NCBI RefSeq assembly: GCF_028622115.1
Contig: NZ_CP097263.1
Location: forward strand, 1,116,001-1,180,000
Length of the DNA: 64,000 nt
Origin: Kutzneria chonburiensis
GTDB taxonomy: Bacteria; Actinomycetota; Actinomycetes; Mycobacteriales; Pseudonocardiaceae
Direction: 5' to 3'
Both the position numbers and the translations under genes were made by a program. Below the pieces are notes generated by a model. It was given only the letters and a program-made list of their open reading frames with translations, made no database searches and had not been told where the DNA came from. This document shows positions 1-64,000 of the stretch, piece by piece (positions within the stretch are counted from its first letter, which is position 1; each line of letters starts with the position of its first letter).

Positions 1-1
1 C

Positions 2-181
2 AGCGGCCTGGCCATGCGGGACCAGGTCGTGCACAACGCCGACCCGGCCGACGATCCCGTGCCCAGCCACCGCGAGGTGCTGGACGCCATCCGCTCGCGG
101 GACGCCGAGGCCGCCGAGCAGGCCATGCGGGCCCTGGTCGACAAGGCCAGCGAGGACCTGCGTCGCATCTCCGGGCAGTGA
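2..181 (+). CDS. GntR/FadR-family (FCD) regulator, C-terminal part only
   Basis: Only the last 59 codons lie in the window. They end with TGA at 179-181. The visible peptide has the helix pattern SHREVLDAIRSRDAEAAEQA, typical of the last helices of the FCD ligand-binding domain of FadR-subfamily GntR regulators, where the His is normally a metal or ligand contact. The DNA-binding domain lies upstream and is not seen. Members of this family often control sugar-acid genes, which fits the galactonate-type genes from 1.1 kb onward. Whether it controls them is inference. Confidence 0.75.
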   Translation, partial: SGLAMRDQVVHNADPADDPVPSHREVLDAIRSRDAEAAEQAMRALVDKASEDLRRISGQ

Positions 182-229
182 TCGGCTGACTGGCGCGGAT
201 CCGCGAGCCCGCGCTGGCACGATCGGTTC

Positions 230-1162
230 ATGACCGACGTTTCCGCGCAGGCCGCGCAGGTGCTGCGCACCTTGGCCCTCGACGAGGACCTGAAGTGGCG
301 GATCCCCGCCGATCCCGTGCTCGGCCCGCTGGCCCGGCGGATCGCCCGTCGCTACGTGGCCGGCGACAGCCTGGCCGACGCGTTGCCGCGGGCCGCCGAG
401 ATCCAGGCGGCCGGGCACCGGGTGAACGTCGAGTACATGGGCGAGAGCTGCCGCGACGCCGCTCGCGCGGTCGAGGAGACGCAGGTTTTCCTCGACGCGG
501 CCAAGGAACTGCCGGCCGGCTGTTCGCTCTCCCTCGACCTGTCGCACATCGGGCTGGCTATCGACGCGGATCTGGCTTTGCGCAACGCCATCGCCATCGC
601 CGAGGCCACCGCCGACACCGGCCGGGAGATGGTGATCTCGGCCGAGGGCTCCGACCGGACCGATGCCGTCCTGGCCCTGCACGGTCGCCTCTGCGAGCGC
701 TTCGAGCACGTCGGCGTCACCGTGCAGGCCCGGCTGCACCGGACCGTCCAGGACCTGCCCCGCCTGCTCGACCGCCCCGGCCGGATCCGCCTCGTCAAGG
801 GCGCTTTCCTGGAGCCCACCGACGTCGCCTGGCCCCGCGAGGCCCCCGAGTTGGCCGAGGCCTACCTGCGCTACGCCGATCAGCTCGACGGGCACCTCTG
901 CTCGTACGCCACCCACGACTGGGACCTCATCCGCGCGATCGCCCAGGACCGCACGCCCCGCCCTGACGCCCCGTGGGAGTTCGAGACCCTGCTCGGCCTC
1001 GGCCCCGACCGCCTCGCCGAGATGGCCGCGCTGGGCCATCCCACGCGCGAGTACATCGTGTTCGGCACCGAGTGGTGGCTCTACGTCTGCAACCGCATCG
1101 CCGAGGACCCCCAGCGCCTCCTCCAGGCGGTGGTCGACGCCGCTACGCCGACGCCAGCTTGA
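230..1162 (+). CDS. Proline dehydrogenase
   Basis: This 310-residue protein is the length of monofunctional FAD-dependent proline dehydrogenases, which oxidise L-proline to pyrroline-5-carboxylate in glutamate-forming catabolism. Family features visible are NVEYMGES near the N-terminus, the barrel strand TVQARLHRT, the IRLVKGAFLEP strand that holds the substrate/FAD lysine, and the C-terminal YIVFGTEWWLY segment. No P5C dehydrogenase is adjacent. ATG start at 230 follows a 48-bp gap after the regulator. Its last 20 bp overlap the convergent aldolase gene. Confidence 0.88.
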   Translation: MTDVSAQAAQVLRTLALDEDLKWRIPADPVLGPLARRIARRYVAGDSLADALPRAAEIQAAGHRVNVEYMGESCRDAARAVEETQVFLDAAKELPAGCSLSLDLSHIGLAIDADLALRNAIAIAEATADTGREMVISAEGSDRTDAVLALHGRLCERFEHVGVTVQARLHRTVQDLPRLLDRPGRIRLVKGAFLEPTDVAWPREAPELAEAYLRYADQLDGHLCSYATHDWDLIRAIAQDRTPRPDAPWEFETLLGLGPDRLAEMAALGHPTREYIVFGTEWWLYVCNRIAEDPQRLLQAVVDAATPTPA

Positions 1163-1757
1163 CGAAGCGGGCGGCGCGGTCGGCCAACGCGGACAGGTCG
1201 CCGCCCGCAGCGGCGTCGCCGACCAGCGGGGAGCCGACGCCGACGGCGATGGCGCCGGCGGCGAGGTAGGACTCGGCCTCGGCGACGCCGACGCCGCCGA
1301 CCGGTACGAACGGAACGTTCGGAAACGGTTGGCGCAGGGCGGAAAGGTAGGCGGGACCGCCGAGGGAGGCGGGGAAGAGCTTGACGGCCTCGGCGCCGAC
1401 GGAGACGGCGGATTCGACCTCGGTGGGGGTGAGGGCGCCGGCCAGGATGGGCAGGCCGGCGGCGACGCAGGCGGTGACCGAGGCGGTGAGGGCGGGGCTG
1501 ACGGCGAACGTCGCGCCGGCGGTGATGGCGGCGGAGGCGTCGTCGGCGGACCGCACGGTGCCGGCGCCGAGCCAACAGCCTTCGGGGACCTGGATGGAGG
1601 AGATGGCTTCCAGCGCACCAGGGCCGGTCAGCGAAACCTCGACCAGCCGAACGCCGGACTCGAACAACACCCGCACGGCGTCCCGGGTGTGGCCGACGCC
1701 GTCGCCCCGGACGATGCCGACCAACCGGCTCGACCGCAGGACTTCCCCAAAGGTCAC
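1143..1757 (-). CDS. KDPG/KDPGal aldolase (2-dehydro-3-deoxy-6-phospho-sugar acid aldolase)
   Basis: A bifunctional-type class I aldolase of the Eda/DgoA family, about 205 residues, splitting 2-keto-3-deoxy-6-phospho-gluconate or -galactonate into pyruvate and glyceraldehyde 3-phosphate. Seen are the (V/L)VEVSLTGP strand with the catalytic Glu, the GAGTV strand, and AVKLFPASLGGP carrying the Schiff-base Lys and phosphate loop, then VPVGGVG. The start is taken as GTG at 1757, which overlaps the stop of the upstream dehydratase (GTGA). GTG at 1760 is an equal alternative. Pairing with a DgoD-like enzyme suggests the galactonate route. Confidence 0.9.
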   Translation of the reverse strand: MTFGEVLRSSRLVGIVRGDGVGHTRDAVRVLFESGVRLVEVSLTGPGALEAISSIQVPEGCWLGAGTVRSADDASAAITAGATFAVSPALTASVTACVAAGLPILAGALTPTEVESAVSVGAEAVKLFPASLGGPAYLSALRQPFPNVPFVPVGGVGVAEAESYLAAGAIAVGVGSPLVGDAAAGGDLSALADRAARFVKLASA

Positions 1758-2902
1758 CACTCCGCGAGACTCCCGTCCTCGTGCCGCCACAGCGGCGACC
1801 GCCACGCGTGGCCGATCTCGGCGGCCCGGCGCACGGCGTCCTCGTCGATCTCGATACCCAGCCCGGCGCCGGTCGGCCGGGCCATCTGCCCGTCCACGAA
1901 GGCGAACGGGGCGGTGTCCAGAAGATACCCGGTCAGCTCGCTGCCGGCGTTGTAGTGCAGGTTCAGACTCTGTTCCTGGATCAGGAAGTTGGGCGTGGCG
2001 AACGCGACCTGCACGCTGGCGGCCAACGAGATCGGCCCGAGCGGGCAGTGCGGCGCGATGCTGGCGCCGTAGATCTCGGCCAGGGAAGCGATGCGGCGCA
2101 GCTCGGAGATGCCGCCGGCGTGTGAGGGATCGGGTTGTGCCACGGCGATGCCGGCGTCCAGCACGGGCTTGAACTCCCAGCGGGAGTAGAGCCGCTCCCC
2201 GGTGGCGATCGGCACCGGGGAGGAGTCCACAACGGACTTGAGCACATCGGCCGGTAACTCGGGCAGGATCGGCTCCTCCACGAACAGCGGCTGCACCTCC
2301 TCCAGCCGCGGCAGCAGGCGCTTGGCCATCGCGGGGGAGACGCGGCCGTGGAAGTCGATGGCCAGCCCACGCTCGGGGCCGAGCACGTCACGGGCCTCAT
2401 GGGCCCGCGCCAGCACGCCGTCGACGTCGGCCGGGGTGGCGATGGCGTCGATCGGCCCGCAGGCGTTCATCTTCACGGCGGTGAAGCCCCGGTCGACCTG
2501 ACCCTGCACCGCCTCGCGAATCCCTTGTGGACGGTCGCCGCCGACCCAGGAGTAGACCCGGACGCGGTCGCGTACGGGACCGCCGAGCAGCTCGTGCACG
2601 GGCACGCCGCGCACCTTGCCGGCGATGTCCCACAGCGCCTGGTCGTAGCCGGCGAGCGCGCTGGAGAGCACCGGGCCGCCACGGTAGAAGCCACTGCGCC
2701 GCAACACCTGCCAGTGCTCCTCGATGCGCAGCGGGTCCTGCCCGCGCACCAGGTCGGCCAGTTCGCGCACGGCGGCCTGCACGGTCTCGGCCCGGCCCTC
2801 GACCACGGGCTCGCCCCACCCGATGACGCCCTCGTCCGTGCTGACCTTGAGGAACAGCCAGCGCGGCGGCACGAGGAACGTCTCGATGTCAGTGATCTTC
2901 AC
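1754..2902 (-). CDS. dgoD: D-galactonate dehydratase-like enolase-superfamily enzyme
   Basis: This 382-residue mandelate racemase/enolase-superfamily protein dehydrates a sugar acid, most likely D-galactonate, to 2-keto-3-deoxygalactonate. The DgoD active-site set is visible: AIDFHGR (metal Asp plus catalytic His), FVEEP (metal Glu), ATGERLYSRWEF (third metal Glu) and APHCPLGPI (second catalytic His). The start is GTG at 2902, giving the native VKITDIETF N-terminus; the ORF open to 2941 adds unrelated residues. It is translationally coupled to the aldolase. The kinase expected between these steps is not in the window. Substrate call is by family; rhamnonate or fuconate relatives are less likely. 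Confidence 0.88.
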   Translation of the reverse strand: MKITDIETFLVPPRWLFLKVSTDEGVIGWGEPVVEGRAETVQAAVRELADLVRGQDPLRIEEHWQVLRRSGFYRGGPVLSSALAGYDQALWDIAGKVRGVPVHELLGGPVRDRVRVYSWVGGDRPQGIREAVQGQVDRGFTAVKMNACGPIDAIATPADVDGVLARAHEARDVLGPERGLAIDFHGRVSPAMAKRLLPRLEEVQPLFVEEPILPELPADVLKSVVDSSPVPIATGERLYSRWEFKPVLDAGIAVAQPDPSHAGGISELRRIASLAEIYGASIAPHCPLGPISLAASVQVAFATPNFLIQEQSLNLHYNAGSELTGYLLDTAPFAFVDGQMARPTGAGLGIEIDEDAVRRAAEIGHAWRSPLWRHEDGSLAEW

Positions 2903-2977
2903 TAGCCCCCGCCTCACGCCTGGTCGCCGGACGTTGCTCACTGTACTTCAAATCATTAATTATGGATACATATTGAC

Positions 2978-2991
2978 ATGGTTCATACCAT
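2978..2991. promoter_or_regulatory. Candidate GntR/FadR-type operator in a divergent promoter region
   Basis: In the AT-rich gap between the divergent dehydratase and cyclase genes, ATGGT and ACCAT form perfect 5-bp arms around TCAT. The pattern t-n-GT...AC-n-a resembles FadR-subfamily operators. It overlaps the end of a TTGACA hexamer (2973-2978) and lies 8-21 bp before the cyclase ATG. Sequence evidence is short, so this is a hypothesis. Confidence 0.35.
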
Positions 2992-2998
2992 TGCCGGC

Positions 2999-3619
2999 AT
3001 GCTGATCGACGTCACGCTGGCCGTCAGGCCGGACATGCCGCACTGGCCCGGTAGCACGTCCCCGGTGTGCGAGTGGGAGACCCGCATGGACCGCGGCGAG
3101 GAGTCCGACGCCAGCAAGTGGACGCTGTCGGCCCACCAGGGCACCCACGTCGACGCCCCGTCGCACTTCATCCCCGGCGCGGCCGGCATCGAGGACATCC
3201 CGCTGGACGTGCTGTGCGGGCCGGTCCACGTGGTCGGGATCCCCGACGACAGCCCGATCCGCGCCGACCACGTCGCCGAGCTGCCGGCCGGCGTGGAGCG
3301 GGTGTTGTTCCGCACCACCAACTCCACCACCGGCCGGCTGTTCAAGCCCTTCGACCCCGGCTACGTCGCGGTCAGTGCGCAAGCGGCGGAAGCCTTGGTG
3401 GCCAAGGGCATCCGCCTGGTCGGCATCGACTACCTGTCGGTGGAATGCTTCGGCACCACCGACTTTCCGGCCCACCACACCCTGTTGGGCGCGGGCGTGC
3501 CGATCATCGAGGGCCTCGACCTGGCCGCCGCCGCACCGGGCCACTACCAGCTGACCTGCCTGCCCATCCGCCTCACCGCCGCCGAGGCCGCGCCGGCCCG
3601 AGTGATCCTGACCCGCTGA
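2999..3619 (+). CDS. Cyclase-family metal hydrolase (kynurenine formamidase-like)
   Basis: A 206-residue member of the cyclase family (PF04199), metal-dependent amide, ester or lactone hydrolases. The diagnostic metal-binding motif HQGTHVDAPSHF is present near residue 45. The preferred start is ATG 2999 (MLIDVTLAV, the usual N-terminus); ATG 2978 would place codons inside the putative operator. It is transcribed divergently from dgoD and converges with the SDR gene, the two stop codons abutting at 3619/3620. In this context lactone opening in a sugar-acid pathway is possible, but kynurenine formamidase or isatin hydrolase activity cannot be excluded. Confidence 0.82.
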   Translation: MLIDVTLAVRPDMPHWPGSTSPVCEWETRMDRGEESDASKWTLSAHQGTHVDAPSHFIPGAAGIEDIPLDVLCGPVHVVGIPDDSPIRADHVAELPAGVERVLFRTTNSTTGRLFKPFDPGYVAVSAQAAEALVAKGIRLVGIDYLSVECFGTTDFPAHHTLLGAGVPIIEGLDLAAAAPGHYQLTCLPIRLTAAEAAPARVILTR

Positions 3620-4312
3620 TCACGCCGAGTCCTTGGCCACGGTCCAGCCGCCGTCGACCACCAGGTCGGCGCCGGTGACGAAGGACGCCTCCGAGGACAG
3701 CAGGAACGCCACCACCGACGCCACCTCGGCCGGGTCGCCGAGACGTCGCATAGGCGTGGAATCCTGGCTGCGCAACCGGTCCTCTTCGGACACTCGGTCC
3801 CACGCACCGGTGAGCACCGGTCCCGGCAGCACCGTGTTGACCCGCACCTCGGGCGCGTACTCCACAGCCAACTGCCGACCCAACGACACCAACGCGCCCT
3901 TGCTCGCGGCGTACGCGGGATGACCCGGCAGCCCGGCCCGCGCGTGCACCGACGACACCAGCGCGATCGCGCCGCGCCGCTCGCGCAGCGACGGCAGGAA
4001 CTGGTGTGCGCCAAGGTAAGCGGCGGTCAGGTTGACGTCGATCTGACGCGACCACTCGGCCGGCGTCTGCTCGTGCAACGGCTTCACGACAACGGTGAAG
4101 GCGTTGCTCACCAATGCGTCCACGGGCCCGGCGGCGGCCTCGGCGGCGAGATCCCACGTCTCCTGGGCGCTCACGTCGCCGCGGACGGCCACCTCGGGGC
4201 CGTCGGCGATGTCGATGCCGACCACCCGGTAGCCGTCCGCGGTGAGCCGCCGGGCGGTGGCCGCGCCGATACCCGACGCGGCCCCCGTCACGACTGCAAC
4301 TCTTTCAGCCAA
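3620..4312 (-). CDS. Short-chain dehydrogenase/reductase
   Basis: A classical 230-residue SDR: TGAASGIG cofactor loop at residues 9-16, NAF at the NAG position, catalytic Ser in ALVSSVHA, AYAASKG (YxxxK) and PGPVLTG. A Glu/Asp-type acidic residue after strand beta2 (GIDIAD) suggests NAD preference. Start is TTG 4312, supported by a GAGGAG ribosome site 5 nt upstream that overlaps the alpha-galactosidase stop, so the two genes are translationally coupled. That context suggests a galactose 1-dehydrogenase or related sugar dehydrogenase. This specificity is inferred, not visible. Confidence 0.87.
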   Translation of the reverse strand: MAERVAVVTGAASGIGAATARRLTADGYRVVGIDIADGPEVAVRGDVSAQETWDLAAEAAAGPVDALVSNAFTVVVKPLHEQTPAEWSRQIDVNLTAAYLGAHQFLPSLRERRGAIALVSSVHARAGLPGHPAYAASKGALVSLGRQLAVEYAPEVRVNTVLPGPVLTGAWDRVSEEDRLRSQDSTPMRRLGDPAEVASVVAFLLSSEASFVTGADLVVDGGWTVAKDSA

Positions 4313-4321
4313 AACTGCTCC

Positions 4322-6397
4322 TCACAGCACGGTCTGGTGCACGTGGTCGTCCACTCCGCGGACGGCCACCCACGCCGAGCCTCCTGCGCCGGCGGCGACA
4401 CCGAGGGTGCCGACGATGGCGTTGCTGGCGTACTCGCCGCGGGGGAACCATCCTCCCCACGCGCCGTCGGTGAAGTTGCGCTGCCACAGCGTGTAGTCAC
4501 TGGCTCGGGCGAACATGTACAGCCGGCCGGAGGTGGCCAGCAGCGTCGGCGCGGTGCTGATCACGCCGCCGAGACCGGTCCAGCCGGTGCCCTGCTCCCA
4601 CAGCCAAGCACTGTCGTCGAAGGCTCGCACGACGATGTGCGTGCCGTTGGCGTCGGCGACCGCGCTGGGCCGGCCGTAGGTCGGCTTGTCACTGGGCGAG
4701 CCCAGCGACGTCCAGCTGCCGGTGTTGCCGCGCTGCCACACCTTGCCGTCCGCGCCGCGGGCCACCAGGGTCCACTGGGTCGGGGACGTGAAGGCGACGG
4801 TCGGGGCGTCGGTCACGCTGCCGCCGAGCTTGATCCAGCGACCCCAGCAACCGTGCTCGAAGGTCCGCTGGTACACGGCGTTGTCCGTGCCCCGCACGAA
4901 GACGTCCACCCGGTCGGTGCCGGACCCGTACGCCGCCGGCTGGCCGACGATCTGGTTGTTGGTCGGGCCGCCGAGCTTGGCCCACGAGCCGCTGCCGACC
5001 GTGCTCTCGGCGAGCTGGCCGGACACGTCACGCACGAAGACGTGCGCGTGCGTGTCGTCGAAGCGGACCAGGGCCGGGCTGTCGCTGGCGTTGCCGCCGA
5101 GGTCGGCGCCGGGGGCGAGGTCCTTGCCGGCCAGCTTCAGCATCACGGTGCCGTGGGCCGGAACCGTGGCGGTGTAGGAGCCGGTGGCGCTGCCCTTGTC
5201 GGCGCGGGCCCGCAGGTCACGCACCTGGACCGTGCCGCTGAGGCCGGCCTTGGCGAAGTCGACCGTCATGTCGGCCGGGGCGGTGCCGCGGTTGAACAGC
5301 ACGACCGCGCGGTTTCCCTTGCCCGACAACACCTTGCTATAGACGCTGCCGCCGCCGGAGTCGCCGATCCGCACGCCCTGGATGGCCAGCCGGTCCTGGT
5401 CGACGGCCAGGATCTCCGGGTTCTTCAACGTGTCCAGCATGGACTGGGGCAGCGTGCGCGGGTCGGAGCCGATGATCAGCGGCGATGCCATCTCCGCCCA
5501 CATCACGAACTGCGTGGTCGACTCCTCCTCGGTCAGCTCGGTGCCGCCGGTCGGGAAGGGACGCATCGGGATCAGGTAGTCGGGGTCGTTGTAGTGACCG
5601 GGGCTCTGCGCCTCCGGATGCGCCGCGTTGTCGTCCATGTTGCGCACCACGGCCGGCCATTCACCCTGGGTCGGGTTGCCGAAGGCGACGTCGGTGTCGG
5701 TGCGCCAGGAGGTCGCCGCGCCGGGGCCCCAGGTGTAGGCGTAGCCGGCCTGCCGGGTGGACGGCCAGTCGGGCACGCCCCACTCGCCGGTGACCGGGTC
5801 GCACAGGTTGAGGATCATCTTGCGGCCGGAGTTGGCCACGGCGTCGGAGAACTGCTTGAACACGACCGCCGGGTCCAGCTTCTGGGCCAGGCCGCAGAGG
5901 AAGTCGATCTTGACCGCGTCGAAGCCCCACTTGGCGAACTGGTTGGCGTCGCGCTGGTAGTAGCCGCCGCCGCTGCCGAGGCCGCAGTTCTTGCCGTCGT
6001 AGGCACCCGCGTCGGTGTAGATGCCGGCCTTCAGGCCGAGGCCGTGGATGAACTTGACCAGGTTGTCCAGGCCGTGCGGCCAGCGCGCCGGGTCGACGAC
6101 CAGGTTGCCGCCCGCGTCGCGCGGGGTGTTGTCGGCCTGCCAGCCGCCGTCCAGCCACACGATGTTGTAGCCGGACCTGGCCAGGCCGCTCGACACCAGG
6201 AAGTTGGCGACGCTGTGCACGTTGTCCTCGGTCGGTCGCCCGACGCCGAAGTAGGTGTTCCAGCCCATGTACGGGGTGGGGGAGACGACGCCGGCGTCGT
6301 TGGGCGCCACCTCGGCGGTCGCGACGGGAGCCGTCAGCGAGCCGATGCCGAGCGCGATCGCGCAGGCGAGCGTGAGTCTGCGTAACAAGCGGGACAT
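4322..6397 (-). CDS. Secreted GH27 alpha-galactosidase with C-terminal PLL-like beta-propeller
   Basis: A 691-residue exported enzyme that removes terminal alpha-galactosyl residues. A Sec signal peptide ends near residue 28 (PVATA). The GH27 barrel begins PYMGWNTYFG; DAVKIDF carries the nucleophile Asp and HYNDPDYL the acid/base Asp; a beta-sandwich follows to about residue 430. The last 250 residues are repeats of the VFVRG-D-x-VYQR...W...LGG type, as in PLL/fucose-lectin-like propellers, likely for carbohydrate binding. ATG 6397 has GAGG upstream. It is the first gene of a two-gene operon with the SDR. Confidence 0.93.
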   Translation of the reverse strand: MSRLLRRLTLACAIALGIGSLTAPVATAEVAPNDAGVVSPTPYMGWNTYFGVGRPTEDNVHSVANFLVSSGLARSGYNIVWLDGGWQADNTPRDAGGNLVVDPARWPHGLDNLVKFIHGLGLKAGIYTDAGAYDGKNCGLGSGGGYYQRDANQFAKWGFDAVKIDFLCGLAQKLDPAVVFKQFSDAVANSGRKMILNLCDPVTGEWGVPDWPSTRQAGYAYTWGPGAATSWRTDTDVAFGNPTQGEWPAVVRNMDDNAAHPEAQSPGHYNDPDYLIPMRPFPTGGTELTEEESTTQFVMWAEMASPLIIGSDPRTLPQSMLDTLKNPEILAVDQDRLAIQGVRIGDSGGGSVYSKVLSGKGNRAVVLFNRGTAPADMTVDFAKAGLSGTVQVRDLRARADKGSATGSYTATVPAHGTVMLKLAGKDLAPGADLGGNASDSPALVRFDDTHAHVFVRDVSGQLAESTVGSGSWAKLGGPTNNQIVGQPAAYGSGTDRVDVFVRGTDNAVYQRTFEHGCWGRWIKLGGSVTDAPTVAFTSPTQWTLVARGADGKVWQRGNTGSWTSLGSPSDKPTYGRPSAVADANGTHIVVRAFDDSAWLWEQGTGWTGLGGVISTAPTLLATSGRLYMFARASDYTLWQRNFTDGAWGGWFPRGEYASNAIVGTLGVAAGAGGSAWVAVRGVDDHVHQTVL

Positions 6398-6438
6398 CGA
6401 TGACCTCGTTCCTGGCGGCTGCGCTGCTGCCGCGAGGA

Positions 6439-6467
6439 AGGTAACCGGGGAGGGGCGGTGCTGTCAA
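6439..6467 (-). promoter_or_regulatory. Probable promoter of the alpha-galactosidase operon
   Basis: On the minus strand TTGACA (6467-6462) and TTACCT (6444-6439) are separated by exactly 17 bp, 41 bp before the ATG at 6397. The -35 is a perfect consensus in an otherwise very GC-rich context. The -10 is moderate. Confidence 0.55.
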
Positions 6468-6474
6468 TAATTAT

Positions 6475-6487
6475 TCCTAATTTAGGA
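6475..6487. promoter_or_regulatory. Palindromic candidate operator upstream of alpha-galactosidase
   Basis: TCCTAA and TTAGGA form perfect 6-bp arms around one T, just upstream of the -35 hexamer, in a local AT-rich island. The position suits a sugar-responsive activator or repressor. The cognate regulator cannot be named. Confidence 0.4.
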
Positions 6488-6507
6488 GAACGGCCAATGT
6501 ACGAAAA

Positions 6508-6536
6508 AGCCCGTCGCCGGGGCAGGGCGACGGGCT
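6508..6536 (-). terminator. Rho-independent terminator of the XRE regulator gene
   Basis: AGCCCGTCGCC pairs perfectly with GGCGACGGGCT (11-bp stem, 7-nt loop). On the minus strand the hairpin is followed by a T run, 17 bp after the stop codon at 6553. Confidence 0.8.
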
Positions 6537-6552
6537 CTTCGTTCGAGAACGG

Positions 6553-7536
6553 CTAGCGGCTGGGCCAGTCCCAGCGGATGCCGAAGACGCCGGGGCCGAA
6601 GCCCAGGGCGACCGAGTGCACACCGCCGGAGGGGTCGAGGGTGAGGTTGCGGCGGCGGGAGGGGCCCTCCTCGCCGGCCGGCACGGCGTACTGCTGGCAG
6701 CGGGCCGGCAGGTGCGACTGGTCGAACCGCACCTCGATCACGTACTCCCGCACCGGCAGCCGGAACTTGCGGCAGTAGGCGTTGCCGCTGGCCGGATACT
6801 GCGGCCCGGGATTGTTGAGCTGGTACTCCATGATCACGGTGTCGCCGCGCGCGAGCGTGCGGTCGAAGACGAGCTCGGCCACCATGATGCTGGACTCCTC
6901 GTCCACGGCGGTACGGCCGACCCGACAGTTGCTCAGGTTGGTCAGCTCGGGAATCATCCCGGGCCCGGACTCGGCGTCGTAGACGAGCACCCAGCGGTCG
7001 GCGCCGTCCTGCTCGGCCCGCAGCACCTGGCGCACCCACAGCGAGCGCTGCCCGCCGTCCGGCGCGACCTCGATGCGGTCGTGCTGGCTGAGCCGGCCGA
7101 GCCGGCAGTCGGAGCTGGTGTCGACCCGGTTGAGCAGCGCGGCCAGGCGCTCCCGCCGCGACCACAGTGCGTCGATGGGCAGCACGCGGGTCGGCCGGCT
7201 GCGACGGCCACGCGGCCGCGGTGGGCCGAGCAGCGCGGTCAGCGAGCTCGGCGGCACGCCGAGCACGGCCTCCAGGTGGCGCAGGGCCTCCAGCGACTCC
7301 GGCCGCTCGGGACGTCTGCGGCCGGACTGCCAGTAACTGAGCGTGGCGACGCTGATCGTGATGCCGCGCAGCCCCAGCCGGTGCTGGATGCGGTCCAGGC
7401 TCAACCGGCTGGTCTTGATCGCGGCGCGCAAGGCGTCGGGAAACGGACCGGTGGCCAGCAGGCCGACCAGTTCGTCCCGGTCGGCTGGCACGGTGTCGAC
7501 GAACGACAGGTCCGGATGACCAGCAGCGATCGTCAT
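6553..7536 (-). CDS. XRE-type helix-turn-helix protein with uncharacterised C-terminal domain
   Basis: A 327-residue protein. Residues 28-90 form a Cro/C1-like HTH (ALRAAIKTSRLSLDRIQHRL followed by VATLSYWQSG). The long C-terminal part (about 100-327) resembles no domain I can name; it is predicted beta-rich with conserved Cys (DCRLGR, NCRVGR, YCRKFR, RCQQY) and ends FGIRWDW. This architecture recurs in actinomycetes. ATG 7536 has a strong GAGGAG site. It is monocistronic with its own terminator. Target genes are unknown. Confidence 0.75.
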   Translation of the reverse strand: MTIAAGHPDLSFVDTVPADRDELVGLLATGPFPDALRAAIKTSRLSLDRIQHRLGLRGITISVATLSYWQSGRRRPERPESLEALRHLEAVLGVPPSSLTALLGPPRPRGRRSRPTRVLPIDALWSRRERLAALLNRVDTSSDCRLGRLSQHDRIEVAPDGGQRSLWVRQVLRAEQDGADRWVLVYDAESGPGMIPELTNLSNCRVGRTAVDEESSIMVAELVFDRTLARGDTVIMEYQLNNPGPQYPASGNAYCRKFRLPVREYVIEVRFDQSHLPARCQQYAVPAGEEGPSRRRNLTLDPSGGVHSVALGFGPGVFGIRWDWPSR

Positions 7537-7763
7537 AGTGACTCCTCGCTGTCAACTTGTCACGCAGCAGTGACACTACTGGGTGAGCACGTGACCGTGG
7601 CACCTCTGAACGGAGGCTGTGTGTACTCCTGATGGCGTAAAGTATTACTTGGAGTCGCCGAGTGTCCAGCTGTAGCCGGTTCGACGGTCCCGCGTTCGAG
7701 TTGGTTCACCTTAGTGTCGGACCGTCGGCAAGCCGCCAGGTGGCCGACCCGTAGTCTTGCTCG

Positions 7764-8327
7764 GTGACCACACCGAGACCCGCGGGCGACCGTGTGTTCA
7801 TCGACGTGGCCACGGCTGTGCTGGGTCCCGGCGACCACCGTTTCGTCGATCTGCTCGACGTGTTGGCCCAGATGCCGCCCAACCAGGTCGACGTGGTCCA
7901 TGCCAATGACGACCTGCTGCCCCGGTTGGCCCACGAGAACGGCCTCGACGCCGCGTTGTCGGCCGCCCGCCTCGCGCTACGTCCGGGCGGCCTGTTCATC
8001 GCCGCCGTGCCGGAGCTGGACAAACTCCGCCGGCTGCGCCCGACCGCCCCGCCGCCGCGGGTGTCGGGGCGGGGCGATCAGCGGCAGGTGACCGTGCAGC
8101 TGTGGGACTGGGCCGACGACGGGCAGTCCTACGGCCTCGAGGTGTTGCAGCTGGCCCGCTCGGGCAGCCAGTGGGAACTGATCCGGGCCGTCTCCACCCG
8201 GCACCAGGTGATCACCGGCGCGCAGGTCACCGCCGGGCTCACCGCCGCCGGCTTCGCCGCCGTGCAGCGCCTCACGCCCAAGGAGAGCGGCCACCCGCTG
8301 CCGCTGTGGGTGGCCGTCGCCCCTTAG
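7764..8327 (+). CDS. Methyltransferase-like protein lacking the SAM-binding N-terminus
   Basis: A 187-residue protein whose middle (AARLALRPGGLFIAAVPE) matches the post-motif strand of class I SAM-dependent methyltransferases. The region corresponds to motif II onward; the glycine-rich motif I expected upstream is absent, and VDVVHANDDLL sits where the D-x-x acidic strand would be. It is thus either a shortened non-catalytic relative or a remnant. GTG start at 7764. It overlaps the convergent next gene by 4 bp. Function unknown. Confidence 0.6.
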   Translation: MTTPRPAGDRVFIDVATAVLGPGDHRFVDLLDVLAQMPPNQVDVVHANDDLLPRLAHENGLDAALSAARLALRPGGLFIAAVPELDKLRRLRPTAPPPRVSGRGDQRQVTVQLWDWADDGQSYGLEVLQLARSGSQWELIRAVSTRHQVITGAQVTAGLTAAGFAAVQRLTPKESGHPLPLWVAVAP

Positions 8328-9073
8328 CCGAAGGTGACGTGCTTGGACCAGAAGGTGAGCAGGTCGGCGTCGCCGGTCACGCCGACCGGCTCCTGACGGC
8401 GGTAGATGATCAGCAGCAGCTCGGTCAGCGGGGCCTCGACCGTGACGGCCGCGTCGGAAAGGCCGCGCCCGTTGACGATGGCGTCGCCGGTGAGGTCCAC
8501 GTGCCAGGCCACGTCGGCGTCGGTGGCGCGGAAGGACAAGGTGCGGCCGGGGCCGAGGAGGTCCCGCTTGGCCGGGTTGAACTCGAAGTGCTGCGGCAGC
8601 GCGTCGAGCTCCATCCACTCGTCGATCGCATCGGTCACGACCTCGGGCCCGGCCACGAACTCCCGGCCGGCGGCCAGCATCGCGTCGGCCCGGTGCACCA
8701 GCGTTTCGTGGGCCATCCGGCGGGCGAAGAAGGACACCGGCATCGGCGCCAGCGGCGTCCACACCTTGGTGTCCGGCCCGGCGTCACGGATCGAGGCCGC
8801 CAGCCGCGTCGCACCGTCCAGCAGCCACTCCACCGGCGGCTCGCCCGAGTCGTCACCGTTCACGTCACGCGACGGGTCCGGCACCGGCTCCTGAGCCCGC
8901 GTGCGGACGACCTCCTCGATCCACGCGTGCGCCCCGCCCAAGTGGCGCAGCAGCCCGCCCAGCGTCCACTCCGGGCAGGACGGCACTGTCGCGGTCAGGT
9001 CCGCCCCGGCGATGCCCTCGGCGAGCAGTTCGGTCTGGTTGACGATCTCGGCGCAGTGGCGCTCGAAGTCCAT
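8324..9073 (-). CDS. Maleylpyruvate isomerase-family mycothiol-dependent enzyme (DinB-like)
   Basis: A 249-residue member of the TIGR03083 group. The N-terminal DinB/MDMPI four-helix domain shows VPSCPEWTLGGLLRHLGG, with the first metal His, and MAHETLVHRADA with the other His residues. A C-terminal MDMPI_C-like domain follows (TDADVAWHVDL, GRGLSDAAVTVEAPLTELL). These enzymes use mycothiol in isomerisation, dechlorination or detoxification; the substrate here is unknown. ATG 9073 is preceded by AGGG. A second relative lies at 28.4 kb. Confidence 0.85.
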   Translation of the reverse strand: MDFERHCAEIVNQTELLAEGIAGADLTATVPSCPEWTLGGLLRHLGGAHAWIEEVVRTRAQEPVPDPSRDVNGDDSGEPPVEWLLDGATRLAASIRDAGPDTKVWTPLAPMPVSFFARRMAHETLVHRADAMLAAGREFVAGPEVVTDAIDEWMELDALPQHFEFNPAKRDLLGPGRTLSFRATDADVAWHVDLTGDAIVNGRGLSDAAVTVEAPLTELLLIIYRRQEPVGVTGDADLLTFWSKHVTFG

Positions 9074-9149
9074 CGGGTTCCCTCCAGTAGTCAGCGGTCA
9101 CCTTAAAGTCGCTGCCCCGAAGCCGTCCTCGACATTACGATGCCGCGTC

Positions 9150-9593
9150 ATGGTGGGAATATTTCTCCTGTTTGTCGTTTTGATCGCCATCGTGCTGGCG
9201 ATCGTCGGCTTCGTCCGGGCCAAGGCCGCGATGCGGCGCAACGGATACTCGACGATGCCGAGCCGGCAGCCGATGGCTGATCTGCCGAAGCCGGTACGGA
9301 AGCAGCTGCTGCGCGCGATTCAGCGCGGTCAGCCGGTGCCGCCTGAGCTCCAGGGCCACGCCGAGCGCTGGGCCCGGTTCGTCCTCGTGCTGGCCCGCTA
9401 CGGCTGGGCCTACCTGTGGCTGTCGGTGGCGCTGCTCGCGTTGCTGCTGAACGCCGTCACGGGTGGCAGCGAGGTCCTGGCGGCCATGGTCTGGGTTCTG
9501 GTTGTCTGCTTGGTCGTGTTGGTCCTGGTGAGCCTGATGCTGTGGCAGTACTACGTTGCCGCCCGACGGTTTCTGAATGGCGCTGCGGCGTAG
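9150..9593 (+). CDS. Small membrane protein, first of a paralogous pair
   Basis: 147 residues with one N-terminal membrane helix (IFLLFVVLIAIVLAIVGFV), a charged cytoplasmic segment and two C-terminal helices (residues 88-105 and 113-132). Start ATG 9150 begins directly with the first helix. The central segment (LLRAIQRGQPVPPELQGHAE) is alignable with MMRALRRGEPVPVELLGVAR in the following gene, so the two are tandem duplicates that have diverged. No function recognised. Confidence 0.75.
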   Translation: MVGIFLLFVVLIAIVLAIVGFVRAKAAMRRNGYSTMPSRQPMADLPKPVRKQLLRAIQRGQPVPPELQGHAERWARFVLVLARYGWAYLWLSVALLALLLNAVTGGSEVLAAMVWVLVVCLVVLVLVSLMLWQYYVAARRFLNGAAA

Positions 9594-9604
9594 CATTCGC
9601 GCCC

Positions 9605-10051
9605 ATGTGGGGGATGATTTTCGGGCTGGCCGAACTGGTCAGCTTCGTGGCACTGGCGGCCATCCTGATCCGGATGACGGTCGTGCTGCGCCGGCACGGC
9701 ATGCGCTTGTTCGCGTTCGAGCCGTGGAAGACCGTGTCGCGGTCGGACTGGCGGCGGATGATGCGGGCGTTGCGCCGCGGCGAGCCGGTGCCGGTCGAAC
9801 TGCTGGGTGTGGCCCGGGAGTGGGCCCGCCGCCAGGTGCTGATCCGGATCCAGGTGTGGGTCCCGGTGGCGCTGATCCCGCTCCTCGCCAGTGGGCTGCG
9901 GGCTGACCTCGTCGACCCGTCGCTATGGGGGCAGGTCTCCTTCTGGCTGGCCATTGTCGTGATGGTCGTGATGGTGCCGGCGGCCCTACAGACATGGCGG
10001 GACAATCAAGCGGCCGCCCGGCTGCTCAGGGACACCGCTCCGACAGCTTGA
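9605..10051 (+). CDS. Small membrane protein, second of a paralogous pair
   Basis: 148 residues with the same layout as its neighbour 11 bp upstream: one N-terminal helix (FGLAELVSFVALAAILI), a basic middle containing the RRGEPVPVELL motif, and two C-terminal helices. The pair is probably cotranscribed. Its 3' end overlaps the convergent PASTA lipoprotein gene by 26 bp. No known family was recognised. Confidence 0.75.
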   Translation: MWGMIFGLAELVSFVALAAILIRMTVVLRRHGMRLFAFEPWKTVSRSDWRRMMRALRRGEPVPVELLGVAREWARRQVLIRIQVWVPVALIPLLASGLRADLVDPSLWGQVSFWLAIVVMVVMVPAALQTWRDNQAAARLLRDTAPTA

Positions 10052-10373
10052 CCACGCCGAAGTCGATCTTCACGCCGGCCTGGATCTGGGTGCCGGCGGC
10101 GATGTTCTGGTTGCACACCTTCCAGTCGCGGTCGAGGACCTGATGCCGGCCGCGGCCGCCGGCATCGTGCGAGCTGGTGAAGAAGATCTTGTTGTCGGTC
10201 AGCTTCTGGATGGCGTCCTGGGCGTCCTGCAGACCGGAGCCGACCAGGTTGGGCATGGCCCAGTGCTGCACGAACGACGAGGTGGGCGTGACCGGCGGAC
10301 CTCCAGGCTGGGTTTGGGGACCGCAGCTGGTGGCGACGGTGGCCAGCGCCACCCCGACGACGAACTTGAGCAC
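10026..10373 (-). CDS. PASTA-domain lipoprotein
   Basis: A 115-residue exported protein. The N-terminal helix ends VATSC, an acceptable lipobox, suggesting lipid anchoring at Cys17. After a Pro/Gly/Thr linker comes one PASTA unit, MPNLVGSGLQDAQDAIQKL onward. PASTA domains bind peptidoglycan fragments or beta-lactams in Ser/Thr kinases and PBPs; free-standing lipoproteins of this kind are frequent in actinobacteria and uncharacterised. Start ATG 10373 lies 3 bp from the P450 stop, so it is probably downstream in the P450 transcript. Confidence 0.72.
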   Translation of the reverse strand: MLKFVVGVALATVATSCGPQTQPGGPPVTPTSSFVQHWAMPNLVGSGLQDAQDAIQKLTDNKIFFTSSHDAGGRGRHQVLDRDWKVCNQNIAAGTQIQAGVKIDFGVVKLSERCP

Positions 10374-10376
10374 GTC

Positions 10377-11654
10377 TCAACCCTTCCAGGCGACCGGCAG
10401 GCTCTTCACCCCGTTCTGGAAACTCGACCGTAGCCGCACCGGCGGGCCGGCCGGGCGAATCTCGCCCAAACGGTCCAACACGGCGGTGAAGACGGCGGTC
10501 ATCTGGGCCCGGGCCAACTGGGCGCCGAGACAGAAGTGCGGGCCGTGGCCGAACGTCAGGTGGTCGTTGGGCGTGCGGCCGACGTCGAAACGGTGCGGAT
10601 CATCGAACACCAGCGGATCCCGGTTGGCCGACGAGAACCACACCACCACCTTGTCGCCGGCGCGAATGTCCACTCCGGACAGTGTGGTGTCGGCGGTTGC
10701 CGTGCGGCGGAAGTGCATCACGGGTGTCCACCACCGCAGCATCTCGTCGACGGCGGTGGGCAGCAGCGACCGGTCGGCCAGCAGCCGCCGGTACTCGGCC
10801 GGATTCGACATCAACGCGATCAGCCCGCCGGGGATGCCGTTGCGCAGGGTTTCGTTGCCGGCCACGGAAAACAGCCAGAACAGGTTCTCGAACTCCTCGA
10901 TCGACACCCGTCCGCCGTCGTCGTCCACATACCGCATGAGGTTGCTCATCACGTCGTCGCCCGGCTGCAAACGCTTGTGCTCACCCAGCGCCGTGGCATA
11001 GGCGTACAGGTCGGGCATTCCGGCGCGGGTACGGGGATCGGGCATCGTGCCGTCCGGCCCCGGCTCGGGGCGCACGGCCAACGCGGCGCGAGCCAAGGAG
11101 GTCACGCCAGAAAGATCCACAGTGTCGATCGACGCGTACTCGGCGTCCTGGAAGCCGATGGCCCGGCTGCTCCAGTCGAACATCAGCCGTCGGTCCTGCT
11201 CCGGCACACCGAACACGTCGGCCAGCACCAGCAGCGGCAGATCAGCCAGCTGCTTGGCCAGATCGGCCTCGCCGTCGTCCTGCACCGCCGCGACGAGATC
11301 ATCCGCCCATACGGTGATCCGATCGGTCAGCCGGGCCACCGCCCGCGGCGTGAAGGCCCGGGCCAGCAGCCCACGCAGCCGGGGATGGTCCGGCGGATCC
11401 ATGTTGAGCATCATTCGCCGCACGTACCGCAGATCCTCGGCCGTGCGAGGGTCACGGATCTGCGTGCCGCCGAGATGGGACGAGAACAGCTGCGGATTGC
11501 GCAGCACCTGCCGCACCTCGGCATGCCGCAGCACCACCCAGAAGTCGTCCACCCGGACGACCGCCGCCCGCGCCCGCAGCGAGTCGAGAAGGTCGTGCGG
11601 CACACCGTGCACGTACGTCTCCGGATCAGTGATCACGCCCGCGTCCACGGCCAC
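10377..11654 (-). CDS. Cytochrome P450
   Basis: A 425-residue bacterial class I P450. Visible are the C-helix/heme region MDPPDHPRLRGLLARAF, I-helix AGNETLRN (the usual acid-Thr pair here is E-T), the ExxR motif DEMLRW, and the heme-binding loop FGHGPHFCLGAQLA with the cysteine ligand. The open frame runs upstream through the divergent hydrolase gene; the start is placed at GTG 11654, with in-frame GTGs at 11648 and 11636 as alternatives. No ferredoxin gene is adjacent. The substrate is unknown; sequences of this type (steroid/alkyl-like AGNET) often hydroxylate terpenoid or sterol compounds. Confidence 0.9.
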   Translation of the reverse strand: MAVDAGVITDPETYVHGVPHDLLDSLRARAAVVRVDDFWVVLRHAEVRQVLRNPQLFSSHLGGTQIRDPRTAEDLRYVRRMMLNMDPPDHPRLRGLLARAFTPRAVARLTDRITVWADDLVAAVQDDGEADLAKQLADLPLLVLADVFGVPEQDRRLMFDWSSRAIGFQDAEYASIDTVDLSGVTSLARAALAVRPEPGPDGTMPDPRTRAGMPDLYAYATALGEHKRLQPGDDVMSNLMRYVDDDGGRVSIEEFENLFWLFSVAGNETLRNGIPGGLIALMSNPAEYRRLLADRSLLPTAVDEMLRWWTPVMHFRRTATADTTLSGVDIRAGDKVVVWFSSANRDPLVFDDPHRFDVGRTPNDHLTFGHGPHFCLGAQLARAQMTAVFTAVLDRLGEIRPAGPPVRLRSSFQNGVKSLPVAWKG

Positions 11655-11696
11655 GACGCTAGCCCGCCGGGGCCGTGGTGGGGAAAGATCCGCCCG

Positions 11697-12428
11697 GTGG
11701 ACACGTTGAGGGTGCGAACGGGCGGAACCGGTGGACCGACCGTGCTGCTGCTGCACGGGCTGGGCGCGACGGGCGCGGTGTGGGACGGCCTCACCGAGCG
11801 GCTCGACCGCCGCTGGATCGCCCCCGACCTGCCCGGACACGGCAGATCCGGCCGGCTCAAACGGTACTCGTTCGGCGCCATGGCCGGTGCGGTGGCCGAG
11901 CACCTGCCGGCCGGCGAGCCGGTCACGGTGATCGGGCATTCCCTCGGCGGCGTGCTGGCGATCGCCCTGGCCAGCGGCTGGTACGGGGTCGAGGTGCGGC
12001 GCGCGGTGGCCGTCGGTGTGAAGGTCGAGTGGACCGACGACGAGCTCGCCGGCGCGGCGGCGATGGCCCAGCGGCCGGTGAAGATGTTCGGCAGCAAGGA
12101 AGAGGCCGCTCAGCGCTACCTCAAGGTGTCCGGGCTCGGCGGCCTGATGCCGGCCGACCCGGACGGACTGGCCGCGACCGGCGACGGCTGGCGGCTGGCG
12201 CTGGACCCGGCGACCTTCGCGGTCGGCCGGCCGGACATGCGCGGGCTGCTGGCCGCGGCCAAGTGCCCGGTGCTGATGGTGACCGGCGAGAACGACCCGA
12301 TGAGCTCGCCCGAGCAGGTCCGGGCGCTGGCCGAGCACGTCGAGGTGCTGGCCGGCCTCGGCCACAACCTGCACGTCGAGGAACCAGGCACGCTCATGGA
12401 CGTGATCAACCGGACTGGTGGCTGGTAG
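11697..12428 (+). CDS. Alpha/beta hydrolase
   Basis: A 243-residue alpha/beta hydrolase fold protein. The oxyanion-hole HGLGATG, nucleophile elbow GHSLGG, acid in VTGENDP and base in GLGHNLHVE are all present. GTG start at 11697 is preceded by GGGGAAAG. It is divergent from the P450 (42-bp gap) and followed after 10 bp by an LLM oxidoreductase, so these three may share a regulatory region. Substrate unknown. Confidence 0.85.
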   Translation: MDTLRVRTGGTGGPTVLLLHGLGATGAVWDGLTERLDRRWIAPDLPGHGRSGRLKRYSFGAMAGAVAEHLPAGEPVTVIGHSLGGVLAIALASGWYGVEVRRAVAVGVKVEWTDDELAGAAAMAQRPVKMFGSKEEAAQRYLKVSGLGGLMPADPDGLAATGDGWRLALDPATFAVGRPDMRGLLAAAKCPVLMVTGENDPMSSPEQVRALAEHVEVLAGLGHNLHVEEPGTLMDVINRTGGW

Positions 12429-12438
12429 GAAAGGCGGC

Positions 12439-13254
12439 ATGACTGCCCTCGGCACCGTGTTCCGTCCCCAGTTCCCGCCCGAGCTCCTGCGCCCGATGGC
12501 CGAGACGGCCGAGGCCACCGGCCTCGACCAGCTGTGGGTGTGGGAGGACTGCTTCTCCGAGAGCGGCGTCGCCGCCGCGGCGGCCGCCCTGGCCTGGACG
12601 GAGCGGCTGCCCGTCGGCATCGGGCTGCTGCCGGTGCCGCTGCGCAACGTCGCGCTGGCCGGCATGGAGGTCGCCACCCTGCACCGGTTGTTCCCCGACC
12701 GGGTGATCCTCGGTGTCGGGCACGGTGTGCAGGGCTGGATGGGCCAGGCCGGCGCGCGGGTGTCGTCCCCGATGACGTTGCTGCGGGAGTACCTCGACGC
12801 GTTGCGGGCTCTGCTGCGCGGCGAGGAGGTCACGGTCGACGGCCGCTACGTGAAGCTGGACAGGGTCCGCCTCGACTGGCCGCCGTCGACCCCGGTGAAG
12901 GTCTACGCCGGCGGCCAGGGGCCCAAGACGCTGCGGCTCACCGCCGAGGCGGCCGACGGCACGCTGCTGGTCGCCGACCAGTCCATCGACGCCACGCGCG
13001 AGATCCGGAAGTTCATCGACCACGAGATCATCGCGTCGCTGCACGTCGCCACCGGACCCGATGCGCTGGAGCGTCTGCGTCGCACGGACCCGGAGAACGG
13101 CGTTGCCGGAGACGCCGAAACGGTCGCCGCCGCGGTGCGGGAACTGGTCGGCGCCGGCGCCGACACCGTGATCCTCCAGCCGACCGGTGACGAGCCCGAC
13201 CCCGTCGGCTTCGTGCGCTTCGTGACCGAGCAGGTGCGGCCGCTGGTGCCCTAG
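12439..13254 (+). CDS. LLM-class flavin/F420-dependent oxidoreductase
   Basis: A 271-residue luciferase-like monooxygenase-fold protein, probably F420- or FMN-dependent. It has a QLWVWEDCF strand, the LPVPLRNVA and VILGVGHG strands, VKVYAGGQGPKTLRL, and a C-terminal GAGADTVILQP strand. ATG 12439 with GGAAAGG upstream is chosen over the in-frame ATG at 12418 because it starts at the first barrel strand. Likely cotranscribed with the hydrolase. Its 3' end meets the convergent glycosidase gene at 13251-13254. Confidence 0.85.
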   Translation: MTALGTVFRPQFPPELLRPMAETAEATGLDQLWVWEDCFSESGVAAAAAALAWTERLPVGIGLLPVPLRNVALAGMEVATLHRLFPDRVILGVGHGVQGWMGQAGARVSSPMTLLREYLDALRALLRGEEVTVDGRYVKLDRVRLDWPPSTPVKVYAGGQGPKTLRLTAEAADGTLLVADQSIDATREIRKFIDHEIIASLHVATGPDALERLRRTDPENGVAGDAETVAAAVRELVGAGADTVILQPTGDEPDPVGFVRFVTEQVRPLVP

Positions 13255-14213
13255 CGGCCGGTCAGGAAGTGGGTCGGCGGGGCCACGTCGACGTCGGAGC
13301 ACCGCCGGTCGCGGGTGAGCGGCCACTGGGTCACGTACAGCACCTGGCGGCCGGTGGCGCCGATGGCGTGGCGGATGTCGGCGGCGGCCCAGCCGTCGTC
13401 GTAGTAGGTCTCGCCGATGATCCACGGCTGGTGGTAGCCCAGCGCGGTCATCTTCTTGTCGGCGTCCACGAACTGGCGGTACTCGTCGCCGTTCCAGTAG
13501 TCGCCGTACAGGTGCACGTCGAACACGTCCGGCGGGTTGTCGCCGTAGACGGCGTGCAGCTGGGTGGCCCGGTCGGCGATCCACACCGTCATGGAGAAGC
13601 CGACCGTGTCGGCCTTGCCGAACTCCCGCGTGTAGTCGGCCCACAGCCGCTTGGCATAGGACCGCAGCACCGGTTCGGACGACATCGGCATGCCCTCGTT
13701 GAGCAGGTCGATGCGGTACGGGATGCCGGCCGCCGCGATCAGCGGGTGCAGGGTGCGGATCAGGCTCCAGTTCTCCTGGTAGGCCTGCTCGTCCATGGCC
13801 GTCCAGTCCTGCGGGGAGTCGTCGCCCTGCGGGTGGAACGCCACCTCGATCTCCTGGAAACCGGCCTTTTTGACCGCCGCCAGCAGGTCGGTGAGCTGGC
13901 CGCGGTCGGCGGGGGAGAGGTCGCCGGTGCTGGAGTCCATCACCGTGCCGGTGTCCGGGCCGTGCTGGTGGAAGATACCGATGCGCAGCCGCCGCTGGCC
14001 CGCGTCGTACATCTGGCGCAGCTGCTCGGTGATCGTGTCCCGGCCACGGTCGAAGCTGTCGACCGTGCCGAACTTCTCCCGGCCGCAGCCGTTGGCCAGG
14101 TCGTAGAAGTCGTAGTTGGAACCGCCGGCCAGCGACACGGTGCCGGTGGGACGGACCAGGGTCGTCACGACGACCACGAGGACGGCCAGCACCACGGGCA
14201 ACCACCGACGCAT
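13251..14213 (-). CDS. Secreted clan-A-like glycoside hydrolase, paralogue 2
   Basis: A 320-residue protein with an N-terminal export helix (VVLAVLVVVVTTLV) and a single barrel domain. Features typical of clan GH-A are visible: RIGIFHQHG on strand beta1, the strand IEVAFHPQG, RIDLLNEGM (candidate acid/base Glu after Asn) and WIIGETYYDDGW (candidate nucleophile Glu). It is closely related to the next gene upstream, including a 90-nt identical stretch. The exact GH family and substrate were not recognised. Start ATG 14213; a longer frame upstream reads through the hairpin and is rejected. Confidence 0.72.
   Translation of the reverse strand: MRRWLPVVLAVLVVVVTTLVRPTGTVSLAGGSNYDFYDLANGCGREKFGTVDSFDRGRDTITEQLRQMYDAGQRRLRIGIFHQHGPDTGTVMDSSTGDLSPADRGQLTDLLAAVKKAGFQEIEVAFHPQGDDSPQDWTAMDEQAYQENWSLIRTLHPLIAAAGIPYRIDLLNEGMPMSSEPVLRSYAKRLWADYTREFGKADTVGFSMTVWIADRATQLHAVYGDNPPDVFDVHLYGDYWNGDEYRQFVDADKKMTALGYHQPWIIGETYYDDGWAAADIRHAIGATGRQVLYVTQWPLTRDRRCSDVDVAPPTHFLTGR
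13663..13752 (-). repeat. 90-nt identical block shared with 14725-14814
   Basis: Within the two tandem glycosidase genes this block is identical base for base, including third codon positions, while flanking sequence differs. It covers the codons around RIDLLNEGMPMSSEPVLRS, the probable acid/base region. Confidence 0.85.
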
Positions 14214-14248
14214 CACCGCGTCAGACTGGCAGAGCCGGCACATCACGC

Positions 14249-14297
14249 TTGGAAGGGGGCTTTCCAACACTCGGAGTGTAGGAAAGCCCCCTTCCAA
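14249..14297. terminator. Long nested hairpin between the glycosidase paralogues
   Basis: A perfect 17-bp inverted repeat starting TTGGAAGGGGGCTTTCC encloses a 15-nt centre in which ACACTC and GAGTGT again pair. It begins 3 bp after the stop of the upstream paralogue and ends 36 bp before the start of the downstream one. No T-tract follows, so it may act as an intrinsic terminator of the actinobacterial U-less kind, or as an mRNA-stabilising or processing structure. Confidence 0.7.
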
Positions 14298-14300
14298 GCA

Positions 14301-15290
14301 TCAGAAGCCGGCGGCGGTGTAGGCGGAGAAGGAGATGGGTGGGGCCTGGTCGACGTCGGAGCATTTCTGGGCCCGGGTCAGCGGCCACTGGGTGAGGTAG
14401 CGGACGGAACGGCCGGTGTCGGCGATCGCCCGGCGGATGCCGTCGGCCGCGGTGCCGTCGTCGAAGTAGGTCTCGCCGATGATCCACTGCTGGTGGTAGC
14501 CCAGCGAGGTCATCTTCTGGTCGGCGTCGACGAACTGCTTGTACTCGTCGCCGTTCCAGCTGTCCCCGTACAGGTGCACGTCGAACACGCTGGGCGGATT
14601 GCTCCCGTACACCGCGGACAGCTGCGTGGCCCGGTCGGCGATCCACACCGTCATGGAGAAGCCGACGGTGTCGTCGCTGCCGAAGCGCGAGGTGTAGTCG
14701 CCCCACAGGCGCTGGGCGTACGAGCGCAGCACCGGTTCGGACGACATCGGCATGCCCTCGTTGAGCAGGTCGATGCGGTACGGGATGCCGGCCGCCGCGA
14801 TCAGCGGGTGCAGGTTCGAGATGACGCCCCAGTCCTCCTGGTACGCCGACTCGTCCATGGCGTCCCAGCCGTGCGGGTCGTCGGCGCCGATCGGGTGGAA
14901 CGCCACCTCGATCTCCTGGAACCCGGCCGATTTCACCGCGGCGAGCAGGTCGACGAGCTGCTGGCGATCGACAGGGGAGAGATCGCCGGAGCTGGAGTCC
15001 ATGACGGTGCCGGAGTCGGCGGCGTGCTGGTGGAAGATGCCGATCCGCAGCCGGCGCTGGCCGCCGGCGTACATCTGGCCCAGCTGCGCGGTGATGGTGT
15101 CCCGGCCGCGCTCGAAGCTGTCCACGGTCCCGTACGGTTCGCGGTCGCAGCCGCCGCTGAGCGAGTAGAAGTCGTAGTTGGAGCCGCCGGCGGCGATCGG
15201 GTCGGCCGGCGCGGCGGCGGCAACGGGCGTGAGCACGGCGGCAAGCAGGGTCGCGGCGGCCAACGGCAGCCACTTGTGCTTTCGGAGCAA
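14301..15290 (-). CDS. Secreted clan-A-like glycoside hydrolase, paralogue 1
   Basis: A 329-residue paralogue of the preceding entry. With TTG 15290 as start, preceded by GAGGGG 6-8 nt upstream, it gains a typical Sec signal peptide (LPLAAATLLAAVLTPVAAAA) ending near residue 30; the ATG at 15365 would bury it behind 25 basic residues. The barrel carries the same candidate catalytic residues (DLLNEGM, IIGETYFDDG) and ends with a short extra tail AYTAAGF. A LacI-type box lies 46-61 bp upstream. Substrate unknown. Confidence 0.72.
   Translation of the reverse strand: MLRKHKWLPLAAATLLAAVLTPVAAAAPADPIAAGGSNYDFYSLSGGCDREPYGTVDSFERGRDTITAQLGQMYAGGQRRLRIGIFHQHAADSGTVMDSSSGDLSPVDRQQLVDLLAAVKSAGFQEIEVAFHPIGADDPHGWDAMDESAYQEDWGVISNLHPLIAAAGIPYRIDLLNEGMPMSSEPVLRSYAQRLWGDYTSRFGSDDTVGFSMTVWIADRATQLSAVYGSNPPSVFDVHLYGDSWNGDEYKQFVDADQKMTSLGYHQQWIIGETYFDDGTAADGIRRAIADTGRSVRYLTQWPLTRAQKCSDVDQAPPISFSAYTAAGF
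14725..14814 (-). repeat. 90-nt identical block shared with 13663-13752
   Basis: Second copy of the identical block in the glycosidase pair. Perfect nucleotide identity here against a diverged background suggests recent duplication with gene conversion or strong constraint. Confidence 0.85.
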
Positions 15291-15335
15291 GGAATTCCCC
15301 TCACCGGTCGGATTCCGGGCGCGCGAGGGCACACA

Positions 15336-15351
15336 GGGAAAGCGCTTACCC
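15336..15351. promoter_or_regulatory. LacI-family-type operator
   Basis: GGGAAAGCGCTTACCC is a 16-bp palindrome with one mismatch around the central GCGC, the form of operators bound by LacI-family sugar repressors in actinobacteria (CebR/MalR type). It sits 46-61 bp upstream of the TTG start of the secreted glycosidase. No LacI gene is in the window. Confidence 0.5.
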
Positions 15352-15409
15352 CGGAAAGAGATCATTGGCGGCGGAACGTGATCTCAAGTGGACTGCTGGC
15401 GATCACGGA

Positions 15410-15430
15410 AAGTTGTTGATCTAGCAACTT
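15410..15430. promoter_or_regulatory. Inverted repeat of unknown role
   Basis: AAGTTG and CAACTT are separated by 9 nt in the 288-bp space between the glycosidase and the ABC-F leader. With a bulge the arms extend to GGAA/TTCC. It could be an operator for the glycosidase. Nothing else coding was seen in this space. Confidence 0.3.
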
Positions 15431-15578
15431 CCTGCGTCCGGCGGAGTGTAGGCATAGCTCGAATGGAGTAGTCAAGACATTCACATTTGACGCGTGGTAG
15501 CTGTGTGTCGTGTCACAACTGCGCGGTGAAGTGCGGGGGTTGGCGAAATCGGCTCGCGCCGGCCCGTAAACTGGTCCC

Positions 15579-15599
15579 GTGATCAAGCTGATCTGCTAG
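15579..15599 (+). CDS. Six-codon leader peptide upstream of the ABC-F gene
   Basis: GTG-ATC-AAG-CTG-ATC-TGC-TAG encodes fMet-Ile-Lys-Leu-Ile-Cys. A TAAACT -10 hexamer (15567-15572) ends 6 nt before the GTG, so the transcript probably begins at or next to the start codon (leaderless). The reading frame ends 77 nt before the ABC-F start and is followed at once by overlapping GC-rich hairpins. Short upstream ORFs of this kind precede antibiotic-inducible ABC-F genes. The coding status is inference. Confidence 0.55.
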   Translation: MIKLIC

Positions 15600-15610
15600 G
15601 CGGCCCCCGG

Positions 15611-15652
15611 GCCCGCCGGCCGCGAGCCGGTGGGCGGACGAGCCCTGCCCGC
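15611..15652 (+). promoter_or_regulatory. Candidate attenuator with mutually exclusive hairpins
   Basis: Stem A pairs GCCCGCCGGC (15611-15620) with GCCGGTGGGC (15626-15635). Stem B would pair GTGGGC (15630-15635) with GCCCGC (15647-15652), using the 3' arm of stem A. A ribosome stalled on the leader peptide just upstream could favour B over A and allow read-through into the ABC-F gene. No U-tract is present, so translation-coupled or Rho-dependent control is also possible. Confidence 0.5.
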
Positions 15653-15676
15653 GATCACATCGACCCGGAGTCTGCC

Positions 15677-17305
15677 TTGATCACCGTCACTGACCTTGAA
15701 CTGCGCGCGGGTTCGCGCATCCTGCTCTCCGACGCCACGCTGCGCGTGCAGCCGGGCGACCGCATCGGCCTGGTCGGCCGCAACGGCGCCGGCAAGACGA
15801 CCTCGCTGCGCGTGCTGGCCGGCGAGGGCCAGCCCTACGCCGGCGAGGTCCGCCGCAGCGGCGAACTCGGTTACCTGCCACAGGATCCGCGCGAGGGCGA
15901 CCTGTCCGTCACGGCCAAGGACCGCGTGCTCTCGGCCCGCGGGCTCGACCAGCTGCTGCGCGAGATGGAGAAGGCGCAGACGGCCATGGCCGAGCTGGTC
16001 GACCAGGACGCGCTGGACACCGCGGTCCGCAAGTACGGCCGGCTGGAGGAGCGCTTCGGCGCGCTCGGCGGGTACGCGGCCGAGAGCGAAGCCGCGCGGA
16101 TCTGCGCCAACCTGGCCCTGGCCGACCGCGTGCTGGCCCAGCCGCTGCGCACGCTGTCCGGCGGCCAGCGCCGCCGGGTCGAGCTGGCCCGCATCCTGTT
16201 CGGCGCCTCGGAATCCGGCGTCGGCGGCAAGGCCGGCACCACGCTGCTGCTGGACGAGCCGACCAACCACCTCGACGCCGACTCCATCGCCTGGCTGCGC
16301 TCGTTCCTCAAGCAGCACACCGGCGGCCTGGTCGTGATCAGCCACGACGTCGAGCTGCTGGCCGACGTGGTCAACAAGGTCTGGTTCCTCGACGCCACCC
16401 GCGGCGAGGTCGACATGTACAACATGGGCTGGTCGAAGTACCTGGAAGCCCGGGCATCGGACGAGAAGCGCCGCCGCCGCGAGCGGGCCAACGCCGAGAA
16501 GAAGGCGTCCGCGCTGATGGCCCAGGCCGACAAGATGCGGGCCAAGGCGACCAAGGCGGTCGCCGCGCAGAACATGGCCAAGCGGGCCGAGAAGCTGCTG
16601 TCCGGCCTTGAGGACCAGCGCACCGCCGACAAGGTGGCGAAGATCCGCTTCCCGCAGCCGGCCCCGTGCGGCAAGACGCCGCTGATGGCCGAGGGGCTGA
16701 GCAAGTCCTACGGCTCGCTGGAGATCTTCACCGGCGTCGACCTGGCCATCGATCGCGGCAGCAAGGTCGTGGTGCTCGGGCTCAACGGCGCCGGCAAGAC
16801 CACGCTGCTGCGGCTGCTCGGCGGGATGGAGAAGGCCGACGCCGGCGGGCTCGTGCCCGGGCACGGCCTGCGGATCGGCTACTACGCGCAGGAGCACGAG
16901 ACCCTCGACCACGACGCCTCGGTCTGGGCCAACATCCGGCACGCCGCGCCGGACACCCAGGAGCAGCAGCTGCGCTCGCTGCTCGGCACGTTCCTGTTCA
17001 GCGGCGAGCAGCTGGACCAGCCGGCCGGCACGCTGTCCGGCGGCGAGAAGACCCGGCTGGCGCTGGCCGGCCTGGTGTCCAGCGCGGCCAACGTGCTGCT
17101 GTTGGATGAGCCAACCAACAACCTGGACCCGGCCAGCCGCGAGCAGGTGCTGGACGCGCTGCGCCGCTTCGAGGGCGCGGTGGTGCTCGTGACCCACGAC
17201 CCGGGCGCGGTTCAGGCACTGGAACCCGAGCGGGTGATCCTGTTGCCGGACGGCACCGAGGACCACTGGTCCGACGACTACCTCGAGCTGATCGAGTTGG
17301 CGTGA
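15677..17305 (+). CDS. ABC-F family ATPase (ribosome-associated)
   Basis: A 542-residue protein with two ABC domains and no membrane segment, the ABC-F layout of ribosome-binding translation factors and ribosome-protection proteins. Domain 1: GRNGAGKTT (residues 34-42), LSGGQRRR, LLLDEPTNHLD. A basic coiled linker follows (about 255-325, rich in KRRRRERANAEKK), the ribosome-contacting region. Domain 2: GLNGAGKTT, LSGGEKTR, LLLDEPTNNLDP. TTG 15677 has GGAG 6 nt upstream. The leader peptide and attenuator suggest drug-inducible expression; it resembles the mycobacterial Rv1473-like group. Which drug class is protected cannot be read from sequence. Confidence 0.9.
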   Translation: MITVTDLELRAGSRILLSDATLRVQPGDRIGLVGRNGAGKTTSLRVLAGEGQPYAGEVRRSGELGYLPQDPREGDLSVTAKDRVLSARGLDQLLREMEKAQTAMAELVDQDALDTAVRKYGRLEERFGALGGYAAESEAARICANLALADRVLAQPLRTLSGGQRRRVELARILFGASESGVGGKAGTTLLLDEPTNHLDADSIAWLRSFLKQHTGGLVVISHDVELLADVVNKVWFLDATRGEVDMYNMGWSKYLEARASDEKRRRRERANAEKKASALMAQADKMRAKATKAVAAQNMAKRAEKLLSGLEDQRTADKVAKIRFPQPAPCGKTPLMAEGLSKSYGSLEIFTGVDLAIDRGSKVVVLGLNGAGKTTLLRLLGGMEKADAGGLVPGHGLRIGYYAQEHETLDHDASVWANIRHAAPDTQEQQLRSLLGTFLFSGEQLDQPAGTLSGGEKTRLALAGLVSSAANVLLLDEPTNNLDPASREQVLDALRRFEGAVVLVTHDPGAVQALEPERVILLPDGTEDHWSDDYLELIELA

Positions 17306-17505
17306 TCCGCTGGTCGAGCCGCTGATCTGCCACAATGGAAACACTGATCACTTCCATCACTCCGGTGATCAGCCAGACGTAACTCAACGATCACCGAGAG
17401 ATGATTTTGCTTGATCGTCTGGCGTTCGGGCCCGTCGTGTTCGATCATTGCGACGACAGGGGCCGAACACGGCCCGACCTGCACTCCCACGGAAGGCGGG
17501 ACAAG

Positions 17506-17715
17506 GTGGCTGACCTGAAGAAGGGCGCCCGGATCACGGGGCCCACGCGGGACAAGCTGGCCGCTGACCTGAAGAAGAAGTACGAGAAGGGCGCCAGCAT
17601 CCGCGCGCTCGCGGAGTCGACCGGGCGGTCCTATGGCTTCGTGCACCGGGTGTTGTCCGAGTCCGGCGTGACTCTTCGGGGCCGGGGCGGTGCCACCAGG
17701 ACCAAGAAGAAGTAG
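17506..17715 (+). CDS. Small basic helix-turn-helix protein
   Basis: A 69-residue protein, very rich in Lys. The middle (KKYEKGASIRALAESTGRSY then GFVHRVLSESGVTLRGRGG) is a homeodomain-like HTH as in resolvase/Hin C-termini and transposon regulators. Small conserved actinobacterial proteins of this type are abundant and widespread; they are likely nucleoid-associated or regulatory. GTG 17506 follows GGAAGG. An upstream in-frame extension to 17401 lacks homologous-looking sequence and is rejected. Confidence 0.75.
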   Translation: MADLKKGARITGPTRDKLAADLKKKYEKGASIRALAESTGRSYGFVHRVLSESGVTLRGRGGATRTKKK

Positions 17716-17790
17716 GGCGAGGCTGCACCCGGACGACTGTTCCCCTTACATCATTAGGGTGATCATCGCCGTCCGGGTGATCAGTTGGGA

Positions 17791-19379
17791 TCAGCCGATC
17801 GTGCGCAGGAACGTGCCGGCCACGTTCACCGCGGGGCCGGACGAGTCCGCGTGCGGCAGCAGCACCGCGAAGGCCACGTCGTTGCGGTAGCCGACGAACC
17901 AGCCGTGCGCGGCCCCGTCGCCGACCTCGGCCGTGCCGGTCTTGCCGTACGTGCCCGGCAGCGACGCCAGCCCGCGAGCCGTGCCCACCGTGCACACCTC
18001 ACGCATCATGGTGCGCACCTGGTCGAGCACGCCCGCCGACGGCGCCGCGACCTGCCCGGTCGCGGTGGTCTGCTGACCCTCAACAGCATCGGCGTCGTCG
18101 CGTGTCCGTTGTGGACGGTGGCGGCGACCACCGCCATGCCGAACGGGCTGACCAGGTCGGTGCCCTGGCCGAAGCCGTCGACCGCGCGATCGACCTCGTC
18201 GCTCGCCGCGTCGATACGTCCGGTGTTGGTGGTCATGCCCGGGATGTCGAAGTCCACGCCGAGGCCGAGCTGGTGGGCGGCGGTGGGCAGGTCGTTCGCG
18301 CCCAGATTCGCCGCCAGCTGGGCGAACGTGGTGTTGCACGAGTAGGCGAACGCCTCGTGCATCGCGGTCGCGTAGTCCGGCGGCGAGCCGAGCTTGAGCG
18401 TGTCCTCGTTGGGGATCGTGCGCGGTCCGATGTGGACGGTGTTGGGGCAGTTCACGGTCGAGTTGGCGGTCAGGCCGTGCTCGATGGCCGCGGTGGCCGT
18501 CACGATCTTGATCGTGGAGCCGGGCGGGAAGGTGCCGGTGAGCGGGCTCAGGTTGCCGCTGTCGAACGCCGAGTTGGTGGCGATGCCCAGCACCTCGCCG
18601 GTGGACGCCTGCAACGCGACGATCGTCGCCGCGCCCTGGACGCCGTCGACCGCCTTCTGGGCCGCGGCCTGGACGGTGCCGTCGATGGTCAGCGCGTAGG
18701 CCGCCTTCTTGGTGCCTTCCTTCTGCTCCAACGTCTTCACGTCAGTGCCGGTCGCGTCCACGATGGTGATCGAGTGCCCGTCGACCGCCTGTAGGTCGCC
18801 GCCGATCGCTTGCTGCACACCGGCTTTGACCGACTTCGGCACCGAGTCCATGGTCATCGGCTGGCCGTTGCGGTCGGTCAGCGACGAGCCGCCGGGCGTG
18901 GTCCGCAGGGCCAGCGACTGACCCTTCGCCAGCTCGGGGTGGATGTCCGCGTCCGTCCAGTGCACGGCCCACTTTCCGTTGGCCTGCACCATTTTCAGCG
19001 GCACCTGGTAGGCCATGTCGAGCTGGCCGCTGTGCCAGTCCACGTTCATGCTGGCCGTGTCGCCCACCGCGTTGCCGGCCAGGCTCGCCGTCAGTCGAGC
19101 ATTGCTCATGTTCTTGAACACCAGGGTGAGCGCCGCGGTCGCCGCCGTCGGGTCGTCGGTCACCTTGGCCGCGGCCGTGGGGTCGAGTGTCTCGAAACCC
19201 TGGGCGTACGCATGGGCGACGTCGTCGGCCGTCAGCGCCTGCGGCTGCGTGGCCGGCGAGTTCTGCGGCGGCACGTAGGCCGGCCCCGGCGCGAGCAGCA
19301 GGTAGCCGGCCATGGACAGGACGACAACCACGGCCGTGCCACCCGTGCCGAGGATCCACCATCTGGTCTTCGACTGCAT
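17791..19379 (-). pseudogene. Penicillin-binding protein with MecA_N-like domain, frameshifted
   Basis: Two reading frames together encode one class-B-like PBP of about 529 residues. Frame 1 (19379 down to about 18082) holds a membrane anchor (residues 6-26), an NTF2-like MecA_N domain (LTADDVAHAYAQGFETLDP onward), the SxxK motif GSTIK and SxN motif YSCNTT. It then runs off after ATTPMLLRV. Frame 2 resumes EGQQTTATGQVAAP and carries the KTG motif YGKTGTAEV, ending at 17791. One missing base near 18080-18086 explains the break. ATG 19379 is preferred; GTG 19406 is possible. It could be a sequencing error, since all three active-site motifs are intact. Confidence 0.82.
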
Positions 19380-19473
19380 GAAGTTCAGGCCCCCCTTGAG
19401 CGTCACGACGGACGCTAGACCCTCCCCGACTTCCTTTCCTCGGTATTTCTACGCACTCCTGGTGTCTGTTCCG

Positions 19474-20196
19474 TCACGCCAGGACGTCGATCCGGGGCGT
19501 GTACCTGGCCAGCAACGCCTTGTTGGCCGCGTCGCCGCCCTCGACGTTGGCGCTGCGCCACAGCGGCAGGTCGAAACCGCTGGCCGTTGCCCGGTCCAGC
19601 AGCCGAACCAGCAGCAGGTTCCACAGGAAGGCGTTGGCCAGCGACGAACTCGGCGCGGTCACCGGCGCGGCTGGCGGATAGGCCGAATCGCCCGGAATGA
19701 CCAGGTTGTCGAGCACGAACGTGGCCTCCTCGGCCAGCGTGCTTCCGGCCCGCTTGGGCGCGACCGAGCTGGTCGGGATGGAGGTGAAGGCGACGACCGG
19801 CGTGCCGGCCGCCTTGGCCTGCCGGGCCAGCTCCACCGGATAGGGGTTGATGCCCGAGGTGGAGAAGATGATCAGCACGTCCCGCTCGGACAGCTCCACG
19901 CCGGCCAGCACCTCGGCGGCCAGGCCGGACTTGCGCTCGGCGTTGGTGCTGGACACCGCGCCGTGCATGGGCAGCAGCGACGGGTGGTAGAGCGGCCGCA
20001 CGCAGGCCAGGCCGCCGGCGCGGTAGAACGTCTCGGCCACGGCGGCCAGCGAGTGCCCGGCGCCGGCGGCCAGCACCGTGCCGTCCGCCTTGATCGCGGC
20101 CAGCAGCACGTCCGCGATCTTGTCCAGCGCGTCCGCGTTGTGCTGCTCGATCCGGCCCAGCTCCGCGCGCAGGAACGTGCCGTAGTCCTCGGTCAT
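19474..20196 (-). CDS. SIS-domain sugar-phosphate-binding protein (UPF0309-like)
   Basis: A 240-residue single SIS-domain protein. The phosphosugar-binding fold shows GTVLAAGAGHSLAAVAETFYRAGG at the first strand-helix and VLIIFSTSGINPYPVELA at the second (Ser/Thr phosphate loop). The length and the LYHPSLLP segment match the UPF0309 group, whose relatives act as sugar-phosphate isomerases or in amino-sugar metabolism. ATG 20196 follows the ArsR stop by 19 bp. It is the last gene of a four-gene minus-strand run. Substrate unknown. Confidence 0.82.
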   Translation of the reverse strand: MTEDYGTFLRAELGRIEQHNADALDKIADVLLAAIKADGTVLAAGAGHSLAAVAETFYRAGGLACVRPLYHPSLLPMHGAVSSTNAERKSGLAAEVLAGVELSERDVLIIFSTSGINPYPVELARQAKAAGTPVVAFTSIPTSSVAPKRAGSTLAEEATFVLDNLVIPGDSAYPPAAPVTAPSSSLANAFLWNLLLVRLLDRATASGFDLPLWRSANVEGGDAANKALLARYTPRIDVLA

Positions 20197-20215
20197 GCGG
20201 TACCCCTTCGCCGGT

Positions 20216-20566
20216 CTATTGGTCCAGACCACTGTGCTCTTCGCCGGCCATGTTGTCCAGGTGGCGCTCCAGCGCGTCGAGGCTGTCGGCCCAGAGCCGC
20301 CGGTACGGCGCGAGCCAGTCGTCCAGCTCGCGCAGCGGGTCCAGCCGCAGCCGGTAGCAGCGGCGCTGCGCGTCCACCCGGACCGTCACCAGGCCGGCCT
20401 CGCGCAGCACGCGCAGGTGCTTGGACACCGCGGGCTGGCTCAGCGTCAGCTGGTCGACGAGCTGGCCGACGGAGCGTTCCTCGTCCCGCAGCAGGTCGAG
20501 GATCCGGCGCCGGCTCGGCTCGGCGAGCACTTCGAAGGTCGTGGCCACCAGCTTGGAGTACGTCAC
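20216..20566 (-). CDS. ArsR-family winged-helix regulator
   Basis: A 116-residue regulator. The winged-helix domain occupies residues 5-90: FEVLAEPSRRRILDLL, recognition helix LSQPAVSKHLRVLREAGLV, then the wing VRVDAQRRCYRL. The metal-binding Cys pairs of ArsR/SmtB (CVC type) are absent, so it belongs to the non-metal SdpR-like branch that senses other signals. GTG 20566. It lies between the propeller gene and the SIS gene in the same operon, so it may autoregulate it. Confidence 0.88.
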   Translation of the reverse strand: MTYSKLVATTFEVLAEPSRRRILDLLRDEERSVGQLVDQLTLSQPAVSKHLRVLREAGLVTVRVDAQRRCYRLRLDPLRELDDWLAPYRRLWADSLDALERHLDNMAGEEHSGLDQ

Positions 20567-20580
20567 CGGCTATATGCTTG

Positions 20581-21597
20581 TCAAGGCATGAGCGTGGCTA
20601 CCCGACCGTGTTCACCCGCGGCCCAGCAGATGTTGGGGCAGGAGACCGTGTCGAAGCTGCCGGTGTCGAACGTCCGCCAGTGCCGGCCGCCGTCCCAGCT
20701 CAGGTCGCTGCCGGTCGGGCCGACCGCGATCACCGCGGTGCCGAACAGCCACGCCACACCCGATCGGTAGCCGGCGACCGTGCTGGCCTGCCAGCTGCGC
20801 CCGGCGTCCCGGCTCGTGGCCGCCGCACCGGTCGTCGGCGCGGCGTAGTCGCCGCCGACGGCGACGCCGTGGTTGCGGTCGCGAAACGCCACCGCGAACA
20901 CGCCGGAGGATTGGCTGCTGGGCAGCGGAGTGGCCGTCGCGTGCCAGGTCCGGCCGCGGTCGGTCGAGTGGTAGATCCGCGTCTGCGCCCCGCCGCCGCT
21001 GCCGATCCACGCGTCGTTCGCGCCGTTGGTGGCGATGCACTGGCCGCTGGCCGCGAACCCCGCTTCGCCCGGCTGGGCCTCGGGCATGCCGCTGTTGGGC
21101 AGGATCTGCCAGCTGCGGCCGCCGTCGTCGGTGGCCAGCACCTCGAACTTGCCGTCGACCGGGTCGCCGACGATCAGGCCGTGCCGCTGGTCGAAGAAGG
21201 CCATGCAGTCGTAGAACGCCTTCGGGTCAGTGTTGGTCTGCGTCTGCTGCCAGGACTGGCCGCCGTTGTCCGTGCGGTAGACGCGGGAGGCGTCACCCTC
21301 GCCGATCGACAGCGCCACCGCGTGCTGCGCGTCGAACGCCTGGATGTCCCGGAACTCCAGCGTTGCGGTGTTGGTCGGGGCCTTCTGTTCCCAGGTCCGG
21401 CCGCCGTCGACCGTCCGCAGGATCGTGCCCGCGCTACCGCTCGCCCACGCCACCAGCGGGTTCACCGCGCTCAGCCCTCGCAGCCGCGCGTCACTACCGG
21501 TCGCGTGCAGCCGCCAGCTCGGCCCCGGTGTCGCCGCCGCTGGCACCGCCATCGCCACCGTCAGCAGCGCCGCCGCAATTCCCGTCATCCACTTCAT
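20581..21597 (-). CDS. Secreted Asp-box beta-propeller protein
   Basis: A 338-residue exported protein with a Sec signal peptide ending PAAATP near residue 23. Repeated BNR/Asp boxes are seen: TVDGGRTWEQ, TDNGGQSWQQ, TDDGGRSWQI, STDRGRTWHA, SRDAGRSWQA and SWDGGRHWRT, spaced for a six- to seven-bladed propeller of the Ycf48/sialidase-like kind. The catalytic residues of sialidases are not evident, so it is probably a binding or structural protein. Its ATG overlaps the stop of the nucleotidyltransferase (ATGA). Confidence 0.82.
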   Translation of the reverse strand: MKWMTGIAAALLTVAMAVPAAATPGPSWRLHATGSDARLRGLSAVNPLVAWASGSAGTILRTVDGGRTWEQKAPTNTATLEFRDIQAFDAQHAVALSIGEGDASRVYRTDNGGQSWQQTQTNTDPKAFYDCMAFFDQRHGLIVGDPVDGKFEVLATDDGGRSWQILPNSGMPEAQPGEAGFAASGQCIATNGANDAWIGSGGGAQTRIYHSTDRGRTWHATATPLPSSQSSGVFAVAFRDRNHGVAVGGDYAAPTTGAAATSRDAGRSWQASTVAGYRSGVAWLFGTAVIAVGPTGSDLSWDGGRHWRTFDTGSFDTVSCPNICWAAGEHGRVATLMP

Positions 21598-22151
21598 GGA
21601 AGATCCTCCGGCCGGTCCACGTCCTGCCCGTCCGCCACATCCTCACAGGCGATCTCCACGACGTCATGCCGCCGGAGGTAGGCCCTGGCCCCCTGATCAC
21701 CCTGGGCCAGCTCGTGCACGCCGGCCCAGTGCTGCCGGCCGATCAGCACCGGATGCCCACGCTTGCCCGCGTACGTCGCCGCCGCGAGCACGTCCGGCGT
21801 TGCGTGGTGCAGCACGCGTCGGATCGCCTCGGTCGTCACTCCCGGCAGGTCCACCGTCATCACCGCGACCGCGGTTTCTCCTTGCAGCGCCTCGATTCCC
21901 CGCCTCAGTGACGACCCCATGCCGCTCGGCCAGTCCGGGTTCTCCACCACCTCGGCATCTTTGAGGTCCGCCTCGCGGACCTCGTCGACCGCCGCCCCCG
22001 CCACCACGACGATCCGCGTACAGCCCGCCGCCCGCAGCCGATCGACCGTCGACTCCACGAACAGCCGGCCGTCGTGCCGGACCAGCGCCTTCGGCATGCC
22101 GTACCGTCGGCCCTCACCCGCCGCCAGCACCAGCCCCACCACGTCGGTCAT
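21594..22151 (-). CDS. MobA/MocA-like nucleotidyltransferase
   Basis: A 185-residue GT-A-fold NTP transferase. The nucleotide-binding signature LVLAAGEGRRYGMPKALV is at residues 7-24, with VMTVDLPGV carrying the metal Asp and a later GHPVLI strand, as in molybdenum-cofactor cytidylyl/guanylyltransferases. No molybdoenzyme or other cofactor gene is nearby, so the acceptor is uncertain. It heads the minus-strand operon and is divergent from the Lrp-type regulator with only 32 bp between starts. Confidence 0.85.
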   Translation of the reverse strand: MTDVVGLVLAAGEGRRYGMPKALVRHDGRLFVESTVDRLRAAGCTRIVVVAGAAVDEVREADLKDAEVVENPDWPSGMGSSLRRGIEALQGETAVAVMTVDLPGVTTEAIRRVLHHATPDVLAAATYAGKRGHPVLIGRQHWAGVHELAQGDQGARAYLRRHDVVEIACEDVADGQDVDRPEDLP

Positions 22152-22183
22152 CCTGCCGAGCCTAGTGCCGCTGACGTGCGAGG

Positions 22184-23248
22184 ATGGCCGACATGCCGTC
22201 CCACGAGGTCGACGAGGTCGATGTGGCGCTGCTGGACGCGATGCACGCCAACCCGAGGGCCAGCTTCGAGCGGCTGGCGTCGGTGCTGGGGCTGTCGGCG
22301 GTGACCGTTGCGCGGCGGTGGCAGCGGCTGTCCGGGACGGGCCGGGCCTGGGTGTCGTCGGTGCCGGGCCCGCGGCTGGCGCTGGTCGGCGCGGTGTTCC
22401 AGGTCGAGGCGAAGCCGGGGGAGACCGAGCGCGTCGGCCGGCAGCTGGCGCGGATTCCGCAGGTCGGCAGCGTGTATCTGACCGACGGGGCGTTCGACGT
22501 GCACGCACTGGTGTTCACCGACGACATGAGCACGCTCAGCACGCTCGTTTTCGATCACCTGCCGCGGGTGCACGGGGCCGCTCGCGTGCGTACCAACGTC
22601 GGCGTGGAGTGGTTCAGCGGCACGCAATGGCGTCTGCACGCGATCAGCAGCGGCCAGGAGCGGTCGGTGGTGGAGGGCGAAGCTCCGGAGCGCAACGGTG
22701 ACCGAACGAAGACGTTCAATCCGACTGATCGGGCGTTGTTCCTTGCGCTGCAACGGGATGGCCGCGCGACCTACCGGGATCTGGCCGACGAGCTCGGTAC
22801 CTCGGACAACCAGGTGCGGCGGCGTATGACCGCGTTGAACAGGGCCGGACTGCTCGGCTTCCGCACCGACTTCGCCCGCGGCGAGGGCGGCTGGCGCACC
22901 GAGCTCGTGCTGTGGCTGCGGGTGCCGGCCGGGCAGCTGCGGGCCGCGGGCACGGAGCTGAGCGGGTGGCCCGAGACGCGGATCTGCCTGTCCCTGGTCG
23001 GCGAGGCCAACCTGCTGCTCATGGTGCAGGTGCACCGGGTTCGAGAGCTTGCGGCGATTCTTGAGCGGGTCGCTCACGCGTTTCCGCAGGTCGTGGCCCT
23101 GGACCAGCGGGTGGTGCTGCGGCCGGTGAAGTCGTGGGGCCGGCTGCTGGACGACAGCGGTCACAGTATGGGGGTGGTCCCGGTCGATCCTTGGGCATTG
23201 TCACCGGCTTCTGTGTCGGAATCCATCGTCGAAACGGCTGCTGAGTAG
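22184..23248 (+). CDS. Double-length Lrp/AsnC-family regulator
   Basis: A 354-residue fusion of two Lrp/AsnC units, twice the normal length. Unit 1 has an HTH (VDVALLDAMHANPRASFERL, then LSAVTVARRWQRL) and a RAM-like domain to about residue 150. Unit 2 begins TDRALFLALQRDGRATYRDL, with LGTSDNQVRRRMTAL as recognition helix and a second RAM domain. Such tandem Lrp proteins usually control an adjacent catabolic operon; here the five-gene operon starts 51 bp downstream on the same strand. Start ATG 22184 (or 22193). Confidence 0.88.
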   Translation: MADMPSHEVDEVDVALLDAMHANPRASFERLASVLGLSAVTVARRWQRLSGTGRAWVSSVPGPRLALVGAVFQVEAKPGETERVGRQLARIPQVGSVYLTDGAFDVHALVFTDDMSTLSTLVFDHLPRVHGAARVRTNVGVEWFSGTQWRLHAISSGQERSVVEGEAPERNGDRTKTFNPTDRALFLALQRDGRATYRDLADELGTSDNQVRRRMTALNRAGLLGFRTDFARGEGGWRTELVLWLRVPAGQLRAAGTELSGWPETRICLSLVGEANLLLMVQVHRVRELAAILERVAHAFPQVVALDQRVVLRPVKSWGRLLDDSGHSMGVVPVDPWALSPASVSESIVETAAE

Positions 23249-23299
23249 CTTTTCCTTCGTTTTGGGGGTGGGGTAGCGCACTCGCCGTTCACTTCCCCC

Positions 23300-24691
23300 A
23301 TGAACGAGGTGACGGTTCCCCTGGCCGAGTGGGTGGCCGGGCTGACCTTCGACGCCATTCCGGAGCGTGTGCGAACCCGCGCAAAGCACCTGCTGCTCGA
23401 CGGTGTCGCTTGCGGCCTGGTCGGCGCGCAGTTGCCGTGGTCGCGGGTGGCCACGGACGCCGTGCTGGGCGTGGAGGGCCGCGGCGACGCCGTGATCATC
23501 GGCACCGGCAAGACGACGAGCGCGCCGGCGGCGGTGCTGCTCAACAGCACATTCGTCCAGGGCTTCGAGCTCGACGACTTCCACCCGCTCGCCCCGCTGC
23601 ACAGCAGTTCGCTGCTGCTGCCGGTGCTGCTGACCTCGCGCGAGGCCACTGGCGCGGCGGCGCTCACGGCGGCGGTCGCCGGTTTCGAGGTGGGGCCACG
23701 GGTCGGTTCGGCGTTGCACGGGTCGCAGATGCTGTCACGGGGTTGGCACAGCGGCGCGGTGTTCGGCCCGCATCCGGCGGCTATGGCGGCGGGCAAGCTC
23801 CGCGGGCTCGACGCCGGCAGTCTCGAGGACGCGCTCGGCCTGGCCGGCACGCAGGCCGGTGGTCTGATGGCCGCCCAGTACGAGGCGATGTCCAAACGCA
23901 TGCAACACGGTTTCGCCGCCCGCAACGGTTTCTACGCCGCCGCGCTGGCCGCCGGCGGCTACACCGGCATCAAGCGGGTGTTCGACCGGCCTTACGGCGG
24001 TTACCTGTCGGTGTTCGGCGAGGGCCACGACCCGGACCCCGGTCAGATCATCGCCGGGCTGGGGGAGTTCTGGCACACCGACGTGATCATGGTGAAGTCC
24101 TTTGCCGCGCAGGGAGGTCTGCACGGCGTCATCCAGGCCGCGTTGGAGCTGCGGGCCGAGCACGAGGTCACGGCGGCGATGGTTCGGCAGATCGACATCC
24201 GCGTCGGCCACGCCGTCTACCACCACGGCTGGTGGCCGCCCTCGCGGCCGTTGACCCCGGTCGGCGCACAGATGAACCTCGGCTACGCGGCCGTGGTGGC
24301 GCTGTTGGACGGGACCGTGATGCCGCCGCAGTTCACCGATGCCCGCTTGGACGCCGACGACGTCTGGGACCTGCTGTCCCGTGTGGACGTTCAGCTGGAT
24401 GAAACAATCGAGAAAGCCCCATTGAACGAACGGTTCGCCACCGAGCTGACGCTGACCATGGTTGACGGCCGCGTGTTGCACCGGCGGGTCGTGCAGCCGC
24501 ACGGCGCTCCGGACGACCCGGTGACCAACGAAGAGATCGTGGCCAAGTTCCATACCCTGGTCGATCCGTTGACCCCCAGGGCCGACGCGATCGCCGACGC
24601 CGTGCTGCGCCTGGACTCGTTCGACCATCTCGGCGAGTTGGTCGACCTGCTGGCCGCCCCGGTGCGGGGTGCGTTCGAGGAGGCGGCATGA
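23300..24691 (+). CDS. MmgE/PrpD-family dehydratase or decarboxylase
   Basis: A 463-residue member of the family containing 2-methylcitrate dehydratase (PrpD) and cis-aconitate decarboxylase. Family features are the helical-domain motif GFELDDFHPLAPLHSSS with the conserved D-D and His, LSRGWHSGAVFGPHPAA, and the lid region VMVKSFAAQGGLHGVIQA. It is the first gene of a tight five-gene operon. The next start overlaps its stop by 4 bp. With an isocitrate-lyase-like and an aconitase-like enzyme following, it probably acts on a tricarboxylate or branched dicarboxylate. Confidence 0.88.
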   Translation: MNEVTVPLAEWVAGLTFDAIPERVRTRAKHLLLDGVACGLVGAQLPWSRVATDAVLGVEGRGDAVIIGTGKTTSAPAAVLLNSTFVQGFELDDFHPLAPLHSSSLLLPVLLTSREATGAAALTAAVAGFEVGPRVGSALHGSQMLSRGWHSGAVFGPHPAAMAAGKLRGLDAGSLEDALGLAGTQAGGLMAAQYEAMSKRMQHGFAARNGFYAAALAAGGYTGIKRVFDRPYGGYLSVFGEGHDPDPGQIIAGLGEFWHTDVIMVKSFAAQGGLHGVIQAALELRAEHEVTAAMVRQIDIRVGHAVYHHGWWPPSRPLTPVGAQMNLGYAAVVALLDGTVMPPQFTDARLDADDVWDLLSRVDVQLDETIEKAPLNERFATELTLTMVDGRVLHRRVVQPHGAPDDPVTNEEIVAKFHTLVDPLTPRADAIADAVLRLDSFDHLGELVDLLAAPVRGAFEEAA

Positions 24692-25560
24692 CCGGGCAGG
24701 CCCAACGCGAGGCGTTGCGGGCTCGGCTGGCCGAGCGACGGCTGATCGTCGCGCCCGGGGTGTTCGACGGCATCTCCGCGTCTTTGGTGTCCCGCATCGG
24801 TTTCCCGGCCGGCTACCTGACCGGGGCCGGCGTCGCCGCGGCCGGCTTCGGGCTGCCGGACATCGGGTTGCTGACCCAGACCGAGATGACCGAGCGGGCC
24901 CGCGTGCTGGCCCGGGCCCTCGGCGACGTGCCGCTCATCGCCGACGCCGACACCGGTTATGGGGCCCCGCTCAACGTGGTTCGCACGGTCCGTGAGTACG
25001 AGGCCGCCGGTGTCGCGGCGATCCAGTTGGAGGATCAGGCGTTTCCGAAGAAGTGCGGGCACCTTCCGGACAAGGAGCTCGTGCCGGCGGCCGAGTTCGT
25101 GCAGAAGCTCGGCGCGGCACTGGATGCTCGCACGGACCCCAATCTGGTGGTCATCGCGCGGACCGACGCCCGCGGGCCGCTCGGCCTCGACGAGGCGATC
25201 TTGAGGGCCAATGCCTATGCCGCGGCCGGCGCGGACGTCATCTTCGTCGAGGCGCCTGAGGGCGTCGACGAGATCGAGCGCATTGCCAAGGAGGTCTCGG
25301 CGCCGTTGCTGATCAACCTCGTCATCGGCGGCCTCACGCCACTGGAGTCCAGCTCTCGTCTGGACGAACTCGGCTACGCCATTGCCATTCAGCCCTCGCT
25401 GCCGCTCGGCGCGGCCGCCTGGGCGATGCTCAGCACGCTGGCCGAACTGGCCGGAACCGACCCGGCGCGCTGGGCGCCGACCAAGCCGGCCGAGTTCTTC
25501 ACCCTGGTCGGCCTGGCCGAATGGTCGGCGATCGGCGAGCGTTTCCGGGAAGGAGCCTGA
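24688..25560 (+). CDS. Isocitrate lyase/PEP mutase-superfamily lyase
   Basis: A 290-residue member of the ICL/PEPM superfamily. Seen are IVAPGVFDGISASL, the metal site LIADADTGYG, the AIQLEDQAFPKKCGH loop with the catalytic Cys expected in C-C-cleaving lyases, and VIARTDAR. KKCGH points to a lyase (methylisocitrate lyase, dimethylmalate lyase, or oxaloacetate decarboxylase) rather than a mutase. It is translationally coupled to the PrpD gene (ATGA) and followed after 2 bp by the aconitase-like large subunit. Confidence 0.88.
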   Translation: MTGQAQREALRARLAERRLIVAPGVFDGISASLVSRIGFPAGYLTGAGVAAAGFGLPDIGLLTQTEMTERARVLARALGDVPLIADADTGYGAPLNVVRTVREYEAAGVAAIQLEDQAFPKKCGHLPDKELVPAAEFVQKLGAALDARTDPNLVVIARTDARGPLGLDEAILRANAYAAAGADVIFVEAPEGVDEIERIAKEVSAPLLINLVIGGLTPLESSSRLDELGYAIAIQPSLPLGAAAWAMLSTLAELAGTDPARWAPTKPAEFFTLVGLAEWSAIGERFREGA

Positions 25561-25562
25561 TC

Positions 25563-26810
25563 ATGGGTATGACGATGGTGGAGAACCTGTTGGCCCGCAA
25601 GGCCGGGCTGCCCCGGGTCGGGCCGGGTGACATCGTGACGGTGGACGTCGACATGTGTGTGCTGATCGACCTCCAGTTCGCCACGGTGTGGTTGCCGCCC
25701 AACCGCATCCACGATGCCGACAAGATCGCCGTGATCATGGACCACGCCGTGCCGGCGCCGTCCGTCAAGGACGCCGACGGCGGGGCGCGGGCCCGGAAGT
25801 TCGTGGCGGACTTCGGCATCGAGAAGTTCTTCGACGTCGGCCGGCACGGCATCTGCCACCAGGTGATGGCCGAGAACGGCCTCGCCCGGCCGGGCGAGGT
25901 GCTGGCCTGCACCGATTCGCACACCTGCGCCGCCGGCGCGTACAACACCGCCGCCCGCGGGCTCGGCCCGGCCGAGGTGTATTCGATCATGTGCACCGGC
26001 TCGACGTGGTTCCAGGTCGCGCCGACCGTGCGCTACGAGTTCGTCGGCGCCAAGCCGGACACCGTCAGCGGCAAGGACATCTTCCTCTACCTGGCCGCGG
26101 AATACGGCGATGCCACCAACCAGAACCTGGAGTTCGGTGGGATCGGGCTGGCCGGCATCCCGATCAACGACCGGCGCACCATCGCCACCCAGGCCGCCGA
26201 GATCTCCGCCGACTTCGCCACCTTTGCCGCCGACGACGTGCTCCTTGCCTTTCTGGAAGCCCGTGGCGTCAAGGACTTCGAGCCCGCCGCCGCCGATCCG
26301 GATGCTTCCTACGCCGACGTTCGCGTCATCGATCTGTCCACTTTGGAACCTTACGTCGCACGGCCCGGCACCGTCAGCCGCAACGGAGTCCCGCTGTTCG
26401 GCTTCGAGAAGCAGCGCATCGACCAGGCGTTCATCGGCTCGTGCGCCAACGGCCAGCTCGAGGACCTCCGCATCGCCGCCGACGTATTGCGTGGCCGCAC
26501 CGTAGCTCCCGGCGTCCGCCTGCTCGTGACCCCCGCGTCCCAGCAGGTCTACCGCGACGCCATGCGCCTGGGGTATCTCCAGGCCATCGCCGACGCCGGC
26601 GGTGTCGTCACCAACTCCACCTGCGGCGCTTGTTTCGGTTACCACATGGGCGTTCTCGGCGCCGGAGAGGTCTGTCTGACTTCCAGCACCCGCAACTTCG
26701 CCGGTCGAATGGGCAGCACGGAGGCCGAGATCTACATGGCTTCTCCCGCCACCGTCGCCGCCTCCGCCATCACCGGCTTCATCACCGATCCTCGCGAGGT
26801 CACCGCATGA
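25563..26810 (+). CDS. Aconitase-superfamily dehydratase, large subunit (LeuC-like)
   Basis: A 415-residue split-aconitase large subunit like LeuC, HACN or dimethylmaleate hydratase DmdA. The [4Fe-4S] ligands appear in CTDSHTC and in IGSCANG with [18 protein letters not shown] and the [13 protein letters not shown] motif fit the family. ATG 25563 follows the GGAAGGAG of the lyase end. A leucine operon is not present, and the gene sits inside a PrpD/ICL-type operon, so a catabolic hydratase role is more likely than leucine synthesis. Confidence 0.88.
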
Positions 26811-27364
26811 GCACCACCATTTCCGGCCGCGTCTGGCTCTTCGGCAACGCCCTCAACACCGACGCCATGTACCCCGCCCATGCCATGAAGCTGGACATTC
26901 CTTCCGCGGCAAAGCATGTCTTCCACTCCGTCCGTCCCGGTTGGACAGACGCCGTCCGCCCCGGCGACATCGTCATCGCCGGCACCAACTTCGGCATCGG
27001 CTCTTCCCGCCCCGCTGCTGCCCTCTTCCGTCACCTCGGCATCGCCGCCCTCATCGCCGAGGAGTTCAACTCCCTGTTCTTCCGCAACGCCGTCAACGCC
27101 GGCCTGCCCGTGCTCACCGCTCCCGGCGTGACCCAGCTGTTCCGTGACGGCGACATCGGCACCGTCGACATCGCCACCGGCCACTACCGCAACGAGACGA
27201 CCGGCGTCGATGGCACCGCCCACCCGCTCCCCGCCCTCGTCTTGGAGATCCTCTCCAGCGGCGGCGTTCTCGCTCGCCTCGCCGAGCAGGGCTACCTGCC
27301 CATCGAGCTACTGGACGCCTTCCGCTCCGGCGCCATCCCCGCTTCCGCTGAGGGTGCCGCATGA
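26807..27364 (+). CDS. Aconitase-superfamily dehydratase, small subunit (LeuD-like)
   Basis: A 185-residue swivel-domain subunit that partners the preceding large subunit. The substrate-recognition loop [16 protein letters not shown] is of the LeuD/homoaconitase-B type (G-x-G-S-S-R), and [21 protein letters not shown] follows. ATG 26807 overlaps the large-subunit stop (ATGA), favouring equal synthesis. The recognition loop differs from typical LeuD (YLRT), which argues against isopropylmalate as substrate. Confidence 0.87.
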
Positions 27365-28035
27365 CCATCCAATCCATTGCTGATGGGGTCTGGCAGGTGG
27401 CGACTGCCCATGATACCAACGCTTTCCTTGTCGAGGAGGACGACGGCGTCACCCTCGTCGACGTCGGCTGGGCGGCCGCTCCGCCCACAATCATCAGTGC
27501 CCTAGCGGAAATCGGCCGGCCCCTGTCGGACGTTCGCCGCATCCTCATCACCCACGCGCACCCTGACCACGTCCGCGGCCTTGCCGGGTTGCTCCGCCTG
27601 GTCCCCGCCCCGGTTTTCATCCACCCGGCCGACGCCCCGTGGCTCCGCGCCGGCCGGGTGCCGGTCGACGGGCGCAGCGGCTTCCTCGGGAATGTGCTGG
27701 ATGCGTTGCCACTTCTGCACTGGACGCCGGTCGCCCCGGCCGGCCTCCTCGTCCACGACGAGTTGGTCGGCGGCCTGCGGGTCATCCACACGCCTGGCCA
27801 CTCGCCCGGCCACGTCGCGTTCCTCCACGAGCCGACCCGGACGCTTCTCACCGGCGACGCCGTCTTCCACAGGGGCCGCCTCGCGGCCGGTCCACCCGCC
27901 CTCGCGGCGGATCCGTCCCTGCGGGACCAGTCGCTGCACCGGCTCCCGCTCGACGTCGCCGCGGTCGGCTTCGCTCACGGCAGCCCGTTGACGGGCGATG
28001 ACGTCGGCGCCTATCGGGACTGGCTCGAGGCCTGA
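27361..28035 (+). CDS. Metallo-beta-lactamase-fold hydrolase
   Basis: A 224-residue MBL-fold enzyme with the zinc motif THAHPDH at about residue 59, a later HTPGHSPGH and TGDAVF, and terminal FAHGSP, giving a full two-metal site of the glyoxalase II-like kind. It is the last gene of the operon (ATGA overlap with the small subunit). It may hydrolyse a thioester, lactone or ester intermediate. The substrate is not visible. Confidence 0.85.
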
Positions 28036-28041
28036 AAAGCA

Positions 28042-28068
28042 CTGGCACCGTGCTGATGCCAGTGCCAG
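28042..28068 (+). terminator. Weak hairpin after the dehydratase operon
   Basis: CTGGCAC and GTGCCAG pair across 13 nt, 7 bp after the MBL stop codon. There is no T-run. It may terminate the operon or fold in the leader of the next small gene. Confidence 0.35.
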
Positions 28069-28078
28069 ACTCCGCGCC

Positions 28079-28396
28079 GTGCCGCTCACCGAGTCGGAGT
28101 ACCTCCGGCAGATCGAACGCGTGGCCCGCAGCGTCGTCGACGCGGCGTCGGGCGAGGAGTGGCTGGGCATCGACGAAACCTACGAACAGATGTGCCGCCG
28201 GCTGGGCGTCGAGCCGCGGCCAGATGGCTGGGCCCTTTGGAACACCTGGGGCGAGAACGGCCAAGCGGCCACGATGATCGTCACCGACGTTGCGCCACCG
28301 AAGGCCTGCTGGCGAACTGGGCCCGTGGCATGGGGCGAGCCGATGACGTTCTCGCCGCACGCGACGCGCCACCTGGGCTTGACCGGACAACCGTGA
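28079..28396 (+). CDS. Hypothetical small protein
   Basis: A 105-residue acidic protein starting at GTG 28079. It begins with helices (SEYLRQIERVARSVVDAASG), contains DETYEQMCRRLGVEPRPDGWALWNTWG, and ends LGLTGQP. I recognise no family, signal or membrane segment. The 22-bp gap to the following DinB-like gene suggests cotranscription with it. Coding is supported by position-specific GC and by the absence of any convincing alternative frame. Confidence 0.55.
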   Translation: MPLTESEYLRQIERVARSVVDAASGEEWLGIDETYEQMCRRLGVEPRPDGWALWNTWGENGQAATMIVTDVAPPKACWRTGPVAWGEPMTFSPHATRHLGLTGQP

Positions 28397-28418
28397 TCAC
28401 GACGGTTATCGTCGCGGT

Positions 28419-29051
28419 GTGCCCGACTTCGAGCGGATCCAACGGCGTGAACTCGCCGCGCTGGCTGATGATCTGAGTGCGCTGGACCGGTGGCGGGACG
28501 GCACGCTGTGCGCGGACTGGGACGTCGAGGAGGTCGTGGCCCATCTCGGGGCGGCGACGAGGTTCACCCGGTTCACCTGGTTCCGCAGCATGGCCGGGGC
28601 CAGGTTCAACGCGGACGTGCACAATCGGCGGCGGCTGGAGGAGTTTCGCGGGACCACCCCGCAGGAAACGCTCGAACGGTTCCGTGGCGTCGGAACCATT
28701 AGCCTGCCCAATCGATCGTCCCCGTTCGGACTCAGCGAAGTGATCATTCACGGCGAGGACATCCGCCGGCCGCTCGGGCTGCGGCACGGCTACGACGCCG
28801 ACGGTCTGCTGGCGGTGGCGCGTTTCCTGGTGGGCAAAGACTTCGCGGTGAAGAGCAGGACACTGGCGCGGGGGCTCGCGCTGCGGGCGACCGACGCGGA
28901 GTTCCGGGAAGGCGTCGGACCGGAGGTCCACGGGCCGTTGCTGGCTCTGGTCATGGTGCTGGCCGGCCGCGCTGCGTTCCTGCCGGACCTCGGTGGTGAC
29001 GGGCTGCCCGAATTGACGGGACGTCTGGGAGGGAGTGGCACGTCCTGGTGA
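28419..29051 (+). CDS. Maleylpyruvate isomerase N-terminal-domain protein (DinB-like)
   Basis: A 210-residue DinB/MDMPI-fold protein of the TIGR03083/TIGR03085 type: an N-terminal helix followed by CADWDVEEVVAHLGAAT with the first His, then LSEVIIHGEDIRRPLG with the second. The C-terminal domain is shortened relative to the 249-residue relative at 8.3 kb. It is likely mycothiol-dependent. GTG start at 28419. No pathway can be assigned from neighbours. Confidence 0.8.
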   Translation: MPDFERIQRRELAALADDLSALDRWRDGTLCADWDVEEVVAHLGAATRFTRFTWFRSMAGARFNADVHNRRRLEEFRGTTPQETLERFRGVGTISLPNRSSPFGLSEVIIHGEDIRRPLGLRHGYDADGLLAVARFLVGKDFAVKSRTLARGLALRATDAEFREGVGPEVHGPLLALVMVLAGRAAFLPDLGGDGLPELTGRLGGSGTSW

Positions 29052-29080
29052 CCGCGGCGGGCCCGACCTAGCTTCGAATC

Positions 29081-30031
29081 GTGAAGTCCTTACCGACAAC
29101 CAAACGTCGCTGGGCCGTGGTCGCGGCGGTGGCCGCCGCGCTGATCGGCTCGCCGGCGACGGCGTCCGCGGCGGTCGATGCCCCGCGGATCGTCGCGCAC
29201 TTCTCCCTCGCGGCCGGTCAACAGCCGGAGAATCTGCTCGTCGAGCCGGACGGCTCGGTCGACCTGACCTTCTCGTTCTCACGGGTGCTGGCGCATCTCG
29301 ACCGGCAGGGGCGACTGACCACCGTCGCCACGGTGCCGGCGCCGCCGGACGGCACCGTGGTGCCGCTGATCGGCTCGGCCTTCGTCGGCGGCATTGCTCG
29401 TACGGCGGACGGGACGCTTTATGTCACCTACGCGGCCGGCGACGCCAACCTCACGGGAATCTGGCGGATCCGGCCGGGCGGCGAACCCCAGCGGATCACG
29501 GCGATGCCGGCCGATGGCGTGCCGAACGGGCTGGTGCTGGCCGACGGCTACCTCTACACGACGGACTCGGCGCGGGCAACGGTGTGGAAGTCGCCGATCA
29601 GCGGTGGCAATCCGACGGCGTGGATCACCGATCCCGCCCTGGCCGCGCCGGCCGGCCAGTTCGGTGTCAACGGGGCCAAACTGCACAACGGTGCGATCTG
29701 GGTGACCAATTTCGCCGCCGAGACGGTGGTGCGCATACCGTTCGCCGCCTGCGCGGCGGCCGGGAATCCGGTGATCGTGGCGTCCGGTGTCGGCCATGCG
29801 GACGATTTCGACTTCACCGGCACCGGTGATGACGCGCTCGTGACGACAAATCCGGACAACACCGTGGTTCTGGTCCACGGCGACGGCAGCCACACCACGG
29901 CACTCACCGCCGCCGACGGTCTGCAGAACCCGACATCGTTGGCCCGTCACGGAAATCTGGTGTACGTGGCCGACGCGGCGTACTTCAGCAAGGCCGACCC
30001 GAACCTGCTGGTCGCCCGGCTGGAGCGCTGA
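29081..30031 (+). CDS. Secreted SMP-30/gluconolactonase-like beta-propeller
   Basis: A 316-residue exported protein, signal peptide ending ATASA near residue 28. Repeated strand motifs (PENLLVEPDGSVDLTF, GIARTADGTLYVTYAA, GVPNGLVLADGYLYTTDS, LHNGAIWVTNF, NPTSLARHGNLVYVADA) mark an NHL/SMP-30-type six-bladed propeller with the N-G-L metal-site triplet. It could be a periplasmic lactonase or a binding protein. GTG 29081. A large palindrome begins 4 bp after its stop. Confidence 0.75.
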   Translation: MKSLPTTKRRWAVVAAVAAALIGSPATASAAVDAPRIVAHFSLAAGQQPENLLVEPDGSVDLTFSFSRVLAHLDRQGRLTTVATVPAPPDGTVVPLIGSAFVGGIARTADGTLYVTYAAGDANLTGIWRIRPGGEPQRITAMPADGVPNGLVLADGYLYTTDSARATVWKSPISGGNPTAWITDPALAAPAGQFGVNGAKLHNGAIWVTNFAAETVVRIPFAACAAAGNPVIVASGVGHADDFDFTGTGDDALVTTNPDNTVVLVHGDGSHTTALTAADGLQNPTSLARHGNLVYVADAAYFSKADPNLLVARLER

Positions 30032-30034
30032 TCT

Positions 30035-30065
30035 CGGTGGGTGGGTGTGCCACACCCACCCACCG
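30035..30065. promoter_or_regulatory. Perfect 31-bp palindrome upstream of the XRE/MmyB-like regulator
   Basis: Arms CGGTGGGTGGGTGTG and CACACCCACCCACCG are perfectly complementary around a single C. It starts 4 bp after the propeller stop and ends 29 bp before the regulator ATG. It may be an autoregulatory operator, a terminator, or both; no T-run follows. Confidence 0.55.
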
Positions 30066-30093
30066 CCAACGCCGTGCAGTTACGGTGAACAGC

Positions 30094-30936
30094 ATGAATC
30101 GACTGGGCGAGTACCTGCGTGCCCGGCGCGAGGCGACGCGCCCCGACGACGTGGGGATCGCGGGCGGGGGCCGCCGTCGCAGTCCGGGGCTGCGCCGTGA
30201 GGAAGTCGCGGCGTTGTGCGGACTGAGCACCGACTACTACGCGCGGCTGGAACAGGGACGGGAGCGCAATCCGTCCGATCAGGTTCTCACCGCGCTGGCC
30301 CGCGTTTTCCGGCTTGACGAGGAAGCCTCGGCTTACCTTCAGCGTCTCGCCCGTCCGCGGGGCGCACGCCGTCGTACCGAGAAGGTGTCGCCACAGCTTG
30401 CCCTGCTGCTGGAGTCCTGGACCGACCGACCGGCCATGGTCCTCGGCCCGCGCCTGGACATCCTGGCTGTCAACGTCCTCGGTACAGCACTGTTCAACGT
30501 GCTTGGCGCGGAGCGAAACCTGGTCCGCTTCGCGTTCCTCGACCCGGCCGCCCGCGAGTTCTACCGGGACTGGGACAGCATCGCGCGGTCCAGCGTCGCC
30601 GCGCTGCGGGCCGCGAGTGATCTCGAGGACGACCCGGCCTTCATCGGCGAACTTGTGGTGCGGAGCCAGGAATTCAGCCGGCTCTGGGCCCGTCATGACG
30701 TGCGCGGCAAGACCCAGGAGGCCAAACGCTTGCGGCACCCCGATGTCGGCGACATCGACGTGACGTACCAGTCCTTCTCGGTCAACGGCAGCGCCGGTCA
30801 GCAATTGGTTGTGTACCAAGCGGAAGCCGGCAGCCCCAGCGCGGAGCGCATCGCCCTGCTGGGCTCGCTGTGCATCACCCCGACCGAAGCCGGCCCGCGG
30901 CAGAGCCGCAGGCCGGCCGAAGATCAACTCCAGTGA
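30094..30936 (+). CDS. XRE-family regulator with MmyB-like ligand-binding domain
   Basis: A 280-residue regulator. The HTH (residues 1-75) includes RRRSPGLRREEVAALCGLST and DYYARLEQGRERNPSDQVL, the hallmark of the MmyB/ScoMcrA-type family; the C-terminal PAS-like MmyB_LBD shows ESWTDRPAMVLGPRLDILAVN, FLDPAAREFY and DVTYQSFSVNG. Relatives bind fatty acids and regulate antibiotic or oxidoreductase genes. ATG 30094 starts at the family N-terminus. Its 3' end overlaps the convergent GH105 gene by 13 bp. Confidence 0.9.
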   Translation: MNRLGEYLRARREATRPDDVGIAGGGRRRSPGLRREEVAALCGLSTDYYARLEQGRERNPSDQVLTALARVFRLDEEASAYLQRLARPRGARRRTEKVSPQLALLLESWTDRPAMVLGPRLDILAVNVLGTALFNVLGAERNLVRFAFLDPAAREFYRDWDSIARSSVAALRAASDLEDDPAFIGELVVRSQEFSRLWARHDVRGKTQEAKRLRHPDVGDIDVTYQSFSVNGSAGQQLVVYQAEAGSPSAERIALLGSLCITPTEAGPRQSRRPAEDQLQ

Positions 30937-32090
30937 GTCATCTGCTCATTCATGATCAGGAACGCCCCGAGGCCGTGCGGATCATTCGTTGCCCGAGGCC
31001 GGGCAAGGTAGAACGCGGTGTCGCCCACGTTGGTGCCGATGCAGATGTCGGCGATGTTGGTCAGACCGTCACTCCCGATCGACACCTGGGCCAGCACGCC
31101 CTTGTACCCCTTCTGCGCCACGGCCAGGTAGCTGTGGTCGAGGTAGCCCTTCTCGACGCCCTTGGACAGCATGTACGTGAACATGGCTGAGCAGGACGTC
31201 TCGGTCCAGTTCCCGGACAGCGTGGGCTTCTCGGGCACCTGGAACCAGCGCCCGGTGGCCGGATCCTGGTACTTGCGCACAGCCTTGGCCAGGTTCTGCA
31301 CGTTCTTGACGATCTTCGCCCGGTTCGGGTCGGAGCGCGGGGTGTAGTCGAGCACGTCGACCGAAGCCATGGCGTACCAACCGATCGAGCGGCACCAGAA
31401 CTCGGGGGAGTGGTGCGTGGTCGGATCGGCCCAGCTCTGCGTGCCGGACTCGTCGTAGGCGTGCCAGAAGAAGCCGGACGGGTCGGACAGGTGGCTGCCG
31501 TAGGTGACGAGCTGCTTGGCCGCTTCGGCGTTGGCGTACTTGGCGTCGTTGAATGCCGCGCCGTAGCGCTCCAGGAACGGCAGCACCATGTACGTGCCGT
31601 CCAGCCACAGCTGGTGCTGGCGGCTGGTGGCGTGCCAGAAGCCGCCGTCCTCGGTGCGCGGGTAGGTGTTCAGCCGGGTGCGGATCTGCGCGGCGGCCTT
31701 CTGGTACCGGGGATCCTTGGTCTCCTGGTACAGCAGCACCAGCAGGTTGCCGGACTGCATGGAGTCCAGGCTGTTGAAGCTGTTGCTGACCTTGCCGTCG
31801 GCGTCGACGAAGCGGTCCACCCAGGCCTTGATGTAGTCCAGGTAGGTCTTGTCATGAGTCCGCTTGTAGACCAGATACTGACCGTAGAGGTACAACCCGG
31901 TCTGGTAGCCCCAGCTGCCGAGCGTGGCCGGCGTGAAGCGCTTCATGGTCGAGTCGACGACGGCCTTGGACCAGTCGGTGCTGGTCGACGGGGCGGCGGT
32001 GGCCGTGACCGGCAGGATCGGGACGAGGCTGGCGACCAGGACGATCCCGATCCGGCGGATCCAGCCGCCCCGCGTGCGCGGGCTGGGCAT
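30924..32090 (-). CDS. Secreted GH88/GH105 unsaturated glucuronyl (rhamnogalacturonyl) hydrolase
   Basis: A 388-residue (alpha/alpha)6-barrel enzyme with a Sec signal peptide ending ATAAP near residue 33. Family features: SWGYQTGLYLYGQYLVYKRT, DSMQSGNLLVLLYQ, HQLWLDGTYMVLPFLERYG with the catalytic Asp, FWCRSIGWYAMASVDVL and TSCSAMFTYML. It releases unsaturated uronic acid from pectin lyase products (YteR-like). Most bacterial homologues are cytosolic, so export is notable. It is divergent from the chitosanase gene across a 284-bp gap. Confidence 0.9.
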   Translation of the reverse strand: MPSPRTRGGWIRRIGIVLVASLVPILPVTATAAPSTSTDWSKAVVDSTMKRFTPATLGSWGYQTGLYLYGQYLVYKRTHDKTYLDYIKAWVDRFVDADGKVSNSFNSLDSMQSGNLLVLLYQETKDPRYQKAAAQIRTRLNTYPRTEDGGFWHATSRQHQLWLDGTYMVLPFLERYGAAFNDAKYANAEAAKQLVTYGSHLSDPSGFFWHAYDESGTQSWADPTTHHSPEFWCRSIGWYAMASVDVLDYTPRSDPNRAKIVKNVQNLAKAVRKYQDPATGRWFQVPEKPTLSGNWTETSCSAMFTYMLSKGVEKGYLDHSYLAVAQKGYKGVLAQVSIGSDGLTNIADICIGTNVGDTAFYLARPRATNDPHGLGAFLIMNEQMTHWS

Positions 32091-32374
32091 CGTGCTCCTC
32101 TCGATGGAGCCCGCGGCGGGAGGCTCGTTGCTGTCTCTGAACGACTACTCCGGTCACGCCCACGACGTCAAGGCTGAACATCCGATCTATAGCCGTTATG
32201 TCTACGCAGAATACGATTACATTCGCGAAGTCATCGGAGGTGTCGACGGCTGCGGTGATCGGCTGGGCCGAACGCGTCGACCCCGGGGCCGATCGGTTGA
32301 ACCGCGTGGCTCCTACCTGCGTAAATCCATTAGTGTGCGCAATCCGATCGAGCGCGAGGACGGGACGAACGCCA

Positions 32375-33430
32375 GTGGAGTCCAGGGACGGTGAGCCCCG
32401 GTCGAAGGGGTTCTGGGACGTCCAGGTCGCCGGCGTGCCGCTGCGCACCATCGTGCCGGTGGTGCTGGCGCTGCTGACCAGCGTGGGCATCGCCGTGGTG
32501 ACGCTGATGCCCGCCTCCAACCCGGACGCCGCGCCGCCGGTGGTCGTGCCCACCGGACCGTCGGTGGTCACGTTGCCGCCGGCCGGATCCCCGCCGCCGG
32601 CCGGCTCGACCTCGCCCACCAGCGGGACTTCCTCGACCGGCAGCACAAAACCGACGCCCACCGCGCCGGCCGGCAAGCCACCGGCCACGCCGACGCTGCC
32701 GTCCCAGGTCACGATCATGCTCGACGACCTCACGGCCGTGTTCGAGCAGGGCAAGACCACCCCGCAGTACGCCAACATCGTCAACGACCACGACGGCTGC
32801 GGCTTCAAGGCCGGCTGGGCCAGTTTCTGCACGGCCAGGGGCGATCTGTTCACCGTGGTCAGCCAGTACACGGATGCCGTGCCCGACAACGCGTTACGTC
32901 GCTACCTGCCGGTGTTGCAGCGGCTCGGCGAGACGCACAGCGACGACACCTCCCAGCTCGGCGACGCCTTCGTCAACGACTGGCGGGCCACCGCCACCGA
33001 CCGCCGGTTCGACGACGCGCAGCTGCGGGTCGGCCACGAGTTGTTCCTCACGCCGGCGCTGGCCATCGCCAACCAGCTCAACATCCGCAGCAGCCTCGGC
33101 GCCGAGGACCTGTTCGACACCGCGTTGATGATGGGTCCCAGCAGCAGCGACTGCGACGGCCTGCCCAAGCTGATCACCGAGTCCATCATCGAGGCCGAGG
33201 GCACCCCGGCGTCGGGCATTCCCGAGCAGAAGTTCCTGGCCGCCTTCAACAAGATTCGGCTCAAGCACATGCGCAACCCCTGCACCGCCGGCCGGCAGAA
33301 GGTGTGGACCGCGGCCGTCGACCGGGTGCAGGCGTTGCAGGAGCTGGCCGACAAGAACTGCTGGAACCTCAACCCGCCGCTGATCGTCGGGGCCGACTTC
33401 AACCTGACGATCAGGACGCCGAGCGAGTAG
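32375..33430 (+). CDS. GH46 chitosanase with membrane anchor and Pro/Thr linker
   Basis: A 351-residue protein. Residues 24-44 form a single membrane helix, followed by a 75-residue Pro/Ser/Thr/Gly linker and a GH46 domain of about 220 residues. The GH46 domain shows LTAVFEQGKTTPQYANI with the acid Glu, then NDHDGCGFKAGWASF with the base Asp, and DAQLRVGHELFLTPALAIAN. It hydrolyses chitosan by inversion. Unlike most secreted GH46 enzymes this one appears membrane-tethered. GTG 32375 is chosen as the first in-frame start before the helix. Confidence 0.85.
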   Translation: MESRDGEPRSKGFWDVQVAGVPLRTIVPVVLALLTSVGIAVVTLMPASNPDAAPPVVVPTGPSVVTLPPAGSPPPAGSTSPTSGTSSTGSTKPTPTAPAGKPPATPTLPSQVTIMLDDLTAVFEQGKTTPQYANIVNDHDGCGFKAGWASFCTARGDLFTVVSQYTDAVPDNALRRYLPVLQRLGETHSDDTSQLGDAFVNDWRATATDRRFDDAQLRVGHELFLTPALAIANQLNIRSSLGAEDLFDTALMMGPSSSDCDGLPKLITESIIEAEGTPASGIPEQKFLAAFNKIRLKHMRNPCTAGRQKVWTAAVDRVQALQELADKNCWNLNPPLIVGADFNLTIRTPSE

Positions 33431-34040
33431 CCGTGACCGATCGGGCCATGAGCTCGGCGGCGGCCCGCACCTGGATGCCGTGGGTTGCCGGCGTCTGAGC
33501 GGTGATGACGAGCCGCTCGTCGCCGAGGTCGACCAGGTGGTGGGTCTGCCGCCAGGTGTTGCCCCCTTGTTCATACTCGAGTTCAACGGCATCGAACGCG
33601 GCCGCGGATTGCTGGTCCACCAGGGTTTGGCCCGGACCGGCCAGCTGGGTCAGCGGCGGAATCCGGTCACGGCGGTACGGTCCCTGGAGGTAGATCGCGG
33701 AGCCGGCCGGGCCGAAGAGCAGGAACGGCGAGGAGTTGTCGTCGGCCGGCGGCGAGTCGATCGAGAAGCCCTCCGGCCAGTCGATCGTGAAGGGCGATGT
33801 CTCGATCCGCCAGACGGACCCGGCCGGACCGGTCAGCACCTCGACGACCTCGCCGGGCGACTCGGCACCGGTCAGCTCGACGTCCGCGGGCCCGGTGACG
33901 ACGGCGGTGTGCGCGGTGTCGCCCGCCCAGCGGGTCACCTTGACGCTGCCCGGCCGGTGTTCAACGCGATCGAACGTGTACGGCCAGATCGGGATCAGCG
34001 TCATGCCGAAACCGGTCAGCCGAGCGAAGACGTGACCCAT
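33411..34040 (-). CDS. Hypothetical protein
   Basis: A 209-residue soluble protein with no signal or membrane segment, predicted all-beta (VKVTRWAGDTAHTAVVTGPA, SVWRIETSPFTIDWPEG, TWRQTHHLVDLGDERLVITA). It matches no family I recognise; the repeated beta hairpins resemble lipocalin-like or immunoglobulin-like folds. ATG 34040 is the first ATG after the CGNR stop (13-bp gap), so it is cotranscribed with the CGNR gene. Its end overlaps the convergent chitosanase by 20 bp. Confidence 0.6.
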   Translation of the reverse strand: MGHVFARLTGFGMTLIPIWPYTFDRVEHRPGSVKVTRWAGDTAHTAVVTGPADVELTGAESPGEVVEVLTGPAGSVWRIETSPFTIDWPEGFSIDSPPADDNSSPFLLFGPAGSAIYLQGPYRRDRIPPLTQLAGPGQTLVDQQSAAAFDAVELEYEQGGNTWRQTHHLVDLGDERLVITAQTPATHGIQVRAAAELMARSVTATRSAS

Positions 34041-34053
34041 GGTCGGAAGGGTC

Positions 34054-34563
34054 TCATGCCGTCCGGCGCCGGCGGTGGTCGGCGACGTAGACCCGGGTGG
34101 CGCAGCGGGTGGCGCAGAACCGGCGGCGGCCGTTGCGGGAGGTGTCGACGAAGACGGTGTCGCAGCCGGGGCGGTCGCATACGGCGGCGCGGCCGGGGTC
34201 CTCGCACAGGAGGTGGGCGAGCCCGCCGGCGGTGTAGGCCCTAACACGGTCCACAATGGACCCGCCGGGCACATGGTAGTGCAGGTGCGGCGGCTTGCCG
34301 TCGTGGCGGGAAATGTAAGGGGCGCTGGCGGAATCGGCCAGCAGCTGGTTGAGCAGAGCGACCCGGGCGTCCACATCGGACGTGGCGAACACCTCGCGCA
34401 GGCGGGGCCGCCAGTCGTGGATGGCCAACGCCTCGGCGGGGCTCACCGCGGTGACGGCCATGCCGTGATCATGCAACGTGGCCAGCACGGGGTCGGCCGA
34501 CGCCAGGTTGGCCAGGGCGGCGGCCAACTGGGCGCCGGGACCGCCGTAAGGGTTGAAGTGCAC
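34054..34563 (-). CDS. CGNR zinc-finger protein
   Basis: A 169-residue member of the ABATE/CGNR family of stress-response transcription factors. The N-terminal ABATE-like ligand domain begins FNPYGGPGAQLAAALANL; the C-terminal CGNR zinc finger reads CDRPGCDTVFVDTSRNGRRR followed by FCATRCATR, giving four Cys. GTG 34563; it is divergent by 25 bp from a small zinc-ribbon gene. Targets unknown. Confidence 0.85.
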   Translation of the reverse strand: MHFNPYGGPGAQLAAALANLASADPVLATLHDHGMAVTAVSPAEALAIHDWRPRLREVFATSDVDARVALLNQLLADSASAPYISRHDGKPPHLHYHVPGGSIVDRVRAYTAGGLAHLLCEDPGRAAVCDRPGCDTVFVDTSRNGRRRFCATRCATRVYVADHRRRRTA

Positions 34564-34588
34564 TGAAGCATTACAGCACGCTGGGGCC

Positions 34589-34750
34589 ATGACCGACGAG
34601 ACCTGTCCGCGCTGCTCATGGCCGGTGGCGGAGCTGCCGCGCGAGGCCCGGCGTCCGGGGCGACACGGCGTGGAGTACCTGCGCTGCCTCTGCGGCAGCT
34701 GGCTGGCCCGGGTGGACGGGGTGATCGTCGGCGCGACCCGCGTGCGCTGA
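34589..34750 (+). CDS. Small zinc-ribbon-like protein
   Basis: A 53-residue protein with two Cys pairs, CPRC near residue 6 and CLCG near residue 33, spaced for one zinc ribbon. ATG 34589 is preferred because it opens directly into the motif; ATG 34553 would overlap the divergent gene's start. No function recognised. Confidence 0.55.
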   Translation: MTDETCPRCSWPVAELPREARRPGRHGVEYLRCLCGSWLARVDGVIVGATRVR

Positions 34751-34856
34751 GAGTGCGCGAAACTGCTCGAATTACCTACCTTCGGCGCATGGACGAGCAG
34801 TGGTGTGCAGTCGTAGTGTCCGTTCCCGACGATGAGGTCGGCGGGAAGGCGCAGCC

Positions 34857-36716
34857 ATGGAGATGGGCCGGCGGTGGTTCCTGGCCATGAGCGGACTGGC
34901 CCCGCTCGCGGCGGTCGCCCCAGGGCAGCCGGCACGATCGGGCGACGGCCGCTGCGGGCACCGTTTCGCCTTCGCCCCGGACGGCAGTGGCTTCCTGCTC
35001 GACTGCCAGCGCTTCCAGATCCGCAGCGGCGAGATGCACCCGGCGCGCATCCCGGTCGAGCACTGGCGGCACCGCATCCAGCTGGCCAAGGCGATGGGCC
35101 TGAACACGATCTCGATCTACGTGATGTGGAACTACGTGGAGCCGAGCCCCGGCGTGTTCGACTTCCGCGGCGAGCGTCGCGACGTCGAGGCGTTCGTCCG
35201 GCTCTGCCAGACCGAGGGCATGTGGGTGCTGCTGCGCCCCGGACCGTACGTCTGCGGCGAGTGGGATCTCGGCGGCATCCCGTCGTACCTGTTGGCCACC
35301 AAGGACATCCGCCTCCGCTTGCACGACGACGAGCGCTACATGGCGGCCGTCCGCCGCTACATCGGCCAGCTCGCGTCCCGGATCCGGCCACTGATGATCG
35401 GCAACGGCGGCCCGATCCTGATGGTGCAGATCGAGAACGAGTACGGCTCCTACGGCAGCGACCCCACCTACCTCGACCAACTGCGCCAGCTGTGGCTGGC
35501 CGCCGGCATCGACGGCCCGTTCTACACCGAGGACGGCCTCGGCCAGCTGGAACACAACCACAGCAACGTCACCGGCGGGGCGATCGCGCTCAGCGGCGGC
35601 GACGCGCCGTCGATCGCCGCCGCGCGCCAGGCGTACCCGACCGTGCCGGCGATGGCCGGCGAGGTCTACCCGGGCTGGCTGACCCACTGGGGCGACAAGA
35701 ACTTCGCCGGACCGAGCGACATCTCCGGCGACCTCAATGCCTTCATGGCCGGCGGGCTGTCGTTCAACCTGTACATGCTGCACGGCGGCACCAGCTTCGG
35801 CTTCTACGCCGGGGCCAACGCCAACGACCTCTCCGGCGCGTATCAGCCCGACGTCACCAGCTACGACTACGCCGCGCCGATCACCGAACAGGGTGTGGCC
35901 ACGCCGGAATTCCACCGTTACCGCAGTCTGATCGGCAGCTACGGCGTGACCCTGCCGGCGATTCCCGCCCCGAAGCCGACAATCGTGCCCGCGCCGGTCA
36001 CGCCGACCGTCCACGCCTCGCTGTGGGACAATCTCCCTGACGCCACAACGTCAACCGACCCGGTGCCGTTCGAGATGCTGGGCCAGAGCTACGGTTTCGC
36101 CCTGTACCGAACGACCATCGCCGGCAAGGGCGCCCTCGACATCCGCTGGGTGCACGACTACGCCACCGTTTTCGTCGACGGGCACTACCAGGGCGGCCTG
36201 TCCCGCACGCTGATCCCGGACGCCGAGTCGACGAAGCTCAACGTCACCAACGACAACGCGCCGCTGACCCTGACCACGTCCGGCAGCACGCTGGACGTCC
36301 TGGTCGAAGGCATGGGTCGGACCAACTACGGCCAGGCCATCGTCGACCGCAAGGGCATCCTGGAATCTGCTTCGCTGCAAGGAAAGCCGCTCAAGAACTG
36401 GCAGATCTTCCCGCTGCCCATGGACGACGTCGGCACTCTCAAGCCGACGGTCGAAGACCCCGATCGTCCCGGTCTGTTCTTCCGGGCCACGCTGCGACTG
36501 GACAAGACCGGCGACACCTACCTGGACCTGTCCCGCTGGACCAAGGGCGTGGTCTGGGTGAACGGCCACAACCTGGGCCGCTACTGGGAGATCGGCCCGC
36601 AGCACCGACTGTTCTGCCCGGTGTCCTGGCTGCGGCCGGGGCGCAACGAGATCCTCGTGTTCGACCTGCACCAGACCACACCGCAACCGATCAGCTTCGC
36701 TCGCACGCTGTATTAA
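34857..36716 (+). CDS. Secreted GH35 beta-galactosidase
   Basis: A 619-residue enzyme releasing terminal beta-galactose. A twin-arginine-like leader MGRRWFLAMSG suggests Tat export. The barrel shows FQIRSGEMHPARIP, MWNYVEPSPGVFDF, RPGPYVCGEWDLGGIP, the acid/base Glu in VQIENEYGSYG and the nucleophile Glu in AGEVYPGW. Two C-terminal beta-sandwich domains follow, with the ending motif GVVWVNGHNLGRYWEIGPQ. ATG 34857 or 34863. The alpha-galactosidase starts 30 bp downstream, so the two form a galactoside operon. Confidence 0.93.
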   Translation: MEMGRRWFLAMSGLAPLAAVAPGQPARSGDGRCGHRFAFAPDGSGFLLDCQRFQIRSGEMHPARIPVEHWRHRIQLAKAMGLNTISIYVMWNYVEPSPGVFDFRGERRDVEAFVRLCQTEGMWVLLRPGPYVCGEWDLGGIPSYLLATKDIRLRLHDDERYMAAVRRYIGQLASRIRPLMIGNGGPILMVQIENEYGSYGSDPTYLDQLRQLWLAAGIDGPFYTEDGLGQLEHNHSNVTGGAIALSGGDAPSIAAARQAYPTVPAMAGEVYPGWLTHWGDKNFAGPSDISGDLNAFMAGGLSFNLYMLHGGTSFGFYAGANANDLSGAYQPDVTSYDYAAPITEQGVATPEFHRYRSLIGSYGVTLPAIPAPKPTIVPAPVTPTVHASLWDNLPDATTSTDPVPFEMLGQSYGFALYRTTIAGKGALDIRWVHDYATVFVDGHYQGGLSRTLIPDAESTKLNVTNDNAPLTLTTSGSTLDVLVEGMGRTNYGQAIVDRKGILESASLQGKPLKNWQIFPLPMDDVGTLKPTVEDPDRPGLFFRATLRLDKTGDTYLDLSRWTKGVVWVNGHNLGRYWEIGPQHRLFCPVSWLRPGRNEILVFDLHQTTPQPISFARTLY

Positions 36717-36746
36717 TCACCCTCGGGCTTGAAAGGCGCATCCGCC

Positions 36747-38338
36747 GTGCGATCAACACTCCTGCTCGCCGCGGTCACGGCCGCTTCCCTGCTGACTCCC
36801 GTGACCGCCGCCGCAGCCGCCCCGGCCACCCCGGCGACCCTGGCCGACACGCCGCCGATGGGCTGGAACGACTGGGCGCACTACCAGTGCGACTTCACCG
36901 AGCAGACCATCCTGGCCAACGCCGACGCCCTGGTCTCGACCGGACTGGCGGCCAAGGGCTACAACACCGTCACCATCGACGACTGCTGGATGTCGAAATC
37001 CCGTGACGGCAAGGAAACCTCGTCGCCGACCCGGCGAGATTCCCCGACGGCATGGCCTACGTCGGCAGGTACCTGCACGACAAGGGCCTCCGGTTCGGCA
37101 TCTACGAGGACGCCGGCACGCTGACCTGCGGCGGCTATCCCGGTAGCTGGGACCACTTCCAGCAGGACGCGGACCTGTTCGCGAGCTGGGGCGTGGACTA
37201 CCTCAAGCTGGACGGCTGCAACCTGCCCAGCGTGGCCGGCCAGACCGAGGAGCAGACCTACCGCGGCGCGTACGCCGCGCAGTCGGCGGCGCTGGCCAAG
37301 ACCGGCCGCGCCATCGTGTTCTCCGAGTCGGCCCCGGCGTACTTCCAGGGAACACCCGACTGGTACACGATTCTGGGCTGGGTCAAGCAGTACGGCCAGC
37401 TCTGGCGTGAGGGCTGGGACGTCGCCACGTACGACGCGAAGAAGCCGGACGCCAGCCGTTGGGGCAGCGTGCTCGGCAACTACGGCTACAACAACCCGCT
37501 CGGCCGCTACGCCGCCCCCGGCAACTGGAACGACCCGGACTTCCTGATCGCCGGCGACCGCGGCCTGACCGCCGACGAGTCCCGCAGCCAGGTCGCGCTG
37601 TGGGCGATGATGGCCGCGCCGATGATCATGAGCTCGGATGTGACCAAGCTGTCGGCCGATGCCGTGAAGACCTTGGGCAACAAGGACATCATCGCCGTCG
37701 ACCAGGATCGGCTCGGCCGGCAGGGTACCGTGTACGCCCAGAACGGCACCACCGACATCCTGTACCGGCCGCTGGCCAACGGCGACCGCGCGGTGGCCAT
37801 TCTCAACCGTAGCGCCGCAAGTGTCACGACGAGCACCACAGCCGGCCTGCCCAGCTGTTCCTTCACGGCCAAGGATCTGTGGACCGGCAAGTCCTCGAAC
37901 GCCGTCAGCGCAACAATTCCGGCCCACGGCACCGCCATCTTCCGTGTCACCCCGGGCAAGGACTGCGGAACCGTGAAGCCGATCGGCCAGATCTCCGGCA
38001 CCAGCGGCAAGTGTATGGACGACAGCAACAGCGGGACCGCGAACGGCAACCCGGTGATCCTGTGGCCGTGCACCGGAAACGCCAATCAGCGCTGGCAGCT
38101 GTCCAACGGCACCGTGCAGTCGCTCGGCAAGTGCCTGGCCAACAGCGGCAACAAGGCAGTACTGTCCACATGCGACGGTAGCGCCGGCCAGCAGTGGTCG
38201 TACAAGCTGAACGGCAACCTGGTCAACCAGAACCTCTGCCTTGACGTCACGGGTGGCGGCAGCGACAACGGGACGGCGCTGGGCCTGTACGCCTGCGGCA
38301 ACAACCAGCTCAACCAGATCTGGTCCCTGCCGGCATAA
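36747..38338 (+). pseudogene. Secreted GH27 alpha-galactosidase with ricin-B domain, frameshifted
   Basis: Two frames encode one GH27 enzyme of about 530 residues. Frame 1 from GTG 36747 (GAAAGG upstream) gives the signal peptide and [15 protein letters not shown] up to SRDGK. At about 37013 a single G seems missing from AAGGAAAC; frame 2 continues [20 protein letters not shown] to the end. Frame 2 holds the nucleophile in DYLKLDGCN and acid/base in WNDPDFL, then a beta-sandwich and a C-terminal ricin-B/CBM13 lectin domain with QRW, QQW and QIW repeats. All catalytic residues are intact, so sequencing error and recent mutation are both possible. Confidence 0.88.
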
Positions 38339-38354
38339 CGCCCCCGGAGACGGC

Positions 38355-38386
38355 CTGCCGGTGGTCCCCCGAACGGCCACCGGCAG
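38355..38386. terminator. Bidirectional terminator hairpin
   Basis: CTGCCGGTGG and CCACCGGCAG form a perfect 10-bp stem with a 12-nt loop between the convergent alpha-galactosidase (stop 38338) and TetR gene (stop 38391). Confidence 0.7.
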
Positions 38387-38390
38387 TGCC

Positions 38391-38975
38391 CTAATCCAGT
38401 CCCAACGCGTGCAGTGTCCGGTCCAGCGCCGCCTCCTGGAGCGCGGCGCTGTACGTGTCGGGGTCGGCCGAGGCCAGCGCCGCGGCGCCTTCGGCCATAC
38501 CCATCAACGCCAACGCGGCGGTCGACACCTCAGAGTCCGACCACGTGGGGGAAGCGGCGGCAACGAGTCGCAGGATTCGTTGCCGCCAGGCCCTCGTGTT
38601 CACCCGATGCAGCTCGAGCAGCTCGTCGTCGCCGACCGTGGCGGCGAGAAACCCGATCCACACCACGCTTTCCACCGTGCCGGCCTCGGTCGTGGCCAAC
38701 CCTTGGGCCAGCACCGCCCGCAGCGCCTCCCGAGGCGTGGACGCGGCCGCCTCCAACGCCTCCACGCGGGCCAGGGTGCGCGAGTGCAGCAGTTCACGAG
38801 CGTGCCGGAGCAGCGCCCGCCGGTTGGGGAAGCGATGCATCACGAGGCCGGTGGTGCAGCCGGCGGCCGCCGCGACGGCCCGGATGGTGAGGTGCTCCAA
38901 ACCCTGCCGGGCCAGCACGTCCCACACCGCCTGCGACAGCTGCTCGGCCGCCCGCGGATTCGCCGCTCGTGACAT
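38391..38975 (-). CDS. TetR/AcrR-family repressor
   Basis: A 194-residue TetR-type repressor. The N-terminal HTH (AVWDVLARQGLEHLTIRAVA and AGCTTGLVMHRFPNRRALLR) is typical; the C-terminal ligand domain resembles the TetR_C_6/BetI-like group. ATG 38975 is 46 bp from the divergent GNAT start, and a 25-bp palindromic operator fills the gap. It therefore most likely represses itself and the acetyltransferase. The ligand is unknown. Confidence 0.92.
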   Translation of the reverse strand: MSRAANPRAAEQLSQAVWDVLARQGLEHLTIRAVAAAAGCTTGLVMHRFPNRRALLRHARELLHSRTLARVEALEAAASTPREALRAVLAQGLATTEAGTVESVVWIGFLAATVGDDELLELHRVNTRAWRQRILRLVAAASPTWSDSEVSTAALALMGMAEGAAALASADPDTYSAALQEAALDRTLHALGLD

Positions 38976-38993
38976 GCGCACCCTTCCGTCCGT

Positions 38994-39018
38994 AACAGAC
39001 GTTACCGTAACATCTGTT
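38994..39018. promoter_or_regulatory. TetR operator between divergent TetR and GNAT genes
   Basis: AACAGA-n-GTTAC-n-GTAAC-n-TCTGTT is a 25-bp near-perfect palindrome, every arm position matching. It ends 2 bp before the GNAT GTG start and 18 bp from the TetR ATG on the other side. The geometry is that of an autoregulatory TetR site that also covers the GNAT promoter. Confidence 0.75.
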
Positions 39019-39020
39019 CC

Positions 39021-39500
39021 GTGACGACCATCGAGCAGCGCCCCTGGACCGACCCGCATGGCGTCTACCTGCGGGAAAAGCAGCGCGAGGAGGTGCTGAC
39101 CCGCTACGGCGGCGAGGACACCGAGCCCGGCGTACACCCCAGCGCCGACGACGTGGCGGTCTTCCTGATCGCCTTCGACGACGCCGGCACACCGCTCGGC
39201 TGCGGCGCCCTACGCCAACTCGACGACACGTCGGCCGAGGTCAAGCGCATGTTCGTGGAGCCGCAGGCTCGCGGCACCGGCGTAGCGACGGCCATCCTCC
39301 GCGCACTGGAAAACGCCGCTGTTCACCGTGGCTGGACAACCCTCAAGCTCGAGACCGGCACCGGCCAACCCGACGCCGTCCGCTTCTACGAGCGCGAGGG
39401 CTACGTCGCGATCCCGGCCTACGGCGACTACGTCGGCAGCGAGACTTCGCTCTGCTACGAGCGCGTGCTCAGCTCCGGTGTGCCAGCAGATGCTCGATGA
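39021..39500 (+). CDS. GNAT-family N-acetyltransferase
   Basis: A 159-residue GNAT enzyme. The core strand EVKRMFVEPQARGTGVATAI includes the acetyl-CoA pyrophosphate loop (Q/R-x-x-G-x-G/A), followed by LKLETGTGQPDAVRFYEREG. GTG 39021 directly follows the TetR operator; the transcript may be nearly leaderless. Substrate probably a small amine or antibiotic-like compound, given TetR control. This is inference. Confidence 0.88.
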   Translation: MTTIEQRPWTDPHGVYLREKQREEVLTRYGGEDTEPGVHPSADDVAVFLIAFDDAGTPLGCGALRQLDDTSAEVKRMFVEPQARGTGVATAILRALENAAVHRGWTTLKLETGTGQPDAVRFYEREGYVAIPAYGDYVGSETSLCYERVLSSGVPADAR

Positions 39501-40308
39501 GCAGCCGGCACAGCTCCTCGGCCGCCTCCTCCGGGATCCAGTGCGAGACGTCCTCCACGATCTCCAGCCGGTAGGGCCCGGTGACGTGCTTCTCGGTGGC
39601 CAGCACGCCGGCCGAGCCGATCGCGTTGTCCTCGGTGCTCCACACCATCAGCGTCGGCACCTCGACCGGCCCGACCGTGCCGCCCAGATCCATCGCCCGG
39701 TACCAGTTCAGTGCCGCGGTCAGCGCCCCCGGCTGCTGGAAGCGGTCCAGGTAGTGCTCGATGTGGTCCTCGGGCACCTTCCAGTCGTAGATGCGGCGCA
39801 GCTTGTCGGCCTCGTCGGCCAGCAGCGTCTTCTCCGCCGAGCCGGCCGCCCGGAACGTGCTGATGTACCGCGACCGCTCGTGCTGGTCCTCGTCCGTGGC
39901 GCGGGCGTGATCGAAGGCCGCCGGGTGCGGCACCGACACCGCGGTCAGGGTCCGCACGCGCTCCGGCATCGCCGCCGCGGCCGCCCAGGCCACGATCGCG
40001 CCCCAGTCGTGGCCGACCAGGTCGAACCGCTGCCACCCCAGCTCGTTAGCGATCGCCGCGACGTCGCCGACCAGCTCCTCCAGCCGGTAGTCGCTGACGT
40101 GTTCGGGGCGCACGCCGGGGGAGTAGCCGCGCTGGTCCGGGGCGACCGCGCGGCAGCCGCCGCCCCCGAGCACCCGCAGCTGCTGCTCCCATTCCAGCGA
40201 GGACTGCGGAAATCCGTGCAGCAGCAGCACTTCCCGCCCGTCCTCGTCGCCGCTGGCCAGCGCGTCGAAGGTGCCGGCCGGCGTGGCGATGCGCATTTTC
40301 TCGATCAC
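39469..40308 (-). CDS. Alpha/beta hydrolase (epoxide hydrolase-like)
   Basis: A 279-residue alpha/beta hydrolase with an Asp nucleophile (LVGHDWGAIVAW), oxyanion motif HGFPQSS, and the base in EDVSHWIPEE; the cap domain follows AAFDHARATDEDQ. The nucleophile Asp and HGFP favour epoxide hydrolase or haloalkane dehalogenase chemistry. GTG 40308 is the likely start, ATG 40296 an alternative. Its 3' end overlaps the convergent GNAT gene by 32 bp. Confidence 0.87.
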   Translation of the reverse strand: MIEKMRIATPAGTFDALASGDEDGREVLLLHGFPQSSLEWEQQLRVLGGGGCRAVAPDQRGYSPGVRPEHVSDYRLEELVGDVAAIANELGWQRFDLVGHDWGAIVAWAAAAAMPERVRTLTAVSVPHPAAFDHARATDEDQHERSRYISTFRAAGSAEKTLLADEADKLRRIYDWKVPEDHIEHYLDRFQQPGALTAALNWYRAMDLGGTVGPVEVPTLMVWSTEDNAIGSAGVLATEKHVTGPYRLEIVEDVSHWIPEEAAEELCRLLIEHLLAHRS

Positions 40309-40360
40309 ACGGTCGACTCTAGCGCCGCTGCCGCGGCCGGCTGGACGGGCCACCCCGGTA

Positions 40361-40392
40361 GCTCACCCGGCGAGAGCCCTCGCCGGGTGAGC
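40361..40392 (-). terminator. Strong hairpin after the small secreted protein gene
   Basis: GCTCACCCGGCGAG pairs perfectly with CTCGCCGGGTGAGC around AGCC (14-bp stem). It lies 18 bp downstream of the minus-strand stop at 40410. No T-run follows. Confidence 0.75.
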
Positions 40393-40409
40393 ACCTTGAG
40401 TCGCGCCGG

Positions 40410-40757
40410 TCAGCAGCTACGCAGGGGGTCGGTGTTGTCGTAGATGTCGTTGTCGGAGACGAACCCGTACTTGCCGGTGTGGTCGGCCTGGGTGTAGATC
40501 CAGCGGTACGGGTGCGGGCCGCCGTGGTAGTCGCCGCTGTCGTAACGACAGTCGAAGGCGTTGCGACCGGTGTCCAGGTAGCCGACGATCTTGTAGGCGT
40601 AGGTGACCGCGATGCCCGGCTTGTTGTTGCAGTACCAGTCGTTCTCCACCGTGTAGTAGGTGCAGCTGGCCGCAGGGCTGGCCGAGGCCGTCCCGGTCAG
40701 TGCGACAGGTGCGACCAGAGCCGTGAGAACAGAAGCAGCGGCGATGAGTTTGCGCAT
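40410..40757 (-). CDS. Small secreted Cys/Tyr-rich protein
   Basis: A 115-residue exported protein; Sec signal peptide ends TASAS near residue 27, leaving an 88-residue mature part with four or five Cys (SCTYYTVENDWYCNN, FDCRYD, LRSC) and many Tyr. It is predicted beta-rich and disulfide-bonded. I recognise no family. It has its own terminator and is probably monocistronic. Confidence 0.7.
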   Translation of the reverse strand: MRKLIAAASVLTALVAPVALTGTASASPAASCTYYTVENDWYCNNKPGIAVTYAYKIVGYLDTGRNAFDCRYDSGDYHGGPHPYRWIYTQADHTGKYGFVSDNDIYDNTDPLRSC

Positions 40758-40820
40758 CCCAGCCTTCTCGGTTTCCGTTGACCACCGCGATGGTGGCGGG
40801 TTCCGGTCTACGGCACCGGG

Positions 40821-40854
40821 GTTGTTCAGCGCCGATGGTCAGGCGCTGGACAAC
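40821..40854 (-). terminator. Hairpin terminator after the DUF4333 gene
   Basis: GTTGTTCAGCGCC and GGCGCTGGACAAC form a 13-bp stem with one G-U pair and an 8-nt loop, 21 bp downstream of the DUF4333 stop. Confidence 0.65.
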
Positions 40855-40875
40855 CATGATCTGAACAACGGCGTC

Positions 40876-41211
40876 TCACGCCGAACTGACGCTCAGCTCG
40901 CCCTGGTCGTCGAGGATGGTGACGGTGACGTCCCCGCTGTGGGAGCCGTCCTTCAGGATTGCGCACCGGAACTTGGCGCCCGACACGACCGGGATGGAGA
41001 CGGGGCACGCCGCCCTGAGGTTTGTGCCCTGGCCGCCGAGGGTCGCCTGGTCGGCCACCTGCTGCGCCACGGCCGTCGGATCCAACACCCGCTGCTGTTG
41101 GATCTGGATGCCACCGGTGAGCGCCTTGATCGTCACCACCGCGGCGCAGACGGCGACGACGATCGCGGAGACCGGCACTGCGATACGCATGAAGCTGCTC
41201 TGTTCAGCCAT
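40876..41211 (-). CDS. DUF4333 membrane-anchored protein
   Basis: A 111-residue protein with a single N-terminal membrane helix (IAVPVSAIVVAVCAAVVTI) and an extracytoplasmic DUF4333 domain carrying the family Cys pair (AACPVSIPVVSGAKFRCAIL) and VTVTILDDQG. DUF4333 proteins are actinobacteria-specific and uncharacterised; mycobacterial relatives are exported lipoproteins. Confidence 0.82.
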   Translation of the reverse strand: MAEQSSFMRIAVPVSAIVVAVCAAVVTIKALTGGIQIQQQRVLDPTAVAQQVADQATLGGQGTNLRAACPVSIPVVSGAKFRCAILKDGSHSGDVTVTILDDQGELSVSSA

Positions 41212-41273
41212 GCGCGCAGTACTACCGCCAGCCGATCACGTCGGACGCCGAATGGGTCAGGCTGTGGCGCACG

Positions 41274-41864
41274 TCACGCGACGCGCTCCAGCTCGCGTTC
41301 AGTGGTGCTGGACACCGGCGTGAAGTGGGCGATGAACTTGTCCTGCCAGAGGAGGGTCGCGCCCCAGACGGCCAGGCCGGCGAGGGTGGACAGCAGTGCC
41401 CCGGCGGTGATGTCGGCCGGGTAGTGCACGCCGACGAACACCCGGGAGATCGCGACCAGCGCGGCCACGCCCATGAAGTACGGCCCCCACTTGGCCGACA
41501 CGAAGAACCAGACGGCGATGGCCAGCGCGAAGGATGCCGTGGCATGGTCGCTGGGCAGCGACACCCCGGGGTCATGGGTGATCAACATGTGCACCTGGTG
41601 GGTCTGGAACGGCCGCAGCGACAGGTGGAACATCCGAACGGTCACCGACAACGCCAGGGCGATGCCCAACGTGACGGCGACCTGGCCGATCCGCCACGCG
41701 CCGGCCGGCCACCAGCCGTCCTGCCTGGCCCGCAGGAACGTCACCGCGGCGCCGCCGGCGAACAGCAGGAAGATCAGGTACTTGGCGGCGAAGACCATCA
41801 GCAGGTCCAGCGGGCCGAAGACGCCGGCAAGTCCGTTGACCATGCTGAAGATCTCGTAGTTCAC
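41274..41864 (-). CDS. PAP2-family membrane phosphatase (undecaprenyl-diphosphatase-like)
   Basis: A 196-residue integral membrane protein with five to six helices. The three phosphatase motifs are recognisable: a degenerate first one near SLRPFQT, LPSDHATASFA and SRVFVGVHYPADI. This is the BcrC-like type that recycles undecaprenyl diphosphate for cell-wall synthesis. GTG 41864. It sits divergent from the hydrolase operon across a 156-bp gap containing no other gene. Confidence 0.87.
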   Translation of the reverse strand: MNYEIFSMVNGLAGVFGPLDLLMVFAAKYLIFLLFAGGAAVTFLRARQDGWWPAGAWRIGQVAVTLGIALALSVTVRMFHLSLRPFQTHQVHMLITHDPGVSLPSDHATASFALAIAVWFFVSAKWGPYFMGVAALVAISRVFVGVHYPADITAGALLSTLAGLAVWGATLLWQDKFIAHFTPVSSTTERELERVA

Positions 41865-42020
41865 GCCCGCTCCTCACGTTGTTGATCAAGGATGCCGCAC
41901 CGGCCGTTGGCCCGTCATTCACCCCCTGGTCATCTTCTCAACACTGCCAGGACATTCGGCCGGCCGGGTGTACGGAAGGTCACACCGAACCGGATGATCG
42001 TCGCGTGCGAATGGAGTGAC

Positions 42021-42725
42021 ATGTCCACACCAGGCCTGCGGGAACGCGGGCAGCGGCCCACCGGCGTCGCCCTGCTGCTGCACGGCGGCCGCGCCCGCAG
42101 CCACGAGCCCGCGACCAGGGCGAACCTCACCTACCTGCGGATGGTGCCGTTCGCCCGCGACCTGGCCCGCTACGGCCGCCGGCACGGCCTGCTCGTCGCC
42201 CAGCTCAGCTACCGGTACCGCGGCTGGAACGCCCCGGACCTCGACCCGGTGACGGACACCCGCTGGGCGCTGGACCGGCTGCGGGACAAGCACGGGGAGC
42301 TGCCGGTGGTGCTGGTCGGCCACTCCATGGGCGGCCGCGCCGCGCTGCACGCCGCCGACGATCCCGACGTGCTGGGCGTGTGCGCGCTGGCCCCGTGGAC
42401 CGAGCCGGGCGAGCCGGTGGCGCAGCTGGCCGGCAAGTCGCTGCTGATGGCGCACGGTGACCGCGAGCGCTGGACCGACCCGCGCCTGTCCTACGACTAC
42501 GCGGTGCGGGCCAAGGCCGTCACCGACGACGTGTGCCGGTTCGAGGTGCACGGCGACGGGCACGCGATGCTGCGGCGGGCCCCCGAGTGGACGAGGTTGG
42601 TCCGAAGTTTTGTCCTTGGTCGCCTGGATTACGAACCGATGCCCGGGTGGATCGCGAACGCTGTGCGTGAGCCGTCGCCGCGGGGCCTGCGGGTGCCGCT
42701 GAGCCTGGAAGGGGCCGCCGGATGA
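42021..42725 (+). CDS. Alpha/beta hydrolase (dienelactone hydrolase-like)
   Basis: A 234-residue hydrolase: VALLLHGGRARS oxyanion strand, nucleophile GHSMGGRAAL, acid in AHGDRERW and base in HGDGHAML. ATG 42021 with GGAG 5 nt upstream is preferred over in-frame ATG further upstream. The next gene's ATG overlaps its stop (ATGA), so it is the first gene of the fatty-acid-modification operon. It might release or transfer an acyl chain. Confidence 0.82.
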   Translation: MSTPGLRERGQRPTGVALLLHGGRARSHEPATRANLTYLRMVPFARDLARYGRRHGLLVAQLSYRYRGWNAPDLDPVTDTRWALDRLRDKHGELPVVLVGHSMGGRAALHAADDPDVLGVCALAPWTEPGEPVAQLAGKSLLMAHGDRERWTDPRLSYDYAVRAKAVTDDVCRFEVHGDGHAMLRRAPEWTRLVRSFVLGRLDYEPMPGWIANAVREPSPRGLRVPLSLEGAAG

Positions 42726-43984
42726 GCCGGGGCAAGATCGCGGTGATCGGTGCGGGAGTGGCCGGGCTGACCGCCGCCTACCTGCTGCAACGCCGCTACG
42801 ACGTGTCGCTGTTCGAGGCCGACGCACGGCTGGGCGGGCACGCGCACACGCACGACCTGGCCACCCAGGACGGCGGCTACGTCGCCGTGGACAGCGGCTT
42901 CATCGTGCACAACGAGCAGACCTACCCGAACCTGCTGCGGCTGTTCCACGAGCTGGGCGTGGCCACGCAGGACTCGGAGATGTCCATGAGCGTGCGCTGT
43001 GACGGCTGCGGCCTGGAGTACGCGGGGGCGCGGCGTCTGCCGGGGCTGTTCGCCCAGCGGGCCAACGCCGTCCGCGGCCGGTACCTGCGGATGTTGGCCG
43101 AGGTCAAGCGGTTCCACCGGCACGCGCGGCGGGTGATGGCCGACGAGCGGGCCGGCGACGTGACGCTGGGGGCGTTCCTCGCGGTCGGCGGCTATTCGAC
43201 GTACTTCATGCAGCACTTCATGGTGCCGATGGTGTCGGCGGTGTGGTCGGCGGGGGAGGCGCTGTCGCTGAGCTACCCGGCGCCGTACCTGTTCACCTTC
43301 CTGGCCAACCACGGGATGTTGTCCGTCGGCGGGTCGCCGCAGTGGAAGACGGTGGTCGGCGGGTCGCGCCGATACGTGGAGCGGGCGGCGAAAGGTCTGT
43401 CGGCGGTGGAGATCTCCACGCCCATCCGGTGTATCTCCCGTACGGCCGGCGGGGTGGCGGTGCGCGACGATGCCGACGAGGTCCACGAGTTCGACAAGAT
43501 CGTGGTGGCCACCCACCCGGATCAGGCGCTCCGCTTACTCGCCGCGCCGACCGTCCCGGAGCGCGAGGTGCTCGGTGCGTTCGAGTACTCCCGCAATGAA
43601 ACGTGGCTGCACAGCGACCCGTCCGTGCTGCCGGTCAGCCCGCGGGCCCGGGCGTCGTGGAACTACCTCAAGACCAGCTGCCACGACGGTGGCGGGCCGG
43701 TGCTCGTCAGCTACGACATGAACCGGTTGATGCGGTTGAACACCCCTGTTGAGTACGTCGTGACACTCAATGCGACGGACCGGGTCGCGCCCGATGCCGT
43801 GATCGCGAGGATGACGTACGAGCACCCGATCTACACGCCGTCGGCCCTGGCTGCACAGCGGCGTTTGCCCTCGTTGAACGACGGAACCGTGGCCTATGCC
43901 GGGGCCTATCACGGCTGGGGGTTCCATGAGGACGGTTGCGCCTCGGGCGTGCGCGCCGCCGAGTCGTTGGGCGTCACGTGGTAG
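42722..43984 (+). CDS. FAD-dependent amine-oxidase-like oxidoreductase
   Basis: A 420-residue flavoprotein. The dinucleotide-binding motif KIAVIGAGVAGLTAAYLL is at residues 5-22, with FEADARLGGHAHT and a C-terminal FAD contact AYAGAYHGWGFHEDG. This is the oxidoreductase found next to DUF1365 and CFA-synthase-like genes (Rv0449c-type), thought to act on membrane-lipid acyl chains. It is coupled to the preceding and following genes by overlaps. Confidence 0.88.
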   Translation: MSRGKIAVIGAGVAGLTAAYLLQRRYDVSLFEADARLGGHAHTHDLATQDGGYVAVDSGFIVHNEQTYPNLLRLFHELGVATQDSEMSMSVRCDGCGLEYAGARRLPGLFAQRANAVRGRYLRMLAEVKRFHRHARRVMADERAGDVTLGAFLAVGGYSTYFMQHFMVPMVSAVWSAGEALSLSYPAPYLFTFLANHGMLSVGGSPQWKTVVGGSRRYVERAAKGLSAVEISTPIRCISRTAGGVAVRDDADEVHEFDKIVVATHPDQALRLLAAPTVPEREVLGAFEYSRNETWLHSDPSVLPVSPRARASWNYLKTSCHDGGGPVLVSYDMNRLMRLNTPVEYVVTLNATDRVAPDAVIARMTYEHPIYTPSALAAQRRLPSLNDGTVAYAGAYHGWGFHEDGCASGVRAAESLGVTW

Positions 43985-44691
43985 CCGCCGCCCTGTACGA
44001 CGTGGAGGTCGCCCACGCCCGGCGTGAACGCATCGACTACGCGTTCAAGCACCGGGTGTTCCTGTGGTTGGTGGACCTGGACGAGCTGCCGGTGCTGCCG
44101 TGGTGGCTGCGGCCGTTCGCCCGCTTCGAATCCCGTGATCACGTCGGGGACCCCGCACGGTCGATCCGGCAGAACCTGGACGCTTTCCTTGCCGCCCATG
44201 ACATCTGGTGCGACAAGGTGCTGATGCTGGCCAACGCGCGGTCGCTCGGGCACGTGTTCAACCCGCTGACCGTGTACTGGTGCTACCAGCAGGAGACCCT
44301 GGTCTGCGTGGTCGCCGAGGTGCACAACACCTATGGCGAACGGCATCGCTACCTGCTGTTCCCCGACGACGCCGGGCGGGCTCGCGTCGACAAGGAGTTC
44401 TACGTCTCGCCGTTCTTGGCACTCGGCGGCGAGTACCTGATGCGGTTCGGCGAGCCCGGGCCGACGCTGTCGGTCACCATCGCGCTGCGGCAGCACGGCA
44501 CGACCCCACTCACCGCGACACTGCGTGGCCATCGCCGCCCGGCGACTCCGTTCGCACTGGTCAAGCTGCTGGTGACCCGGCCGCTGACCACGCACCGGGT
44601 GTCCGCGCTGATCCGTCGGCACGGCATCGCGCTGTGGCTGCGGCGGATCCCCATCGTTGCCCGCACCCCGCACGAGGAGAGCACGTCATGA
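43978..44691 (+). CDS. DUF1365 family protein
   Basis: A 237-residue DUF1365 protein: ALYDVEVAHARRERIDYAFK, WLVDLDELP, LMLANARSLGHVFNPLTVYW and KEFYVSPF are its conserved blocks. The function is unproven; it always accompanies an FAD oxidoreductase and a cyclopropane-synthase-like enzyme. GTG 43978 overlaps the preceding stop by 7 bp. It ends in an ATGA overlap with the methyltransferase. Confidence 0.88.
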   Translation: MVAAALYDVEVAHARRERIDYAFKHRVFLWLVDLDELPVLPWWLRPFARFESRDHVGDPARSIRQNLDAFLAAHDIWCDKVLMLANARSLGHVFNPLTVYWCYQQETLVCVVAEVHNTYGERHRYLLFPDDAGRARVDKEFYVSPFLALGGEYLMRFGEPGPTLSVTIALRQHGTTPLTATLRGHRRPATPFALVKLLVTRPLTTHRVSALIRRHGIALWLRRIPIVARTPHEESTS

Positions 44692-45920
44692 CCAAGACCA
44701 GGACGATTCCGTTGCCCAGCAAGGGAATCTGGCCCGGGTTGGCCGCCGTGCCGCGGACGCCGCTGCGAGCCGCGGTGGCCGAGCGGCTGTTCCGGCACGC
44801 CGTGCGCACGATCCCGGTCCGCGTCGAGTTCCCCGACGGGCGGGTGCTCGGGGCCGGCGGTCCGGACGCGCCGGTGCTGCGGCTGCACCGGCCGGCGCAC
44901 TTCTTCCACCGGCTCGGGGCCGACGCCAAGATCGGCTTCGGCGAGGCGTACATGGTCGGCGACTGGTCCAGCCCCGACGTGGCCGACGTGCTCACCCCGT
45001 TCGCCGCGCGGATGGCCACCCTCGTGCCGCGGCCGCTCCAGGCGCTGCGGCGGATCGCCGAGCGCACCCAGCCGTCGGTCGAGGACAACGACCTGGCCGG
45101 CGCGCGGGAGAACATCCACCGGCACTACGACCTGTCCAACGACCTGTTCGAGATCTTCCTCGACGAGACCATGACGTACTCGTCGGGCTGGTTCGCCGAC
45201 CCTGAGCAGGACCTGGTCGACGCCCAGCTGCGCAAGATCGACGGCGTGCTGGACCTCGCCGGCGTCGGGCCGGACACCGACGTGCTGGAGATCGGCACCG
45301 GCTGGGGCGCGCTGGCCATCCGGGCCGCGTCGCGCGGCGCCCGCGTGACGACGCTGACGCTGTCGGCCGAGCAGAAAGCGCTGGCCGAGCAGCGGATCCA
45401 GGCCGCCGGCGTGGCCGATCGCGTGCGGGTGCTGCTGCGCGACTACCGCGAGGAGCACGGCCACTACGACGCGGTCGTCAGCGTCGAGATGATCGAGGCC
45501 GTCGGCAAGGGCTACTGGCCGACCTACTTCGCCACCCTTGACCGGCTGGTGCGGCCGGGCGGGCGGATCGGGTTGCAGGCCATCACCATGCCGCACGACC
45601 GGATGCTGGCCACCGCCAACGCGTACACGTGGATGCACAAGTACGTGTTCCCCGGCGGGCTGATCCCGTCGGTCGAGGCCATCGAGGACGCCGTCGCCCA
45701 GCACACCGGGCTGCGCGTCGTGCACGACCGGGCGTTCGGCCAGGACTACGCGCTGACCCTGCGGACCTGGCGGCGGCGGTTCCTTGAGCGTTGGCAGGAG
45801 GTCGCCGCGCTCGGCTTCGACGAGACGTTCCGCCGGATGTGGGAGTTCTACCTGGCCTACTCCGAGGCCGGGTTCCGGGCCGGCTACCTCGACGTGCACC
45901 AGTTCTGCCTGGCCAAGTGA
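44688..45920 (+). CDS. Cyclopropane-fatty-acyl-phospholipid synthase-like methyltransferase
   Basis: A 410-residue member of the CFA/mycolic-acid cyclopropane synthase family, with the N-terminal lipid-binding domain and the SAM domain VLEIGTGWGALAIRAASRGA (motif I near residue 205), preceded by NIHRHYDLSNDLFEIFLDETMTYS and followed by SVEMIEAVG. It methylates or cyclopropanates double bonds in phospholipid acyl chains. Order FAD oxidoreductase-DUF1365-methyltransferase matches mycobacterial Rv0449c-Rv0448c-ufaA1. Last gene of the operon. Confidence 0.9.
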   Translation: MTKTRTIPLPSKGIWPGLAAVPRTPLRAAVAERLFRHAVRTIPVRVEFPDGRVLGAGGPDAPVLRLHRPAHFFHRLGADAKIGFGEAYMVGDWSSPDVADVLTPFAARMATLVPRPLQALRRIAERTQPSVEDNDLAGARENIHRHYDLSNDLFEIFLDETMTYSSGWFADPEQDLVDAQLRKIDGVLDLAGVGPDTDVLEIGTGWGALAIRAASRGARVTTLTLSAEQKALAEQRIQAAGVADRVRVLLRDYREEHGHYDAVVSVEMIEAVGKGYWPTYFATLDRLVRPGGRIGLQAITMPHDRMLATANAYTWMHKYVFPGGLIPSVEAIEDAVAQHTGLRVVHDRAFGQDYALTLRTWRRRFLERWQEVAALGFDETFRRMWEFYLAYSEAGFRAGYLDVHQFCLAK

Positions 45921-45987
45921 GCACGGGTCACCCGCCCGGGTGTCGTTGATCTTGGTTGCGGTGCCGGGCACGCCTAAGGTGCCAGGG

Positions 45988-47034
45988 GTGGCAACGGCGT
46001 CAAATGAGCAGGTCCCCGCGTTCGACGTGCTGCTGTCCGGCACGGTGTTCCTGGACATCATCTTCACCGGGCTGGCCCACCAGCCCGCGGCCGGCACCGA
46101 GGTGTGGTCCACCGGGCTGGGCTCCAGCCCCGGCGGCATCGCCAACCTGGCCGTCGCGCTGAGCCGGTTGCAGCTGCGCACCGCGCTGGCCGCCGCGTTC
46201 GGCGAGGACCTCTACGGGGATTTCTGCTGGGAGGTGCTGGCCAACCAGGAGAACGTCGACCTGTCGTGCAGCCGGCGGTTCTACGGCTGGCACTCGCCGC
46301 TGACCGTGTCGATGGCCGTGGACCGGGACCGCAGCATGGTCACGCACGGTCACCCCTCGCCGGTCGGGCCGGACGAGCTGCTCAGCCCGCCGCCGCGCAC
46401 CCGGGCCGCGTATGTGCACGTCGACCTTCAGGAAGAGCAGTGGGTCGGCGCGGTGAAGGAGCAGGGGGCGCTACTGTTCGCCGACGTCGGTTGGGATCCC
46501 ACCGAGCAGTGGGCGCCTTCCATGCTGCGGAAACTCGACGGTTATGACGTGTTCCTGCCCAACTCCGTCGAGGCCATGCGCTACACCCGGGAGGACACCC
46601 CCGAGCGGGCCGCCCACAAGCTTGCCGAGGTCGTGCCGGTCGTTGTCGTCACCCGCGGCGGCAACGGCGCTTACGCCGTCGACTCCGCCCACGGCGTGAC
46701 CTGCGACGTCGGCGGCCTCAACATGGCCGCCCTCGACCCCACCGGCGCCGGCGACGTCTTCGGCGCCGGCTTCGTCTTCGGCACCCTCGCCGACTGGCCG
46801 CTGGCCGACCGGGTGAACTTCGCCAACCTGTGCGCCGCGCTGTCCGTGCAGCACTTCGGCGGATCCCTGTCCGCGCCCGGTTGGCACGACATCGCCAGCT
46901 GGTGGCGGCACCTCGGCCGCCGCGACGCCGACGAGCTGCACCCGTACGAGTTCCTCAACAACGTGCTGCCCACCGACCCGGCCGCCATGGTCCGCCGGGC
47001 CAGCCCCACCATCGGTCTGCGCGGCCTGAACTGA
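45988..47034 (+). CDS. PfkB-family carbohydrate/nucleoside kinase
   Basis: A 348-residue ribokinase-fold kinase. Seen are the substrate loop SSPGGIANLAVALSRLQL, FGEDLYGDF, and the anion-hole/catalytic-base motif LDPTGAGDVFGAGFVFG. GTG 45988, or GTG 45979 in the same frame. Phosphorylates a sugar or nucleoside that cannot be identified from sequence. The stop codon touches the left tip of a 191-bp palindrome. Confidence 0.88.
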   Translation: MATASNEQVPAFDVLLSGTVFLDIIFTGLAHQPAAGTEVWSTGLGSSPGGIANLAVALSRLQLRTALAAAFGEDLYGDFCWEVLANQENVDLSCSRRFYGWHSPLTVSMAVDRDRSMVTHGHPSPVGPDELLSPPPRTRAAYVHVDLQEEQWVGAVKEQGALLFADVGWDPTEQWAPSMLRKLDGYDVFLPNSVEAMRYTREDTPERAAHKLAEVVPVVVVTRGGNGAYAVDSAHGVTCDVGGLNMAALDPTGAGDVFGAGFVFGTLADWPLADRVNFANLCAALSVQHFGGSLSAPGWHDIASWWRHLGRRDADELHPYEFLNNVLPTDPAAMVRRASPTIGLRGLN

Positions 47035-47224
47035 CCCCTGCGAGTCCCGCTCCCAGACACACCGAAATACGCCTTCAAGCACATTCGAATGTCACATGAG
47101 CGTCGTTGTTGCCTCCCTGAGGCACGTCCGGACCGCATGTGACAACACGGGGGTGGCGAGACTCGGGGCTCAGATGTGTCCGAGAGCGTATTTCGGTGTG
47201 CTCCTGGGCGGGACTCGCGGGGGT
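47034..47224. repeat. 191-bp imperfect palindrome (mobile-element-like or giant hairpin)
   Basis: Outer arms 47034-47050 and 47208-47224 match over 17 positions with one mismatch (ACCCCnGCGAGTCCCGC). Inner arms 47058-47072 and 47186-47200 are a perfect 15-bp pair (CACACCGAAATACGC). The centre at about 47129 is the palindrome GTCCGGAC. Inside are further local pairs: ACATTCGAATGT (47081-47092), GCCTC/GAGGC around 47111-47123, and GTCACATG/CATGTGAC. It fills the 219-bp gap between PfkB and VWA genes and is followed by TTTT. Confidence 0.7.
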
Positions 47225-47253
47225 TTTACGTCCGAACCGGTTGACTGGGCATC

Positions 47254-48216
47254 GTGGGGATCGATTCGTTCGCGTCGCCGGTGTGGTTCGCGCTCCTGCT
47301 GGGCGTGGGCGCGGTGTTCGGCGCGTACTTCTGGGTGTCGCGGCGCAGGCGGCGGCACGTGGTGCGCTTCGCCAACATGGCGGTGCTGGACAAGGTCGCG
47401 CCGAAGCGGCCGAACCGGCTGCGGATGGTGCCGCCGATCCTCTTCCTGGTTGCCTTCATCGCGCTGACGGCGGCGCTGGCCGGGCCGATGGCCGAAGCCA
47501 AGGTGCCGCGCAACCGGGCGACGGTGATGCTGGTGATCGACGTGTCTCCCTCGATGGACGCCACCGACATCCAGCCGTCGCGGATCAAGGCGGCGCAGGC
47601 GGCGGCCAAGTCGTTCGTGGAGAACATGACCGGCGGCGTCAACCTCGGCCTGGTCACCTACGGCGGCTCGGCCACGGTGGACGTCAGCCCGACCACGGCC
47701 CGCAAGCCGGTGGCCGACGCCATCGACAACATCCAGCTCCAGCCGGCCACCGCCACCGGCGAGGCCATCGCGGCGGCGCTCCAGTCGATCCAGCAGTTCG
47801 AACGGGGCCTCGGCGGCGCGCAAGGGGCCCCGCCGGCGCAGATCGTGCTCATGTCCGACGGCAAGCAGACCGCCGGCCGCGACGAGTTCGCCATGGCCAA
47901 GGAGTCCAAGGAAGCCAAGATCCCGATCAACACCATCTCCTACGGCACCAGCGAGGGCGTGGTCGTCCTGCAGAACCAGGAGGTGCCGGTGCCGGTCGAC
48001 GACGACTCGCTGCACCAGCTGGCCGACATCTCCGGCGGCCAGTTCTTCAAGGCCGACACCAGCGACAAGCTGAACCAGATCTACGCCTCGCTGGGCCAGC
48101 AGATCGGCTACGAGACGCAGGAGGCCGACGTCAGCAAGCCGTTCGTGGCCATCGGAGCGGTGCTCGCGGTCCTCGGCGCGGCCGGCGCGCTGGTGCTGTC
48201 GCAGCGCGTTCCCTGA
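47254..48216 (+). CDS. VWA-domain membrane protein (BatA-like)
   Basis: A 320-residue protein with two N-terminal helices (8-27 and 58-78), a VWA domain with MIDAS motif VIDVSPSMDATD and later SDGKQTAG, and a C-terminal helix. It is the Rv1481-like actinobacterial form of the BatA proteins that accompany MoxR-type AAA chaperones. No MoxR gene is adjacent here. GTG 47254 lies 29 bp after the palindrome. Confidence 0.88.
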   Translation: MGIDSFASPVWFALLLGVGAVFGAYFWVSRRRRRHVVRFANMAVLDKVAPKRPNRLRMVPPILFLVAFIALTAALAGPMAEAKVPRNRATVMLVIDVSPSMDATDIQPSRIKAAQAAAKSFVENMTGGVNLGLVTYGGSATVDVSPTTARKPVADAIDNIQLQPATATGEAIAAALQSIQQFERGLGGAQGAPPAQIVLMSDGKQTAGRDEFAMAKESKEAKIPINTISYGTSEGVVVLQNQEVPVPVDDDSLHQLADISGGQFFKADTSDKLNQIYASLGQQIGYETQEADVSKPFVAIGAVLAVLGAAGALVLSQRVP

Positions 48217-48296
48217 TACCGATCGGCCGGGCGCAACCAGCGCGCTCGGCCACACGTCCCTATTGTTGACGTCTGTCCAATAGCGGAGGTGGTCTG

Positions 48297-49238
48297 GTGC
48301 GCATCGGGCGTGTCATCGGGATCGTGCTGGTGGTCCTGATCCTGCTCGTGCTGGGTGTGTTCGTGTACGCCGACTTCTCGTTGAAGCGGACCGACGCGCT
48401 CCACGACTACTCCGGCCGCCCCGCGGCGGGCGCGGGCACGAACTGGCTGATGGTCGGGTCGGACAGCCGTGAAGGGCTGACCGAGGAACAGAAGCAGCAG
48501 CTGGCCACCGGGGACGCGGCGGGCTCCCGCACCGACTCGATCCTGTTGCTGCACGTGCCGTCCAGCGGCAAGCCGACGCTGGTCAGCCTGCTGCGTGACT
48601 CCTATGTGGACATCCCGGGCCACGGCAAGAACAAGCTCAACGCGGCCTTCGCGTTCGGCGGCCCGCAGCTGTTGCAGCAGACCGTCGAGGGCGCGACCGG
48701 CCTGCACATCGACCACTACATGGAGATCGGCTTCGGCGGCTTCTCCACCGTCGTCGACGACATCGGCGGCGTGAACATGTGCATCGACAAGCCGATGGTC
48801 GACCCGAAGGCCGGCATCAACCTGCAGCCCGGCTGCCAGGACCTCAACGGCGCGCAGGCGCTGGGCTACGTCCGCACCCGGGCCACGCCCTCGGCCGACC
48901 TGGACCGGGTGGTGCACCAGCGGCAGTTCCTGTCGGCGGTGGTCAGCAAGATCACCAGTCCCGGCGTGATGTTCAACCCGTTCAAGGTCTTCCCGCTGAT
49001 GTCCAGCGTGCCGGGCGCGCTGACGGTCAACGACGGCGACCACGTCTGGCACCTGGTCAGCCTGGCGTTCTCGCTGGCCAGCAAGGATCTCGTCACCACG
49101 ACGGTGCCGGTCGGCAGCACGCCGACCGTGTCCGGCGCCGGCTCGGTGGTGGTGTGGAACAAGGACAAGGCCACGCGCCTGTTCGATGCGCTGCGCACCG
49201 ACGCCGAAGTGCCCACGGACGTGCTCAGCGGCCACTAG
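48297..49238 (+). CDS. LCP-family (LytR-CpsA-Psr) ligase
   Basis: A 313-residue membrane-anchored LCP enzyme, which transfers polymers from undecaprenyl carriers to peptidoglycan. One N-terminal helix (residues 5-25) precedes the LCP domain: MVGSDSREGL, SRTDSILLLHV, LLRDSYVDIPGHGKNKLNAAF with the substrate-binding Arg/Asp, VDDIGGV and YVRTRATPSADLDRVVHQRQF. GTG 48297. It lies 10 bp before the STAND gene in a co-directional cluster. Confidence 0.9.
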   Translation: MRIGRVIGIVLVVLILLVLGVFVYADFSLKRTDALHDYSGRPAAGAGTNWLMVGSDSREGLTEEQKQQLATGDAAGSRTDSILLLHVPSSGKPTLVSLLRDSYVDIPGHGKNKLNAAFAFGGPQLLQQTVEGATGLHIDHYMEIGFGGFSTVVDDIGGVNMCIDKPMVDPKAGINLQPGCQDLNGAQALGYVRTRATPSADLDRVVHQRQFLSAVVSKITSPGVMFNPFKVFPLMSSVPGALTVNDGDHVWHLVSLAFSLASKDLVTTTVPVGSTPTVSGAGSVVVWNKDKATRLFDALRTDAEVPTDVLSGH

Positions 49239-49248
49239 GCTGTGCCGG

Positions 49249-51312
49249 GTGTCCGCCGAGCGCCCGTTGACGTTGCAGGACCTGATCCGCCGGCGGCAGG
49301 CCGGCGGGTTCGTCGGCCGCGAGCGGCAGGTGGCGGTGTTCGAGGAGAACCTGCGCCTGCCGCTCAGCGACCCCCGCCGCCGCGTCCTGTTCACCGTGCA
49401 CGGGGCGGCCGGCATCGGGAAGTCCTTCCTGATACGGCAGTTCCGCCGGATCGCGACTGATCATGGCTTCGCCACGGGACTTGTCACCGAGGCGGCCTAC
49501 GACCTGCCGGGCGCCCTGGCCGCGCTGGCCGCGGATCTGGGGCCCGGCAAGGAGTTCGCCAAGCGGCTGGCGACGTACCGGCAGCACCGCCAGGACCTCG
49601 ACGCCGATCCCACCGTGCCCGAGGGCCTGTCCTCGCTGCTCACCAAGGGCGCGGTGCGGATCGGGCTCGGCGTCGCCGGGGAGGTGCCGGGCGTCGGCGC
49701 CTTCACCAAGCCGATCGACGCCAAATCTGCCGCCGAGGACGTCGACAAGCTGCGGGTTTTCCTGTCCCGCAAGCTCCGCAGCCGTGACGACGTCGAGTTG
49801 GTGATGTCGCCGGCCGAGGTGCTCACGCCGGCGCTCGTCCGCGACCTCAACGCAGTGAACAAGCCGATCGCCCTGTTCTTCGACACCTACGAGCGGACCT
49901 CGCCCTTCCTCGACCAGTGGCTGCGGGACCTGTTGCTCGGCGAGTACGGCACGCTGCCGGGGGAGACGCTGTTCGTGATCGCGGGCCAGCGGCCGCTGGA
50001 CCTCAACCTGTGGGGCGACTACCTCAGCGTCCGCACCGACCTGCCGCTGGACGTCTTCACCGAAGCCGAGACCCGCGGCTTCCTGGCCGCCCGCAACGTG
50101 ACCGACGACCACGTGGTCGAGGACATCCTCGCGCTGTCGGGCCGGCTGCCGGTGCTGGTGGCGATGCTGGCCTCGAACCAGCCGACCAGCGTCGACGAGG
50201 TGCGGGACCACAGCGGCAGTGCCGTGGAACGCTTCCTGAAGTGGGAGCCCGATCCCGCACGGCAGCGGACGGCCCTGTCGGCCGCGTTGCCCCGCCGGTT
50301 CTCGGCCGAGGTGTTCGCGGTCGCCACCGGGTCTACCGATCACCTTTCCTGGTTGCGGCAACAACCTTTTGTCACCGAGCAGGCCGACGGCTTCCACTAC
50401 CACGATGTCGTTCGGTCGCAAATGCTTCGGGTCCTGCGCCGTCGTGAGCCGGAGGAGTGGCGGTCGCGGCACCTCGCGCTGGCGGCCGATGCGGAGCCGT
50501 TGGAGCGGGCCTATCACCTGCTGTGCGCCGATCGGGCGGCCGCATTGCCGCAGGCGCTGGAGGGCTTGATCACCGCCTTCTCGGTTCGCCGGTCGATGTC
50601 CGTGCAGTGGGCGTCGATGATCCTGCAAGCCGGCCGCGAGACCGAGACCCCCGAGATCATTCGGCGCGGCACCGAACTGGTCGAGACGACCGACTACACC
50701 GAGCGGATCGGCCTGCTCGTGGACGACCGGTCGCTGCCGGCCTCAGCCCGCGCGCTGGCCCATGCCCAACGTGGCATTCTCTTGCGCCGCAACCGGTTCT
50801 TCGACGAGGCACTGGCCGACTTCGAGGCCGCCATCCAACTCGCGCCGGACTGGATCGTCTACGTCGGCGAGCGCGGAGAGACGCTGCGTCGCATGGGCCG
50901 GCCGGCCGACGCGCTGCCGGATCTGGACCGCCTGCTGGCCGCGAACCCCGACGACGACTGGGCGCTGGGCTGCCGCGGGGCCGCTTTCCAGGCGCTCGGC
51001 CGATTCGACGAGTCCCTTGTGGACCTGAGCCGATCCCTCGCGCTGCGGCCGACGTACCTGTGGGCGCTCGGCACCCGGGCCGAGACCCTCCTCCGAATGG
51101 GCCGCCTGCCCGAGGCGCTCGCCGACACCGAACGCGCGCTCGGCCGCGATCCCGACTACGCCTACGGCCTGAGCCGGCGGGCGCTGATCCTGGTCGGGAT
51201 GGGCGAGTTCGACCGGGCCGCCGCCGACCTGACCCGGCTCGTCGAGCTGAAGTGGCCCGACGACACCTGGGCCCGGAGTCAGCTCGACCTGATCAAGGAC
51301 CGCCGCACCTAG
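49249..51312 (+). CDS. STAND-type ATPase with C-terminal TPR repeats
   Basis: A 687-residue soluble protein. The P-loop VHGAAGIGKSFL (about residue 50) and Walker B ALFFDTYE define a STAND/AAA+-like NTPase with a winged-helix part near residues 330-400. The last 180 residues hold four to five TPRs (AHAQRGILLRRNRFFDEALADFEAAIQLAP and similar). Such proteins act as signal-transduction or defence switches that oligomerise on ligand sensing. No effector nuclease or toxin domain is visible. GTG 49249; the LCP gene ends 10 bp upstream. Confidence 0.78.
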   Translation: MSAERPLTLQDLIRRRQAGGFVGRERQVAVFEENLRLPLSDPRRRVLFTVHGAAGIGKSFLIRQFRRIATDHGFATGLVTEAAYDLPGALAALAADLGPGKEFAKRLATYRQHRQDLDADPTVPEGLSSLLTKGAVRIGLGVAGEVPGVGAFTKPIDAKSAAEDVDKLRVFLSRKLRSRDDVELVMSPAEVLTPALVRDLNAVNKPIALFFDTYERTSPFLDQWLRDLLLGEYGTLPGETLFVIAGQRPLDLNLWGDYLSVRTDLPLDVFTEAETRGFLAARNVTDDHVVEDILALSGRLPVLVAMLASNQPTSVDEVRDHSGSAVERFLKWEPDPARQRTALSAALPRRFSAEVFAVATGSTDHLSWLRQQPFVTEQADGFHYHDVVRSQMLRVLRRREPEEWRSRHLALAADAEPLERAYHLLCADRAAALPQALEGLITAFSVRRSMSVQWASMILQAGRETETPEIIRRGTELVETTDYTERIGLLVDDRSLPASARALAHAQRGILLRRNRFFDEALADFEAAIQLAPDWIVYVGERGETLRRMGRPADALPDLDRLLAANPDDDWALGCRGAAFQALGRFDESLVDLSRSLALRPTYLWALGTRAETLLRMGRLPEALADTERALGRDPDYAYGLSRRALILVGMGEFDRAAADLTRLVELKWPDDTWARSQLDLIKDRRT

Positions 51313-51348
51313 GGCCAGTCGGCTGGATCGCCACCACGCCGTCCGGCG

Positions 51349-53061
51349 GTGTCGGACGGTTGGTCGAGGGCCAAGAATGCCCTCCGGAGGTGGTTCAAGG
51401 CCATGCGTCGGCACCGGCGGTCGTCACGGCGCTGGCGTTTCCTGCTGCCCGTGTTGGTCGCGGTGCTGGCGGTCGGCGCGGTCGTCACGGCGAACGCGAC
51501 CAACTCGGCCCGCACCTGCACCGGCGAGCTGCCACTGAGGGTGACCGTCACGCCGGCCATGGAGTCGGTCGTCCAGCAGGCCGCGACCGGCTTCGAGAAG
51601 GACCGGTCGGCCGTCGACGGCGTGTGCGTCAAGGTCGAGGTCGTCGCCGAGCAGGCCGCCGATGTGGTCGCCGAGCTGCCGACGAAGCCGATCGACCCGC
51701 CGGCGCTGTGGATCCCGGATTCCTCGCTGTGGGCGTCGACCGCGGTGGAGAAGGACGCCGCGGTGCCGGGCGTACGGCCGAACATCACCTCGAAGGGCTC
51801 GCTGGCATCGTCACCGCTGGTAGTCGTCGGCGGTATGGACGAGGTGGCCAAGCTGGGCTGGCCGCAGTCCTCGGTGAGCTGGAAACGCCTGGTGGACCCG
51901 GACGTCCCGGTGGACATCGCCGACCCGCTGACCAACACCGAGGGCATCGCCACGCTCGGCCTGGCCGAGGGCATGGCCCCGGCGCAGAACGGCACGCCGC
52001 CGCCGGAGCTCATCGCCACGCTGCTGCGGCTGCGCGACTCGACGCAGCGGGACATCGACACCTGCTACCAGCTGATGACCAAGAACCCGGCCAAGGCCCC
52101 GCTGTTCACCGCCACTGAACAGTCGGTGATCGCGCACAACAGCAGCTCGGACGTGGCCGCCGTCGCCCTGTACCCGACCGAGGGCTCGGTGCTGTTCGAC
52201 TACCCCGTGGTCCGCGTGGCCACGGCCGAGGAGCAGCACGGAACAGGCGCCGCCGCCGACGCGTTCGACCGTCGGCTGCGGGCCGACACAACGGCGAAGT
52301 CCTTGAGCGAAGCGGGTTTCCGTGAACCGGGCGGCCGGGCCGCGTGGCCGGCACGGCAGGGCGTCCGGATGGACACCCCGACCAGGCTGCCCACGCCCAC
52401 CGCGTCCCAGGTGACGACCGTGCTGCGGGCCTGGGACGTGATCCACCTGGACGGCCGCACCCTGGCCGTGATCGACACCTCCGGCTCGATGGCCGAACCC
52501 ATGCCCGACGGCCAGTCCCGCATCGAGGTCGCCCGGGACGGCGCGCTGGTCGGCATGTCGCTGATGCCGGACACGACGGCCGTCGGCCTGTGGACGTTCT
52601 CCGAGCACGGGAACGAACTCGTGCCGCTCGGCCCGCTCGGCGGCAAGACCTCGGGCTCACCGCAGCGACAGGCCCTGCAACAGGCCGCACAGTCCCTGCC
52701 CACCCGCGTCGGCGGCAGTACCGCGCTGTACGACACCGCTTTACAGGCGTATCGAGTGCTACGCGACGGCTACGACGCCACCCGCGTCAACTCCGAGGTG
52801 CTGATCACCGACGGCCGCAACGAGACCACCGGCGGCACCGACCTGGACGGGCTGATCACGGCGCTGAGGGCCGAGGCCGACCCGAGCCGGCCGATCCAGA
52901 TCATCGGCATCGGGCTCGGCCCCGACGCCGACATGGGCGTGCTCCAGCAGCTCGCCTCGGTCACCGGCGGCAAGGCCTACCAGGCACTCAGCGGCGCCGA
53001 CTTCCGCAGCGTGCTGTTCGACGCGCTGAGCCGCCGGCCCTGCTTCACGTCCAACTGCTGA
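51349..53061 (+). CDS. Extracellular substrate-binding-like plus VWA domain protein
   Basis: A 570-residue protein with a basic N-terminus, one membrane helix (residues 31-50), a type-2 periplasmic-binding-like domain (about 60-340) and a C-terminal VWA domain whose MIDAS motif is AVIDTSGSMAE with ITDGRNETTGG. This fusion is common in actinobacteria and probably coordinates surface polymers or proteins. GTG 51349, 36 bp after the STAND gene. Ends CFTSNC, suggesting a disulfide. Confidence 0.82.
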   Translation: MSDGWSRAKNALRRWFKAMRRHRRSSRRWRFLLPVLVAVLAVGAVVTANATNSARTCTGELPLRVTVTPAMESVVQQAATGFEKDRSAVDGVCVKVEVVAEQAADVVAELPTKPIDPPALWIPDSSLWASTAVEKDAAVPGVRPNITSKGSLASSPLVVVGGMDEVAKLGWPQSSVSWKRLVDPDVPVDIADPLTNTEGIATLGLAEGMAPAQNGTPPPELIATLLRLRDSTQRDIDTCYQLMTKNPAKAPLFTATEQSVIAHNSSSDVAAVALYPTEGSVLFDYPVVRVATAEEQHGTGAAADAFDRRLRADTTAKSLSEAGFREPGGRAAWPARQGVRMDTPTRLPTPTASQVTTVLRAWDVIHLDGRTLAVIDTSGSMAEPMPDGQSRIEVARDGALVGMSLMPDTTAVGLWTFSEHGNELVPLGPLGGKTSGSPQRQALQQAAQSLPTRVGGSTALYDTALQAYRVLRDGYDATRVNSEVLITDGRNETTGGTDLDGLITALRAEADPSRPIQIIGIGLGPDADMGVLQQLASVTGGKAYQALSGADFRSVLFDALSRRPCFTSNC

Positions 53062-53178
53062 GCGATTTCCGACATCGGACCCAAACGTCCACATCCGAAC
53101 CGGGGATTGAACCGAAGCCGACCGGGGTCCGTGTGCTGAAGTGGCACCATCGCCGCCACCGCACGGAAGGACCTCGGC

Positions 53179-54864
53179 TTGTCGCTCCTCACGCGCCCTC
53201 GCCAGCAGCCCGACGAGGGTTCCGACGATCGCCGTCCCCCGTCGCCCGTCCGCCGCGTCCTCGCCGTCACGGCAACCGTGCTGGCGTTCCTGCTGGTCCT
53301 GTTCGCGCTGGTGGCGCCGAACGACCTGAGCAAGCTGACGCCGCTGGCCTTCGTGCGCATCCCGGTGGAGGGCCTGGTCGGCGTGGTCGTGCTGTTGCTG
53401 CTGCCGAGCCGGGTCCGCAAGCCGGTGGCGATCGCGGCCGGCGGCCTGCTGGGCGTGCTGACCATTCTCAAGCTGGCCGACATGGGCTTCTACGCCTCGC
53501 TCAACCGGCCGTTCGACCCGGTGTACGACTGGACGTTCCTCGGCCCCGGCCTGGAGTTCGTGCAGGGCGAGGTCGGCGACTTCCTGGGCTGGGTGGCGGC
53601 CGGCCTGGTGATCGTCGTCGCGATCGGACTGATCGTCTTCACCGCGCTGTCGGTGTCCCGCCTCGGCGGTTTCGTCGGAAAGCACCGCACCGGCACGGTT
53701 CGCGGCGTCGCGCTGCTCGCGGTGATCTGGCTCGTGCTGGCCCCGACCGGCGCGCAGCTCACCCCGGGCCAGCCGGTGGCCGCCAGCAACGCCGCCGCGC
53801 TCGCCGTCAACGACCTGCGGCAGGTCAGCGCGGACATCAGGGACCAGCAGGCATTCGCCCGCGAGGTGGACGCCGACACCTACGCCGGCCAGGCGCCCGA
53901 CAAGCTGCTCAGCGGCTTGCGCGGCAAGAACGTGCTGCTGGTGTTCGTGGAGAGCTACGGCCGGTCCGCGGTGATGAACTCCAGCTTCGCCCCCGGCATC
54001 GACGCCGTGCTCGACACCGGCACGAAGGAACTCCAGCAGGCCGGATTCGCGGCCAAGAGCGGCTTTCTGACCTCGCCCACGTTCGGCGGCGGCAGCTGGC
54101 TGGCCCACTCCACGCTCGAGTCCGGTGTGGACGTCAACACCCAGTACCGCTACACGAGCCTGATCAACGGTGAGCGGTTGACCCTGGCCCGCATGTTCAA
54201 GGATGCCGGCTGGCGCACTTTCGCCGACGATCCGGCCAACACCCGCGACTGGGTGCCGGAGACCCAGTTCTACGGCTACGACAGCGTCTACGACTCGCGC
54301 AACGTCGGCTACCAGGGGCCGGTGTTCTCCTATGCCACCGTGCCCGACCAGTACACGATGAACTTCGTGCGCCAGCACGAGATGGCCAAGACCGGCCCGG
54401 TGTTCGGCGAGATCGACCTGATCTCCAGCCACGTGCCGTGGACCCCGCTGCCGCAGCTGATGGACTGGAACGGCATGGGCGACGGCTCGGTGTTCGGGCC
54501 GCAGGCGGCGAACGGCAAGCAGGTCAAGGACGTCTGGCCCGATCAGGCCAAGGTGCAGGAGGTCTACGGCGAGTCGATCCAGTACTCGCTGAACACGCTG
54601 ATCTCGTACCTGAAGAACTTCGGCGACGACAACACGGTGATGGTGTTCCTCGGTGATCACCAGCCGGGCACCCTGGTCAGCGGCACCGCCGCCGACCACG
54701 ACGTGCCGATCAGCATCGTGGCCAAGGATCCGGCGGTGCTGAACCGGGTCGCCGGCTGGGGCTGGACCGACGGCCTCAAGCCCAGCCCGCACGCCCCGCT
54801 GTGGCCGATGAGCGCCTTCCGCGACAAGTTCCTGGCCGCGTTCGGGGAGCAGCCGACGCGTTAG
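53179..54864 (+). CDS. LtaS-like membrane sulfatase/phosphoglycerol transferase-family protein
   Basis: A 561-residue protein with four N-terminal helices (28-48, 60-78, 83-95, 125-150) and an extracytoplasmic alkaline-phosphatase-superfamily domain: LLVFVESYGRSAV gives the catalytic Ser/Thr region and metal Glu, GGGSWLAHSTLESG a second site, and VFLGDHQPGTLV the distal metal Asp-His. It is of the LtaS/YfnI sulfatase-like type that handles lipid-linked phosphate polymers. TTG 53179 with GGAAGGAC upstream. It closes the envelope cluster. Confidence 0.82.
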   Translation: MSLLTRPRQQPDEGSDDRRPPSPVRRVLAVTATVLAFLLVLFALVAPNDLSKLTPLAFVRIPVEGLVGVVVLLLLPSRVRKPVAIAAGGLLGVLTILKLADMGFYASLNRPFDPVYDWTFLGPGLEFVQGEVGDFLGWVAAGLVIVVAIGLIVFTALSVSRLGGFVGKHRTGTVRGVALLAVIWLVLAPTGAQLTPGQPVAASNAAALAVNDLRQVSADIRDQQAFAREVDADTYAGQAPDKLLSGLRGKNVLLVFVESYGRSAVMNSSFAPGIDAVLDTGTKELQQAGFAAKSGFLTSPTFGGGSWLAHSTLESGVDVNTQYRYTSLINGERLTLARMFKDAGWRTFADDPANTRDWVPETQFYGYDSVYDSRNVGYQGPVFSYATVPDQYTMNFVRQHEMAKTGPVFGEIDLISSHVPWTPLPQLMDWNGMGDGSVFGPQAANGKQVKDVWPDQAKVQEVYGESIQYSLNTLISYLKNFGDDNTVMVFLGDHQPGTLVSGTAADHDVPISIVAKDPAVLNRVAGWGWTDGLKPSPHAPLWPMSAFRDKFLAAFGEQPTR

Positions 54865-55175
54865 TTCGTCCGGGCGGCGGCGGGAATGCTGCCGCCGCCG
54901 TCGACCCGGATGACCTGGCCGGTGGTGTATCCGCCGTCCCGCGAGAGCAGGAAGGCGATCGCCGCCACCACCTCGTCGACCCGGCCGACCCGGCCGAGCG
55001 GGATGGGGGCGAGGAACCGCTGCTCCTGCGGCGAGCCGACTGGGGTGTTGCGGCGCAGCATCTCCGTCTCGATCGGGCCCGGCGCGACCGCGTTGACCGT
55101 GATGCCGGTGCCGGCCAGCTCGCCGGCCCACACCCTGGTCAGCGCCTCCAGCGCGCCCTTGGCCGCCGCGCCGCT
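54861..55175 (-). pseudogene. Remnant of a short-chain dehydrogenase (C-terminal part)
   Basis: About 105 codons of an SDR C-terminus: GALEALTRVWAGELAGTGIT, NAVAPGPIETEM, LGRVGRVDEVVAAIAFLLS and TTGQVIRVDGG. The catalytic Lys survives (AAAKG), but the Tyr four residues before it is Gly and the frame upstream stops resembling an SDR; the N-terminal Rossmann half is missing. GTG 55133 is the only plausible start. It overlaps the sulfatase stop by 4 bp. Probably a decayed gene truncated by the rearrangement that placed the alcohol dehydrogenase promoter there. Confidence 0.75.
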
Positions 55176-55237
55176 CCGGCCGCGAAGGCCCTGTTGGAGC
55201 AGATCGCCGGCGGGTGAATCCCGGTACGGTGATCGAC

Positions 55238-56245
55238 ATGCGCGCTTTCCGGATCACCGACTGGGGTCAGCAGCCGCAGGTCGTTGCCGTGCCCGTGCCG
55301 ACTCCCGGGCGTGGTGAGGTGCTCGTGCGCGTGGCCGGCTGCGGGCTGTGCCATACCGATGTCACCCTGCCGCACATCCCTTCGTCGGTCGGCTCGCGGC
55401 TCGGCTGGCGCGTGCCGTTCACCCTCGGCCACGAGGCCGCCGGCTGGGTCGCCGGGCTCGGCCCCGACGTCACCGGCTTCGCCGAGGGCGACCCCGTCGC
55501 CCTCGTGTCCCCGACGTCGTGCGGCCAGTGCTGGCACTGCCTCCGGGGCCTGGATTCCTCCTGCCCCAACGGTCTCGCCGGTCGCGGCTACGGCCGCGAC
55601 GGCGGTCTCGCCGAGTACGTCCTCGTCTCCGGCCCGCGTTTCCTCATCCCTCTGGGCTCCCTCGACCCCGTGACCGCCGGGCCTCTCACCGACGCCGGCG
55701 CCACCTCCTACCACGCCGTCCGCCGGGCGTTGCCCCGCATCCAGGCCGGCGGTCTCGTCGCTGTAATAGGTGTGGGCGGTCTTGGGTCTTACGCCGTGCA
55801 GTTCCTCACGCTCCTCACCGCCGCGACGGTCGTCGCCGTCGACACCAACCCCGCCCGCCTCGCTGCCGCCCCCGCCCTCGGCGCTTCGTCGGCCGTCGCT
55901 GACCTCTCCGGCGTTAAAGGCACCGACGCCGTCCTCGACTTCGTCGGTACCGACGACACCATTGCCACTGGTCTCGCCGCCCTCCGCCCCGGCGGCGTCT
56001 ACGGGCTCATCGGCGCGGCCGGCGGCCGGCTCAAGGCGCCTCTCTTCGGCTCCCTCCCCAGGGACGGCGAGGTCTTCACGTTCCAGGGCTCATCCATCGC
56101 CGACCTGCACGACGTCATCTCCCTCGCCACCACCGGCGCCCTGCGCACCGACGTCCAGCGCTTCGGCTTCGACGACGTCCAGGACGCCTACTCCCGGCTG
56201 ACCGCCGGCACCCTGGACAGCCCGCGGGCCCTGATCGTCTTCTGA
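55238..56245 (+). CDS. Zinc-dependent alcohol dehydrogenase
   Basis: A 335-residue medium-chain dehydrogenase. Catalytic zinc ligands: AGCGLCHTD and LGHEAAGWV; structural zinc: CGQCWHCLRGLDSSC (four Cys); Rossmann motif IGVGGLGSYAVQF with an Asp after beta2 (VAVDTN) favouring NAD. Start ATG 55238 with GGTACGGTGATCG upstream. Resembles NAD-dependent aryl/aliphatic ADHs. No pathway neighbour suggests the substrate. Confidence 0.88.
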   Translation: MRAFRITDWGQQPQVVAVPVPTPGRGEVLVRVAGCGLCHTDVTLPHIPSSVGSRLGWRVPFTLGHEAAGWVAGLGPDVTGFAEGDPVALVSPTSCGQCWHCLRGLDSSCPNGLAGRGYGRDGGLAEYVLVSGPRFLIPLGSLDPVTAGPLTDAGATSYHAVRRALPRIQAGGLVAVIGVGGLGSYAVQFLTLLTAATVVAVDTNPARLAAAPALGASSAVADLSGVKGTDAVLDFVGTDDTIATGLAALRPGGVYGLIGAAGGRLKAPLFGSLPRDGEVFTFQGSSIADLHDVISLATTGALRTDVQRFGFDDVQDAYSRLTAGTLDSPRALIVF

Positions 56246-56250
56246 ACGGG

Positions 56251-57786
56251 TCAGGTCACCTGGACCTGCCGCACCACCGTCGTCTCGTCGAACTCCGAGG
56301 TGCGAACCGTGATCGCCAGCCGCCACCGGCCGGCGAACGGCAGCTCCGTGCTGCCCGCGCGGTAGCCGCCCATGGCCATGCCGGTACGGCGGATCGGCAC
56401 CGGCATCGGGCCGATTCCCTTGTCCGGCATGGACAACTCCGCGTCCAGCTCGGCAACGTCGATGCGCATGCCGGTGCGGTCCGTGACGGTGACGGCGATG
56501 ATGTTCGGGCCGACCGTGCCCGGCACGATGCCGATCTGTAGCCGGCCCTGGCCGTGCGGGCCGCCGGTGTCGAACGCCAGCGGGCCTTCGGGGGACAGCG
56601 GCGGGCGGCCGGGATCGGTGGTGACCAGCGCGGCCGTCAGGGCGAGCACGACCATCGCCCCGAGCGCCTCGACCAGCACCGATCGCCGGACTGCGGCCGA
56701 CCGCAGCCAACGTCGGGAGAACCATGCGGCGTACAGGATCACCAGCACCACACCGACTTTGACCGCCAACAGCCGCGCGTAGGCGGTGTCGAGCGAGCTG
56801 AGTTGCTGCCAGCTCTGGAAAAGGCCGGTGGCGATGAGCACCGCGACGCTGGCCAGGGCGACCCGGCTGAACCGGGCGATCGCCGCGGGTGGCGGCTTGG
56901 CCAGCAGGATCACCGCCAGCCCGCCGAGCCACAACGCCATCGCGTCCAGGTGCAGCACGTCGGCCGGCAGCGTGGCCGGGCCGGCGGCGTGCCCGGACAC
57001 CGACCACGTCAGCGCCAGGCCGTTGAGCAGCAGGGCCGCGATGGTGCGGCGGCCGCGAGGGAACGCGTCGGCGATCACCGGCGCGGTCAGGGCCAGCAGG
57101 GACAGCCGAAGCACCAGGCCCGTGCCTAGCGGGATGCCCAAGGTGACCGCCAGCAGGCCGCCGTCAAGGATGTGGTCGAGGCCCAGACCGGCGCCGTACG
57201 GGCCTTGTAGCACCGCGTCCGCGACGGTGGCGACGGCCAGCGCGATCCAACTGCCCCAGGTCAGCCGCCGGTCGATGGAACCGTTGGGCCAGCACAGGAA
57301 CAGGAACCCGAGCGAACCGGCCAGCCCGGCGAATGCGACGTAGCCGAGCACCCGGAAGATCCAGTACAGCAACGCGACCCCGGGGTCGCCGGTGGGCGCC
57401 GTCGCGGCGGCGACCGTCGCGTGGCCGACGGAGAACGTGAACGCACCCGACACCGGATGTGAGTCCGCCGACTGCACGTGCCAGGACACCGTGTACGTGC
57501 CCGGTGCCCGCGCCTCGATCGCCACGCCGACCGTGTCGGCCCGGCCGTCCACCGGCCCGGCCCTTCCATCGTCCACAGTGGAGCCGTCGGGGCCGAGGAC
57601 CCGAATGCCTTGCGCGCCAACCTGTACGGGCTCGCCGAAGTTCAGCGTCACGCTGGACGGCGCCGTCGCCACCACCGCCGACGGGGCCGGCTGCGTGCCG
57701 AGCAGCGCCGCGTGTGCGGCGGCCTGACCGGCGCTCGCGAACAGCGCCGCGAGGACGCCGGCCAGCACCACCAGCACGGCTCTCAT
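56251..57786 (-). CDS. CopC-CopD fusion copper protein (YcnJ-like)
   Basis: A 511-residue copper-handling protein. A signal peptide is followed by a CopC cupredoxin domain starting HAALLGTQPAPSAVVATAP; the mature N-terminal His is the copper ligand, with SADSHPVSGAF completing the site. Eight membrane helices of a CopD domain follow (about 135-420), then a YtkA-like beta domain (GMRIDVAELDAELSMPDKG). It is cotranscribed with the multicopper oxidase, starting 4 bp after that gene. Confidence 0.9.
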   Translation of the reverse strand: MRAVLVVLAGVLAALFASAGQAAAHAALLGTQPAPSAVVATAPSSVTLNFGEPVQVGAQGIRVLGPDGSTVDDGRAGPVDGRADTVGVAIEARAPGTYTVSWHVQSADSHPVSGAFTFSVGHATVAAATAPTGDPGVALLYWIFRVLGYVAFAGLAGSLGFLFLCWPNGSIDRRLTWGSWIALAVATVADAVLQGPYGAGLGLDHILDGGLLAVTLGIPLGTGLVLRLSLLALTAPVIADAFPRGRRTIAALLLNGLALTWSVSGHAAGPATLPADVLHLDAMALWLGGLAVILLAKPPPAAIARFSRVALASVAVLIATGLFQSWQQLSSLDTAYARLLAVKVGVVLVILYAAWFSRRWLRSAAVRRSVLVEALGAMVVLALTAALVTTDPGRPPLSPEGPLAFDTGGPHGQGRLQIGIVPGTVGPNIIAVTVTDRTGMRIDVAELDAELSMPDKGIGPMPVPIRRTGMAMGGYRAGSTELPFAGRWRLAITVRTSEFDETTVVRQVQVT

Positions 57787-57790
57787 AGGG

Positions 57791-59992
57791 CTACTTGACC
57801 GGTGCGTACGGGCGCATCATCTCGTTGTCCTCGTGGTCGAGGATGTGGCAGTGCCACACGTAGCCCGGGCCGGCCGTCGGGTCGAAGGCGAACCGGTTGA
57901 CGCCCGGCTGCGCGTCGCCGATCGCGGTTTCCGTTGGCGCCCAACGGATAAGCACCCGGTTCACCATGCCGGGACTGATCTTGAAGGTGTCCTTCCAGCC
58001 CGCCTCGGACTCCTCCGGCGGCTGGGCCGCAGCGGTCAGGAACGGGCCGATCGCCGGGTTGCCGCCGAGCGCGCCGTCCGCGTTGGGCGTCAGGTAGTCG
58101 CGCGGGGGCCCGTAGCCGGGAATGATCTCGCCCGGCGCGTACGCGGTGCGGCCGAAGGAGCCGTCGCACTGCTGGCCGGCGAACGTGCCGCCGGGGAACA
58201 TCGCCGCCCACGCCGCGCGGTAGCCGTCCACGTCGACGGCCTGCCGGTTGAGCACCTGGAACTGGATCAGGTGGATGTGGATGGGGTGCGCGTCGTCGGT
58301 GATGTCCAGCAGCTCCCACAGTTCCGTCGCACCGACCCGTGGCAGCTCGGTCAGGAACACGCCGGTGTTGGCGCGGGCGCCGGGGATCGGCGTGGTCGTC
58401 CCGTCCCGCAGGCCGTTCCACTTGCTGTTGTTCAGGAACGCTTCCAGCGGGCCGTCGCTGACGTCCGACACCGCGCAGTCGACCGTCTCCTGCTCGAACA
58501 CGACAAGCTGCCGTTTCACCGTCGGCCGCACGCCCGCCGCGATCGTGCCCGTCGCCGGGTCGGCCAGCCGCACGATCGCCGGCGGCTGCCCGTTCCCGCC
58601 GCGCAGCGCCGCACCGGTCGCCGGGTTGTAGGTCGTGTCCGGGCCAGAAAGACGCTGCGTCACGTCGAACCGCATCAGCTGGCCGTCCAGGTTCGGGTCC
58701 GGCGGGCCGCCGCTCGGGTACGGGAACAGGCCGTCGTTGGTCAGCACCAGCGACCGGCCCCGCAGGCCGCTGAAGTCGATGATCACGTCCGCCCGCTCCG
58801 ACGGCGCCAGGAACAGCTTCGGCGCATCGGCCTTGGCCGGATCGGCCAGCTTCGCCGGCCGGTCGAGCAGGCCGCCGTCGGTGCCGATCTGCCACATCGC
58901 CACCGCCGACGGTGGCGTCGTCGAGGACGCGTTCGCCGGGTCGGTCAGGTTCATCCGCAGGAAACGCGCGTTGCACGCGTTGAGGAACCGGAAGCGGTAG
59001 CGCCGCGGCTCCACCGCCAGCACCGGCCAGGTCCGGCCGTTGACCACCATCGCGTCGCCGAAGAACTCCGGGATCCAGAACGGGTGCGACAGCGGGTTGG
59101 ACGGCGGCCCGTTCAGGTCGGCGTCCGGGTTGCTGCCGTCCGGGAAGCGCAGCTGGCCGTTGGTGGCGAACAGCCGGTCCTGGAGCATCAGCTCGATCTC
59201 GAACCGGCCGGCCGGCAGCCGCAGCGGATTGTCCGCCCGGCCCGTGTCGAACCTGTCGCGGACGAGGTAGAACGCGGCCAGGCCGCTCAGCACGGTGACC
59301 CTGGTGATGCCCAGCGTGTGATCGTGGAACCACAACGCCGTCGCCGGCTGCGTGTTCGGGTAGCAGTACACCGCGGCGTTCGCCGCCGTCGGATTCGCCG
59401 TGCTGTAGGCCGGTCCGTGCCGGCCGTCCGGCGTGAACCACGCTTCCGGCAGGCCGTCGAAGGCCGCCGGGACCTCCGCCCCGTGCAGGTGCACCACCCC
59501 CGGCATCGGCCCGGTGTACGGCTGCGACGCCTTCACCACGCCCAGCGGGTCCGCCCAGTGGATCGTCTGGTCGACCGTCAGCAGCGGCTGCACCCGTGAA
59601 CTGCGGGGGAGGCCGTTGACGTACGTGATCGTCGTCGCCGTGCCCCGGGTCGCTTCCACCGTCGCCCCCGGCCACGACGCCGGCCGGCCGTCCACCTGGT
59701 AGGCCCACACCACCGTGCCGTCCGCGTGCCCCGCCGGGTACATCGAGCTCGGCAACACCAGTTGGGGCGCCTCCACGAACCGCGTCGTGAAGGCCGATCC
59801 CGACACCCGCGCGAGCGTCCGCAGCTGGGTCACGTACTTCGGGATCCTCGAGCTCGGCAGCGGCGTCTGCGCCTGCGGCACCGACTGGGCCACCGGCCCG
59901 CCCACCGCCGCCAGCCCCTTCGCCGCCGGGAAGGCCACCGCCCCCACCGCCGCACCGGCCACGAGCAACTGCCTTCTGCTGATCCCCGCCAT
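57791..59992 (-). CDS. Tat-exported multicopper oxidase
   Basis: A 733-residue three-domain multicopper oxidase. Tat motif ISRRQLLVAGAAVG at the N-terminus. Copper ligands are VVHLHGAEV, WFHDHTLGI, HPIHIHLIQF and WHCHILDHEDNEMMRP, giving the trinuclear and type-1 sites. It is of the CotA/bilirubin-oxidase/phenoxazinone-synthase type, likely oxidising Cu(I) or phenolics in copper defence. ATG 59992 has GGAGG 6 nt upstream; the frame open to 60031 is rejected. Confidence 0.92.
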   Translation of the reverse strand: MAGISRRQLLVAGAAVGAVAFPAAKGLAAVGGPVAQSVPQAQTPLPSSRIPKYVTQLRTLARVSGSAFTTRFVEAPQLVLPSSMYPAGHADGTVVWAYQVDGRPASWPGATVEATRGTATTITYVNGLPRSSRVQPLLTVDQTIHWADPLGVVKASQPYTGPMPGVVHLHGAEVPAAFDGLPEAWFTPDGRHGPAYSTANPTAANAAVYCYPNTQPATALWFHDHTLGITRVTVLSGLAAFYLVRDRFDTGRADNPLRLPAGRFEIELMLQDRLFATNGQLRFPDGSNPDADLNGPPSNPLSHPFWIPEFFGDAMVVNGRTWPVLAVEPRRYRFRFLNACNARFLRMNLTDPANASSTTPPSAVAMWQIGTDGGLLDRPAKLADPAKADAPKLFLAPSERADVIIDFSGLRGRSLVLTNDGLFPYPSGGPPDPNLDGQLMRFDVTQRLSGPDTTYNPATGAALRGGNGQPPAIVRLADPATGTIAAGVRPTVKRQLVVFEQETVDCAVSDVSDGPLEAFLNNSKWNGLRDGTTTPIPGARANTGVFLTELPRVGATELWELLDITDDAHPIHIHLIQFQVLNRQAVDVDGYRAAWAAMFPGGTFAGQQCDGSFGRTAYAPGEIIPGYGPPRDYLTPNADGALGGNPAIGPFLTAAAQPPEESEAGWKDTFKISPGMVNRVLIRWAPTETAIGDAQPGVNRFAFDPTAGPGYVWHCHILDHEDNEMMRPYAPVK

Positions 59993-60052
59993 GACTGGCC
60001 TCCGGGTTCGCACGCCCCCGGCCGGCAACATAACCAGCGCGCATCGTGCCGA

Positions 60053-60096
60053 TAAATAGCCGGAAACCCCTAGGAACAGGGAGAACTCCCTAGGAA
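60053..60096 (-). promoter_or_regulatory. Candidate copper-operon promoter with repeated CCTAGGAA boxes
   Basis: Two direct repeats CCTAGGAA (60069-60076 and 60089-60096) are exactly 20 bp apart, with an inverted repeat AGGGAG/CTCCCT (60078-60091) between them. A TATTTA -10-like hexamer (60058-60053, minus strand) lies next to it, about 60 bp before the oxidase ATG. Two helical turns' spacing suggests a dimeric activator or CsoR/CopY-type regulator. No regulator gene is adjacent. Confidence 0.45.
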
Positions 60097-60157
60097 ACGG
60101 GCCGTCCCCACCCTGTCGGACCAGTGACGCGCGTGCCGGCCTCGCCTACCGTCGGAT

Positions 60158-60661
60158 GTGATGGTCGACCTGGAGATCCACCCCGTGCGCCCGGACGAAG
60201 CGCCGGCTCTCGGCGCGGCAGGCGGACAGGCCGGCTACGTCCGCGACCGGCTGGCTCGCCAGTCCGAGGGCCGTGGGCTGCTCCTCGCCGCCTGGCTGGG
60301 CGGCGAGGCCGTGGGTAGCGTCTACCTGTGGCTGGAGGCCGCCGAGGAGCCCGAGATCCGCGAGCACCTGCCGGAGACGCCCCTGCTCACCCACATCGAG
60401 GTGTTCGCCGGCCATCGCAACCAGGGCATCGGCACGCAGCTGGTCGAGACCGCCGAGCAGCTGCTGCGGGCGCGTGGTCACAAGGCCGTCGTGCTGGCCG
60501 TGGAGCAATCCAATGACGGTGCGGAACGGTTGTACAAGCGCCTCGGTTACCAGGACTGGGATTTCGGCCCGGTGCGCTGCGTTCAGCGTGAGTGGCTGCC
60601 GGACGGCACCCTGGAGGAAACGCGGGAGGAATGCACCGTCCTGGTGAAGCTCCTCGGCTGA
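60158..60661 (+). CDS. GNAT-family acetyltransferase
   Basis: A 167-residue GNAT protein: THIEVFAGHRNQGIGTQLVE contains the acetyl-CoA loop, then VVLAVEQSNDGAERLYKRLG. GTG 60158 or ATG 60161. Divergent from the copper operon. Its last 79 bp overlap the 3' end of the convergent glycosyltransferase gene. Substrate unknown. Confidence 0.85.
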   Translation: MMVDLEIHPVRPDEAPALGAAGGQAGYVRDRLARQSEGRGLLLAAWLGGEAVGSVYLWLEAAEEPEIREHLPETPLLTHIEVFAGHRNQGIGTQLVETAEQLLRARGHKAVVLAVEQSNDGAERLYKRLGYQDWDFGPVRCVQREWLPDGTLEETREECTVLVKLLG

Positions 60662-61776
60662 GCAATACCGAGCGTCAGCAGCACGTCGTCCACATCCTTG
60701 GGTCCGGTGAACAGCTGGGCCTGCCGTTCCAGATGCCGCCGCCATTTCGTTCGGTCCGTGCGCCATGCCTTGAGGTACGCCACGCACAATTCCGGCGTGA
60801 TGAGCGTGCACCGGCCCCGCGCGGCCCGCAACGCCGATTTCATTCGCTCCCGCGCGCCATCGCCGATATCGGACTCATCGGCCCGGCGCAGCACGTCGTT
60901 GATGAACGCGTGCCGCTTGGCCAGGTACTTCCGCCAGTACTCGACATCCGCGTCCTGGACGCGCTTGCCCTGGTCCAGCAGCCAGAACACGCCCTCGGCG
61001 AGCACATCGCCGAACTCTTCGGTGCGTGCCCGCTGCTCGTTGGCGAAGGGGTCGTACGGCTTCTGCACCGCCAGCCCGGCCGTCTTGGCGATCGGGCGCA
61101 GCCGGGTGTCGTTGAGCAGGAAGAACCAGTCCTCGTTGTAGACGTCCGGAAAGAACGACTCGAACGAGGTGGCGTTCACCGCCAACGCGCCGCCGCCGAC
61201 GAACGTGTCCTGGAAACCGCCGGTCTGGCGGTGCGCGTGGCACACCACGGAATTGTCCGGGAATCCGCCGACCGTGAGGCCGACCCCGTCGAAATGGTGC
61301 AGCAGCCGCACCGCGTCGGTGAGGTGCTGGTGGTCCGGGATGTCGATGTCGTCGTCGAGGAAGACGACGTGTTTCCAGCCGGCCAGCCGCGCCACCAGCA
61401 GCCCGACGTTGCGTTTGCGGCTGGTGTCCGTGCCGCGGGCGAACGGCGTGCCGGCCAGCAGCGCGGTCGTGCCGAAGGTCGGAAGCAATGCGGGGGAGAC
61501 GTCCTTCATGTCCACCGCGGCGATGTCGACGCCACTGGACCAGGCCAGGCTGCGCACCTCGGCGACCCGCGAGCGCTGGCTGTTCAGCGTGACCAGCGTG
61601 CAGCGCAGCTTCGCGGCCAGCTCAACGGCTCGCCGCAGGTAGCCGGCCGGTCGGGAGGTCGGCACGACGATCGCGTCGACCTCGCAGGTGCCGAGCGGCG
61701 GCTCGGCGACGTGGGCCAGCAGAGTGCGGTGGGAGCCATGGTGGAGCGTGGCCCCGTCGACGACGGCTTCGGTCAA
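60583..61776 (-). CDS. GT-A-fold glycosyltransferase-like protein
   Basis: A 397-residue protein with a GT-A-like core. The sugar-nucleotide strand VDAIVVPTSRPAGYLRRAVEL and metal motif HVVFLDDDIDIPDHQHL (D-x-D) are clear, with an acceptor-side segment YNEDWFFLLND. The C-terminal quarter is helical (VEYWRKYLAKRHAFINDVLR). TTG 61776 is preferred: GGAGG lies 7 nt upstream and it forms a 4-bp TTGA overlap with the upstream gene's stop; ATG 61794 is the alternative. It is tightly coupled to the HTH gene. Confidence 0.75.
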   Translation of the reverse strand: MTEAVVDGATLHHGSHRTLLAHVAEPPLGTCEVDAIVVPTSRPAGYLRRAVELAAKLRCTLVTLNSQRSRVAEVRSLAWSSGVDIAAVDMKDVSPALLPTFGTTALLAGTPFARGTDTSRKRNVGLLVARLAGWKHVVFLDDDIDIPDHQHLTDAVRLLHHFDGVGLTVGGFPDNSVVCHAHRQTGGFQDTFVGGGALAVNATSFESFFPDVYNEDWFFLLNDTRLRPIAKTAGLAVQKPYDPFANEQRARTEEFGDVLAEGVFWLLDQGKRVQDADVEYWRKYLAKRHAFINDVLRRADESDIGDGARERMKSALRAARGRCTLITPELCVAYLKAWRTDRTKWRRHLERQAQLFTGPKDVDDVLLTLGIAQPRSFTRTVHSSRVSSRVPSGSHSR

Positions 61777-62855
61777 CTCGCGGCCTCCGGCCATTCGTGC
61801 AGCCGGGTCTCGGCGACGGTCCAGTCGGGGGTGACTACCTGGCCGGCCACCACCTGCACGCGCATCAGCAAGCTGTACACGCCGTGCCGGTCGAGCTGGT
61901 TACGCACGTAGTCGTCGTTGCGCCCGCGGAACTTGGCGTCGGTCAGCGCCCGCACCGCCCCGTAGGTGCCGCGGCCGTACATGCCGTTGCAGATGGTCAC
62001 CGTGCGGGCCACGTTGAACGGGTTCTCGCCCCGGTAGAAGTGGGCCACGTCCTCCAGCAGCCGGCCGCCGCGCACGGTCGGCGAGTACATCCGCGGGCCG
62101 TGCTCGTCGGTCACCTCGAAGCCGCTGGGCTCCTCGGTGGTCGGCCGGGTGATCTGCTCCACGGGGACGTCTACGCGCTCGAGCAGCTCCCGGGTCAGTC
62201 GGTTCCAGTCGACGCCGCCGAGCAGCACCAGGTGCGCGGTGTAGTCGTCCCGCTCGAGCTGGTCGACCGTCTTGAACCGGACGTTGCTGACCGAGTTGAC
62301 CGCGCGGATGTGGCCGAACAGCTCGATCAGCGCGTCGGGATCCGCGTAGGTGTACAGGTCGACGTAGTCGGGGTCGTTCGGATCCGTGTAGGAGCCCATG
62401 GAGTGCATCAGGTCCCGGGGCAGCCGGGCGCAGACGATGACGATGTTGTAGCTGTCCGGGAACTGCCACAGCCCCTTCGAGTGCGGGGCCGCGGTGAGAT
62501 GGGCCCCGCGCTGGCCCGGTAGCTCCGGCCGCAGCGTGGTCAGCTGGTCGAGCAGCTCCTCGTAGGCCAGCCGTTCCGCCGTGTTCAGTTCGTCCACGGT
62601 GAGCAGTCGGAACGTGCCTTCCTCGGCCGACCTGACCGTGGCGAAGAACCTCGCGTACTGCTCAAGGCGGGCCGTCGGCGGCGGCTTGGGCGAGGTCGTG
62701 CTCTCCCATGAGGAGATCAGGGGCACGCTCGTCGACCGCTCAGCGCTGAACGCCTCGGCCAGCTGGCCCTGCGTCACGGGTCGGCCCGGCCACGCGCCTT
62801 CCCGCAACGTCCGAAGGCGCTGGGGTAGAGCTTGGGGGAGAGAGGTCGGCTGCAC
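61773..62855 (-). CDS. HTH protein with uncharacterised C-terminal sensor-like domain
   Basis: A 360-residue protein. The N-terminal XRE HTH (about residues 10-70) includes VTQGQLAEAF and VPLISSWES. The rest is an uncharacterised alpha/beta domain with NIVIVCARLPRDLM, DYVDLYTYADPDALIELFGHI and HLVLLGGVDWNRLTREL, suggesting a Rossmann-like ligand- or nucleotide-binding fold. It forms a two-gene unit with the glycosyltransferase. GAAGTT boxes lie immediately upstream and across the next intergenic space. Confidence 0.7.
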   Translation of the reverse strand: MQPTSLPQALPQRLRTLREGAWPGRPVTQGQLAEAFSAERSTSVPLISSWESTTSPKPPPTARLEQYARFFATVRSAEEGTFRLLTVDELNTAERLAYEELLDQLTTLRPELPGQRGAHLTAAPHSKGLWQFPDSYNIVIVCARLPRDLMHSMGSYTDPNDPDYVDLYTYADPDALIELFGHIRAVNSVSNVRFKTVDQLERDDYTAHLVLLGGVDWNRLTRELLERVDVPVEQITRPTTEEPSGFEVTDEHGPRMYSPTVRGGRLLEDVAHFYRGENPFNVARTVTICNGMYGRGTYGAVRALTDAKFRGRNDDYVRNQLDRHGVYSLLMRVQVVAGQVVTPDWTVAETRLHEWPEAAS

Positions 62856-62873
62856 GGCGGTGAACCCCTTCAG

Positions 62874-63040
62874 TTAACTTCACCCTACCCTGCTGAAGCT
62901 GGCACGGTACACCCGGGGCCAGGTGTACCGATGTAGCCATCCCACTGGCGTGTCGCCGCCCCTTGTCGACCAGCGCCTCACACTCTAAGCTGAACTTCAC
63001 TAGAGCTCAAACTGAAGTTGGCTGAGTCTGGTGAAGTTCA
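62874..63040. promoter_or_regulatory. Four GAAGTT/AACTTC boxes around the HTH gene promoter
   Basis: Sites: TTAACTTCAC (62874-62883), TGAACTTCAC (62991-63000), CTGAAGTTG (63012-63020) and GTGAAGTTCA (63031-63040). The second and fourth form a perfect 10-bp inverted repeat around the third. The first lies 18 bp upstream of the HTH ATG; the last lies 21 bp before the small ORF. A shared operator for the divergent genes is likely. Confidence 0.55.
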
Positions 63041-63061
63041 TGATGTTTCAGGAGGTGGACG

Positions 63062-63157
63062 ATGAACCACCGTGCCAGGCAGCCCCCGGTGGCAGTGTCC
63101 CGTCCTGCCCCGTACGGCACCCGGTCGGCCGCGCCGGCGTCTTCACACCGCCCCTGA
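63062..63157 (+). CDS. Small ORF, 31 residues
   Basis: ATG 63062 has one of the strongest ribosome sites in the window, AGGAGG 6 nt upstream, and encodes a 31-residue basic, Pro-rich peptide (MNHRARQPPVAVSRPAP onward). It lies directly downstream of three GAAGTT boxes and 32 bp before a small membrane-protein gene. It may be a regulatory or secreted peptide, or the first gene of a two-gene operon. No homologous family is recognised. Confidence 0.5.
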   Translation: MNHRARQPPVAVSRPAPYGTRSAAPASSHRP

Positions 63158-63188
63158 CCCCGCATCACCCGCACCGCCGGGAGTTGCC

Positions 63189-63401
63189 ATGAACAGCTCG
63201 GATATGTCCCTCATGTTCGCCGGCACGCTGGTGCTCGGCGTCCTGCTGCTGATCGCCGTGGTCCGCATGCTCGGCCGGATCCTGTCCTCGGTGCACGACC
63301 TGCTCGGCACGGCCGGCCGCGCGGTGGCGGTGATGGTGTTCGCCTCCACGGTGTGCGGCGTGCTGCTCACGACGATGGTGCTGTCGATGGGCCACGCCTG
63401 A
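63189..63401 (+). CDS. Small two-helix membrane protein
   Basis: A 70-residue protein with two membrane helices (LMFAGTLVLGVLLLIAVVRML and AVAVMVFASTVCGVLLTTMVL) joined by an amphipathic loop. ATG 63189 is preceded by GGGAG. It follows the 31-residue ORF and may be cotranscribed with it under the GAAGTT boxes. Function unknown. Confidence 0.65.
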   Translation: MNSSDMSLMFAGTLVLGVLLLIAVVRMLGRILSSVHDLLGTAGRAVAVMVFASTVCGVLLTTMVLSMGHA

Positions 63402-63405
63402 CGCC

Positions 63406-64000
63406 TTACGACGCCGCGGCGGCGTTGTTGTCTGCCGGGTGGCCGCTGGGCGTGGTGCCGGTGGACGCGGCGATCGAGGTCGGGGCGACCAGGGTGCTGC
63501 CCTGGGGACCGGCCTGGACGGCCTGGTGGGTGGCGCTCTTGCCGAGCAGGGTCTGCCAGCTGTCGAACCAGTCGGTCCAGCCGTCGCCGGGCGTGCCGGC
63601 CAGCGGGCTGCCGATGATGGTCACGGGGTCGCCGGGCAGCTCTTCCTCGTAGTAGGTCTGAGCGGCCTCGGGCGACATGTTGACGCAGCCGTGGCTGACG
63701 TCCTCGCTGCCCTGCTGCCCGACCGACCAGTAGGCGTCGTGCAGGTAGTCGCCGCTCCACGTGAAGCGCACGGACCACGGCACCTTGAGGTCGTAGTAGC
63801 CCGGACCGCCGGGGGCGATGTCGGACGGCTTCATCTCGACGGGGTTGCCCTTGTCGATGGTCAGGTAGGTGCCGTTGGGCGTGTCGTGCCCGGGCCTGCC
63901 GGTGCTGATGGCCCAGTCGTACTGGAGGTTGCCGTTCTTGAACACCTGCATCCGGTGGCCGGAGGTGCTGGCGACGACGACGAGGGAGTCGCCGATGCTG
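63406..64000 (-). CDS. L,D-transpeptidase (YkuD domain), 5' end beyond the window
   Basis: A partial gene reading in from the right edge. The YkuD domain is nearly complete: MQVFKNGNLQYDWAISTGRP, then DAYWSVGQQGSEDVSHGCVN with the catalytic Cys in the SHGCVN motif, and EELPGDPVTIIGSP. These enzymes form 3-3 peptidoglycan cross-links and resist most beta-lactams. A 50-residue Ala/Thr/Pro tail follows. The signal peptide and any Ig-like domains lie outside the window. Confidence 0.88.
   Translation of the reverse strand, partial: SIGDSLVVVASTSGHRMQVFKNGNLQYDWAISTGRPGHDTPNGTYLTIDKGNPVEMKPSDIAPGGPGYYDLKVPWSVRFTWSGDYLHDAYWSVGQQGSEDVSHGCVNMSPEAAQTYYEEELPGDPVTIIGSPLAGTPGDGWTDWFDSWQTLLGKSATHQAVQAGPQGSTLVAPTSIAASTGTTPSGHPADNNAAAAS

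Follow-up and report, generated by a model that had tools for sequence, protein, structure and literature searches.

A putative autoregulated HTH-sensor and glycosyltransferase locus with an exchangeable divergent gene in Kutzneria chonburiensis

What does an HTH protein with an unnamed C-terminal domain do together with an overlapping glycosyltransferase (GT) gene, and do the two form one regulated unit with the small genes that diverge from them? The question was raised by a locus in the window, the stretch of 64,000 nucleotides from the 10.4-Mb genome of Kutzneria chonburiensis that was analysed. At the level of sequence, the analysis established the gene set, its candidate operators, the two places that these occupy in the genome, and an exchange of the divergent gene among relatives. 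The preferred reading, with a probability of roughly 0.55, is an autoregulated one-component switch, in which a sensor would repress a glycosyl/acyl-modifying HTH-GT operon together with a swappable divergent output. The HTH, GT, 31-codon and two-helix ORFs were found where a first-pass annotation of the sequence had placed them, and the locus has the following features (positions in the window):

60158-60661, plus strand: GNAT acetyltransferase gene, convergent, overlapping the GT 3' end, conserved with HTH-GT
60583-61794, minus strand: GT2-like GT-A glycosyltransferase gene, 403 aa from the ATG, alternative TTG start at 61776
61773-61776, minus strand: TTGA stop/start overlap of the HTH and GT genes, GGAGG upstream
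61773-62855, minus strand: HTH-sensor gene, 360 aa, XRE-type HTH at about residues 10-75, unnamed C-terminal domain at about 125-360
62876-62898, minus strand: candidate operator 1, CTTCAG-N10-TGAAGTT, HTH start codon 20 nt downstream
62993-63017, minus strand: candidate operator 2, CTTCAG-N12-TGAAGTT, upstream of the peptide ORF, whose start codon is 44 nt away
63032-63040, no strand: extra palindromic box TGAAGTTCA, flanked by operator 2 and the ribosome-binding site
63050-63055, plus strand: AGGAGG, ribosome-binding site of the small ORF, 6 nt ahead of the peptide ATG
63062-63157, plus strand: 31-codon Pro/Arg-rich peptide ORF, in 4/4 Kutzneria loci with the membrane gene (window counted)
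63189-63401, plus strand: divergent two-helix membrane protein gene, 70 aa, helices by hydropathy window

The reported TTGA overlap was seen: the HTH stop TGA shares bases with a TTG that may start the GT gene, and starting from an in-frame ATG upstream would extend the overlap to 22 nt. The intergenic region between the HTH gene and the divergent peptide ORF measures 206 bp. The annotation had drawn the locus as a self-contained system; this had to be widened, since the GNAT gene, which lies mostly beyond the range drawn, is part of the conserved set. It had also given the arrangement no family name, and indeed the HTH-sensor protein and the GT were named by none of the family models searched. 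A description of the unit was not found in searches of open-licence papers, and an Rfam search gave two matches, each under the gathering score.

The XRE-type HTH was recognized through the family, though not in the Pfam result of the window protein itself. Among 17 family members HTH_31 was detected in 14 and HTH_3 in 11 (best 5e-12); the window protein by itself matched neither, and the domains typical of XRE regulators were found in its relatives. No family match above cut-off was obtained for the C-terminal sensor domain of these 17 members; the best match was Pfam HalOD1, below cut-off, in 6/17 members (E 0.019 at best). The predicted structure of this domain, made from an alignment of two sequences (window and L021), was unusable at a mean pLDDT of 34.5. 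Like XRE one-component regulators with HTH_31 or HTH_3, the protein has an N-terminal HTH, palindromes at its own promoter and an extra C-terminal domain; unlike them, it carries at its C-terminus a domain that no family model matched above cut-off, and its gene overlaps a glycosyltransferase gene. The domain also occurs elsewhere: Pfam detected HTH_31 on the same protein in L097, and in L036 and L089-L096 it is attached to an unnamed N-terminal part.

Matches to the HTH protein were present in 17 of 60 relatives, the own genome counted, and the gene of Kutzneria sp. 744 is 78% identical to the window gene in the best segment. The HTH-sensor profile matched 139 of 390 genomes of the family Pseudonocardiaceae in a patchy distribution. 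It matched none of 395 other genomes sampled from the phylum, for which just five candidates per genome were scored, and 5 of 24 genomes of the same order outside the family also carry the HTH gene. From the fetched part of the profile matches, a full-length set of 132 HTH genes in 123 stretches was assembled; matches that started after position 60 or covered fewer than 200 positions (e.g. L036, L089-L098, L107) were dropped.

The first-pass annotation had called the second gene a GT-A enzyme, and profile comparison bore this out where Pfam alone saw nothing. The GT family profile matched GT2 with an hhalign probability of 93.9 over 100 columns, against 0.1-6.0 for eight control pairs. The likeness covers the GT-A N-terminal half, with the RN and FLDDD region and the ED in YNEDW, and the DDD and NEDW motifs were invariant in 11/11 members, suggesting that catalysis matters. 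Pfam Glycos_transf_2 found none of the 11 over its cut-off and matched one at E=0.21. The protein thus shares its N-terminal half with GT2 (PF00535) but differs in being too divergent for Pfam, in its long unmatched C-terminal part and in being tied to an HTH gene. Its predicted structure, again from window and L021, reached a mean pLDDT of 40.5. The GT profile matched 105/390 family genomes, 103 of which also matched the HTH-sensor profile (Fisher p about 4e-60, uncorrected for relatedness). In L080 and L086 a hexapeptide domain is fused to the GT. The GT of L085 is similar in length to these fused forms.

All four reported GAAGTT boxes were found (GAAGTT/AACTTC hexamers starting at 62876, 62993, 63014 and 63033), and none of 2000 dinucleotide shuffles contained as many (shuffle mean 0.10). 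The boxes pair into two inverted-repeat candidate operators, CTTCAG-N10/12-TGAAGTT. This composite occurs twice in the genome, once at each of the two divergent promoters and nowhere else; as a reversed control pattern gave 3 copies, the number two is not striking alone, but the position of both is. In the 123 distinct stretches (1.32 Mb), 72/72 distinct copies of the exact composite lay within -700 to +60 of an HTH start, and the reversed pattern was found 0 times around the 132 HTH genes, a count with some stretches doubled. The exact composite was present at only 56/132 HTH genes (18/72 nonredundant). At least one copy was found in 162/390 family genomes, some without an HTH match (e.g. G028, G064), the reversed control was similarly frequent in some genera, and some of the scattered composites in other genomes share one identical spacer. 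In view of these scattered copies, exclusivity of the operator is claimed solely for the window's genome. The palindrome TGAASTTCA alone was rejected as a genome-wide marker: it matched 82 times per strand, a palindrome being counted on both strands, and the reversed pattern matched 21 times, probably because GTG AAG TTC is a common codon run.

Conservation of the boxes, which the annotation had proposed as a check, was assessed by tallying every 7- to 9-mer in the regions upstream of 72 nonredundant HTH genes and in 520 background pieces. The boxes were recovered upstream of distant homologues: with no prior motif, the top 7-mer was CTGAAGT (51/72 versus 9/520) and the top 9-mer TTCACTGAA (29/72 versus 1/520). 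A sister HTH clade with a different recognition helix carries CTTAACTGACTTAAC in 5/7 members, and the remaining two have variants of it that differ by one or two bases. For a third clade (6 genes; L081-L083, L185, L187), whose recognition helix is of a third kind and which has mostly kept the GT, no clear common box was seen, the best 8-mer occurring in 3/6. This change of box with clade and recognition helix is the strongest sequence evidence, short of proof, that the HTH protein reads the boxes. An operator at both divergent promoters and boxes kept with HTH homologues also argue for the single regulated unit that had been proposed. No sigma-70-type promoter was found at the locus, so we infer repression from position and palindromes alone.

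The GT gene lies directly behind 104 of the 132 HTH genes, with 90/104 spacings estimated as overlaps; both the spacings and the calls of divergent partners were estimated by aligning profiles and by calling genes from GC content. A GNAT gene lies behind 70/132, always on the opposite strand and in 69 of these 70 cases together with the GT. The 103 stretches with HTH and GT fell into 23 clusters without any common flanking gene (flanks of a few kb were compared), so no shared flank accounts for the gene set staying together. The annotation had treated the membrane gene as the divergent partner; among relatives a class III cyclase-like gene is commoner. The divergent slot held the cyclase-like gene in 61 cases, a small membrane gene in 31 and neither in 40, the last including L074, L137 and L139, whose 'membrane' calls were judged on inspection to be another gene of the flank. 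The mutual exclusion of the two is partly built in, because one gene only can be nearest. The commonest combination was GT, GNAT and cyclase-like gene (57); the window has GT, GNAT and membrane gene. Small two-helix genes recur in the divergent position across several neighbourhood clusters. In a quick tree of 73 HTH proteins the window clade stood among cyclase-type rows (support of the joining branch modest, 80), suggesting that the divergent gene was exchanged.

Other partners were found beside the sensor domain. In L102 an XRE-form HTH gene adjoins a GT2 gene and a separate hexapeptide gene; in L089 the sensor-domain gene adjoins a GT25 gene, with a hexapeptide acyltransferase gene nearby; and L034, from the sister clade with the other box, has a 2OG-oxygenase gene as neighbour. 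Such varied GT/acyltransferase pairs beside one sensor domain make glycosylation plus acylation the likeliest job of the locus.

The cyclase-like gene was assigned by remote similarity. A PDB search up to E=10 gave 7 matches, 6 of them cyclases (best 0.003), and D18 and D63, which we take to be the metal-binding aspartates, were invariant in 9/9 members; Pfam cyclase models did not match the family. The assignment as class III nucleotidyl cyclase applies to the divergent gene of the 61 relatives and not to that of the window. Behind the cyclase-like gene of L106 lies a gene encoding cNMP-binding and Crp domains, as would fit a genuine cyclic nucleotide in that branch. The cyclase-like family matched 76/200 genomes with many other copies and is therefore not private to the locus. 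Pycsar systems consist of a cyclase plus a membrane or TIR effector, encoded together; none of the 61 cyclase-type genes had a small membrane ORF in the divergent stretch searched.

The 31-codon ORF had been singled out for its near-perfect AGGAGG, which was found at 63050-63055. The ORF is conserved and looks translated in 4/4 loci, but these four are all from Kutzneria; reading by eye, no such ORF was seen ahead of the membrane genes of other genera. Its lengths are 31, 34, 48 and 32 codons, with a common start (MNH), AGGAGG and final HRP in all four and a pN/pS of 0.43-0.66. With moderate confidence, the small ORF may be considered a translated leader or accessory peptide. The alternative that the ORF is just a stretch of an N-terminally extended membrane protein is less favoured, as the distance from the peptide stop to the membrane-gene ATG varies (31, 32, 31 and 32 nt), whereas the peptide has preserved its start, its stop and its ribosome-binding site, and its length changes are in frame. 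The Kutzneria two-helix protein aligned with those of other genera at 22-29% identity and is likely, though not proven, to be homologous to them.

Under the preferred one-component switch, the HTH protein would, with no signal present, bind both inverted-repeat operators of the 206-bp region and repress its own HTH-GT operon as well as the divergent peptide and membrane genes; repression, not activation, is what we propose. When the C-terminal domain meets its presumed ligand, repression would be lifted. The GT and the neighbouring acetyltransferase would then add sugar and acyl groups, perhaps to one and the same target, for which a small metabolite or a component of the cell envelope is the likeliest candidate. 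The divergent gene would provide a second output, the two-helix membrane protein here and the cyclase-like protein in most relatives.

The GT might instead act on the regulator by binding or modifying the HTH protein, as an antirepressor or sensor in the manner of GmaR, a glycosyltransferase, on MogR. Overlapping genes would keep repressor and antirepressor balanced, and 90/104 estimated spacings are negative; the GT is also nearly absent from genomes without the HTH-sensor profile (2/105). In Listeria GmaR binds the repressor MogR (PMC9638930). By description the two cases are alike in pairing a repressor with a glycosyltransferase protein; they differ in that here the regulator and GT genes overlap and the locus has a divergent gene as well, of the membrane or cyclase-like kind. 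What makes this account quite unlikely is that 28/132 HTH genes have no adjacent GT of that family, that the ordinary GT2 beside L102 and the GT25 beside the L089 sensor domain mean a specific protein contact would need to have arisen several times, and that the invariant DDD and NEDW of 11/11 GTs point to catalysis.

A stress or anti-phage conflict cassette was also considered, in which the two-helix protein or the cyclase product would be a toxic effector silenced by the HTH protein, and GT and GNAT would alter a target of the cell or the invader. None of the four window proteins (HTH, GT, membrane, GNAT) matched a PADLOC model, and some of the HTH relatives (17 members searched) matched regulator-named ones only (HTH_VI, RmrA, capH, mad1, control protein), presumably by their HTH part. 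The HTH protein had no match among 50,697 phage records; plasmids gave a single match to it, weak and partial, and none to the GT, and flanks shared inside clusters suggest vertical inheritance and not a mobile island. We therefore regard such a cassette as unlikely, although the patchy distribution (139/390 genomes), the exchanged divergent gene and additional GT copies close to the locus in G117, G206 and G266 would suit it. Kaur et al. (2020, PMC7159879) report that NTP-dependent conflict systems use cyclase, glycosyltransferase and GCN5-like acetyltransferase domains as effectors, and the same domain kinds (cNMP cyclase, GT, GCN5-like acetyltransferase) occur here. Ternary systems of this sort have vWA, MoxR and VMAP genes; the locus described here is compact and divergent, with its HTH gene as the presumed regulator. 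Finally, two unrelated units might share the intergenic region, HTH-GT alone being functional and the peptide/membrane gene a bystander. The divergent gene does vary by clade and was undetected at 40/132, but a full candidate operator stands at the divergent promoter too and small two-helix genes recur there in several clusters, which makes this explanation improbable.

Returning to the one-component switch, the locus may, as a rather doubtful extension, represent a new class of signal-gated modification switches. An unnamed sensor on different DNA-binding heads would gate interchangeable GT/acyltransferase pairs and a plug-in output, which would be either a nucleotide cyclase or a two-helix membrane protein preceded by a leader peptide. 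Every copy would be under the operator of its own locus, and the GT may feed back on the sensor. The regulator profile is present in about one third of the sampled family genomes (139/390), yet the sensor domain and the GT are unnamed by the models searched. With one regulator, two mapped candidate operators, one enzyme pair and one exchangeable output, the locus is a clean test case. The ligand, if found, would name a new sensor domain, and the product, if found, would demonstrate that a sugar-acyl modification is controlled directly at the level of transcription.

The HTH-sensor/glycosyltransferase unit is flanked in the window by the following genes:

56251-60031, multicopper-oxidase-like and CopC/CopD-like genes (named by eye), between the GNAT acetyltransferase gene and an alcohol dehydrogenase gene
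63406-64000, gene for an L,D-transpeptidase (YkuD), in convergent orientation to the two-helix membrane gene

The position of the L,D-transpeptidase gene was conserved in the four Kutzneria loci of the membrane type. Neither the multicopper-oxidase-like nor the CopC/CopD-like gene was found by tblastn in the relatives' loci L021-L024.

Additional copies of the GT2-like glycosyltransferase gene were present close to the HTH-sensor gene in three family genomes:

G117:C3:672935-680002
G206:C1:4204787-4212491
G266:C482:1628-9112

Loci L032, L084, L177, L179 and L181 carried a tandem pair of HTH-sensor genes without this glycosyltransferase. It was also missing from a sister HTH-sensor clade (L034, L035, L087, L182-L184), in which a 2OG-Fe(II) oxygenase-like gene (Pfam in L034, by eye in the others) was divergent from the HTH-sensor gene and a small membrane gene was located downstream in most loci. 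The box of this clade was CTTAACTGACTTAAC, with a variant of it in L183.

The sensor domain was joined to a different N-terminal part in L089-L096 and L036. In L089 the sensor-domain gene was followed by a GT25 gene, with a hexapeptide acyltransferase gene close by (Pfam), and the other loci of this group that were read resembled L089 by eye. A lantibiotic-like gene set adjoined the L036 locus (by eye).

A hairpin-like element, GGCCAAACG or similar, occurred repeatedly near the divergent promoter (L030, L032, L033 and L080). CGTTTGGCC was present upstream in one related group (7 of 18 stretches, compared with 2 of 520 background pieces).
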